Part shown: piece by piece, positions 1-38,693 of the stretch
Layout: every line of letters starts with the position of its first letter
Numbering within the stretch: the stretch's first letter is position 1
Assembly: GCA_020629255.1 (NCBI GenBank)
Contig: JAHDDR010000016.1
Location: 1-38,693 of the forward strand
DNA from: Saprospiraceae bacterium
GTDB lineage: Bacteria > Bacteroidota > Bacteroidia > Chitinophagales > Saprospiraceae
DNA: 38,693 nt
Direction of reading: 5' to 3'
Notes under the pieces: model-generated
Databases searched by the model: none
What the model was told of the DNA's origin: nothing
The model's input: the letters and a program-made list of their open reading frames with translations, nothing else
Translations under genes and position numbers: made by a program

Positions 1-30
1 TAACTTTTTAGATTCATTAAAATCGAAACC

Positions 31-1215
31 ATGAGAATCATTTCATTAACTATCACTTTTGTGATACTCGCTTTCAACCTCATCCAAGCCCAATATGAAA
101 CTGTTCTTTTGAATTATGAGAAATCATACTTCGGAGAAAACCAACCCTTACCTGCCGAAAAATATTTCATCATCAATGGAACCATCCGACCGGATGTCCA
201 CTATGTAGAAATCAAACTATTTTCTGCCAAAGGAAAAGAAAAAAGAAAACCCTTGGCTCAAAACTTCTGGAAAAGGGATTTCAACAATTCCGCTCCGGTG
301 TTCAACCTTCCTGTCAATTATAAATTAAAGGAGGGAAAAGATTATGATATTTTATTGAATTTTTTCCGAACCATCACCGAAAAAGAAAGAGCAAAACTGA
401 CCCGAGGCATTTACGGCACACTAGACGCTTATGTGGATCAATCGTTCAATCTAAATGCTGCTAAAAAATTGAAGTTGCTACAAAACAATCGGCAGGTCAT
501 CAACGATATGAACGAAATCGTAAACAGAGGAATGTCTCTTTACCGTTCTAGAACCTTGGCTACTTTCCCTGGTTTTTCGGATATGGTGAAACTCAAGTTG
601 GAACAGATCGAAGGTGTGAAATTAAAAAAGGCTGATAAAATCAGCGAAGATTCTGGATCTACTGAATACTCAGGAACCCGAGAAAAATTAATCCAAGAAT
701 TGAAGTACATTCTCCATAAAGAAGCTTCTCCTTATTTGAATTCGGAAATCTATGTTTTGTTAGATGATAAATACATTGACAACTATCCCACTGAACAAAT
801 ACGAAATGCCTATTACTTGGCTCCTCATTTCGGTTATGGCGGCGTAGCGTTCAATACCAAAGCCGAAGAATTCAGTTATGATTCTGAAATGTATGTAGGG
901 CTTTCTGTTCCTTTAGCTAAAAGAAGCAAGAACAAATTTTTGAGCAACACGTCCGTCTCCTTCGGTGCTTTCCTTTCCAATTTCAGAGATGAGGACGACA
1001 ACAAAATCAGTGGACCATTATTTAAAATTCCTACTTATGTAAGTCTAGGATACCGCCCATTCGGGTTCTTTAGGATTCAGGCAGGTGTTGCCTTCCTAGA
1101 AGATGCCTCAACAGCAGGAACGGTTTCCGGATTCGAGAACAAGGTGGAAGTTCGACCTTTCGTGGGTATCAGTGCCGAATTGAATGTTTGGTTCAACCTC
1201 AGTAATAATAAATAG
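31..1215 (+). CDS. Exported protein of unknown function, probable outer-membrane association
   Basis: I do not recognise a named family. The 394-residue product starts with a clear signal peptide (about residues 1-20, hydrophobic core then IQA before Q21). Residues 35-110 look beta-rich. About residues 140-240 are charged and helical. The last 130 residues alternate polar and hydrophobic positions with many aromatics and glycines, as in beta-barrel or surface beta domains, and the chain ends in a strand-like NVWFNL segment. The gene lies 72 bp ahead of the OmpA-family gene on the same strand with no terminator between them, so co-transcription and a shared envelope role are likely (inference). 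The window begins 30 bp before its ATG, so its promoter and possible upstream partners are not visible. A GldN- or PorP-like accessory role cannot be tested from sequence alone. Confidence 0.7.
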   Translation: MRIISLTITFVILAFNLIQAQYETVLLNYEKSYFGENQPLPAEKYFIINGTIRPDVHYVEIKLFSAKGKEKRKPLAQNFWKRDFNNSAPVFNLPVNYKLKEGKDYDILLNFFRTITEKERAKLTRGIYGTLDAYVDQSFNLNAAKKLKLLQNNRQVINDMNEIVNRGMSLYRSRTLATFPGFSDMVKLKLEQIEGVKLKKADKISEDSGSTEYSGTREKLIQELKYILHKEASPYLNSEIYVLLDDKYIDNYPTEQIRNAYYLAPHFGYGGVAFNTKAEEFSYDSEMYVGLSVPLAKRSKNKFLSNTSVSFGAFLSNFRDEDDNKISGPLFKIPTYVSLGYRPFGFFRIQAGVAFLEDASTAGTVSGFENKVEVRPFVGISAELNVWFNLSNNK

Positions 1216-1287
1216 GATACTATTTGAAATCATTGAGGCATTTTTCTCAAGAGGATGTCTCAGATTTTCTCACTAAAATCAAAAATT

Positions 1288-4200
1288 ATGAAAAGGTTGA
1301 TCCTTCTCATCTTCTGCTGTGCCTTAGGTGTAATGTCTTTTGCTCAACAGAATTTATATAAATGGAGACTCGGAGTTCATGGTGGTATCGGTACGTATTA
1401 TGGTGATTTAAGCACTCCTCGTTTTATCGACCCCCAATCTACTCCTTTGAAATTTTGGGAAAGCCCCGAAAATCTATCTTATGGATTAAGTTTAGAATAT
1501 AGCATGAACCGTGCTTGGGGGCTTCGCCTCATGAGCACCCACGGAGCCTTCGAAGGTAACAGTCGTGCAACGAAATGGAATGGAGATCTTTACACAGAAA
1601 ACGCCGAAACCTTTGCTAAGGCGCTTAATTTCCGAACTACTTATCATGACTTGGATTTGATGTTCGTCTATCAATTCGACAATGGCAAATTACTAAGTGA
1701 AAAAAGTTTCTTTGCTCCGTATTTCGGAGCCGGTTTAGGCTTTATGAACTATAAGGTAAAAGGCGATCTTTTCTTAGACGATGGTAGACGATATTATTAT
1801 TGGTCGGATAATACCATCCGGGATTTGGCAGAAAATGATCCTTTTGCTGGCAATGCCAATATCATTGAACAAGATGGTGAATTCGAAACGGATCTAAGAG
1901 AATTAGAATCCGAAGGAAAATCCTATGGCAAAAGCACCATGACTATTCCACTGGCTATGGGATTGAAATTCAGGCTAGGAAATCGCTTCAACCTGAATTT
2001 GGAAACCTTATTACATTATTCCTTTAGTGATTATTTGGATGATGTTTCAGGGGACTATCCCACCGACTTCACATCACCTACACAAGCTTATGCCAGCAAC
2101 CCTTCTAATTACTTAGGTACTAAAAGAGGCGCCGACAATAAGATGAAAGATATTTATGGAACCTTCAATCTTTCTTTGGGATTCAATTTCGGGTATAAAA
2201 AGCAAGCGTTCAATGCTCCGATTTTCTACTTGGGAGAATCCGACCCAATAGGCAGCCCTCCGATCACATCACCATCTCCCAAAAGGGAAGAAAATACTTC
2301 GGATAATTCTACAACCATCGAACCTACTACGAAGGATACAACAGAACCCATCGTAGATCTTTACCAGGATTATTCCGAATATTATCTACAAGATACCTTT
2401 GAATATTATACAGAACCTGTCTACATCATCAATAAGGATACGGTTGTTATCGACCAAACAGATACGATTAAAAACCAAACTTATGTCATCGACAATATAA
2501 CTGTCAATCAGCTATTTACGGACACCATTGTTGAAGGAAGAACACAAATCATTCGGGATACGGTGTACGAAACAGGGACTATCATCAAGGAAAAAGTCAT
2601 TATCCGTACAGATACTATTCGCGAAATCATCCAGGAGAATAAAACCATTATCGAAACACCTTATAATGGTGAAAAAATCATAATTGATGATCGAAGCGGC
2701 TATATAGAACCCCTTGAAATGGAATCCGCCGAAATTGTTTGGGAAACAGCAGAATTGGATACTTTGATTGTAATGAATCCGGCAACCCAAGAAGAAGAAA
2801 CTTTTTTCGTTATTGATGATAATATTGTGGTAGAACCTGTTCCTGAAGAACCCATTTACACCTTAGTAGAATTGGAAACGGTTACCCTTGATGAATTGGA
2901 TGGCGATTATTTTATAGAAACGGTTGGTTATCTGGAAGACGATTTGTCTAAAGAAGAAGTTTTATTATCTGAGATCCAAGAATCCAATTTTGAATTGATC
3001 GCTTTGCGGAACGAAATCAATGAGTTGAAATCCAAGGAGGATAAAAGCCAAGCAGACATTGATGCCATTTATGATAAACTGGAGGAAATTTCGAATGAAT
3101 TTCGGGTCTATGATGGTTACAATTCAAACCTTGCCATCCAAGCCAGTGATGAGCATACTCGTCCAGAAAATGTGGACATCCGTACAGCGACTTCTTTATT
3201 AGAACAAGACCTATCGGATGTGAGGCGTGAAATCATTTACTTGGAATCATCAAACACCTCTTCTATTTCTAGGGATGAGTATGATATTATCCGTAAGGAA
3301 AATGAGAAGCGTATTGCTGCACTGGAGAAGGACATGAGGAAATTAAGGAAGAAGGTGAGAAGGAGTAACCGTCCGGATTTGGTAAACGAAAATTACCTGC
3401 TCAAAGACAAGGAAAAGAATAAGGATAAAAAAGAGACCACAACATCTGTCTCAACACAACCGGTGGTCATCCCAACAGGAAATCCTATTCCGGATTCATA
3501 TTATAGAGGTCAAATCAATACATTGGAGCAAGAATTGGCGAGGATTAAAAATGCGAATTCGGTTTCTAATACACAGAAAGACACTGAAATCAAAAATTTG
3601 AAAAGCAAACTTGCCGACTTGGAACGACGAATGAATGCCCAACAAAACACCGGAAATTCTGATGCTCGTACACTTGAATATATATCAAAATTAGAGCAGA
3701 AGCTGGAACAGATGAATCGTTCTCTTGAAAGTACCCAACGAGAATTGTCTGAAGTAAAAAATAGGCCGGTAAGTTCAGGTACGACCATTATTCGCGCAGA
3801 ACCAGCTCCTATACCCGCTCCTATAACCACAACTACAACCGTCTACACCCGACCACCTTCTAGTGAAGCCATTTCTCGCTTAGGTGTTGTGAATGTCTAT
3901 TTTGATTCAGGAAGATCGAATGTGAAATCTCAATTTTATGGACAATTGGATCAGGTGGTGAATTTATTGAATCAATATTCTGATGTACGGGTAAACCTGA
4001 CCGGTTATACGGATAAATCAGGAAATCAGGATGCGAATCTCAGGCTTTCCAAAAAACGTTCTGATGCCGTTTCTTCATACTTGAAAAATCGTGGCATTTC
4101 TGCTTCTCGTATAACATCCAACCATCTTGGCGAATCCCAATCCGGTTCGGAAAATGACCCTTTTTCGAGGAGAGTAGAAATTATTTTGAACCATTACTAA
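1288..4200 (+). CDS. OmpA-family outer-membrane protein with long coiled-coil linker
   Basis: A large (970 aa) envelope protein expected to anchor the outer membrane to peptidoglycan. I prefer the ATG at 1288 because it places a standard signal peptide (MKRLILLIF..., cleavage near SFAQ) at the N-terminus; an in-frame ATG at 1255 would add 11 residues. Order of regions: N-terminal OmpW/OmpA-like barrel (about 25-310); a low-complexity Thr/Asp/Glu-rich linker (about 320-540); heptad-like coiled coils (about 560-820); a Pro/Thr spacer; then a C-terminal OmpA peptidoglycan-binding domain (about 862-970). That domain keeps the TGYTD aspartate (D909) and the LRLSKKR arginines (R919, R924) typical of diaminopimelate binding. 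The linker and coiled-coil length is well beyond a classical OmpA (about 350 aa). A terminator-like hairpin follows the gene. Confidence 0.9.
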   Translation: MKRLILLIFCCALGVMSFAQQNLYKWRLGVHGGIGTYYGDLSTPRFIDPQSTPLKFWESPENLSYGLSLEYSMNRAWGLRLMSTHGAFEGNSRATKWNGDLYTENAETFAKALNFRTTYHDLDLMFVYQFDNGKLLSEKSFFAPYFGAGLGFMNYKVKGDLFLDDGRRYYYWSDNTIRDLAENDPFAGNANIIEQDGEFETDLRELESEGKSYGKSTMTIPLAMGLKFRLGNRFNLNLETLLHYSFSDYLDDVSGDYPTDFTSPTQAYASNPSNYLGTKRGADNKMKDIYGTFNLSLGFNFGYKKQAFNAPIFYLGESDPIGSPPITSPSPKREENTSDNSTTIEPTTKDTTEPIVDLYQDYSEYYLQDTFEYYTEPVYIINKDTVVIDQTDTIKNQTYVIDNITVNQLFTDTIVEGRTQIIRDTVYETGTIIKEKVIIRTDTIREIIQENKTIIETPYNGEKIIIDDRSGYIEPLEMESAEIVWETAELDTLIVMNPATQEEETFFVIDDNIVVEPVPEEPIYTLVELETVTLDELDGDYFIETVGYLEDDLSKEEVLLSEIQESNFELIALRNEINELKSKEDKSQADIDAIYDKLEEISNEFRVYDGYNSNLAIQASDEHTRPENVDIRTATSLLEQDLSDVRREIIYLESSNTSSISRDEYDIIRKENEKRIAALEKDMRKLRKKVRRSNRPDLVNENYLLKDKEKNKDKKETTTSVSTQPVVIPTGNPIPDSYYRGQINTLEQELARIKNANSVSNTQKDTEIKNLKSKLADLERRMNAQQNTGNSDARTLEYISKLEQKLEQMNRSLESTQRELSEVKNRPVSSGTTIIRAEPAPIPAPITTTTTVYTRPPSSEAISRLGVVNVYFDSGRSNVKSQFYGQLDQVVNLLNQYSDVRVNLTGYTDKSGNQDANLRLSKKRSDAVSSYLKNRGISASRITSNHLGESQSGSENDPFSRRVEIILNHY

Positions 4201-4216
4201 AAGATAAAATACCTTG

Positions 4217-4278
4217 GAGCATGTTTAAAATTGGCTTTTGGAGATAGAAACAGCAATTATTTTGATTTAAACATGCTC
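4217..4278 (+). repeat. 13-bp perfect inverted repeat downstream of the OmpA gene
   Basis: GAGCATGTTTAAA at 4217-4229 is repeated as its exact reverse complement at 4266-4278, with a 36-nt loop. Inside the loop AATTG (4229-4233) and CAATT (4254-4258) can extend the pairing past a bulge. It sits in the 3' untranslated region, ahead of the separate terminator hairpin at 4305-4334. Function is unknown; it may be an mRNA 3'-end stabiliser or the remnant of a small palindromic element. Confidence 0.6.
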
Positions 4279-4304
4279 TTACTCTTTTCCAACTTTAAAC
4301 AAGT

Positions 4305-4334
4305 AGAGCTGTCTTTTGGCAGCTCTTTTTTTAT
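4305..4334 (+). terminator. Rho-independent terminator after the OmpA gene
   Basis: AGAGCTG (4305-4311) pairs perfectly with CAGCTCT (4320-4326) across an 8-nt loop and is followed by a run of eight T. It ends the plus-strand unit and overlaps the stop codon of convergent trmD. On the minus strand the same hairpin is followed only by a weak ACTTGTTT tail, so it is less convincing as a trmD terminator. Confidence 0.85.
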
Positions 4335-5014
4335 TCATCCTCCTGAAGTAAATCCGGTCTCCTGTTTTGGGTTCTTTCCATTGATTTTTCATATCTCCAT
4401 TCTTCGATTTTCTTTGTATGCCCAGAAAGAAGGATTTCAGGCACTTTCCATCCCCTGAAATCCGAAGGACGAGTATAAACGGGAGGTGCTAATAAATCAT
4501 CTTGGAAGGAATCGAACAAAGCTGAGGTTTCATCCCCCAATACACCGGGAATCAAGCGACCAATAGAATCCACAACAATGGCGGCTCCGAGTTCCCCTCC
4601 GGATAAAACATAATCCCCTACTGAGATTTCCATCGTTACAAAATGCTCACGAATCCTTTCATCTATCCCCTTATAATGACCACAAATAATGAGCAAATTA
4701 TTGAATAACGAAAGGCGATTCGCCATCTTTTGATCGTATCGCTTACCATCGGGCGTCATGAAAATGATTTCATCATATTCTCTTTGGTCCTTGAATTCTT
4801 CGATGCAATTTGCAAGCGGCTCGCACATCATTACCATTCCTGCACCACCTCCGAATTGGTAATCATCCAATTGTTTGTGCTTACCTAAACCCCATTGCCT
4901 TAGGTCATGGACATGGACTTCCAATAAGCCTTTATCCCGTGCTCTTTTCATGATGGAGTGGGAAAAAGGTCCTTCCAACAAGCCCGGTATGACCGATATG
5001 ATATCTATTCTCAT
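4331..5014 (-). CDS. trmD: tRNA (guanine-N1-)-methyltransferase TrmD
   Basis: TrmD methylates N1 of G37 in tRNAs that read CNN codons, using S-adenosylmethionine, and prevents +1 frameshifting. The 227-residue length is normal. Visible SPOUT/trefoil-knot signatures: [11 protein letters not shown] (about 50-60), [10 protein letters not shown] (111-120) and [13 protein letters not shown] (129-141), followed by the FDSFQDD and YTRP segment (about 167-185) that carries the catalytic aspartate region. The H and K in CGHYKGID replace the R and E of the enterobacterial CGRYEGID; I believe this is common in Bacteroidota. The gene starts 4 bp after the rimM stop, so the two are one transcription unit and probably translationally coupled. 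Confidence 0.97.
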
Positions 5015-5018
5015 TCGT

Positions 5019-5540
5019 TTATAAATTCAGAAGTCCTTCCGGTAATTCTATGATGATTTTTTTCCCTTCCTTATTCACTTCTTTTACAAAGGCATCAATC
5101 AAAGGAATAAGAATTTCTTTCCCTCCTTTTTCTATCACCGCCATTTCTTGTTGCGGATAATCCAATATATCTTGGATCAATCCCAATTCCCCTTCGGAAA
5201 CATCAACTATCATGAAGCCCTTGCATTCTTCATATTCCAATTGTTCCACTTCCATTTCCCTTTCATCCTCCGTCAAAATATCATCTTCCCTTAGGGAAAC
5301 TTTTTTCTTGGCCAAAGCCTGAGCTTGGGTTCTGGATACAACTCCCTCCAATTTTACCAAGAGTTGTCCTCCCCTCACTTCTTCTACGAAATAAGGAACA
5401 GGCTGCCCTTGTTGTTCAATGAATATGACAGATGCCTTTAAGAAATCTTCCAAATATTCATTTTGGATATCTGCTTTGAGTTCCCCATCCAAACCGTGGG
5501 CTTTCAACATTTTACCTATGTGTATATAACTTTCCATCAT
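5019..5540 (-). CDS. rimM: Ribosome maturation factor RimM
   Basis: RimM binds ribosomal protein S19 in the 30S head and assists late small-subunit maturation. The 173-residue protein shows the N-terminal RimM barrel signature [15 protein letters not shown] (about 8-22) and a C-terminal PRC-barrel domain ([20 protein letters not shown], then [10 protein letters not shown]). Two adjacent ATG codons (5540 and 5537) are both possible starts. It sits between rpsP (64 bp upstream) and trmD (4 bp downstream), the classical gene order without rplS. Its start codon lies 2 bp beyond the T-run of a strong intrinsic terminator, so the message that reaches rimM must be read-through, or come from a promoter I cannot see. 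There is no room for a Shine-Dalgarno element other than the T-run itself. Confidence 0.93.
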
Positions 5541-5542
5541 CC

Positions 5543-5575
5543 AAAAAAAATCCCGACATTCTTACGAATATCGGG
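5543..5575 (-). terminator. Intrinsic terminator or attenuator between rpsP and rimM
   Basis: On the minus strand, CCCGATATTC and GAATGTCGGG pair around a GTAA loop (5552-5575) with one mismatch-type pair, immediately followed by ATTTTTTTT (5543-5551). This is a textbook rho-independent terminator. It lies inside the rpsP-rimM-trmD operon, 2 bp from the rimM ATG. It would let most transcripts end after rpsP, giving far more S16 than RimM and TrmD. Confidence 0.85.
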
Positions 5576-5595
5576 AAAATTATTTTGCTATTTAT

Positions 5596-5615
5596 CAGAA
5601 GGAATTATCCTTCTG
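5596..5615 (-). promoter_or_regulatory. Hairpin presenting the rpsP stop codon in its loop
   Basis: CAGAAGGA and TCCTTCTG form a perfect 8-bp stem with a 4-nt loop (TAAT on the minus strand) that contains the rpsP TAA stop. No T-run follows, so it is not itself a terminator. It stands about 20 nt before the attenuator hairpin, and the two would be the 3' end of a short rpsP message. Confidence 0.5.
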
Positions 5616-6156
5616 CATTATCATCTTTATTCTCCTCTGCCGGAGTATCCTCAGCAACTGGAGCATCTTCTGTAGCGGGTGCATCTTCAGCAGGTGTTTC
5701 AGCTACTTCTTCTGGAGTTTCCTCTACAACAGGTTCTTCAACAATTACAGGAGCCGTTCCTTGAATTTTAGCCAAAAGAGCTTCTTTCTCTTTTTTAGTC
5801 ACCGCTACTCTTTCCGCTATCTTAGCATCTTTACCATCAATCCATTCTTGGTATTTCGCCATTGCTTGATCTTCTGTCAAAGCACCTTTGGCAACGCCTT
5901 TCATCAAATGCTTACGATACATCACGCCTTTGAAACGAAGAATCGCACGAACGGTATTCGTAGGCTGGGCACCTTTGTTCAACCATTCGAAAGCCTTTTC
6001 TCTATCCAATTCGATAGTTGCAGGCTTGGTCATTGGGTTATAAGAACCAATTCTTTCAATAAAACGACCATCACGCTTCGCACGTTGGTCCGCCACAACA
6101 ATGTGATAAAAAGGTGCTTTTTTACGCCCTTTCCTTTGTAATCTAAGTCTTACCAT
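5605..6156 (-). CDS. rpsP: 30S ribosomal protein S16 with long acidic C-terminal tail
   Basis: S16 is a primary-assembly protein of the 30S subunit. Residues 1 to about 80 are the S16 domain, starting [20 protein letters not shown], with [14 protein letters not shown] and the conserved [11 protein letters not shown] stretch. Residues about 85-135 are a basic helical extension, and residues about 138-183 are a low-complexity acidic tail built from E, P, A, T, V and D with PAED/PVAED-like repeats. At 183 residues it is about twice the E. coli length; extended S16 proteins with such tails are familiar in Bacteroidota. It is first in rpsP-rimM-trmD, has a consensus -7 element about 80 bp upstream, and is followed by an intrinsic terminator. 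Confidence 0.97.
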
Positions 6157-6181
6157 AACTAAGTTAAAATTTTAAATATTC

Positions 6182-6191
6182 GGTTTAAACC
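6182..6191. repeat. GGTTTAAACC palindrome in the rpsP 5' leader
   Basis: A 10-bp perfect palindrome lies 26 bp upstream of the rpsP ATG, inside the transcribed leader predicted from the promoter at 6238-6245. It may be a protein-binding site or chance; no partner is visible. Confidence 0.3.
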
Positions 6192-6237
6192 ATACCTGAC
6201 TCCTCGATGAATTCGGCACCAGGTTTTTAACGAGCTG

Positions 6238-6245
6238 CAAAGATA
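6238..6245 (-). promoter_or_regulatory. Predicted promoter (-7 element) for rpsP-rimM-trmD
   Basis: The minus strand reads TATCTTTG, an exact match to the Bacteroidota -7 consensus TAnnTTTG. The predicted leader is about 75 nt. No clear -33 TTTG stands at the usual distance. Confidence 0.6.
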
Positions 6246-6385
6246 ATGCTTTTATCACAAAAAACATAACCTATATTTCAAGAAGCACATCCATTTCAAA
6301 TCTGTTCTACTCGCTAAATCATCTTTCAAAAGGTTAACAAGTCCTTATTTCTGATCGTTTCTTTTCCGTGACAATCTATTTTCTA

Positions 6386-6393
6386 TATTTTTG
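6386..6393 (+). promoter_or_regulatory. Predicted promoter (-7 element) for the T9SS-secreted protein gene
   Basis: TATTTTTG matches TAnnTTTG exactly. Transcription would start near 6399, so the TTG at 6391, which would otherwise open the reading frame, lies inside the promoter. This supports the ATG at 6412 as the true start. Confidence 0.65.
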
Positions 6394-6411
6394 CAAAAAA
6401 TCACATTATAC

Positions 6412-8808
6412 ATGACTAGAATATTTACACTCCTTTCTTTCATTATTTTATGTGGAGGAATCCTAAATGCCCAAACCGAATTATCCGGTATTATCAATAG
6501 CTATGGTGCGGTATCCAACATCAACAATACAGATCCTTGTGCTGCCTTCCTAACGATTGATGACGCCTCTCCCTTTAATGCCGGCGATTACATCCTCATT
6601 ATTCAAATGAAGGGGGCGGAAGTGGATACAACCAATTCTGCCAGTTTTGGTGAAATCGTCGATTTGAACAGTTGCGGTTTGTATGAAAAGGCACAAATAC
6701 TATCCGTTTCTGGAAGTGATATTTATTTATCCACTGTATTAGAAAATAATTATGATGTAAACGGTTATGTACAAATTGTAAACATCCTACAATATGATGA
6801 TGTAAATGTAATGGGAAACATATACCCAATGGCATGGGATGGAACCAAAGGAGGAGTCATCGCCATGGAAGTGACCAACACTTTAAGCCTGACTGCCGGT
6901 AGTATTGATGCATCAGAAGCAGGTTTTAGAGGAGGTGTTCGAGAAGTTTTGGATAGCGAATGTAATTTCCAAACCTCTTATACGGATTATCACTACCCCC
7001 TTGGCAATTTCAGAGGAGCGGCCAAAGGCGAAGGAATTGTAGAATTGCTTGGCAAAGAAAACGGGCGAGGTCCACTCGGAACCGGCGGCGGTGGCGGAAA
7101 TGATCACAATACTGGTGGCGGTGGTGGTTCTAATGTTGGAGCCGGAGGACAAGGCGGCGTCAACTTATCCAATACGCCAACAGCTTGTCTAGGACAATAC
7201 CCAGGCATCGGTGGTGTTTCCAACCCTTCTTCCCTATCAGGAGAACGCCTTTTTATGGGCGGCGGTGGCGGAGCAGGTCACGACAACAACGGAACCGGCT
7301 CTGATGGTAGTCGAGGAGGAGGTATTGTTTATTTAAAAGCAAATGCCCTGAATGGTGCATGGAATCTTATTCGTGCCAACGGCCAAGTTGCCCAAACCAC
7401 TTTTGGTTTTGATGGTGCTGGAGGAGGGGGTGCCGGAGGCTCTATCTTTTTGGATGTTCCTGTTTTGAGCGGTGGTCTTTTCCTTGAAGCCAGAGGAGGA
7501 AAAGGAGGTGATTTCGAAGCACTCAACAGTAATGGCTGTATGGGTCCCGGTGGCGGTGGCGGTGGCGGTCTCATTTTTACAGACATAGCTGCTTTTTCTT
7601 CGATTGATATCAGCGGTGGTCCAACTGGAGTTATTGTAAATTCTACTTCTACTTGCAATGGAACTTCAGCGACGGCAGATCCCGGCCAACCCGGCGCTTC
7701 TCTTACCGTTCCCCAATTGGTTGCCGCAGCCCCTGTTATCCACATCAACATCGCCAACGAACCGACAGATGTTCTAATTTGTGATAACGAAGTCGCCAAT
7801 TTCAACGTACAAACAGATATTCCCGGTGATCAATACCAATGGAATTTGAATGATGGAAATGGATATGTTCCGCTTATTGATGGCATTACAACTGCGGGAG
7901 CGACTAGCCCGAATCTAGTCATGAGTGATATTTCTGAAGGGTCTTACTTGGTACAATGTATTATCTACGGAGGATGTGGTGATACCTTAATGACTTACGA
8001 AGCCATTCTGGATGTAGAAACATCGGCCATGTTCATCGTCCAACCGACAAGTCAGTCCATTTGCGAAGGCGAAGAATTTGTCTTGACGACGGAAGTAAAT
8101 GGCAGCAATACCAGCTACCAATGGCAGTTGGATAATGGGAACGGGTTTATGGATATTTTTGATGGCAATACGTATTCTGGCACAAATACCAACACGCTTG
8201 CTGTAGAAGCAGATCCAAGCATGAATGGGTATCAATTCCAATGTATCGCCAATAATGATTGCCCCGGAATGGCTACTTCTAGTATAGCTACTTTGACCAT
8301 TGCTCCATTGGCCGTTCCTGATTTCTCTTATACCATTAGTAATGATACGGTTTTTGTAATGAGTAATTCTAGTGGAGAAACCGACATTTACTGGGATTTC
8401 GGTGACGGTTCTCCGCTTCATCCCGCAGGAACCCCCTATTATATCTACGAAGAAAGTGGAACTTATACTGTTACCATTTATGCTGTCAATGATTGTGGAA
8501 CCACCTCTTATTCTGAAACAATCGACATCAATATTGAAGTCGTTTCGAGTATAGGACAAATCGATGAAGGGGTATATTTCATTTTAGGACCTAACCCAAC
8601 AAAAGATTTCATTTATATTGATTTAAGTGGAGAGTCCTTTCATCAAGCTGAAATGATTCTTTTTGATATGTCTGGAAAGGAATGGATGGCTAAAAACATA
8701 TCCGATCCTATATCTTCTATAGATTTGGGCCGCTTACCCATGGGCGTATATCTACTTCAAGTAAAAATCGGTGAACGATCATCTATTCATAAAGTAATCA
8801 AACAATAA
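6412..8808 (+). CDS. Glycine-rich, Ig/PKD-domain protein secreted by the type IX system
   Basis: A 798-residue surface or secreted protein. A signal peptide ends near LNAQ (about residue 21). Residues about 210-390 contain several glycine-rich runs (for example GTGGGGG, GGGGGSN, GGGGGAG). Two Ig-like repeats follow, each with a YQW..(N/D)NGNG(Y/F) core and paired cysteines (about 455-540 and 545-635). A PKD domain (WDFGDGSP, then YTVTIYAVNDCG, about 640-710) comes next. The last 80 residues are a type A Por secretion/T9SS sorting domain: GPNPTKDFIYIDL, a MILFDMSGKE strand, a PMGVYLLQV strand and a basic KVIKQ end. T9SS domains are cleaved after transit across the outer membrane. No catalytic domain is recognised; an adhesin or matrix role is inference. 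It is followed by a strong terminator. Confidence 0.9.
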   Translation: MTRIFTLLSFIILCGGILNAQTELSGIINSYGAVSNINNTDPCAAFLTIDDASPFNAGDYILIIQMKGAEVDTTNSASFGEIVDLNSCGLYEKAQILSVSGSDIYLSTVLENNYDVNGYVQIVNILQYDDVNVMGNIYPMAWDGTKGGVIAMEVTNTLSLTAGSIDASEAGFRGGVREVLDSECNFQTSYTDYHYPLGNFRGAAKGEGIVELLGKENGRGPLGTGGGGGNDHNTGGGGGSNVGAGGQGGVNLSNTPTACLGQYPGIGGVSNPSSLSGERLFMGGGGGAGHDNNGTGSDGSRGGGIVYLKANALNGAWNLIRANGQVAQTTFGFDGAGGGGAGGSIFLDVPVLSGGLFLEARGGKGGDFEALNSNGCMGPGGGGGGGLIFTDIAAFSSIDISGGPTGVIVNSTSTCNGTSATADPGQPGASLTVPQLVAAAPVIHINIANEPTDVLICDNEVANFNVQTDIPGDQYQWNLNDGNGYVPLIDGITTAGATSPNLVMSDISEGSYLVQCIIYGGCGDTLMTYEAILDVETSAMFIVQPTSQSICEGEEFVLTTEVNGSNTSYQWQLDNGNGFMDIFDGNTYSGTNTNTLAVEADPSMNGYQFQCIANNDCPGMATSSIATLTIAPLAVPDFSYTISNDTVFVMSNSSGETDIYWDFGDGSPLHPAGTPYYIYEESGTYTVTIYAVNDCGTTSYSETIDINIEVVSSIGQIDEGVYFILGPNPTKDFIYIDLSGESFHQAEMILFDMSGKEWMAKNISDPISSIDLGRLPMGVYLLQVKIGERSSIHKVIKQ

Positions 8809-8826
8809 TAATTTCATGAATAAGTG

Positions 8827-8868
8827 CGAAGGGGATGGAACGATTGTGCCATCCCCTTCGTTTTTTTA
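8827..8868 (+). terminator. Rho-independent terminator after the T9SS-secreted protein gene
   Basis: A perfect 12-bp stem, CGAAGGGGATGG (8827-8838) with CCATCCCCTTCG (8849-8860), a 10-nt loop and a following run of seven T. Confidence 0.95.
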
Positions 8869-8913
8869 TTGCATCAATTTGGGTCAAGGATTGTCCTTGA
8901 ATTAGAATTTACA

Positions 8914-8921
8914 TATACTTG
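8914..8921 (+). promoter_or_regulatory. Predicted promoter (-7 element) for the DPM1-like glycosyltransferase
   Basis: TATACTTG matches TAnnTTTG at 5 of 6 fixed positions, and TTGA occurs roughly 20 bp upstream. The predicted transcription start near 8927 leaves only about 15 nt before the chosen TTG start. Confidence 0.45.
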
Positions 8922-8943
8922 CAGTTCATGAAAACAATACTCC

Positions 8944-9690
8944 TTGTCGGATAGCTTAGTCATCATACCAACCTATAACGAAAAAGAAAACATCTCTGAT
9001 ATCATTGATGCCGTTCTGGCATTGGAAAAAGATTTCCATGTTCTTATTGTTGATGATGGCTCTCCCGATGGTACGGGCCAAATTGTAAAAGACAAACAAA
9101 AACACCTACCCAAACAATTACACCTTTTGGAAAGAAAAGGAAAATTAGGATTGGGAACAGCCTATATTGCTGGGTTCAAATGGGGTTTGGAAAATGGGTA
9201 TGATTATATTTTTGAAATGGATGCTGATTTTTCCCACCCTCCTCAAAAATTATTAGAACTATATTCTGCTTGCCATAACCAAGGAGCAGACATGGCTGTC
9301 GGTTCTCGATGGATTAAAGACGGGGATGTTAAAAATTGGACTACCGACAGAATTATCCTTTCTAGAGGAGCTTCAATTTATGTCCAGCTCATGACATTCA
9401 TGCCCGTAAAAGACCCAACTGCCGGTTTTGTATGCTATACCCGAAAAGTTCTTGAAACCATGGATTTGGATAAAATCAAATTTATTGGTTATGCTTTCCA
9501 AATCGAAATGAAATATGCCATCCATTCCTTAGGCTTCAAAATTCAAGAAATTCCCATCACATTTATTGATCGGGAAAAAGGCGTTTCTAAAATGAGTATG
9601 AAAATTTTCAAGGAAGCGATTGTTGGTGTATTGCAAATGAGGTGGTGGTCATTCTTTCATACCTACCAAAAAAAAACTATTCCTTCATAA
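8944..9690 (+). CDS. Polyprenol-phosphate mannosyltransferase-like GT2 glycosyltransferase
   Basis: A 248-residue family 2 glycosyltransferase resembling the catalytic domain of dolichol-phosphate mannose synthase (DPM1), which moves a hexose from a nucleotide sugar to a polyprenyl phosphate on the cytoplasmic membrane face. Motifs: VIIPTYNEKENI (6-17), LIVDDGSPDGTG (34-45), the metal-binding DAD (93-95) in EMDADFSHPP, VGSRW (about 119-123), and the DPM1-like end QIEMKYAIHSLGFKI followed by KGVSKMS. There are no C-terminal membrane segments, so this is the soluble or peripheral type. The start is TTG (8944), as no ATG gives the complete N-terminal IPTYN strand. An ATG at 8929 in another frame opens a nine-codon frame (MKTILLVG then stop) overlapping this start. 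Donor and acceptor are not known. Confidence 0.9.
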   Translation: MSDSLVIIPTYNEKENISDIIDAVLALEKDFHVLIVDDGSPDGTGQIVKDKQKHLPKQLHLLERKGKLGLGTAYIAGFKWGLENGYDYIFEMDADFSHPPQKLLELYSACHNQGADMAVGSRWIKDGDVKNWTTDRIILSRGASIYVQLMTFMPVKDPTAGFVCYTRKVLETMDLDKIKFIGYAFQIEMKYAIHSLGFKIQEIPITFIDREKGVSKMSMKIFKEAIVGVLQMRWWSFFHTYQKKTIPS

Positions 9691-9702
9691 AAATCGATTG
9701 TC

Positions 9703-10737
9703 ATGATTAAACCTAAAAAACTGAAGAGAGGCGACAAAGTCGCTACCATTTCTCTTTCTTGGGGTGGAGCTGGAGACATTCCACACCGATACCAAGCTGG
9801 GAAGAAACAAATGCAAGAAGAATTTGGCATTGAAGTGGTTGAAACCCAACATGCCCTAAAGCCGGATGCTTGGATTTATAAAAACCCAAAAGCCCGAGCA
9901 GAAGATCTGATGGAGGCGCTAACAGATCCTTCCATAAAAGCTATCATTTCCAATATTGGAGGAGAAGAAAGTATCCGTACCCTACCCTTTGTCGATTTGG
10001 ATATCATTAAAAATAATCCTAAAATTTTTATCGGTTTTTCTGATACTACGGTTACCCATTTTTGTTTTTACAAAGCTGGTGTCACCTCTTTTTATGGAAC
10101 ATCAACACTTGTTGGATTTGCCGAAAACAATGGAATGCATTCCTATCAAGTGGATGATATAAACCGTTCTTTGTTTTCTAGTGGAATCATTGGAAAAATA
10201 AATCCCAATACTGACGGTTGGACTTCAGAGCGACTAGAGTGGACAGAAGAAAAAAACCAAACTATTTCTAGGAAATTAAAGCCATCTTCTGGTTGGCGAT
10301 TCTTGCAAGGAACAGGTATTCACCAAGGAGCATTATTAGGCGGATGCGTTGAGGTATTAGAGTTTTTAAAAGATACTTCGATGTGGGTTAGCCCCGAAGA
10401 ATGGAAAGGGAAAATCATGTTCATCGAAACCTCCGAATGCAAAATGCTCCCGGAGAATTTCAGGTGGATACTTAGAAATTATGCAGCTTCCGGAATATTA
10501 AAGAACATCAATGGCTTAATGGTAGGAAGACCTTATGATGACCTTTATTGGAAAGAATATGACCAGATTTTATTGAAAGTCATCACTGAAGAAGAAGGGC
10601 TTTCCAGCCTACCCATAGTTACCGGAATGGATTTCGGGCACACTTGTCCGGTCTTTACGCTGCCTTATGGCATACAAGCAGAAATCGATTGCGAACAACA
10701 ACATTTTTCCATCATTGAAAGTGCACTAGTGGATTAA
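9703..10737 (+). CDS. S66 family serine peptidase (LD-carboxypeptidase / MccF-like)
   Basis: S66 enzymes include LdcA, which trims the terminal D-Ala from murein tetrapeptides, and MccF, which cleaves microcin C-type peptide-nucleotides. The 344-residue protein has the N-terminal GDKVATISLS strand, the nucleophile elbow IGFSDTT with Ser113, the acid Glu242 in MFIETSE, and His313 in DFGHTCP, a complete S66 triad. No signal peptide, so cytoplasmic. The length and the large insert around residues 160-210 resemble MccF-like members more than compact LdcA (about 300 aa), so murein recycling is less certain than hydrolysis of an aminoacyl or peptidyl-nucleotide-type substrate (inference). It starts 12 bp after the glycosyltransferase and probably shares its transcript. 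Confidence 0.88.
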   Translation: MIKPKKLKRGDKVATISLSWGGAGDIPHRYQAGKKQMQEEFGIEVVETQHALKPDAWIYKNPKARAEDLMEALTDPSIKAIISNIGGEESIRTLPFVDLDIIKNNPKIFIGFSDTTVTHFCFYKAGVTSFYGTSTLVGFAENNGMHSYQVDDINRSLFSSGIIGKINPNTDGWTSERLEWTEEKNQTISRKLKPSSGWRFLQGTGIHQGALLGGCVEVLEFLKDTSMWVSPEEWKGKIMFIETSECKMLPENFRWILRNYAASGILKNINGLMVGRPYDDLYWKEYDQILLKVITEEEGLSSLPIVTGMDFGHTCPVFTLPYGIQAEIDCEQQHFSIIESALVD

Positions 10738-10749
10738 ATCACATACACT

Positions 10750-10790
10750 TTAGAAGGAAGTGAAGTACAAAATAATTCGCTTCCTTCTAA
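10750..10790 (+). repeat. 15-bp hairpin after the S66 peptidase gene
   Basis: TTAGAAGGAAG (10750-10760) pairs with CTTCCTTCTAA (10780-10790), and GAA with TTC after one G-T pair, around an 11-nt loop. The following bases are TTCCTTACC, not a T-run, so it is at best a weak terminator. It ends directly before the promoter of the next gene. Confidence 0.5.
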
Positions 10791-10795
10791 TTCCT

Positions 10796-10803
10796 TACCT
10801 TTG
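10796..10803 (+). promoter_or_regulatory. Predicted promoter (-7 element) for the methyltransferase at 10823
   Basis: TACCTTTG fits TAnnTTTG exactly. The predicted transcript starts near 10809, about 14 nt before the ATG. Confidence 0.55.
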
Positions 10804-10822
10804 CTGACCATAGAAATTGGGC

Positions 10823-11659
10823 ATGCTAAGAAATATCTATTATACACTTCCTCCTAGCCTAAGGTATTGGGCAAGGCGTTTATATTACCTCCCTCTGGAT
10901 AGTTATCAAGGGTGGACGGGACAAAGACATCCTTTACAACCGCCAAAGGGTTTGATTTATACCGGAGACGGTGATTATCTGAAGGAATCCAACAAGCGTT
11001 TGAAGCAACTCCAAGTACATTGCCAATTACAACCCGATTCTTCTATTCTTGATGTCGGGAGCGGCATTGGTCGGATGGCGGTCCCTTTGACGGAGTATTT
11101 GAACCGAGAGGGATCTTACGAAGGGTTCGATGTGGTAAAGATGGGTGTGGATTGGTGCCAGAAAAATATCACCATATTATATCCCAATTTCCGATTCCAA
11201 TATATTCCTTTAATGAATGATTTGTATCGTTCGAAGGGAGAAGATCCAACTACATTTCAGTTTCCCTATCCGGATAATACTTTCGATTCCTGCATCATCA
11301 ATTCCGTTTTCACCCATATGGTGGCCGAAGAAGTGGAGCATTATATGAACGAATTGGGACGGGTCTTAAAAAAGGGAGCCAAAGGAATCATCACTTTTTT
11401 TATCCTTCATGAAGAAAGTAAATCTAATATGGAAAAACATGACGGATTCAAATTCGATTATGATTTTGGGCATTATCGTTTAATGGATGAAAAAGTACAA
11501 TCGGCCAATGTCGCCTTCGAGGAATCGTATTTGTTGAAGAACCTGCTTGCTCAACACGAATTAAAGGAAATACATCGCATTGATGGCTATTGGAGCATCG
11601 GCAAAAAAAGACATGAGAATGATGATTTCCAAGATGTGGTTTTTATAGAAAAGATCTAA
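10823..11659 (+). CDS. Class I SAM-dependent methyltransferase
   Basis: A 278-residue cytoplasmic protein with a Rossmann-fold methyltransferase core. Motif I is ILDVGSGIGR (75-84); an acidic strand-end YEGFDVV follows; the segment PDNTFDSCIINSVFTHM (about 150-166) is the motif IV/post-I region of the methyltransferase 11/25 type. The first 60 residues are basic and aromatic and unlike the core, perhaps for substrate binding or membrane contact. The ATG at 10823 is preferred to a TTG two codons earlier. Its own promoter lies just upstream. The acceptor substrate cannot be inferred; neighbouring glycosyltransferases hint at glycan or lipid modification. Confidence 0.85.
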   Translation: MLRNIYYTLPPSLRYWARRLYYLPLDSYQGWTGQRHPLQPPKGLIYTGDGDYLKESNKRLKQLQVHCQLQPDSSILDVGSGIGRMAVPLTEYLNREGSYEGFDVVKMGVDWCQKNITILYPNFRFQYIPLMNDLYRSKGEDPTTFQFPYPDNTFDSCIINSVFTHMVAEEVEHYMNELGRVLKKGAKGIITFFILHEESKSNMEKHDGFKFDYDFGHYRLMDEKVQSANVAFEESYLLKNLLAQHELKEIHRIDGYWSIGKKRHENDDFQDVVFIEKI

Positions 11660-11684
11660 CCTCCTGATGGAACAGGAGCAGGAG

Positions 11685-12611
11685 TTAGAGCAATAAAATG
11701 GATTGAACCAAAAAGAAAATATAGAAGATGAGCAATAAGGCTCCTTCCCATCGGGAAATTTTAGCTGTCAGTACCATAAATGCCAAGAGAACCGTCAGCA
11801 TCACCATTAGAGGTAAAGAGAAGGTGAGGATACTTTCTTCAATGTATAAGTCTCCAAACAATCTGGCTACACCCATTACCGCATAGGTATTGAAAATATT
11901 AGAACCTATCACATTACCGACAGCCATACCCGACTGCCCTTTCCTTGCCGCACTGATGCTCACCACTACTTCTGGTAATGAAGTTCCTAAAGCCACTACA
12001 GTTTGAGCGATAAAGCCCGAACTTATTTGTGTAATTTCACATACTTCCTGGATGGCATCTATGGTAAATTTTGCTCCCAACCAGACCAAGGCTCCTCCTA
12101 AAACTAAAAAGGCATAATCTTTCCAACCCGATTCTGGTCGTTCTTCTTTATCATCATCCTCATCACTTGAAAAAGAACTGACCAAGAACATGACCAAGCA
12201 AACCAAACAAATGACAGCTTCCCAAAGATCGAATTTGCCATCATAAATCAGAAACCAAAACATGAATGCGGAACCTAAAAGGAGGGGCAAATCCATGTTT
12301 TTGAAATCGACGGGTACCCGTTTGGCAACAATAGCCACCAAACCCAACACCAAAACAATATTGGTGATATTGGAACCTACTACATTTCCGGTTACGATTT
12401 TGGAATCGTCTTGCATTACCGCCGCAATGGAAGATGCCAACTCAGGGAGAGAAGTACCAAAAGCCACAATGGTTACGCCAATAACAAAAGGAGATACTCC
12501 CCAAGACAAGCCAATTTTTTCTGCCGAGTCTACAAACCAATCTGATGCCTTGAGCAAAGCGCCCAAAGCAACCACAAAAATTGCAACTTGTATTAAAATA
12601 GCAGTAGCCAT
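11685..12611 (-). CDS. Calcium/sodium antiporter, CaCA family (YrbG-like)
   Basis: An inner-membrane cation exchanger expected to extrude Ca2+ or exchange it for Na+ or K+. The 308-residue protein has about ten membrane segments and the two inverted alpha-repeats of the family: GTSLPELASS followed by GNVVGSNITNI (about 52-92), and GTSLPEVVVS followed by GNVIGSNIFN (about 207-242). The glutamates in GTSLPE are the ion-coordinating residues. The halves are joined by a cytoplasmic loop rich in D and E (SDEDDDKEERPE, about 149-160), shorter than the regulatory loop of eukaryotic NCX. Monocistronic, with its own promoter. It converges with the methyltransferase at 10823 across only 25 bp. Confidence 0.93.
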   Translation of the reverse strand: MATAILIQVAIFVVALGALLKASDWFVDSAEKIGLSWGVSPFVIGVTIVAFGTSLPELASSIAAVMQDDSKIVTGNVVGSNITNIVLVLGLVAIVAKRVPVDFKNMDLPLLLGSAFMFWFLIYDGKFDLWEAVICLVCLVMFLVSSFSSDEDDDKEERPESGWKDYAFLVLGGALVWLGAKFTIDAIQEVCEITQISSGFIAQTVVALGTSLPEVVVSISAARKGQSGMAVGNVIGSNIFNTYAVMGVARLFGDLYIEESILTFSLPLMVMLTVLLAFMVLTAKISRWEGALLLIFYIFFLVQSILLL

Positions 12612-12660
12612 GTGTTATTCGTATTCTTTTTCAAAAAATGCCCTTTCATCTTTTGCCGTG

Positions 12661-12668
12661 CAAAAGTA
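12661..12668 (-). promoter_or_regulatory. Predicted promoter (-7 element) for the Ca2+/Na+ antiporter
   Basis: The minus strand reads TACTTTTG, an exact TAnnTTTG match 50 bp upstream of the antiporter ATG. Confidence 0.55.
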
Positions 12669-12740
12669 TTCTTTTTTGAGCATTCCGCATGATTCTATTA
12701 GATATTTGCCACTAGTATTTAGATAAAAGAGAGCAAAATT

Positions 12741-13250
12741 TTATTTAGGAAAAGCTTGGAAGCCAAAATTAAGTACAGTTCTAAAGGTTTGTGGTGGGAA
12801 GTTCTGGTATACTAACCCGATTCTGAAAATATATTCTCCGTCAGAAAGTTCTTCTTTGAAGTCTGCAATGCCCGGAATGATATTCAAGGTATTGCCTGTA
12901 TTATTCGGAACCGATTCTATGAATGCCATTTCTATGGGGGTTAGGGATGTATCTTCATCCGGATAAATCTGAATGACAACCCGGCGTATAAAATTAAGAT
13001 TGAAGCCTTCATCATTGGTGAGTTGGGCAAAAGAAGGGTTGATTTTGTCTATTTCTTCCGGGGAATAATCAGGAAGGAATTCGTCCCAATTCACATCTAC
13101 ATGAAAATCATAATAATGGGTATCCCAAGTATTGGAACCGGCAATGATGTTGAAATCTCTGGTGTATATCATATCAATACCGTTGTTGTCTCTACAGGAA
13201 TATTGGCTAAGGAGTAAAAACAACGAAAAAGCAAATACTAATTTTTTCAT
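12741..13250 (-). CDS. Putative lipoprotein of unknown function
   Basis: A 169-residue protein with a hydrophobic N-terminus ending in QYSC at Cys19, consistent with a lipobox. The remainder is a predicted beta-rich domain: DWHYYDF-like aromatic strands, a central helix around EEIDKINPSF, and a C-terminal strand pair (GEYIFRIGL, then TVLNFGFQAF). I do not recognise the family. The ATG follows directly on the TAA of the upstream methyltransferase (TAAATG), so it is the last gene of a three-gene, probably translationally coupled operon. It need not be functionally linked to the two enzymes. Confidence 0.75.
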   Translation of the reverse strand: MKKLVFAFSLFLLLSQYSCRDNNGIDMIYTRDFNIIAGSNTWDTHYYDFHVDVNWDEFLPDYSPEEIDKINPSFAQLTNDEGFNLNFIRRVVIQIYPDEDTSLTPIEMAFIESVPNNTGNTLNIIPGIADFKEELSDGEYIFRIGLVYQNFPPQTFRTVLNFGFQAFPK

Positions 13251-14006
13251 TTATGATTCTTTTACACCTTCAACGATAACGGATAAGCCGATGTTGTTTC
13301 CTAACACCTTATCTACAATCCTGAAAATGGGAACTAAAGCATTGTATAATTTCATTTGTCCGGTTGGTATGACTTCTTTCTTTAAGATGCTACCCGAAAC
13401 GACCCAACCGAGGATGCCCGCAAAATTGAAATACTGGGAACGGGTAATCTTCATATCCGCACCATCGAAGAGTGCTTTGAGTTCTTTTCTGTTATACCTT
13501 TTATAATGTTCCAATGCTACATCGAATTGGTTGTATAGCATTTGATATGCCGGTACAAGGATGACCATCCTTCCGCCGGGTTTCAAGAGTTTTTTGCAAT
13601 TGATGATGGCTAGTTGATCTTCCTTGATATGCTCCACGACATTGAGGGCGAAGATCCCATCGAAGGTTCCTAACTTATCTGCAAAAATGGTATCGAATTC
13701 CGGATGGACGATGTCCATTTCTCCTATTCCCAAAACATGTTCATTCTTTCCGAATTCCCGTCGCAGATAATTACAGTAATTCTGCCTGATATCCGTTAAG
13801 AAAATATTCCTTCCATCTTTGATGAACTCGGAAGAAATATTTCCTATACCACTTCCAATTTCCAATACATTTCCTTCGAAATTTTTAGAAATGGTTTCAT
13901 ACATCCAGCGATTAAAATTAGGAGCGGCAGAAATTGCCTCCAAAGTGCCCATCCCTTCTTCGTCCAATTCCTTGAATTTGAAGGATTTTGTAGAATCGGT
14001 TGCCAT
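13251..14006 (-). CDS. Class I SAM-dependent methyltransferase (operon with GT2)
   Basis: A 251-residue methyltransferase with motif I VLEIGSGIGN (47-56), IFLTDI (motif II, about 69-74) and FDGIFALNVVEHI (motif IV region, about 118-130), then the post-motif LLKPGGRMVILVPAY. A C-terminal stretch around GILGWVVSGSILKKEVI is hydrophobic and may touch the membrane. Its ATG overlaps the stop of the upstream glycosyltransferase by one base (TAATG), so the pair is translationally coupled. Paired GT2 and methyltransferase genes are common in glycan or polyprenyl-linked sugar pathways; the specific acceptor is unknown. Confidence 0.88.
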   Translation of the reverse strand: MATDSTKSFKFKELDEEGMGTLEAISAAPNFNRWMYETISKNFEGNVLEIGSGIGNISSEFIKDGRNIFLTDIRQNYCNYLRREFGKNEHVLGIGEMDIVHPEFDTIFADKLGTFDGIFALNVVEHIKEDQLAIINCKKLLKPGGRMVILVPAYQMLYNQFDVALEHYKRYNRKELKALFDGADMKITRSQYFNFAGILGWVVSGSILKKEVIPTGQMKLYNALVPIFRIVDKVLGNNIGLSVIVEGVKES

Positions 14007-14725
14007 TACTTACTGAATAAATTATATTTCAAAATACAATAGATGGCTCTAAAACCATCCTTCCATCCTATTTTTTTCCCTTCCTCGTAGGAGCGGCCAT
14101 AATAGGAAATACCCACTTCATAAATACGGATATCTTCGATGCGGCTCATTTTAGCGGTCACCTCTGGTTCGAATCCGAAACGCTTCTCCTTCAAACTCAA
14201 GGATTTTATGGTTTCTGTCTTGAACAATTTGTAGCAGGTTTCCATATCCGTGAGGTTCAAATTCGTGAATACATTGGACAACGATGTAAGCCAACGGTTT
14301 CCTATAGAATGCCAAAAGAATAGAATCCGATGAGGCTTGCCTCCCATAAAACGAGAACCATAGACCACATCTGCAAAACCGTCCAGAATGGGTTTGAGTA
14401 GGATGTTGTATTCCTGTGGATCATACTCCAAATCTGCATCTTGTATGATGAGGTAATCGCCTGTGGCATGTTCGATACCTGTGTGGAGAGCGGCTCCTTT
14501 GCCTTGATTCACTTCATGTTCGAAATATCTGATATCCAAGTCGGGATTCGCTTCCATGTATCGTTGTATCGCTCCTTTGGTATCGTCTTTGGAACAATCA
14601 TTAGTGATAATGATTTCGTGGGTCATCCCTTGAATCAAATTGACTGCCTTTATCCTATCGAGGATTAGATGAATGGTTCTTTCCTCGTTGTAAGCCGGCA
14701 TTATAATGGATAGCTTCTGGGCCAT
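14006..14725 (-). CDS. GT2 glycosyltransferase, polyprenyl-phosphate glucosyltransferase type
   Basis: A 239-residue family 2 glycosyltransferase close in pattern to dolichyl- or undecaprenyl-phosphate glucosyl/mannosyl transferases. Motifs: SIIMPAYNEERTI (6-18), IIITNDCSKDDT (38-49), the NQGKGAALHTGI segment (73-84), metal-binding DAD (96-98) in IIQDADLEYDP, and YGSRFMGGKPHR (about 121-132). The DMETCYKLF segment (about 159-167) is a family hallmark. There are no C-terminal transmembrane helices. First gene of a three-gene minus-strand operon with its own promoter. Together with the DPM1-like enzyme at 8944 the window holds two candidate polyprenol-phosphate sugar synthases. Confidence 0.9.
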   Translation of the reverse strand: MAQKLSIIMPAYNEERTIHLILDRIKAVNLIQGMTHEIIITNDCSKDDTKGAIQRYMEANPDLDIRYFEHEVNQGKGAALHTGIEHATGDYLIIQDADLEYDPQEYNILLKPILDGFADVVYGSRFMGGKPHRILFFWHSIGNRWLTSLSNVFTNLNLTDMETCYKLFKTETIKSLSLKEKRFGFEPEVTAKMSRIEDIRIYEVGISYYGRSYEEGKKIGWKDGFRAIYCILKYNLFSK

Positions 14726-14753
14726 TTTTACTATACTTGATTTATTTGTGCAG

Positions 14754-14761
14754 CAAAGTTA
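14754..14761 (-). promoter_or_regulatory. Predicted promoter (-7 element) for the GT2-methyltransferase-lipoprotein operon
   Basis: The minus strand reads TAACTTTG, an exact TAnnTTTG match 29 bp upstream of the ATG and immediately downstream of the ompH terminator. Confidence 0.6.
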
Positions 14762-14765
14762 ACAT

Positions 14766-14798
14766 AAAAAAAGAGCATTGGCATAACCGCCAATGCTC
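14766..14798 (-). terminator. Rho-independent terminator after the uppS-bamA-ompH-ompH unit
   Basis: GAGCATTGGC (14773-14782 in complement) and GCCAATGCTC (14789-14798) form a perfect 10-bp stem with a 6-nt loop. Read on the minus strand it is followed by seven T. Confidence 0.95.
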
Positions 14799-14833
14799 CG
14801 AATCAAATTAGTTTGGTTTCAGTTACGGATTTA

Positions 14834-15346
14834 TTACATCCCCAACTTAGTTTTCACTGCGGGAGTGATATCGTCTTCGGGTTTTGCATACAACAAAACA
14901 CCTGTGCTTGTATCAAATATATATTGGAAGCCTTGTTCGGCAGCCACATCGTCTATGGCTTTTTGTACATTTTCAAGGATAGGCTTTATCAATTCTTCTC
15001 TTTTGGATGCCAATTGAGCCATCATATCTTGCTCATATTTCATGATTTTCTGTTCTTCAGCCATCATGGTTTTCATTTCTGCATCTGCTTGTACCTGAGA
15101 CAATGTTCCTTCTTGGTAACGACGTTCCAAATCTGCACGTTTGGTTTGGTAGTCTTCCAACATTTGCTGTCCTTTCTTTTGCAATTGTTTCTGTAGTGCT
15201 TCCAATTTTGCATCGGCTCTTTGTACATCAGGCATTTCCATTAGGATAGCTTGTGAATTAGTATAACCAAATTTTTGTGCTTGTGCTGTGAATGCGAAAG
15301 TTGCCACAAGTAACCACATGATGCTATAACGGATTATCTTAGTCAT
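14834..15346 (-). CDS. OmpH/Skp-family periplasmic chaperone (second copy)
   Basis: Skp holds unfolded outer-membrane proteins in the periplasm and delivers them to the BAM complex. This 170-residue protein has a signal peptide (cleavage near TAQAQ), the KFGYTNSQAIL beta strand typical of the OmpH N-terminus, a long charged coiled coil (about 45-135; the Skp tentacles) and a C-terminal trimerisation strand region ending YIFDTSTGVLLYAKPEDDI. It is 54 bp downstream of its paralogue and before a strong terminator, so it is the last gene of the bamA cluster. Confidence 0.93.
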   Translation of the reverse strand: MTKIIRYSIMWLLVATFAFTAQAQKFGYTNSQAILMEMPDVQRADAKLEALQKQLQKKGQQMLEDYQTKRADLERRYQEGTLSQVQADAEMKTMMAEEQKIMKYEQDMMAQLASKREELIKPILENVQKAIDDVAAEQGFQYIFDTSTGVLLYAKPEDDITPAVKTKLGM

Positions 15347-15400
15347 GTTCTTTCAATTTAAAATGTGAAATTGTTCTCTCTATTTAGATTTAAAAAGATA

Positions 15401-15910
15401 TTATTTAAGTGTAGACTTCACTTCTGAGGTCTTGTCGTATCTGGGGTTGGTGAATAAAAGCCCTGCACTTCCACCTTTATCGAAGATAAAATCATATCCT
15501 TTTTTCTCGGCATATGCTTCGATGGCATTGTACACTTTATCTTGTATGGGTCTTACCAATTCTTGACGTTTCTTAAACAGAGCGCCTTCCGGTCCGAATT
15601 TCTTTTTCTGGAAATCCCTCATTTCTTTTTCCTTCCTCATGATTTCATCTTCACGAGCCAGTTTTGCATCATCACTCAATAGTACCAATTCAGACTGGTA
15701 TTTGTTGTATAGACCACGGATTTCATCTCTCATCTGGTCGACCTGTTGTTTCCATTGGGTAGCTATCTGATCCAATTCTTTTTGGGCGGCTTGATAGTCT
15801 TCCATACTTTCAAGGATTTGTACTACATCTACACAAGCGATACGTTGTGCTTGGACACTTCCTAAAAAAGTCATACTCATTAAAGCAAATACGAGTGCTA
15901 ATTTTTTCAT
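15401..15910 (-). CDS. OmpH/Skp-family periplasmic chaperone (first copy)
   Basis: A paralogue of the next gene, with the same plan: signal peptide (MKKLALVFALMSM..., cleavage after VQA), a short strand RIACVDVVQIL, a long coiled coil (about 35-120) and a C-terminal YDFIFDKGGSAGLLFTNPRYD strand region. I chose the ATG at 15910 because an in-frame ATG at 15931 only adds seven residues before the signal peptide. Two tandem OmpH genes after bamA are a recurrent Bacteroidota layout. A 250-bp gap separates it from bamA. TAATTTTG at 15966-15973 (minus strand) may give it an extra promoter. Confidence 0.92.
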   Translation of the reverse strand: MKKLALVFALMSMTFLGSVQAQRIACVDVVQILESMEDYQAAQKELDQIATQWKQQVDQMRDEIRGLYNKYQSELVLLSDDAKLAREDEIMRKEKEMRDFQKKKFGPEGALFKKRQELVRPIQDKVYNAIEAYAEKKGYDFIFDKGGSAGLLFTNPRYDKTSEVKSTLK

Positions 15911-15965
15911 CCTTATACTTATGTTTTGCAAATGTTATTGGTGGAATATATCCTCTTTATGATAT

Positions 15966-15973
15966 CAAAATTA
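15966..15973 (-). promoter_or_regulatory. Possible internal promoter ahead of the two ompH genes
   Basis: The minus strand reads TAATTTTG, which fits TAnnTTTG and lies 55 bp before the chosen ATG, in the unusually long gap between bamA and ompH. No matching -33 element is seen. Confidence 0.35.
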
Positions 15974-16160
15974 CAGCTTTCTTAGTTCCTTTTCTAGTTG
16001 CTACCTTTCTATGAAAGTGCAAAGGAAAGGCTTTTTATTAAAAACTTTAAGAATTAGTACAGTATTATATTGATATTCAATATTAATTAGGAAATCTCGT
16101 CTTGAAATGACCCTAATTTTTAACCTTCATTTAACGTCACTTGTATTTTTGAAAGAGTCA

Positions 16161-18695
16161 TTATTCCGGTTCGAATCCTAAAATGATATTGAATCTTCCG
16201 TATTCTGTCCATTTGGCTCCGGGGGCCAATGTTTCGCCTTTATCAAATCCGAATCCGTAATCAAATCCTAACATACCAAACATCGGCAGGAATACACGTA
16301 CACCCAACCCTGCGGATCGTTTCATGTTTAATGGATTGTAATCCTTCAGGCTATCCCAAACATTTCCTCCATCGAAAAACCCTAATACATAAATGGTTGA
16401 ACTTGGGTTCAAGGATAAAGGATAACGCAATTCTACAGATAGTTTATTAAACACGGAGGCTCCTTGATCATTGGCTGCCAAGTCTGTTGTATCATATCCT
16501 CTTAATGACAAGATATCACGACCTGCAATACCTGTAAATTGATTGGAAAGACCATCTCCTCCTAATTCGTAACGCTCGAAAGGAGTTATACCCAACTCTT
16601 TGTTATAATATCCGAGTACTCCAAATTTACCGCCTAATTTCAAGGTTAGTTTTCCTACAATTTTAGAATACCATTCTACATCGAACCGCCATTTATGGTA
16701 TTCCGACCATCTGAGGTTCCTTGTTGCCCAATCCCTTTTTTCATCATCTGTGGTGAGTGCATCATAATCATCTACATCTCTAAATAAAGAATAAGGTAAG
16801 GTAAATGAACCAGACAAAGAAACCCTTGCTCCGTGTGTCGGGAAAATCGGATTATTGATTGAGTTACGAGCTATCGTTTGCTTAAAGACCAAATTGTTAT
16901 ATCTACCGCTTAAAACAAAAGTACCATCCTTCAATGCAAAGGCTCCTCTTGTCCAATTATTCAATTTGTAGCTTTGGAGACTCATGGTAGTTTGTGAAAT
17001 GAAGTAATCATCCGGGATTTGTAGACGGGTGCCCAATCCGACGGATGCCCCAATGATAGCTAAACTTTGGAATGTGGAAGTACCCCGATCTCCCCCAGAA
17101 GTCAGCAAGGAGTAGAAAACAGACGTGGTAAATGAATTGGGTTTCTTACCACCCAACCATGGCTCGGTGAATGAAAAATTATAGGACTGATAAAATCGTC
17201 CGTTGGTTTGTGCCCGAAGAGACAATTTTTGTCCGTCTCCTTGGGGCAAGGGCGTCCATGCTCCTTTCTTGAACATATTCCTCAATGAAAAATTATTGAA
17301 TGTTACACCTAGCGTTCCGATTACTCCTCGACCAGCTCCCCCCCATCCGGCAGAGAGTTCCAATTGATCCGATGACTTTTCTTCTACGGTATATTCTATA
17401 TCCACTGTCCCTCTTTCCAAATTGGGCACTGGGTTCACTCCCAGAGTTTCGGGGTTGAAAAACCCTAAATTGACAATTTCCCTTTGGGAACGAATAATAT
17501 CCGAACGACTGAATTTTTGTCCGGGACGAGTTCTTAGCTCTCTTCGGATTACATGCTCGTGCGTTCTGTCATTTCCTACAATAATAATCTTATCTATGGT
17601 TGCTTGTGGTCCTTCAAAAATTCGGATTTCCAAATCGATCGAATCTCCATCAACAGATTTTTCTATGGGGTCTACTCGGAAAAACAAATATCCATTATCC
17701 ATATACAGGGAACTGATATCCCTTCCATCTTGTGCGAAATTAAGACGGGTATCCAAAAGTTCTTGGTTATATACGTCTCCTGGTTTGATGTCCATCACTT
17801 CCGACAAGGTTTCGCTGGAATAAATGGAATTTCCTTTGAATACTATATCTCTAAAGAAATATTGCTGCCCTTCGGAAATATTGAGTTGCATCATCAGATT
17901 TCCTGAATCGGCATCTCTCCAAATGCTATCTTTTTTGATAATGGCATCCCGATAGCCGATCGTATTGTAGTAATTGATGATATTCCTTTTGTCGGTTTCG
18001 TATTCTGGCTTGATTAATTTGGATGGAGTGAAAAGTTTTCTTTTCCGTTTGGTCTCCTTCATCACCTTCCTCAACTTCTTGGATTTGGTATTTTCATTGC
18101 CGACAAAAACGATATCCTGTATTTTAATCTTTTTGCCTTTGTCTACTCTTAGTTCGAGCTTTATGCCATTTTCAAGGTTTTCATCTTTCAATTCTTTGAC
18201 TTCTGCCTCTGCATCTAAGAACCCTTTTTCTACATAATATTGTTCTATTGTGTTTTTCACATTCTGCTTGGCAGCATCGGTAACAATACCTCCCTTCAAC
18301 AAAAATGGTCGAACTCTTCCCTTGAGATCATCTACTTGCCCTTTTTTGATATCGAAAAAATCGTAACGAGTAAGCCTGGCCTTTTCAACGACTTTAATTA
18401 ATAAGATAACCACATCTCCTACATTTTGCTCCATTAGAATTTGGACATCCTCATAGAGTTGTAAATCCCAAAGAGATTTTATGGCTCGTTGGATCTCTCC
18501 TCCTGGCACGCGGATTTTATCTCCTACCCGAAATCCAGAAACAGCAATAACAGAGTTTTCATCTGTAAATTCTGTTCCTTCTACTTTGATATTCCCTATT
18601 TCATATTGCTTGAAGTTTCCCATTCCCGGTTGTGCATATTGCAATGTTGGCAATAAGAACATGACACTTAAAAGTAGCAATTGAATAATTCTCAT
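16161..18695 (-). CDS. bamA: Outer-membrane protein assembly factor BamA (Omp85)
   Basis: The central component of the BAM machine, which folds beta-barrel proteins into the outer membrane. The 844-residue protein has a signal peptide (MRIIQLLLLSVMFLLP..., cleavage near QYAQ), five POTRA repeats (about 30-435, recognisable from recurring GN and EG beta-turns such as IKVEGTEFTD, IVFVGNENTK, IVFKGNSIYS and IIVGNDRTHE) and a 16-strand barrel (about 445-844). The conserved loop-6 RGY (732-734, in LSLRGYDT) is intact. The chain ends GFEPE, with no terminal aromatic residue as in E. coli BamA. Neighbours are uppS upstream (89 bp) and two OmpH/Skp genes downstream, an envelope biogenesis cluster. 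Confidence 0.97.
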   Translation of the reverse strand: MRIIQLLLLSVMFLLPTLQYAQPGMGNFKQYEIGNIKVEGTEFTDENSVIAVSGFRVGDKIRVPGGEIQRAIKSLWDLQLYEDVQILMEQNVGDVVILLIKVVEKARLTRYDFFDIKKGQVDDLKGRVRPFLLKGGIVTDAAKQNVKNTIEQYYVEKGFLDAEAEVKELKDENLENGIKLELRVDKGKKIKIQDIVFVGNENTKSKKLRKVMKETKRKRKLFTPSKLIKPEYETDKRNIINYYNTIGYRDAIIKKDSIWRDADSGNLMMQLNISEGQQYFFRDIVFKGNSIYSSETLSEVMDIKPGDVYNQELLDTRLNFAQDGRDISSLYMDNGYLFFRVDPIEKSVDGDSIDLEIRIFEGPQATIDKIIIVGNDRTHEHVIRRELRTRPGQKFSRSDIIRSQREIVNLGFFNPETLGVNPVPNLERGTVDIEYTVEEKSSDQLELSAGWGGAGRGVIGTLGVTFNNFSLRNMFKKGAWTPLPQGDGQKLSLRAQTNGRFYQSYNFSFTEPWLGGKKPNSFTTSVFYSLLTSGGDRGTSTFQSLAIIGASVGLGTRLQIPDDYFISQTTMSLQSYKLNNWTRGAFALKDGTFVLSGRYNNLVFKQTIARNSINNPIFPTHGARVSLSGSFTLPYSLFRDVDDYDALTTDDEKRDWATRNLRWSEYHKWRFDVEWYSKIVGKLTLKLGGKFGVLGYYNKELGITPFERYELGGDGLSNQFTGIAGRDILSLRGYDTTDLAANDQGASVFNKLSVELRYPLSLNPSSTIYVLGFFDGGNVWDSLKDYNPLNMKRSAGLGVRVFLPMFGMLGFDYGFGFDKGETLAPGAKWTEYGRFNIILGFEPE

Positions 18696-18706
18696 TCTAA
18701 TCCTGA

Positions 18707-18740
18707 TTTTCCTCCTAAGAGCTTTTGGCTCTTCCTCCTA
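18707..18740 (-). repeat. Hairpin flanked by duplicated AGGAGGAA in the bamA leader
   Basis: On the minus strand the uppS-bamA gap reads AGGAGGAAGAGC, CAAAA, GCTCTTAGGAGGAAAAT. The AAGAGC/GCTCTT stem is 6 bp with a 5-nt loop, and an AGGAGGAA copy stands on each side. This strong Shine-Dalgarno-like purine motif is unusual in this window. The copy nearer the ATG is about 12 nt before it. Confidence 0.5.
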
Positions 18741-18784
18741 TTTCCCTTGTAGGCAGATAGGTTGGCAGTTCTTTAATGATGTTG

Positions 18785-19537
18785 TTAATCTGTGTTCATT
18801 ATCTGATCACTGGTTTTGCCAAAACGTCTTTCCCTATTTTGGTAATCAATGATAGCTTGATATAAATGTTGTCTTCTGAATTCTGGCCAAAAAATGGGCA
18901 AAAATGCCAATTCTGCATAAGCAATCTGCCATAATAGAAAATTACTGATGCGTTGTTCCCCACTTGTCCGAATCAATAATTCGGGATGGGGTATACCTTT
19001 AGTACTTAATGCAGCATCAAAGGTTGCTTCCGAAATGTCTTCTGGTTTTATTTTGCCCTCGACAGCATCTTGAGCCAAATTTCGGACAGCCTTCATAATT
19101 TCCCATTTGGCACTGTAATTCAATGCCAAGACCAAGGTCATTCTTGTGTTATTTTTTGTGCTTTCTATTCCTTCTAATAATGCTTTATGGCTTTTGGCCG
19201 GTAATTTTTCCAAATCACCAATCGCCATCAATCGAATATTGTTTTTATTCATAGTGGCGATTTCCTTTCTAATGGTTTGTACCAAAAGGGTCATCAAAGC
19301 ATTGACTTCGGCCGCAGGTCTTCCCCAGTTTTCTGTAGAGAAAGCGTAAAGAGTCATATATTCTACACCTAATTCGGCTGCTGCCTCGGTAGCTTCCCTT
19401 ACCGATTGTACCCCATTCCGATGACCGAAGACACGAGGTTGCCCATGTTTTTTTGCCCAACGACCATTGCCATCCATGATAACAGCAATGTGTTTTGGTA
19501 ACTTCTGTAAGTCAATTTGAGCCTTCAAATCCTCCAT
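18785..19537 (-). CDS. uppS: Isoprenyl transferase (undecaprenyl diphosphate synthase)
   Basis: This cis-prenyltransferase condenses isopentenyl diphosphate units onto farnesyl diphosphate to give the C55 carrier for peptidoglycan and O-glycan synthesis. The 250-residue length is typical. Motifs: HIAVIMDGNGRWA (16-28) with catalytic Asp22, HRNGVQSVRE (about 38-47), LYAFSTENWGRP (about 63-74) and the C-terminal LLIRTSGEQRISNFLLWQ followed by the AELAFLPIFWPEF box. It is the first gene of uppS-bamA-ompH-ompH, with a good -7 element 39 bp upstream. Confidence 0.97.
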   Translation of the reverse strand: MEDLKAQIDLQKLPKHIAVIMDGNGRWAKKHGQPRVFGHRNGVQSVREATEAAAELGVEYMTLYAFSTENWGRPAAEVNALMTLLVQTIRKEIATMNKNNIRLMAIGDLEKLPAKSHKALLEGIESTKNNTRMTLVLALNYSAKWEIMKAVRNLAQDAVEGKIKPEDISEATFDAALSTKGIPHPELLIRTSGEQRISNFLLWQIAYAELAFLPIFWPEFRRQHLYQAIIDYQNRERRFGKTSDQIMNTD

Positions 19538-19575
19538 TTAGCAACAAAAATTCATTAGGTTTAGCCAAAGTGGTG

Positions 19576-19583
19576 CAAAAATA
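19576..19583 (-). promoter_or_regulatory. Predicted promoter (-7 element) for uppS-bamA-ompH-ompH
   Basis: The minus strand reads TATTTTTG, an exact TAnnTTTG match, with a TTTA about 20 bp further upstream as a possible -33 box. Confidence 0.6.
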
Positions 19584-19631
19584 CTAAAAAGGTATGAGTA
19601 AACGGCAGGTAATTTCAGCAATAACAAAGGT

Positions 19632-20855
19632 TTAAAGGTTTGAGGTAAGGAGTAAATCCAAACTGGTGACTTTTATTTGGAATTTTTCACCCAAATAATC
19701 ATTGGTTAGGCATCCTTTATAGGCGTAAACTCCATGCCGGAGCCCCGTGTGTTCGTAGATGAGACTTTCGATGCTTCCGGTTCCTTCTGCTTCTAACAAA
19801 ATGGGGGTAAGAATATTGCTTACTGCCATTGAAGCGGTTTGTGATATTCGGGAGGCAATATTGGGAACACAATAGTGGATGACTCCATACTCTCTAAAAG
19901 TAGGTTTTTCATGACTGGTTACTCTAGAAGTTGCAAAACATCCTCCTTGATCTATACTTACATCCATGATTACCGAGCCTGCTTTCATTTTAGAGACCAT
20001 GTCTTCGCTGACTACCACCGGTGCCCGACCAGTAGACGAGTGGATGGCTCCTATCGCCACATCTGCATCGCTTAATTCTTTTTCTAAGGCGTATGAATTG
20101 ATCGATGATGTATAAAGCCTCCGCCCCAACAGGTGTTGGAGTCTCATCATTTTATGGATATTGTTATCAAAAATCCGAACATCGGCACCTAAACCCAAAG
20201 CAGTGCGGGTAGCGTATTCCGCCACTACACCTGCGCCTAAAATTACAACTTTACAAGGAGGCACGCCAGTAATCCCCCCTAGCAAAATTCCTTGTCCTCC
20301 ACTGGTATTGCTTAATAACTCTGCCGCAGTAAGCATGGCAGAAATACCTGCCATTTCGCTGATAATCCTTACAAAGGGAAAGGAGCCTACTTGATCTTTG
20401 ATGTATTCCCAGGCTAGGGCAATGACCCTCTTTTGTTTGAGTTTCATCAAGTATTCGGGCGTAATGGTAGGTAGATGTATCGGGCTAATAATAATTTGAT
20501 TGGGCTTGAAATATTCCAATTCTTCAAGCGAAGGGGGTGCTACTTTTATAATGACATCTGCTTCGAATACTTTTTCCGGGTCGTAAGCAATGTCTGCACC
20601 CGCTTCGGAATATTCTTGATCGGCATAGTTGGATTTTTCGCCCGCTCCTTTTTCTATGACCACCCGATGTCCATGACCTACCAATGTAGCTACCGACGCA
20701 GGTACTAATGCAATTCTATTTTCTTGGAAGAATGTCTCTTTTGGTATTCCAATATAAAGTTGCTTTTTCTTCCTAGACACCGCCAATACTTCTTCTTGTG
20801 GCTGTAATTGGCTTTCTGTGAATATATTTGAATAGCTATATCGTTTATGTCCCAT
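19632..20855 (-). CDS. ald: Alanine dehydrogenase
   Basis: NAD-dependent alanine dehydrogenase interconverts L-alanine and pyruvate plus ammonia. The 407-residue protein belongs to the AlaDH/PNT superfamily: the N-terminal IGIPKE motif followed by RIALVPASV, His127 in SPIHLPT at the position of the catalytic histidine, the Rossmann glycine motif VVILGAGVV (G207 onward), and the C-terminal YCVPNIASRISQTASMAVSN block. The 34-residue N-terminal extension with LQPQEEVLAVSRKKKQLYIG is a pattern I associate with Bacteroidota members. A distant possibility is a transhydrogenase alpha-like or lysine-pathway enzyme. No obvious promoter or terminator surrounds it; tsaE lies 114 bp upstream on the same strand. 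Confidence 0.88.
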   Translation of the reverse strand: MGHKRYSYSNIFTESQLQPQEEVLAVSRKKKQLYIGIPKETFFQENRIALVPASVATLVGHGHRVVIEKGAGEKSNYADQEYSEAGADIAYDPEKVFEADVIIKVAPPSLEELEYFKPNQIIISPIHLPTITPEYLMKLKQKRVIALAWEYIKDQVGSFPFVRIISEMAGISAMLTAAELLSNTSGGQGILLGGITGVPPCKVVILGAGVVAEYATRTALGLGADVRIFDNNIHKMMRLQHLLGRRLYTSSINSYALEKELSDADVAIGAIHSSTGRAPVVVSEDMVSKMKAGSVIMDVSIDQGGCFATSRVTSHEKPTFREYGVIHYCVPNIASRISQTASMAVSNILTPILLEAEGTGSIESLIYEHTGLRHGVYAYKGCLTNDYLGEKFQIKVTSLDLLLTSNL

Positions 20856-20969
20856 TACAATGGATTACTTAACAGAAAAGAATTGGATATTTTTCCTAAT
20901 TCATAGATTTAAAGCCAATTGGATGGCTCCATCCTCTTTTATTTTTTTATTAGCAGAGGTATCAAGTCA

Positions 20970-21392
20970 TTACAAAAATAACATTTTCCTTGTCGATTCG
21001 TCTATATTTTCGATATGAATCCTGATTGTGTTTTCGGGAAGGAGATAGTCTACGACTTGGGGCCACTCTACAAATGCAAGGTGGTTACTATATAAATAGT
21101 CCTCTATGCCAATATTCTCTGCTTCGTTACCGTCTTCTAAACGGTATAAATCGAGGTGGTAAATTGTGCTATTATTTTTTGTTCTATACTCATTGATAAT
21201 GGAAAAAGTTGGGCTGCTTACCACATCTTCTACCTCTAATATTTCGCAAATCGCTTTTATTAAGGTGGTTTTGCCGGCTCCCAAATCACCCGTAAGGGCA
21301 TATAATTTATCATCTCCGAAAGAGGTTATTATTTTTTTTGCCACTTCCCCTACTTGTTCCAACGTATATATTATTGGTTCTTTTGGTTTCAT
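20970..21392 (-). CDS. tsaE: tRNA threonylcarbamoyladenosine biosynthesis ATPase TsaE
   Basis: TsaE is the ATPase that works with TsaB and TsaD to make N6-threonylcarbamoyladenosine at position 37 of tRNAs that read ANN codons. The 140-residue length fits. The P-loop is GDLGAGKTT (35-43, Lys41), and switch-type residues follow in SSPTFSIINEY and the DLYRLE box, with a C-terminal FVEWPQ motif (about 108-113), all YjeE/TsaE hallmarks. tsaB and tsaD are not in the window. Upstream is a 269-bp gap shared with a divergent lipoprotein gene. Confidence 0.95.
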   Translation of the reverse strand: MKPKEPIIYTLEQVGEVAKKIITSFGDDKLYALTGDLGAGKTTLIKAICEILEVEDVVSSPTFSIINEYRTKNNSTIYHLDLYRLEDGNEAENIGIEDYLYSNHLAFVEWPQVVDYLLPENTIRIHIENIDESTRKMLFL

Positions 21393-21576
21393 CCGTCATT
21401 TTTTATTAATGAACAGTTTTGAATTCTTAACGTATTTCTTGCTTTGTTTCTGCTAAAAGTCCCAAGGCCGAAAGCAGTTAGTACATCTTTTTCTAATCCT
21501 TAGCTTACTTATTGTTTAATGGGATAAAAATATTCATTATTTAAGAGTATGGACATCAAAATCAAAAAATAGTTTT

Positions 21577-21584
21577 CATTTTTG
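21577..21584 (+). promoter_or_regulatory. Possible promoter for the lipoprotein at 21662
   Basis: CATTTTTG differs from TAnnTTTG only in the first base and lies about 78 bp before the ATG, in the divergent tsaE-lipoprotein gap. Nothing else is recognised in the gap 21393-21661. Confidence 0.35.
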
Positions 21585-21661
21585 CATACGATTTATTAAA
21601 ATGGAATCGTTTGTTGTTCATCCCAAAACCATTTTATTAATCCACTATAAAATTAATACAA

Positions 21662-22648
21662 ATGACAAAGTATCTTTTGTTCCCTCTCCTTTGCCTCGTA
21701 CTCAGTTTTCTTTCTTGTGCTGATGATGAAGATTCAAATGACAATGATAATAACAATCAAAATAATTCGGCACAGCTTAAATTCAAATTTGTGTTTGATG
21801 AGGAGCAAGAAAGACTTAATAACATTGGGCAGCCAGCTCCTATTCCCCAAGGGAATGCAGCACAAACACCTAATTTTAATAGTATGTCTGTTCATTATAT
21901 TGAATTAGCACCCACTGCTTTCACTTTATTGGGAGAAGGAGAAATCGTATACTCTGGAGCGGAAACTACTCAGGGGGGCGACAAAGCAGTCGATTTCAGA
22001 CAAGCGAATATCGGAGCGGAAAACGAGGTGTTCCTTTCTATTCCTCTTAGTGATATTGCTGCTGGAAGTTATGAATGGATTCGGACTTCGGTAACGTATC
22101 AGAATTATGATATTACGTTTAATTTGGTGGGTCCGACTGCTAGTCAATTGGAATTGTGCGACGGTGGATCAACGGGTAGGACCGGCACTGTTGCTTCTAT
22201 ACTGGGTTATAACGTGTATGTATCGGATATCACTCCTAGAGAAGAAACGATGACGGTTAATGCGAATAGAAGGCAAGGCTCTTGGATTTTTGAACGGGAT
22301 GATTTGGGTGATTTATGCGAAGGAGTTTTGCAACAAATGGGACAAGGCAGCAAATTGGTTGATGGTGTAGCCCCGGAAGGTAGCACTACGGTTGTTAATC
22401 CTTTGTTTAATTCGTCTCCTATTCCTGCCGGTTCTTGTGTGGTCACCGGACCTTTTGGCAATAAATTAAATATTATGGGTGATGAGACGGAAGACATTGT
22501 CATTACTTTATCTTATTCTGTGAATAATAGTTTTGAATGGGTAGATAATATCCCAAATGGTGAATTGGATTTCCATATTGATGATCCTGCTAGTTCGGAT
22601 CAAATTGTTGACATGGGTATTCGTGGATTAATTCCTACTTGGGAATAA
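21662..22648 (+). CDS. Putative surface-exposed lipoprotein
   Basis: A 328-residue protein I cannot assign to a named family. The lipobox LSFLSC gives Cys19 as the lipidated residue, directly followed by ADDED and an Asp/Asn-rich linker to about residue 36. Acidic residues right after the cysteine match the lipoprotein export signal described for Bacteroidota surface lipoproteins, so cell-surface display is likely (inference). The mature part is beta-rich with few cysteines, and includes a strand-rich segment around IELAPTAFTLLGEGEIVYSG and a C-terminal ELDFHIDDPASSDQIVDMGIRG. Monocistronic, closed by a strong bidirectional terminator. Confidence 0.8.
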   Translation: MTKYLLFPLLCLVLSFLSCADDEDSNDNDNNNQNNSAQLKFKFVFDEEQERLNNIGQPAPIPQGNAAQTPNFNSMSVHYIELAPTAFTLLGEGEIVYSGAETTQGGDKAVDFRQANIGAENEVFLSIPLSDIAAGSYEWIRTSVTYQNYDITFNLVGPTASQLELCDGGSTGRTGTVASILGYNVYVSDITPREETMTVNANRRQGSWIFERDDLGDLCEGVLQQMGQGSKLVDGVAPEGSTTVVNPLFNSSPIPAGSCVVTGPFGNKLNIMGDETEDIVITLSYSVNNSFEWVDNIPNGELDFHIDDPASSDQIVDMGIRGLIPTWE

Positions 22649-22674
22649 TTTCCATTAGAAAATGTAGAATAAAT

Positions 22675-22709
22675 AAAAAAGGTTCTCCCTAATTTGGAGA
22701 ACCTTTTTT
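22675..22709. terminator. Rho-independent terminator after the lipoprotein gene
   Basis: AAAAAAGGTTCTCC (22675-22688) and GGAGAACCTTTTTT (22696-22709) form a perfect 14-bp symmetric stem with a 7-nt loop and a T-run. It lies between two plus-strand genes; by its symmetry it could act in both directions. Confidence 0.95.
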
Positions 22710-22739
22710 ATTTTTAATCACCATCAAAACCTACATACC

Positions 22740-23207
22740 ATGACTACTCGTTTCGCTTCTTCGGATGACATTGAATTTCTTTTGGATTTATTTTGTGAAT
22801 TGGATGTAAAACATTTAAAACACCTTCCGGAAATCAAAGCTATAACTGCGGATAAAAATTATCGCCGAAATTATTTATTGGAAAACGTAATTCCAGATGA
22901 AAACAAATTACTCGCCATTGTCGAAGACCAAGGTAAAATTATTGGGACAGGAATGGGGATTATCCAAGAAAGAAAAGATCATATTGTTTTTAAAGATTTA
23001 AAATATGGTTTAATTGCCGACTTGGTGGTTTCGAATAAACACAAAAGAAAAGGAGCTGGAAAAATCTTGATGGAATTCTTAGAAAAAGAATTAAAAGAAA
23101 GAGGTTGTTCGCAAATTGAATTAACGGTATATCAATTTAATGAAGAAGCTATGTCTTTTTATGAAAAATTAGGGTACTCTAAAAAGATGGTGAAGTATGT
23201 GAAATAA
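22740..23207 (+). CDS. GNAT family N-acetyltransferase
   Basis: A 155-residue cytoplasmic protein with the GCN5-related acetyltransferase fold. The acetyl-CoA pyrophosphate loop is seen in DLVVSNKHKRKGAGKILMEF (about 96-115, with the KRKGAG turn), followed by the B-motif region IELTVYQFNEEAMSFYEKLGY (about 124-144). The substrate is unknown. It follows the bidirectional terminator by about 30 bp and so has its own transcription start, but I see no consensus promoter in that space. From here to about 27.8 kb the DNA is visibly more AT-rich than the preceding genes. Confidence 0.88.
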   Translation: MTTRFASSDDIEFLLDLFCELDVKHLKHLPEIKAITADKNYRRNYLLENVIPDENKLLAIVEDQGKIIGTGMGIIQERKDHIVFKDLKYGLIADLVVSNKHKRKGAGKILMEFLEKELKERGCSQIELTVYQFNEEAMSFYEKLGYSKKMVKYVK

Positions 23208-23334
23208 AAACAGATTGGCATTGGATGTTATTGCGAAAAATTGATTACATTTATTCTGCCCATCAGAACCCTCCCTTTTCCAAAAGGTACAAACACAAGG
23301 ATTTATCTTTTATCCATGCCATAAAAAATTTATT

Positions 23335-23907
23335 ATGAAAATAAGAAATATTATTTTGTCGTTTATAATTTTCGTTTTTGCTATTGGGAACTTCAGATGT
23401 TGCGAAGAAATTTCTGTGTTATGTGATTTAGTCGTGGATTTATTCCAAACACCGGAACAAATTACCATTGGTCAATCTTTCAATATATTAGCAGATGTTT
23501 TGAATCAAGATTCGGGCGAAAAATGCGATGTAGTGGAACTGGCAAATTCTACTTATAGCCTTGTAGAAGTTTTTTTAGAAAATTCTAATGGCGGCTGGGA
23601 TCTCGCAGGAGCACAAGATTACTTACAAGATGCCCTGGAAGTTTCCGAGCATTTTAATTTAGAAGATTTAATAACAATTAACCAATCCGGCAATTATCGC
23701 TTTGATTTTTACACCGACTCTCCCCAAACCGTTGACGAACGGGATGAAAACAATAATAATGCTTCTGATAATTCGGATGGAAAAACACCCGATATAAAAG
23801 CGGCCATGAGGAAGACCAATAATTATGCTTTCTATTACACCTATGCTGCTCCAACGCCTGACGGAAGGGCGACGATCCAAGACAAACCTATTGTAGAATT
23901 CAAATAA
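23335..23907 (+). CDS. Exported protein with a CARDB-like domain
   Basis: A 190-residue protein with an N-terminal hydrophobic signal (residues about 5-20). The sequence GQSFNILADVLNQDSGEKC resembles the first strands of CARDB adhesion modules, and VDERDENNNNAS (about 137-148) is the characteristic acidic, Asn-rich turn found before the last CARDB strand. The position RCCEEISVLC (about 22-31) is cysteine-rich, so lipidation is possible but not clear. It sits 7 bp ahead of a second protein with the same turn motif, so both are probably one operon. An exported binding role is inferred from the fold only. Confidence 0.7.
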   Translation: MKIRNIILSFIIFVFAIGNFRCCEEISVLCDLVVDLFQTPEQITIGQSFNILADVLNQDSGEKCDVVELANSTYSLVEVFLENSNGGWDLAGAQDYLQDALEVSEHFNLEDLITINQSGNYRFDFYTDSPQTVDERDENNNNASDNSDGKTPDIKAAMRKTNNYAFYYTYAAPTPDGRATIQDKPIVEFK

Positions 23908-23914
23908 AAAAAAC

Positions 23915-24628
23915 ATGCATATTTCGTTACGTTTTTTTTTATTTATTCTAATCGTTTCTTCTTTATACAATTGCGATTTATTTAACCGGGAAGATGTGGA
24001 ACCGGATTTGCGGTTTAAAGAATGGGAAAACATCATTAATCCTTGCTCGGGATATTCAGAGTTTCTCGACACTAGAAATTTGTATTGGGTACCTGTTGCG
24101 GGAACCATCAACAATTGGGTTTTGCTTTATTGGAGAACAGGTCTGAATGGTTATGGTTTTTTTGATTGCTTTGGACAACCTTGGTACATTATTCCGGGCA
24201 GCAATACTACAATAATCAGTTATCGGTATTTTGAAAATTATCAAGAAAATGGAACTTCTGCCGAAACGGCGAATGAACCGGCGGCACAATCATACACTAC
24301 CGTTATTGCCCCCGACGGCACTTCCGAAACTACAGATGGTCCTATCATTACTTTTGGTTCTATGAGTGGCGGGGACGTAGAAGAATTACCTACTACCATT
24401 CATATTTCTCAATATGGAACGTATGTCAATGAATATGTTGCGGATCCTCTACAAGAAATTAAAGAAAGGAACGAATCGAACAATTCATTATTAGATGTCA
24501 ATGTTAATTTCGAAGGGAAAGCCGCAGAAGGTTTTTCTTTTGAAATCATTCCTTTAGCAGGAATAAAAAATATAAAAAAACCTTATGCCATTTATAACAA
24601 TGGTCAAATAGAATGGGTGGATGATTAA
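23915..24628 (+). CDS. Putative lipoprotein with a CARDB-like domain
   Basis: A 237-residue protein with a lipobox-type signal (LYNC, Cys20) and an acidic linker (NREDVEPD). A CARDB-like turn, KERNESNNS, appears near residues 184-192. The rest is beta-rich with many aromatic residues (for example WVPVAGTINNWVLLYWR). It is 7 bp downstream of the similar gene at 23335 and its stop codon overlaps, tail to tail, the stop of the response regulator gene on the other strand (TTAA), leaving no space for a terminator. Function unknown. Confidence 0.72.
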   Translation: MHISLRFFLFILIVSSLYNCDLFNREDVEPDLRFKEWENIINPCSGYSEFLDTRNLYWVPVAGTINNWVLLYWRTGLNGYGFFDCFGQPWYIIPGSNTTIISYRYFENYQENGTSAETANEPAAQSYTTVIAPDGTSETTDGPIITFGSMSGGDVEELPTTIHISQYGTYVNEYVADPLQEIKERNESNNSLLDVNVNFEGKAAEGFSFEIIPLAGIKNIKKPYAIYNNGQIEWVDD

Positions 24629-25341
24629 AACGAAAAATATTTTTTTAATTTTTCAGCTTGACGACGGGACACTTCAATTTCTTCTCCCAATTTTAATTTT
24701 AATTTCAAGCGACCACTGAACCAAGCTCCGCCGCCATCTACATATTTTAAATTGATTATTTGTTTTCGATTGGCTCTAAAAAAAACAGCATCATCTAAAA
24801 TGTTTTCAAAATGATGGAGCGGTTTTAATACCAAAGGTTTGTTTTTTTGAAAATACACTTGTGTATAATTTCCTTGCGCCTCTAGCAAACGAATATCTTT
24901 TACGGTAACAAACCAACATTGCTCCCCATCTTTTACAAAGACTCGACTTTCTTCATTTAATTTTTCTGTTTTCTCAGAAGAAGATGACGTTTCAATTCGC
25001 GCTTCCGTTTTTTGCAATGCCTTAGCTAATCTTTCTGAAGAAATGGGTTTCAACAAGTAGTCGATAGTATTAAATTCGAAAGATTTAATGGCATATTCAT
25101 CGAAAGCCGTCGTAAATATAACGAAGGGTACATGATTTAACTCTTGCAACAAATCAAAACCACTTTTCCCGGGCATGTGTATGTCTAAAAAAATTAAATC
25201 CGGATGTTCTTTTTCGATAAGAAGCAGGGCATCATCTGCATTATCCGATTCGCCGATAATTTCTACCGTAGGAAATCCTTTCAACAATTCCTTTAATTCC
25301 AACCTTGCCAATCTTGAGTCTTCAACAATTATCGCCCTCAT
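24625..25341 (-). CDS. LytTR-family response regulator
   Basis: A 238-residue regulator with an N-terminal receiver domain (1 to about 120): acidic pair E7-D8, phosphoacceptor D53 in IFLDIHMPG, Thr near 78 (FTTAF) and the Lys of LLKPI (about 95-99). The C-terminal half is a LytTR DNA-binding domain (about 140-236) with VKDIRLLEAQGNYTQVYF and FFRANRKQIINLKYV, which are diagnostic. It follows the kinase gene by 3 bp. Proteins of this type usually bind pairs of direct repeats near the promoters they control; no such site was identified here. Confidence 0.95.
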   Translation of the reverse strand: MRAIIVEDSRLARLELKELLKGFPTVEIIGESDNADDALLLIEKEHPDLIFLDIHMPGKSGFDLLQELNHVPFVIFTTAFDEYAIKSFEFNTIDYLLKPISSERLAKALQKTEARIETSSSSEKTEKLNEESRVFVKDGEQCWFVTVKDIRLLEAQGNYTQVYFQKNKPLVLKPLHHFENILDDAVFFRANRKQIINLKYVDGGGAWFSGRLKLKLKLGEEIEVSRRQAEKLKKYFSF

Positions 25342-25344
25342 TCT

Positions 25345-26382
25345 TTATTTTTTGATTTGTACCGCTGCCACGACATAAGGTGGTTCTTCCTCAAAAACAA
25401 AATGAGCATCATGACCATAAATGAGAGACAATCGTTCTTTTATATTTTTATGTCCAATACCCAATGTTTTTTCTAAATTATTTTTTTGTTGTAGAGAACC
25501 CGTATTTTTCACTTGAATTTCTAATGTATTTTTTTCTTTCGAAATAAATACACCAATTATTCCTCCATCTTTTTGTAATGCGACGCCATGTTTCATTGCA
25601 TTCTCTACCAATAATTGTAAAATCATTGGTGGTACTAATTCTTCGTTTAAATTTTCATCTACTTGGATTTTATATTGCAATTTATCTTCGTATTGAACTT
25701 TAATGAGTTGAAAATATTTTTCTAAAATTTCCAATTCCTGTTCTAACAACACTTCACTTTTTTCTACATGTCGTAAAGAATATCCTAATAATTCAGAGAA
25801 ATTCGTTAGCATTTTTCTGGCTTGCCCCACATCCTCTAACATTAATGCTTTAATATTATTCAATGTATTGAACATAAAATGAGGATTGATTTGGGATTTC
25901 AGCGTACCGAGCTGTGCTTTTTGTACTTCTGCTTCTAGTTGCAATCTTTTTATCCGATTAAAATGAAAACGATGCAACAATTGATATGAAAAATAAATTA
26001 ACGTCCATATTAGAACAATCATAACTAAAGGAATAACACCAGCTACAAAAGCAATAACACTGGTTTCAAATTCATCTATCGTAAAATATGCGAACAATAA
26101 AATGAGTAAAGACCAAATAGACGTAAATAATAAAATCACCCCCAAAGAAATAAAAACTAATTTACCATAATCCCAATTTTGCCAATTCCATTTTTTAAAT
26201 AAAAAACGCATAAGCGAGGTAAAAAAAACACCTCCAATAAAAAGTCCAAAAGCATTAATTAAAGCCACTCTAAAATTCACACCCGCCACATTTTGTACGA
26301 TGGCATTGAACAATGCCATCGTACCCCAACCTATTATTTGGACTTTATAAAAATGATGACTATATGGATGTAATTTTTCCAT
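25345..26382 (-). CDS. LytS-type sensor histidine kinase (His_kinase family)
   Basis: A 345-residue membrane kinase that phosphorylates the adjacent LytTR regulator. The N-terminal half has four hydrophobic membrane helices (about 15-40, 42-62, 75-97 and 103-133) with no extracytoplasmic domain of note. A short coiled coil leads to the phosphoacceptor box QINPHFMFNTLNNI with His168, then the N-box LLVENAMKHGVA (about 260-271) and the G-box GIGHKNIKERL (about 312-322). Its ATG abuts the stop of the hydrolase gene (TAAATG). Histidine kinases of this architecture sense membrane or cell-envelope signals; the actual signal is not known. Confidence 0.95.
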   Translation of the reverse strand: MEKLHPYSHHFYKVQIIGWGTMALFNAIVQNVAGVNFRVALINAFGLFIGGVFFTSLMRFLFKKWNWQNWDYGKLVFISLGVILLFTSIWSLLILLFAYFTIDEFETSVIAFVAGVIPLVMIVLIWTLIYFSYQLLHRFHFNRIKRLQLEAEVQKAQLGTLKSQINPHFMFNTLNNIKALMLEDVGQARKMLTNFSELLGYSLRHVEKSEVLLEQELEILEKYFQLIKVQYEDKLQYKIQVDENLNEELVPPMILQLLVENAMKHGVALQKDGGIIGVFISKEKNTLEIQVKNTGSLQQKNNLEKTLGIGHKNIKERLSLIYGHDAHFVFEEEPPYVVAAVQIKK

Positions 26383-27807
26383 TTATTTTAATTCGTTAAT
26401 CCAGTTTGCAACGATATCCATCATGTCTTCATTCATCGTTTCTTCTATTTCTTTATATTCTTCAACCACTCCTGTTTCTGCTTTTTGGAAAAGATGATTC
26501 AGACCTTCCAATGCTTGAATAGTATAGTTTTTATTCCCTCCTTTTTTCAAAGCATTTTCTATTCCTTGTAAATTTTCTTTCGCACTTACTTGTAAATCCA
26601 AGGTTCCATTCAAAGCTAAGACTGGGCATTTTATCGCTTCTAAATTTTTATGAGGTTCAAATGCTATAAAATATCTGAACCAAGGAGAAGATGCCGTAGC
26701 TAATTGTGCTTGAATTATATTTTCTTTGGATTGTCCTTGCATTTCTTCATCAGAAAAAATTTCCAATCCTTTTTCTAACTCAGCTTCCAAACCTTTTTTG
26801 AATGCTTCATCATCAAGATCACTATTTTTCTTGATAAATGCATATAATTTTTTATTTAAAGCTAGAGTTTTTTTCTGAAGATTTTCTTCGGCACCACTTG
26901 CACTACTTAAATCTTTTGTTTGTCGTAATAATAGTTGATCGCTCGGAATACCTGGACCTGCCAATAAAATAATAAAATCAACATCTTTATGATTGGCTGC
27001 CACCATAGGAGCAATCATTCCTCCTTCACTATGCCCAGCCAATCCAATCGACATTTTTTTCAGATCTTTTCTTTTTTTAAGATAGGTAACAATGGCTTGA
27101 ACATCCGAAGCAAAATCTGCAGAAGTTGCCGTAGTATGATTCCCAGTTGATTTTGCAACACCTCTATCATCAAAACGCAAAACACCAATGCCTTTTTTAG
27201 TCAAATGATCCGACAAGACTAAAAATGGACGATGATTAAATGCCTTCACTTCCTCATCTCTATTTTGAGGTCCTGATCCTGAAATCAAAATCACTATTTT
27301 TTTGGCTTTTTTGTTTTTGGGCAATGTCAAAGTAGCCCCTAATTCTAAATTATCTTTTTCATTCGGAATCGTCACCTCCTCTACATGATATGGAAAATCT
27401 ATCGGGTCTTGTGGACGAGGAGGAACTACCGCACCCGTGTCTTCATTTTCGTCTGCATTACTATCTGATTTTTTCAAATTTAACGCAAAGGACATACCTC
27501 CTTGCGAGAATTCCCCTTTTATTTCACCATCTTCTAATTCTCCTTTATAATTGATGCCCATAGAAGGCATCTCAATTTCCAAGGTTTTACCATCGAAAGT
27601 CGTTTTTTCTGTTGGGATGCCCATTGCTCCCTGATCGGGGCTGTCCATCGTTGAGGTATAAACATCTCCTTTCTGAGAAATATGGAAAACCACCTTCAAT
27701 TTCATTCCTTGTACATTGAGTGTTCCCGTCCAATCTCCTACGATACTATTGGCATTCATACTCAAAGCCATCATCCATGTTGCTATAACTAATACGATCT
27801 GTTTCAT
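26383..27807 (-). CDS. Exported alpha/beta hydrolase (S33-like)
   Basis: A 474-residue protein with a signal peptide (MKQIVLVIATWMMALSMNA, cleavage near residue 19). An N-terminal beta-rich domain (about 22-112, IVGDWTGTLNVQGMKLKVVF) is followed by an acidic linker (SNADENEDTG) and an alpha/beta hydrolase fold. The oxyanion-region motif GSGPQNRDE is near 175-183; the triad is Ser260 in GHSEGG, Asp404 in GTLDL and His438 in LNHLF. It is probably periplasmic; substrates could be esters or peptides. It lies first in a compact operon with a LytS/LytTR kinase-regulator pair, so the enzyme may be controlled by, or produce the signal for, the two-component system (inference). Confidence 0.9.
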   Translation of the reverse strand: MKQIVLVIATWMMALSMNANSIVGDWTGTLNVQGMKLKVVFHISQKGDVYTSTMDSPDQGAMGIPTEKTTFDGKTLEIEMPSMGINYKGELEDGEIKGEFSQGGMSFALNLKKSDSNADENEDTGAVVPPRPQDPIDFPYHVEEVTIPNEKDNLELGATLTLPKNKKAKKIVILISGSGPQNRDEEVKAFNHRPFLVLSDHLTKKGIGVLRFDDRGVAKSTGNHTTATSADFASDVQAIVTYLKKRKDLKKMSIGLAGHSEGGMIAPMVAANHKDVDFIILLAGPGIPSDQLLLRQTKDLSSASGAEENLQKKTLALNKKLYAFIKKNSDLDDEAFKKGLEAELEKGLEIFSDEEMQGQSKENIIQAQLATASSPWFRYFIAFEPHKNLEAIKCPVLALNGTLDLQVSAKENLQGIENALKKGGNKNYTIQALEGLNHLFQKAETGVVEEYKEIEETMNEDMMDIVANWINELK

Positions 27808-27918
27808 TTTAATTGATTATTTGATTTTGAAAATAATTATATTTCAAATCTCGCTCAATTCCTGGCACCAAAACAGCAAAATGTGATGAACGGTCAAATA
27901 AAAGGATAAATGGTAAGA

Positions 27919-29232
27919 TTAATTATTTTCGGGCTTATCCGTAATACGAATACGGGAATAAAACACCACTAACACCATAGCAGAAATGAATAGGAACCCT
28001 CCTAAGATCCCCATACTATGTATAATATTATTGTTGTCTTGGAAAAATGGCAAAGCAAACAACGTGACAAAAAAGACTCTGAATAAAATGTTCGCCACAA
28101 AGAAAATACTTCCCGCCCGCCCATAAAACTGATTGGGAACGGTTCGGAAAAGATAGGTAACTCGTTGAATCCTCGTTCCAGCATTTGTCAAGCCCAATAA
28201 TAACATCATACCATAAAATAGGAAAATATTTTGAGTGAAGTTCAGCACAAAAAACAAACCCGCTGTTAAAAATGTCATGATGATGATAGACATCGTAATG
28301 GAAATATATTTTTCATAAAAAATATATCGAATAGCAATTCCGGCAAAAATGGCTCCCAGGCTATAATACATTTCCGAAGAAGCAAAAACATCGCCACCGG
28401 CCATTAAATGTTTTTCTACATACAAGGCATTGGTATAAAATGCGGCCACTAGAACGGTAACAAAAATCGAATAGGATGCCACACCAAAAATCAAAACGGA
28501 TTTATTCTCCATCAAGAAATTAAAACCCACCTTTAATCGTTCCCAAACGGCACCGACTTCTTCTTGGCGAGGGATAAGCGATTGATACCGAATCATAAAA
28601 ATGATGATGAAACTCAATAGGTATGTAATGCCATCTATCAAGAAAATTCTATGGATGCCCCACGGAGCGATATCCATTCCGACATTCAAAGGAAAACCCA
28701 AAATGGAGAATGCCCCATCTTTTGTTCCTTCAAGCAGAAGGGCAGCCCCCGCCCCCGCCATCACACTGGCTACTTGTCCTTGAATTTCTAAATAGGATGT
28801 AATCTTACCATAGTATTGTTTTTCGGTAATTTCTTGGGCAAAGGCATATAAATTGGGATAATGGAGATTATAATTCATGAAGGTCGTGAGATAGACAAAG
28901 CCCACCATGAGCCAGGGAACACCTCCAAATTGGAAACCATACCATGAAACAGAAAAAAGTATGATGCCCATCACAGCATTCAAAATCAAAAATACTTTTC
29001 TTCTATCGTATCGATCTACCAATGTTCCAGAGAATGGTCCCCAGAACAGGGAAACCAGCGTAATGCCTGCATAAAGATAGCCAAATAAGGATGTATCTCC
29101 TGCCTTGGTAAAATACCAAGGAATGGCAATCATACTGATGCCCTGAGCAACACCAGAAATAGAATTGGCCACAAAAAGCAACATGATTGCCTTCCTATTT
29201 TTCCATCTTTTTTTTGTGGTTTCTTTTCCCAA
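27919..29232 (-). CDS. MFS transporter
   Basis: A 437-residue membrane protein with about 12 predicted membrane helices. The loop between helices 2 and 3 has GPFSGTLVDRYDRRKVF (about 61-77), the major facilitator signature GxxxDRxGRR, here DRYDRR. The pattern is that of the MFS_3/enterobactin-exporter-like group of efflux proteins, but the substrate is not inferable. Its stop lies 112 bp upstream of the hydrolase gene, on the same strand. No terminator was found between them, so some read-through into the hydrolase operon is possible. Confidence 0.88.
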   Translation of the reverse strand: MGKETTKKRWKNRKAIMLLFVANSISGVAQGISMIAIPWYFTKAGDTSLFGYLYAGITLVSLFWGPFSGTLVDRYDRRKVFLILNAVMGIILFSVSWYGFQFGGVPWLMVGFVYLTTFMNYNLHYPNLYAFAQEITEKQYYGKITSYLEIQGQVASVMAGAGAALLLEGTKDGAFSILGFPLNVGMDIAPWGIHRIFLIDGITYLLSFIIIFMIRYQSLIPRQEEVGAVWERLKVGFNFLMENKSVLIFGVASYSIFVTVLVAAFYTNALYVEKHLMAGGDVFASSEMYYSLGAIFAGIAIRYIFYEKYISITMSIIIMTFLTAGLFFVLNFTQNIFLFYGMMLLLGLTNAGTRIQRVTYLFRTVPNQFYGRAGSIFFVANILFRVFFVTLFALPFFQDNNNIIHSMGILGGFLFISAMVLVVFYSRIRITDKPENN

Positions 29233-29350
29233 GTTTTGTACTGATTTCGATTTTTTTTCAAAAACTTTTAAAAATCTGGCAACAATTTAAAATACTTGCC
29301 GTACAAATATCCAGTAGCAGATTTTGAATTAATGAAATTTAGGTTTTAAC

Positions 29351-29381
29351 AAAAAAGCAGGACATAGCATCCTGCTTTTTT
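29351..29381. terminator. Terminator after the DUF4286 gene
   Basis: AAAAAAGCAGGA (29351-29362) and TCCTGCTTTTTT (29370-29381) form a perfect 12-bp symmetric stem with a 7-nt loop. It serves the minus-strand DUF4286 gene ending at 29390. Confidence 0.9.
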
Positions 29382-29389
29382 ATTTTATA

Positions 29390-29707
29390 TTAAACAGAAA
29401 ATTCTTCCTTAAGTTTGAGCAAGGTCCTAAATGCTACAAATTTCCCTTCATATCTTTTTGTGTGATCTTTCTGTAGCTCAGGAGCATATTTTTCTTGATA
29501 CTCCATGAGAACCGAATAACTTTCGCAAAGATATTGCATATTGTAGGTTGCCCCTTGGGATTCGTCCTGCTCCAACACTTTCGACATCCTACATTCCTTG
29601 AACAGACCCGTAGCCATTACTTCTGGAATATGAACGGTTTTCATCCACTCCAACCAATCGGCATGGATTTCAGGAAAAACTTTGACGGTTACACTATATA
29701 TGATCAT
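29390..29707 (-). CDS. DUF4286 family protein
   Basis: A 105-residue protein matching the small conserved Bacteroidota family DUF4286, with the opening MIIYSVTVKV, the HADWLEWMKTVHIPEVMATGLF segment (about 15-36) and a C-terminal FVAFRTLLKLKEE. The ferredoxin-like alpha-beta pattern suggests a dimeric barrel fold, but no biochemical function is known to me. Monocistronic with its own promoter and terminator. Confidence 0.85.
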   Translation of the reverse strand: MIIYSVTVKVFPEIHADWLEWMKTVHIPEVMATGLFKECRMSKVLEQDESQGATYNMQYLCESYSVLMEYQEKYAPELQKDHTKRYEGKFVAFRTLLKLKEEFSV

Positions 29708-29721
29708 CTCTAAATTTTCGG

Positions 29722-29729
29722 CAAAGATA
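29722..29729 (-). promoter_or_regulatory. Predicted promoter (-7 element) for the DUF4286 gene
   Basis: The minus strand reads TATCTTTG, an exact match 15 bp upstream of the ATG. The leader is thus only about 10 nt. Confidence 0.55.
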
Positions 29730-29781
29730 GAAATAGAAAGAATACAACATCCAAGCTTTATACGTTTACATGATAAATGCC

Positions 29782-29789
29782 TAACTTTG
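29782..29789 (+). promoter_or_regulatory. Predicted promoter (-7 element) for the GGGP synthase gene
   Basis: TAACTTTG matches TAnnTTTG exactly, 20 bp before the ATG at 29809. With the DUF4286 promoter it forms a short divergent promoter region. Confidence 0.55.
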
Positions 29790-29808
29790 ACACAAGAACA
29801 CCTTCTTT

Positions 29809-30573
29809 ATGCAGGATAATAACATTTATAAAAAATTCAGGACCGACAAAGAAAAGGGAAAAAAAAGCTTTGCTTGTCTCTTGGATCCAGATAAACTCAG
29901 CCTTTCGAATGTGGATGATGCCATCCGCCTCTCCATTGATGCTAAGGTCGATTATTTTTTTGTGGGCGGAAGTCTCATCATCAATCTGATGTTGGATGAA
30001 CTCATTTCGAATATCAAGAAAAAATGCGACATTCCGATTATTTTATTTCCAGGTGGCACGAACCAAATCAGTTATCGGGCGGATGCCTTGTTGTTCCTTT
30101 CTCTTATTTCAGGAAGAAATCCGGATTTATTGATAGGCAAACATGTTGAGACAGCCCCTTATCTGAAAATCAGTCCGCTGGAAATTATTTCTACGGGCTA
30201 TATGCTCATTGATGGTGGTGTACCGACCACCGTTTCTTATATGAGCAACACCTATCCCATTCCCAGGAATAAAGATGACATTGCTTTATCGACCGCTATT
30301 GCCGGCGAATATCTCGGTTTGAAGTTATTATACATGGATGCCGGGAGTGGTGCGAAGATCCCCATTTCGGATTCGATGATCCAATGCATCAGTTCTTCTG
30401 TTGAGTGCCCCCTCATTATTGGCGGAGGCATCAAGACTGCCGAAGCTTGTGGTGCCAAAGCTCAAGCCGGGGCAGATGTGGTTGTGGTTGGAGATGCCAT
30501 AGAAAAAGATCCTCAATTGGTAATTGATATGGCTGCTGCGGTTCATGAGGCTTCATCTCTAAAAGTCGGATAA
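29809..30573 (+). CDS. Geranylgeranylglyceryl phosphate synthase family protein (GGGPS/PcrB-like)
   Basis: These (beta-alpha)8 enzymes couple a polyprenyl diphosphate to sn-glycerol-1-phosphate. In Archaea this is the first committed step of ether-lipid synthesis; bacterial homologues include PcrB and Bacteroidota group II enzymes. The 254-residue protein shows CLLDPDK (about 23-29), VDYFFVGGSL (about 45-54), ILFPGGTNQIS, STGYMLIDGG (about 126-135), YMDAGSGA and the phosphate-binding IIGGGIKT (about 203-210) and VVVGDAIE (about 223-230). Downstream of it rsgA starts after 24 bp, probably on the same transcript. The natural lipid product in this organism is not known. Confidence 0.93.
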   Translation: MQDNNIYKKFRTDKEKGKKSFACLLDPDKLSLSNVDDAIRLSIDAKVDYFFVGGSLIINLMLDELISNIKKKCDIPIILFPGGTNQISYRADALLFLSLISGRNPDLLIGKHVETAPYLKISPLEIISTGYMLIDGGVPTTVSYMSNTYPIPRNKDDIALSTAIAGEYLGLKLLYMDAGSGAKIPISDSMIQCISSSVECPLIIGGGIKTAEACGAKAQAGADVVVVGDAIEKDPQLVIDMAAAVHEASSLKVG

Positions 30574-30597
30574 AATGGAACTTTAACTTGCAAACAA

Positions 30598-31572
30598 TTG
30601 TCTAACACTAAAAACAAGGAAAATTTGCAAGGAACAGTTATAAAATCTACAGGGAGTTGGTATCAGGTAAAAACGGATGATGGTAAAATTTATTCGTCCA
30701 GAATCATTGGGAAATTCCGTTTGGATGGAAAAAAATTAACCAACCCTGTTGCTGTGGGTGATCGGGTAGAACTGGAAATCGAAGCCGTTCAGGAAGAAAC
30801 CGCCCTTATCCGAAAAATATTGGATCGCAAAAACTATGTTGTCAGAAGTTCGCCAAGAAAAGCACATCATCTTCATATTATTGCTGCCAATGTAGACCAA
30901 GCCTTTGTTTTGAACACCATCGTCCAACCGAACCTCAAGCAAGGCTTCATTGATCGCTTCCTTCTCATGACCGAGCCCTTCGACATCCCTACCTACATTA
31001 TTTTTAATAAAGTAGACCTTTATGGAGAAGATGAATTATACACCTATGCTGTTTTAGAAGACATTTACCAATCCATTGGATATGAAACCCTTTTGATTTC
31101 TGCCGAAAAAGGAGATGGTTTAGATAAAATCAAAGAAATACTAAAAGATAAAACTACATTAATCAGTGGTCATTCCGGTGTAGGGAAATCCACACTCATT
31201 AATAGTTTACAACCCCAACTCGATTTAGCCACTTTCGAAATATCCGACTATTCGGGGAAGGGGCAACACACCACCACCTTCGCAGAAATGCACGAACTCG
31301 ATTTCGGTGGTTCCATCATCGACACCCCTGGTATTAAAAGTCTGTCCTTCATCAATATGGAACCCGAAGAAATTGCGGATAATTTCAGAGAATTTTTTGA
31401 AGTCGCCAACCAATGCAAATTTTCGAATTGCAAACATCTGAATGAACCCAAATGTGCTGTAAAAAAAGGAGTAGAAGAAGGTTCCATCAGCGAATTGAGG
31501 TACATGAATTATGTCACTCTCCAAGAAGAAACCGCCAATCAAAACCATTGGGAACGGAATCGGGATTTATAA
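30598..31572 (+). CDS. rsgA: Ribosome small-subunit-dependent GTPase A
   Basis: RsgA is a circularly permuted GTPase that checks late 30S maturation. The 324-residue protein has an OB-fold N-terminus (about 10-75), then the G-motifs in permuted order: G4 NKVD (137-140), G5 SAE (about 166-168), G1 GHSGVGKS (191-198) and G3 DTPG (242-245). A C-terminal zinc site is C273, C278, H280 and C286. The start is TTG at 30598, since the OB domain needs these residues and no ATG is near. It lies 24 bp after the GGGP synthase. Confidence 0.95.
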   Translation: MSNTKNKENLQGTVIKSTGSWYQVKTDDGKIYSSRIIGKFRLDGKKLTNPVAVGDRVELEIEAVQEETALIRKILDRKNYVVRSSPRKAHHLHIIAANVDQAFVLNTIVQPNLKQGFIDRFLLMTEPFDIPTYIIFNKVDLYGEDELYTYAVLEDIYQSIGYETLLISAEKGDGLDKIKEILKDKTTLISGHSGVGKSTLINSLQPQLDLATFEISDYSGKGQHTTTFAEMHELDFGGSIIDTPGIKSLSFINMEPEEIADNFREFFEVANQCKFSNCKHLNEPKCAVKKGVEEGSISELRYMNYVTLQEETANQNHWERNRDL

Positions 31573-31597
31573 GCATCCATCATTAAATATAGTTTTG

Positions 31598-31605
31598 TAT
31601 TTTTG
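31598..31605 (+). promoter_or_regulatory. Predicted promoter (-7 element) for asnS
   Basis: TATTTTTG is an exact TAnnTTTG match, 60 bp before the asnS ATG. Confidence 0.6.
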
Positions 31606-31664
31606 CCACCCATTTCATCATTATCAATATCAAGACGAATAAAACGATTCAAAACATCATAAAT

Positions 31665-33188
31665 ATGCATCAATATATCAGCGAATTGCCACAACACGAA
31701 GGGAAAGAAGTCACTTTGAAAGGATGGGTTTACAATGCCCGTTTCGGTGCCAACCATGCCTTTATCGAATTACGTGATGGAAGTGGTTTCGCCCCTTGTG
31801 TCATTGCTAAGGATGACGTAGGAGAAGAAATGTTCGAACAAGCCAAAAAATTAACCCGAGAAAGTTCTTTGGCGATTACCGGAAATGTTTCCAAAGACGA
31901 TAGAGCGAAAGGAGGCTACGAAGTTATCGCCAATAATATTAATATCTATCATTACTCCAAAGATTACCCGATTAAAGTAAATGAAAGTGAGCATGGTGTT
32001 CGTCACTTGGCTGACCGTCGCCATTTATGGATTCGTTCCAAGCGGCAATGGGCCATTCTTCGAGTGAGAAATGAAATTATCATGGGCATTCATGAATTCT
32101 TCCAAAAAGAAGGATTCCTTCAGACAGATTCTCCTATTTTTACGGGTAATGCTGCAGAAGGAACCACCGATTTATTCGCGACCGATTTCTTCGGCGACCC
32201 TGCTTATTTAGCTCAAACCGGACAATTGTATGGTGAAGCCTTGTGCTTGGCTCATGGAAAAATTTACACCTTCGGGCCTACGTTCAGAGCTGAGAAATCG
32301 GATACGCCTCGACACTTAGCGGAGTTTTGGATGATTGAGCCCGAAATGGCTTTCTTCAACAATGAAATGAACATGGATTTGATTGAGGAATTTACCCGTC
32401 ATGTTGTGAATCGTTGCTTGAAGAATTGTTCGCAAGAATTGGAAATCTTGGAGAGGGATATATCACGTTTAGAAACCGTCAATCAGAAATATCCGAGAGT
32501 TCCCTATTCTGAAGCCATTAAAATACTTCGTGGAGAATTGGATGTGGATGGCAAAAATGCCATTCAAGTACAGGAAGATGATTTAGCGGCGGCTAAAAAA
32601 GGAATCGAAGAAAAAACACAAGATATTGCCGAAAGGGAAAAAGCCATTAAGGCGGGCATGAAGAAAGGAGCAAGGAAATTCAACGAAGCAAAAATTATTG
32701 CGCTGCGGAGCGAAATTGCGGATTTGGAAGAGGCTTGCAGAAACATTCCTCGATGGATTGAATCTGCTAAAAATTTCAAAGATGGTGAAGATTTCGGAAA
32801 CTCTGATGAAACTGTTTTGACCCGTGTTTTCGATGCTCCAGTGATGGTTTATAATTGGCCCACAAAGATCAAAGCCTTTTATATGAAGGAGGTAGAAAAC
32901 GATCCCAATTTCGTGAAGGGTGTGGATTTATTGGCTCCAGATGGATATGGCGAAGTAGTGGGTGGTTCAGAACGGGAAACCGATATTGATATACTTCTTA
33001 AAAAAATCGAGGAACATAATCTTCCGCAAGAGCATTTCGAATGGTACTTGGATTTAAGACGTTTCGGTTCTGTACCTCATGCTGGTTTCGGTTTGGGTCT
33101 CGAACGTATGGTCCGTTGGGTTTGTGGTATCCATCACCTAAGGGAAACGATTCCGTTTCCTAGAAGGTATGGACGATTATTGCCATAA
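31665..33188 (+). CDS. asnS: Asparaginyl-tRNA synthetase with internal coiled-coil insertion
   Basis: AsnRS charges tRNA-Asn. The 507-residue class IIb enzyme has an N-terminal OB anticodon-binding domain (about 1-115) and a catalytic domain with motif 2 FRAEKSDTPRHL (Arg208 in FRAE), the EFWMIEPEM strand, and motif 3 GLGLERM (Arg481). Between motif 2 and motif 3, residues about 288-375 form a charged, heptad-like helical segment (LAAAKKGIEEKTQDIAEREK onward) that is absent from the 466-residue E. coli enzyme. Similar but not necessarily identical insertions occur in other Bacteroidota AsnRS. Transcribed from its own promoter. Confidence 0.96.
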   Translation: MHQYISELPQHEGKEVTLKGWVYNARFGANHAFIELRDGSGFAPCVIAKDDVGEEMFEQAKKLTRESSLAITGNVSKDDRAKGGYEVIANNINIYHYSKDYPIKVNESEHGVRHLADRRHLWIRSKRQWAILRVRNEIIMGIHEFFQKEGFLQTDSPIFTGNAAEGTTDLFATDFFGDPAYLAQTGQLYGEALCLAHGKIYTFGPTFRAEKSDTPRHLAEFWMIEPEMAFFNNEMNMDLIEEFTRHVVNRCLKNCSQELEILERDISRLETVNQKYPRVPYSEAIKILRGELDVDGKNAIQVQEDDLAAAKKGIEEKTQDIAEREKAIKAGMKKGARKFNEAKIIALRSEIADLEEACRNIPRWIESAKNFKDGEDFGNSDETVLTRVFDAPVMVYNWPTKIKAFYMKEVENDPNFVKGVDLLAPDGYGEVVGGSERETDIDILLKKIEEHNLPQEHFEWYLDLRRFGSVPHAGFGLGLERMVRWVCGIHHLRETIPFPRRYGRLLP

Positions 33189-33258
33189 TACCGAACGGAA
33201 GCTCCTTTTCAAGCGTTATAAAAAAGTGATTTTTTTCACTAAATATAAATTCTAAATT

Positions 33259-33639
33259 ATGGGGTTCCTTAAAAATTTCAAAGGCGATAAGAACAGTCAA
33301 ATCCATACTGAATGGAAAGAATTGACGAGTGAAGAACAATTAGAACAAATCATCAAAGATTCGCATCAAAAGCCTATCGCTATTTTCAAGCATAGTACCC
33401 GTTGTGGTATCAGTACCCGAGCCAAATTCCTTTTGGAAGAAGATTGGGACATCCAACCAGATGCGCTGGATTTTTATTATTTGGATTTATTGGCACATCG
33501 CCCGGTATCCAATAAAATTGCAGAATTGACGGAAGTGCAACATCAGTCGCCACAAGTCATCCTTATTAAAAACGGTGAGGCTGTTTATGATGAATCCCAT
33601 CATGACATCACGGTAAAGGAATTGAAAGAATTTTTGTAA
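33259..33639 (+). CDS. ytxJ: Bacillithiol-system redox protein YtxJ-like
   Basis: A 126-residue thioredoxin-fold protein of the YtxJ (DUF2847) family, proposed to act as a monothiol bacilliredoxin on S-bacillithiolated proteins. The diagnostic motif FKHSTRCGIS (43-52) contains a single Cys49, and a TEVQHQSPQVILIKNGEAVYDESH segment (about 90-113) corresponds to the cis-Pro region. The family usually has TRCPIS; here Gly replaces Pro. It lies 70 bp after asnS with no terminator of convincing strength in between. Presence of this protein suggests bacillithiol use, but the bsh genes are not in the window. Confidence 0.9.
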   Translation: MGFLKNFKGDKNSQIHTEWKELTSEEQLEQIIKDSHQKPIAIFKHSTRCGISTRAKFLLEEDWDIQPDALDFYYLDLLAHRPVSNKIAELTEVQHQSPQVILIKNGEAVYDESHHDITVKELKEFL

Positions 33640-33665
33640 ACGATTTTCAAATGCGAGGTTAAACT

Positions 33666-34115
33666 TTGCTTAAACCCTTCTACATATCGTGCATCATTGC
33701 CCTTTTGCTTTGTAACTTGACCTTTGTCTATGGGCAATCAGAAGAGAATGTCTGGGACACGTTGTCTGACATAACATTTGAAAACATTGTTGATCCTGCT
33801 TCTGGTATTCCAATACCCCAAGCCCAATTCGGCGAGGATGTCTTGGATTTGAATGGAAAGGAAATTACCGTAAGGGGATATTTGCTACCAGAAAAAGGAT
33901 ATAAAACACACAAGGAGTTTATTCTTTCTTCACTTCCCTATAATCTTTGTTATTTTTGCGGGAAGGCAGGGCCAGAAACGGTCATGGAAGTTTCCTCCTT
34001 GGATGCCATTCGTTATTCGGACGACCCAATAGTATTAAAAGGAGTATTAATGTTGAATGTTTTAGACCCTTATGGTCTACCTTACATTCTCACCAATGCC
34101 CGTCTCATTCGATAA
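33666..34115 (+). CDS. Small exported protein with CYFCG motif (first of tandem pair)
   Basis: A 149-residue protein with a signal peptide (LKPFYISCIIALLLCNLTFVYGQ, cleavage near residue 23). The start is TTG at 33666; no ATG would keep the signal. The conserved core runs from about residue 60: ITVRGYLLPEKGYKTHKEFI, then NLCYFCGKAGPETVMEV (about 96-112), and ends with a YILTNARLIR strand. It is 35% to 50% identical by eye to the next gene. The CxxC pair could bind a metal or be redox-active (inference). The GY(L/I)(L/I)P and CYFCG(x)AGPET pattern resembles DUF3299-like proteins, an assignment I am not certain of. Confidence 0.78.
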   Translation: MLKPFYISCIIALLLCNLTFVYGQSEENVWDTLSDITFENIVDPASGIPIPQAQFGEDVLDLNGKEITVRGYLLPEKGYKTHKEFILSSLPYNLCYFCGKAGPETVMEVSSLDAIRYSDDPIVLKGVLMLNVLDPYGLPYILTNARLIR

Positions 34116-34136
34116 GCCATAAACTTAGATATAGTT

Positions 34137-34595
34137 ATGAAACATTTTCTTTCGATTTGTATTTTCATGTTAGGATTTGCGACTTTGGTTTCCGCACAAG
34201 AGGATAAAGTCGCCGAAGGTAAAAAGACGTGGAAAACCTTAAGTAAAATCACATTTAAGAAAGAATTTGATGAATTCATGGGATTCAAGGTCGATGTGCC
34301 TGTTTTTTCTGAAGAAGTGAAAGCTTTGGATGGAAAAGAAATCATTATTAGAGGATACATTATTCCTACAGAAGGTTATAAAAGTCATAAAGCATTTGTC
34401 TTTTCTGCCTATCCCTATAATCTTTGTTATTTCTGCGGTGGTGCCGGACCGGAAACCGTTATGGACGTAGAAGCGGATGAAGATATAAAATACACCGCTG
34501 ATCCGGTTATCTTAAAGGGCGTTCTCCAATTGCGTTCCGGAGACATCAACCAATTATTTTATTCCATGACAAATGCCCGTTTGGTAAAGGAGTAA
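34137..34595 (+). CDS. Small exported protein with CYFCG motif (second of tandem pair)
   Basis: A 152-residue paralogue of the upstream gene, 21 bp after it, with a signal peptide (MKHFLSICIFMLGFATLVSAQ) and an ordinary ATG. It repeats the core: IIRGYIIPTEGYKSHKAFVF, NLCYFCGGAGPETVMDV (about 97-113) and a terminal YSMTNARLVKE strand. The mature N-terminal 30 residues differ more between the two. Both also lie near the redox protein YtxJ, but no direct link is shown. The pair may heterodimerise or act on related substrates (inference). Confidence 0.8.
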   Translation: MKHFLSICIFMLGFATLVSAQEDKVAEGKKTWKTLSKITFKKEFDEFMGFKVDVPVFSEEVKALDGKEIIIRGYIIPTEGYKSHKAFVFSAYPYNLCYFCGGAGPETVMDVEADEDIKYTADPVILKGVLQLRSGDINQLFYSMTNARLVKE

Positions 34596-34615
34596 AAGCG
34601 AAATAATTCCAAAAT

Positions 34616-34653
34616 AAAAAATCGGAATCTCAATATTGGGATTCCGATTTTTT
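34616..34653. terminator. Bidirectional terminator between the CYFCG pair and the M3 peptidase
   Basis: AAAAATCGGAATC (34616-34629) pairs with GATTCCGATTTTTT (34640-34653) across a 10-nt loop, with a T-run on either strand. It sits between convergent ends (34595 and 34677). Confidence 0.95.
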
Positions 34654-34676
34654 ATTTCATAGACTAATCTTATCCA

Positions 34677-36371
34677 CTACCATTGTGAATCATCCACACC
34701 ATTCAAATAATCTTTGATCATTCCAACCACAGATGCCACACAACCATCTTCGAAGGGTGACCGCAGATTCGCATATTTGACTAAATCCAAGAAAGATTGG
34801 CTTCCTCCGGCTTTACACAATTTCACATAATCCGACCAAGCATCTTCATGATTTTCTTGATCTCTTTTCCAAAATTGAAACGCACAAACCTGGGCTAAGG
34901 TATAATCTATATAATAGAATGGCATTTCGAATATATGTCCTTGTCTTTGCCAAAAACCACCGTTCTCCAAATATTCATTTCCTTCGTAATCTCTAAATGG
35001 AAGATATTTCTTTTCGATGTCCCTCCATGCTTGATTTCTTTCGGCCGGCGTCATTTCCGGATTTTCATAAATGACATGTTGAAATTCATCCACAGCAACT
35101 CCATAAGGCAAGAACAAAATACTTCCGGCCAAATGTGCGAATTTATATTTTTGCTCATCTTCTTCGAAGAATAAGTTCATCCAAGGCCAGGTAAAGAATT
35201 CCATGCTCATAGAATGGATTTCACAAGCTTCGTAGGTGGGCCAATGATACTCCATCACATCCATATCCCTACTTGAATAGACTTGGAATGCATGCCCCGC
35301 TTCGTGGGTTAGTACGTCTATATCATGACTTGTTCCATTAAAATTGGAAAAGATAAATGGAGCTTTATATTTTTTGATGAAGGTGCAATACCCTCCAGTT
35401 GCTTTTCCATCTTTGGATACGAGATCCATCAATCCCATATTATTCATGAAGGAGAAAAATTCATCCGTTTCCGGAGACAACTCCTTATACATGGTTTTTG
35501 CATGATCTACAATCCATTCGGGCGATCCTTTAGGATCCGGATTTCCCGTTTTGAATTTGAAAGGCTCATCATAATAATATAATTTATCGAGCCCTAGGCG
35601 GCGACGTTGCCTTTCCCTGAGTTCATTAGAAATGGGAACCACATGATCCAAAATTTGTTTCCGATAATTCGCTACCATTTTGGCATCATAATCGGAACGG
35701 AGCATTCTGGCGTAACCTAATTCTACAAAATTATTGTATCCCAATTTTTTGGCAATGTGCGTTCTTACTTTTACGAGTTTGTCGTAAATCTCATCAAATT
35801 TTTCTGCATTATCGGCAAAGAATTTCCACTTGGCGGTTTGCGATTCTTTCCTAACATTTCGATCCTCACTATCATGGAATTTGAGAATAGTCGATAAATT
35901 ATATTCCTTTCCTTGAAACTCAATCTTCGCTTTTGCCTTGAGCTTGGTGTACTCGCTTCTAAGTTTATTTTCTTCTTGTAAATCTTGTAGGATTTCCGGC
36001 TCGAATGTTTTGGTACTTAAATCAGCAACGGTAAAGAGAAGGTTCCCTTTTTTTTCTTCCAATTCTTTTCTGCAAGGAGATTTCAATAAAGCTTTATAAT
36101 ATTTCGTGACCAATTCTTGGTACTTGGGTGTGTTCAAGTCGAAATATTCATTTTCTTTTTCATAAAATTTATCTTCGGTATTTACCGTATGTCTGATACT
36201 ACAAATATTATACATAGAATCAAACTCACTCCTCAACTCCCCTATTTCGTCCATTAGTTTACTCTGGTCATCACTATCGGTTGTATTTTCAAACTGGGCA
36301 ACCAACTTATCAAACCGCAGGGAGAGATCTTCCATTTCTGGGCGTGAATATTCAAAATCTTCAAATTTCAT
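34677..36371 (-). CDS. M3 family oligoendopeptidase
   Basis: A 564-residue cytoplasmic zinc metallopeptidase of the M3 (PepF/thimet) family that cuts short peptides. The zinc-binding helix is THEAGHAF with His356, catalytic Glu357 and His360; the third ligand region is YEACEIHSMSMEFF (about 382-395). The helical N-terminal two-thirds shape the usual enclosed channel. No signal peptide. It is preceded by a 102-nt leader with a hairpin (see the 36406-36447 entry) and a clear -7 promoter element, and followed by a bidirectional terminator. Confidence 0.95.
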   Translation of the reverse strand: MKFEDFEYSRPEMEDLSLRFDKLVAQFENTTDSDDQSKLMDEIGELRSEFDSMYNICSIRHTVNTEDKFYEKENEYFDLNTPKYQELVTKYYKALLKSPCRKELEEKKGNLLFTVADLSTKTFEPEILQDLQEENKLRSEYTKLKAKAKIEFQGKEYNLSTILKFHDSEDRNVRKESQTAKWKFFADNAEKFDEIYDKLVKVRTHIAKKLGYNNFVELGYARMLRSDYDAKMVANYRKQILDHVVPISNELRERQRRRLGLDKLYYYDEPFKFKTGNPDPKGSPEWIVDHAKTMYKELSPETDEFFSFMNNMGLMDLVSKDGKATGGYCTFIKKYKAPFIFSNFNGTSHDIDVLTHEAGHAFQVYSSRDMDVMEYHWPTYEACEIHSMSMEFFTWPWMNLFFEEDEQKYKFAHLAGSILFLPYGVAVDEFQHVIYENPEMTPAERNQAWRDIEKKYLPFRDYEGNEYLENGGFWQRQGHIFEMPFYYIDYTLAQVCAFQFWKRDQENHEDAWSDYVKLCKAGGSQSFLDLVKYANLRSPFEDGCVASVVGMIKDYLNGVDDSQW

Positions 36372-36405
36372 TTTATTGAGTTAAGGTTTTTTAATTTCAT
36401 TGGGT

Positions 36406-36447
36406 AATTATTGTTTAGTCCTTTTTGAAATGACTTAGACAATAATT
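36406..36447 (-). promoter_or_regulatory. Stem-loop in the 5' leader of the M3 peptidase gene
   Basis: AATTATTGTTTAGTC (36406-36420) and GACTTAGACAATAATT (36432-36447) pair with one bulged or mismatched site around an 11-nt loop. The stem lies 35-76 nt before the peptidase ATG, within the transcribed leader if the promoter at 36473-36480 is correct. Possible roles are mRNA stability or a regulator-binding palindrome. Confidence 0.5.
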
Positions 36448-36472
36448 CCAAGTGCTTGATTTTTATGAACGC

Positions 36473-36480
36473 CAAATATA
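36473..36480 (-). promoter_or_regulatory. Predicted promoter (-7 element) for the M3 peptidase gene
   Basis: The minus strand reads TATATTTG, an exact TAnnTTTG match, about 102 bp before the ATG. Confidence 0.5.
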
Positions 36481-36524
36481 AATAAAATAATCCAAGTTGC
36501 GTTTCCTTTAATAAATGGTTTTAC

Positions 36525-36693
36525 TAGGCATTATTACGAATTAAATAGTAGGGCTGAAATTTATATCTTTTGTTCCCACTCCTCTTCACATACTCATCTT
36601 GACAGCTAAGGCTATCAGATTCCGTGTATTCATCGATTGAAAACAAAATCTACAATTTCATCTCACATACAAAACAATTCGTAATAATGCCTA
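36525..36693. repeat. 169-bp imperfect palindrome with 18-bp perfect terminal inverted repeats (MITE-like)
   Basis: TAGGCATTATTACGAATT at 36525-36542 recurs as its exact reverse complement at 36676-36693. Inside, TGAAATT (36555-36561) faces AATTTCA (36654-36660), TTTTGTT (36568-36574) faces AACAAAA (36642-36648), and at the centre TGACAGC (36600-36606) faces GCTATCA (36611-36617). The arms keep nearly the same symmetry axis throughout (coordinate sums 73215-73218). If the repeats are 16 bp, both ends are flanked by TA, as expected for an insertion of the IS630/Tc1-mariner type, although TA is self-complementary and so is not independent proof. No coding capacity. A non-autonomous mobile element or a large regulatory RNA hairpin are the leading explanations. 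Confidence 0.7.
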
Positions 36694-36699
36694 CTTTTG
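36692..36699 (+). promoter_or_regulatory. Predicted promoter (-7 element) for the membrane hydrolase gene
   Basis: TACTTTTG is an exact TAnnTTTG match 31 bp before the ATG at 36731. Its first two bases are the last two of the palindrome, so the element end contributes to the promoter. Confidence 0.55.
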
Positions 36700-36730
36700 A
36701 ATTTATTTTAGACAACTATCTGAAACATAC

Positions 36731-38011
36731 ATGGATTCACTATCTCAAATTGTGTTGGGTGCTGCTGTTGGAGAGGCCACTCTAGGTAAGAAAATAGGAA
36801 ACAGGGCAATGGTTGCCGGAGCCATCGGCGGAACCATTCCTGATTTAGATGTAATAGCCAACGCATTCCTTACTCCCATGCAAGCTTTGGATTTCCACAG
36901 GGGCATTTCCCACAGTATCGTATTTTCGGTAATTGCTCCTTTTTTGTTTGGAGGCTTTGCCTATTTTCTGTACCGAAAAAATGTACATAGAAATAAATGG
37001 TATCGGGGGCTGTTATCTATCCCTCTTATTCTAGCTGTATTTTTTCTGGCTGGAGCAGCGGGTTATGCTGCTGTTTCTATACAAAATTGGTGGGCATTGG
37101 CTGGCTCAATTGCGATAGGTCTACTCTTAGCCATCCCCATGATAAAATATTGGCTTAAGCAACCCGACGAATTCGAAATATCATTTTGGCGTTGGTATCT
37201 CTTATTTTTCCTCGCTTTCTCCACCCATTTATTGTTGGATTGTTTCACCTCCTACGGCACTCAAATTTTCATGCCTTTCAGCAACTACCGAGTAGCCTTC
37301 AGCTCTGTTTCTGTTGTTGACCCCTTATACACCATTCCATTCTTGCTTTTTCTTCTTATGGCTGCCATGATGAAAAAAGACTGGACGATAAGAAGTATTA
37401 CAAATTGGTTGGGGATTATCATCAGTACCGGATATTTGTTATTCGGATTGTATAACAAATCTGTTGTGAACCAAGTTTTTGCCAAATCCCTAAAAACGCA
37501 TGATATAGAGTATTCAAGATATTTTACTTCTCCTACCTTATTCCAGACCCTACTTTGGTCGGGAACCGTAGAAAGTGATACCTCATATCATATAGGCGTT
37601 TATTCTAGGATGGATCCTTCTTCCACCATACAGCGGTTTGTGGAAATACCAAAGAACCACCATTTATTAGCGGGACATGAAAATGATGAACACATCCAAA
37701 TTCTAAAAAGATTTTCAAATGGATATTATACCGTTTCCCATTCTCCGGATTCGACAAGCCTCCTTTTTACCGACTTGAGGTGGGGTGCTTTAGACAATAT
37801 CATACAAATCCCCGAAGAAGAACGATTCCCCATGCAATTTGAATTGATAGAACAAAATGGAAAACTAATCGTCATCGAAGAAGAAAAAGATGAAGACGCC
37901 GAAATGTTCAAGGATTTGACAAGGCTGCCGACCATTTTAGCTGAGATGAATGAAAAACATCCGAACTTCTTAGTCGAATACTGGGAGCGAATTATGGGGA
38001 AAAGGCAATGA
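36731..38011 (+). CDS. Membrane-bound metal-dependent hydrolase (YdjM/PF04307 type)
   Basis: A 426-residue integral membrane protein of the YdjM-like family, named for its LexA-regulated E. coli member; its reaction is not established. The N-terminus has conserved DSLSQ (2-6), IPDLDVI with D38 and D40, HRGISHS with His56 and His61, and LLLDCFTSYGTQ (about 169-180), the likely metal site within about five membrane helices. The region from about residue 230 to 426 is a soluble domain not found in short family members, rich in charged residues near the end (EEEKDEDAE). It overlaps the following gene by 4 bp (ATGA), so the two are translationally coupled. Confidence 0.88.
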   Translation: MDSLSQIVLGAAVGEATLGKKIGNRAMVAGAIGGTIPDLDVIANAFLTPMQALDFHRGISHSIVFSVIAPFLFGGFAYFLYRKNVHRNKWYRGLLSIPLILAVFFLAGAAGYAAVSIQNWWALAGSIAIGLLLAIPMIKYWLKQPDEFEISFWRWYLLFFLAFSTHLLLDCFTSYGTQIFMPFSNYRVAFSSVSVVDPLYTIPFLLFLLMAAMMKKDWTIRSITNWLGIIISTGYLLFGLYNKSVVNQVFAKSLKTHDIEYSRYFTSPTLFQTLLWSGTVESDTSYHIGVYSRMDPSSTIQRFVEIPKNHHLLAGHENDEHIQILKRFSNGYYTVSHSPDSTSLLFTDLRWGALDNIIQIPEEERFPMQFELIEQNGKLIVIEEEKDEDAEMFKDLTRLPTILAEMNEKHPNFLVEYWERIMGKRQ

Positions 38012-38604
38012 TAATTTCTTCAAAAGTCAGGGAAAATCTGATTCATTTATGGAGTAGTCCAGAAAAAAACAGCCAAGAATTGGCCTTTCAACTATTAGAC
38101 GGCATCCGATTATCCAAGGATGATTTAAATTGGCTCTTTGGTGTTTACCAAAAACGCTATACTCAAAATTCGGGCTATTCTACACTGAAGCATCATCAAC
38201 ATATCAGCGAAAAGGAAATTTTAAATGGGCGGATCTTCTCCTTTATCCTCAAACAGGAGCCCTCCCTGATTCCTGATTATTTCTGGTCTTTTTATTATTC
38301 CGATAAAACACTGCGGTTACCTTATGCCCTAACCCATACCATCCCAACTTATATATTCGAACAATTTTCTGACATACAGCAACTGATTTGGCAAGATGGT
38401 GAATTAGAATCATTAGATGAATCCCTTCTCTTACTTAAACATTTGGAAGTATTGGATGTAAGGAGGCAGCCCATTAGCCAGATTCACCCTAGTATTGCTC
38501 TTCTTTCCCAACTCAAAGAAATCTATTTGGTCAGTGCTTCTTTCATCCCTCCTGAGTTGGCTGAAAGAGATGATATAGAATTCTTTATTGATGCCCCTTA
38601 CTAA
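38008..38604 (+). CDS. Small protein with leucine-rich-repeat-like C-terminus
   Basis: A 198-residue cytoplasmic protein. The last 60 residues contain two to three short leucine-rich repeats, seen in LLLLKHLEVLDVRRQPISQI, IALLSQLKEIYLVSASF and PPELAERDDI. The first 130 residues are helical with many aromatic residues (for example LIPDYFWSFYYSDKTLRL) and are not recognised. It overlaps the stop of the membrane hydrolase (ATGA), which suggests joint synthesis in fixed ratio. Its start is set by this overlap; a role as partner or regulator of the hydrolase is inference. The 89 bases after it contain no feature I can support. Confidence 0.75.
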   Translation: MIISSKVRENLIHLWSSPEKNSQELAFQLLDGIRLSKDDLNWLFGVYQKRYTQNSGYSTLKHHQHISEKEILNGRIFSFILKQEPSLIPDYFWSFYYSDKTLRLPYALTHTIPTYIFEQFSDIQQLIWQDGELESLDESLLLLKHLEVLDVRRQPISQIHPSIALLSQLKEIYLVSASFIPPELAERDDIEFFIDAPY

Positions 38605-38693
38605 AAATGCTTCTCCTTTCAGAAACCTAAGGGCTTTATTTTTTGATTTTTTGCCAATAAACCCGTTTCTTTGCAGAGATTTTCTCCAATCTT

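Follow-up and report, generated by a model that had tools for sequence, protein, structure and literature searches.

A mobile palindromic element of Saprospiraceae with an exchangeable and possibly RNA-level structured core

The spacer between two divergent genes of a Saprospiraceae bacterium harbours a near-complete palindrome, which raises the question of whether it is a mobile element, a structured RNA of the locus, or both. The window, i.e. the whole 38,693-bp stretch of DNA that was analysed, comes from a genome of 4.38 Mb in 271 contigs, and the palindrome lies in a 359-bp spacer between an M3 oligoendopeptidase gene and a YdjM-type gene. A first-pass annotation had described it as 169 bp long. 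The palindrome is real, but its outermost T and A are part of an ACT target duplication that lies outside, so that the element proper measures 167 bp (36526-36692 rather than 36525-36693). Our best explanation, held with good confidence, is a miniature transposon (MITE) with an exchangeable, structured core that possibly acts at the RNA level, the role of the core being putative. The features of the locus are the following.

34677-36371, minus strand: gene for an M3 family oligoendopeptidase, the divergent neighbour on the left (ORF list and annotation search)
36523-36525, no strand: left target-site duplication ACT (flank comparison and the locus in relatives)
36526-36692, no strand, conserved fold on the minus strand: MITE, 167 bp (dispersed copies, 3-bp duplication, shorter spacer in relatives)
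36526-36542, plus strand: left terminal inverted repeat AGGCATTATTACGAATT, common genus form AGACATTATTACGAATT (sequence and genus copies)
36571-36646, minus strand: conserved core (covariance model R1, 92.3 bits; this copy was among those used to build R1)
36600-36617, minus strand: hairpin at the centre of the core, usually TAGC-CNTA-GCTA on the minus strand (alignment)
36676-36692, minus strand: right terminal inverted repeat (sequence and genus copies)
36692-36699, plus strand: TACTTTTG over the right junction, possible -7 promoter box (match to TAnnTTTG)
36693-36695, no strand: right target-site duplication ACT (flank comparison and the locus in relatives)
36731-38011, plus strand: gene for a YdjM-type membrane protein, the divergent neighbour on the right (ORF list and annotation search)

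The analysis confirms the architecture initially proposed for the palindrome. Its perfect 18-bp terminal repeats lie at 36525-36542 and 36676-36693, with 17 bp of each within the element proper. The inner blocks share a common axis, and the plus strand of 36515-36705 has a folding energy of -44.5 kcal/mol, compared with a mean of -24.98 for shuffled sequences (z -5.23; sd 3.73; none of 200 shuffles as good). The central seven-pair hairpin, TGACAGC-TAAG-GCTATCA at 36600-36617, is present as well; one of its pairs reads C/A on the plus strand but G/U on the other. Over the element itself (36526-36692), folding is more favourable for the minus than for the plus strand (-56.7 vs -41.5 kcal/mol). 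The absence of coding capacity also holds, as the palindrome overlaps none of the ORFs of 60 aa or more. No Rfam family scored above its gathering threshold in the window, and two related copies gave only sub-threshold, implausible Rfam matches.

It is almost certain that the palindrome is a mobile, non-autonomous transposon, as indicated by dispersed copies, target duplications and relatives devoid of the element at the same locus. A DNA search with a 191-bp query gave 15 matches in its own genome, and the query matched 7 of the 60 genomes searched, namely its own and six congeners (7/9 genomes of the genus). The end pattern, with at most two mismatches, occurs in 8/9 genus genomes, with 36 sites in the source genome and 73 in congener G008; a reversed-pattern control gave 0 or 1 site per genome and strand, and the counts for G003 (5 sites) and G007 (2 sites) are near that level. 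The exact 19-base end pattern was found in 43 stretches of the public genome collection, all from Saprospiraceae. Several G008 contigs start some 30-65 bp before the end of a copy, so these draft assemblies probably understate the copy numbers. In one locus (L029, 1188-1540), a 353-bp stretch has the same ends and an ATT repeat, with an extra large inverted repeat inside.

Target duplications were sought immediately outside AGAC...GTCT. Three-base repeats flank 45 of 55 distinct copies, while repeats of 1 bp were found in three copies, of 2 bp in one and of 4-9 bp in none; with shuffled partners a 3-bp match is expected in 34% of cases, a high level due to the dominance of AAT and ATT. In a wider set the proportion was 50/61 hairpin-bearing copies with first-class ends, and among 93 first-class end pairs collected more laxly, 63 have a 3-bp and three a 4-bp repeat; in the wider set, end positions were chosen partly by the repeat, which biases the count towards finding repeats. 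At the locus itself, removal of the element and one duplication (170 bp) would reduce the 359-bp spacer to 189 bp. Five relatives have the same spacer without the element, measuring 188 bp (G001), 171 bp (G003), 163 bp (G005, worked out by hand), 165 bp (G007) and 141 bp (G004). The empty site suggested as a check is thus supported by these shorter spacers, but they are too diverged to define it to the exact base.

The surprise lies in the middle of the element, which recurs across the family within at least two kinds of transposon ends. Query positions 53-135 also match congener G002 inside other ends, TACACTGTAACATAAA, and among the 26 hairpin-bearing copies of this type in the genus, 14 are flanked by 5-bp repeats, with end positions again chosen partly by the repeat. 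Model R1 was built from 12 cores of one type (type A) taken from both end classes, the first having AGACATTATTACGAA ends and the second being the TACACTGTAA class; these cores align without gaps over 76 columns. In the window, R1 finds only 36571-36646 (E up to 0.1). It matches 93 of 298 Saprospiraceae genomes, representing 48 of 112 genera, with at least 16 candidates each in 11 of the 93, and 2 of 395 genomes in a phylum sample, both of them Saprospiraceae; the filters are stricter in searches of more than 40 genomes, and R1 might therefore have missed matches in the family and in the phylum. For a wide set of cores, 83 of 425 loci were searched, and 83 matches, 76 of them distinct, were aligned.

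We consider it highly probable that the core is an exchangeable module that was joined several times to the second class of ends, with its other duplications. Assigned by pattern, 80 distinct loci comprise 35 with first-class ends, 28 with second-class ends, eight with both patterns, eight that are one-ended and one with neither. Both end classes are present in the same genome in five cases (G000, G008, G458, G527 and G534). Among 34 first-class loci, 27 have a 3-bp repeat and seven have none; among 34 second-class loci, 5-bp repeats were found in seven, 4-bp in four, a 3-bp repeat in one and none in 22, with the reservations that end positions were again chosen partly by the repeat, favouring repeats, and that the ends of locus L366 are misplaced in the duplication count. 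That only 11/34 second-class loci have a 4-5 bp repeat counts against our reading. A tree of 69 distinct labelled cores implies eight changes of end class, compared with 7-9 in bootstraps and about 23 with shuffled labels, and its starred branches force at least three; this tree is based on 76 columns only, has many open forks and includes eight labels given by eye.

A second core type (type B), AGGCATTT...GTAGCCTTAGCTAC...AAATAACGA, was observed in six loci (L100, L102, L112, L113, L212 and L219). It shares the hairpin with type A, differs in the flanks and is likewise found in both end classes. R1 scores on type B cores are weak, 13 to 19 bits in six loci, with L146 reaching 39.8 bits. The kinship of type B to the core of the window, to which these scores lend weak support, is likely.

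The core fold is itself conserved. Across the 76 distinct rows, 96.5% of the cells are paired, compared with 76.9% after shuffling (none of 500 shuffles as high), although the wide alignment was fitted to the R1 model and the pairing counts therefore lean towards structure. The suggested check for covariation gave compensatory changes on both sides at 22 of 25 core base pairs; inverted repeats in DNA can co-vary too. The covariation score is 0.593, against 0.200 for shuffled and at most 0.098 for slid versions, one inherited change being counted many times in such scores. Five unpaired purines, A16, A29, G58, A59 and A62, are invariant in 76/76 distinct cores. The placement of GGA facing GA, and of GA facing GA, suggests that the purine internal loops would form tandem G-A pairs. 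Of the MITE and the structured RNA, first put forward as alternatives, the data favour a MITE, but one with a core that also behaves like a conserved structure.

As for the level at which this structure matters, the strand evidence is mixed. Over the 25 predicted pairs of the wide alignment, G-U pairs outnumber A-C pairs by 131 to 14, and by 54 to 13 over the 21 pairs that are predicted on the other strand too. In the arms outside the core the counts are 234 G-U and 93 A-C, or 65 and 25 among representatives at 80% identity. When folded as RNA, the core strand is more stable than its complement in 66 of the 75 distinct copies compared, a set drawn mostly from the source genus with a few other Saprospiraceae loci. 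Pointing the other way, fresh mutations within clusters of copies yielded 19 G-U and 15 A-C, which speaks against an RNA, and in second-class elements with type A cores A-C exceeds G-U. A symmetric self-alignment of the whole core also gave a count opposite to the structure-based one (151 G-U, 211 A-C), which we tentatively attribute to unequal internal loops that bring unpaired bases into register. The even split of tandem copies between the two orientations (16 with the genes, 18 against) and the lack of an Rfam match above threshold in the window also count against an RNA function. It may be that a long-lived lineage is kept on the fold of one strand and that inserted copies decay neutrally; neutral decay of single copies is what one would predict were active source copies the target of selection. 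On balance, we give a putative RNA-level function of the core a little less than an even chance.

The main competing explanation, which we find plausible at a somewhat lower level, is that of an ordinary MITE whose core is retained because the palindrome helps transposition as DNA, in hairpin or cruciform form, its arms being kept matched by gene conversion or template switching. Such an element would account for copies without orientation bias relative to genes and for the unclear strand bias of the 19 to 15 fresh mutations. It also fits the observations that 14 of 27 fresh changes at non-Watson-Crick pairs restored Watson-Crick pairing and that Watson-Crick sites change less than others (55 changes at 708 sites vs 39 at 265, p 0.006). 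It does not readily explain why unpaired purines of one strand are invariant, why G-U so exceeds A-C over the long term in both sets of pairs, or why the core is retained while arms and ends change. Conversely, it is tempting to speculate that the cores represent an undescribed class of Saprospiraceae structured RNAs riding in MITEs and captured repeatedly by different transposon ends, an idea as tentative as that of the ordinary MITE. Capture by different ends would then reflect selection on the folded transcript rather than partnership with one transposase.

In the scenario that we prefer, an IS5-family transposase would cut and insert the MITE in trans, and the core module would aid its own spread or the tolerance of the element by the host. 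The core would work as a folded transcript when neighbouring transcription reads through it, forming a long hairpin, interrupted by internal loops rich in purines, which might be insulating or processed, like the Correia and ERIC hairpins. Folding of the transcript would thereby render insertions tolerable, or the transcript would be processed. MITEs are usually viewed as short-lived debris of a single transposon. Here the middle outlasts the ends, with one fold in 48 of 112 sampled genera and transposon ends swapped around it, which offers a testable case of a non-coding, non-autonomous element kept for its internal structure. The many natural copies per genome provide sets for measuring the effect of a hairpin on nearby transcripts.

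Like Correia, ERIC and other bacterial MITEs such as RUP, the element is short, palindromic, mostly intergenic, dispersed and devoid of transposase, and it generates a target duplication. It differs from Correia and ERIC in that its ends and 3-bp duplication point to an IS5-type enzyme and that its core is found across the family, in two end classes. According to a review, Correia elements carry promoters and are cleaved by RNase III, and RNase E is linked with ERIC (PMC10969869). QMITE1 and QMITE2 of Coxiella are MITEs that yield small RNAs (PMC5896051); the accessible portion of that report describes no covarying core common to end classes, and transcripts of the element studied here are putative. 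For REP repeats tagged GTAG or CGTC, GT pairing was taken as a hint of an RNA role, and the authors consider that a wide range of transposases may mobilise the CGTC repeats (PMC3733652). REP repeats are palindromic too, but are given there as 20-40 bp long, compared with approximately 160 bp, terminal inverted repeats and duplications for our element. No publication naming such an element was found in the open-licence literature, represented mostly by titles and the beginnings of abstracts.

A host regulatory RNA belonging to this locus, be it a riboswitch, a leader or a small RNA, might be suspected from the covarying fold and from the position upstream of both divergent genes, in their 5' spacer. 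It is very improbable, being already contradicted by the dispersed copies and their duplications, and the locus lacks the element in five relatives. Moreover, the 70 copies with enough flanking sequence lie in tandem (34), divergent (21) and convergent (15) contexts without orientation bias, 16 of the 34 tandem copies running with the genes and 18 against them. Only one of the 70 overlaps an ORF of at least 90 aa.

The mobilising enzyme is probably an IS5-family transposase, as suggested by remnants in another Saprospiraceae genus. Genome G406 contains a decayed 801-bp element with ends AGCCATTATTACGAATT and AATTCGTAATAATGTCT, nearly those of the MITE (one end is off by one base), and with AAT on both sides. 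Its interrupted frames match DDE_Tnp_4 (1.1e-12 for the fragment and 8.4e-16 for a second partial copy); the NCBIfam IS5 model gives 39.7 and 38 bits on the fragments, below its 140-bit cut-off. It is the combination of near-identical ends, 3-bp duplication and DDE_Tnp_4 remnants that points to this family. The contig concerned (L148, G406 contig 4) harbours two decayed IS5-type copies with the ends of the MITE, at 1-712 and 1979-2779, with 98% similarity to each other across the transposase fragment. When one G406 fragment was used as a protein query at 1e-10, relatives were found in 22 of 398 family genomes and in none of the nine genus genomes, and DDE_Tnp_4 (PF13359) was likewise found in none of these nine draft assemblies. 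The closest relative outside G406, at 43%, is in G446 (locus L180), where a 278-aa ORF lies between AGAGATTATTACGAA ends approximately 964 bp apart. This second candidate parent lacks a 3-bp duplication, having AAT on the left and ATT on the right, which counts against our reading, as does the absence of a parent from the genus assemblies. At 1174-2290 of the locus, the IS5-type element adjoins or runs into, at its right end, a palindromic element that ends in a similar sequence.

The duplications, mostly of the A-N-T form, fit the ISL2 group of the IS5 family, whose 3-bp target we take to be A-N-T. The element thus resembles this group in that nearly the same ends bracket DDE_Tnp_4 or IS5-type remnants and that the duplications are mostly AAT and ATT; it differs in having no transposase, and its placement in this subgroup, suggested by the duplication pattern, is tentative. 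Two other candidate parents were discarded: PF01609 elements, present at seven loci in 6/9 genus genomes, have best end pairs with 4 and 4 mismatches, and a 1416-bp end pair in locus L041 has unequal flanks and encloses an unrelated 317-aa ORF. The plasmid collection gave no match, and viral contigs yielded four stretches with an exact single end, none of them with a correctly ordered partner within 4 kb. No parent of the second end class turned up in these searches for the parent of the element.

The Tc1/mariner or IS630-type origin with TA duplication proposed at first, to which the TA found at both ends of most copies lends some appeal, has to be abandoned as extremely improbable. Copies without the outer TA retain exact 3-bp repeats (ATA, ATC, AAA, TCT), which argues against a TA duplication, as do the 3-bp repeats of 45/55 copies; in addition, it is DDE_Tnp_4 remnants that are found in the 801-bp element, whose ends are nearly the same. 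The nine genus genomes contain 11 PF13358 loci, some of them cut by contig ends, and none has a close end pair; the three nearest pairs, with 3-4 mismatches per 15 on both sides, look like chance matches. Just as improbable is a short peptide encoded by the core: some members do contain short open stretches, but we reject it since stops interrupt each of the six frames in 43 to 75 of the 76 distinct cores and no single codon position concentrates the variability (0.91, 0.74 and 0.80 bits by phase).

Regarding the neighbouring genes, the element had been proposed to overlap a promoter of the YdjM-type gene. TACTTTTG does straddle the right junction and matches TAnnTTTG, possibly a -7 promoter box, but this motif occurs 40 times in the window compared with 43.8 expected by chance, which makes it weak evidence for a promoter. 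That the element reshaped the YdjM-side promoter is possible, with this one motif in its favour. The strand of the core points towards the peptidase gene here, and the core would form part of the peptidase leader if transcribed from the right of the element. The spacers of relatives contain boxes resembling TAnnTTTG on either strand, at a greater distance from the start of YdjM; an older promoter may therefore be separated from the YdjM gene by the element. Comparison of the spacer at 36400-36520 with those of loci L236-L240 revealed shared TTAnTTTTG and CAAAGRTA blocks, which resemble a divergent pair of TAnnTTTG promoter boxes; in the window genome the first of the pair appears degraded.
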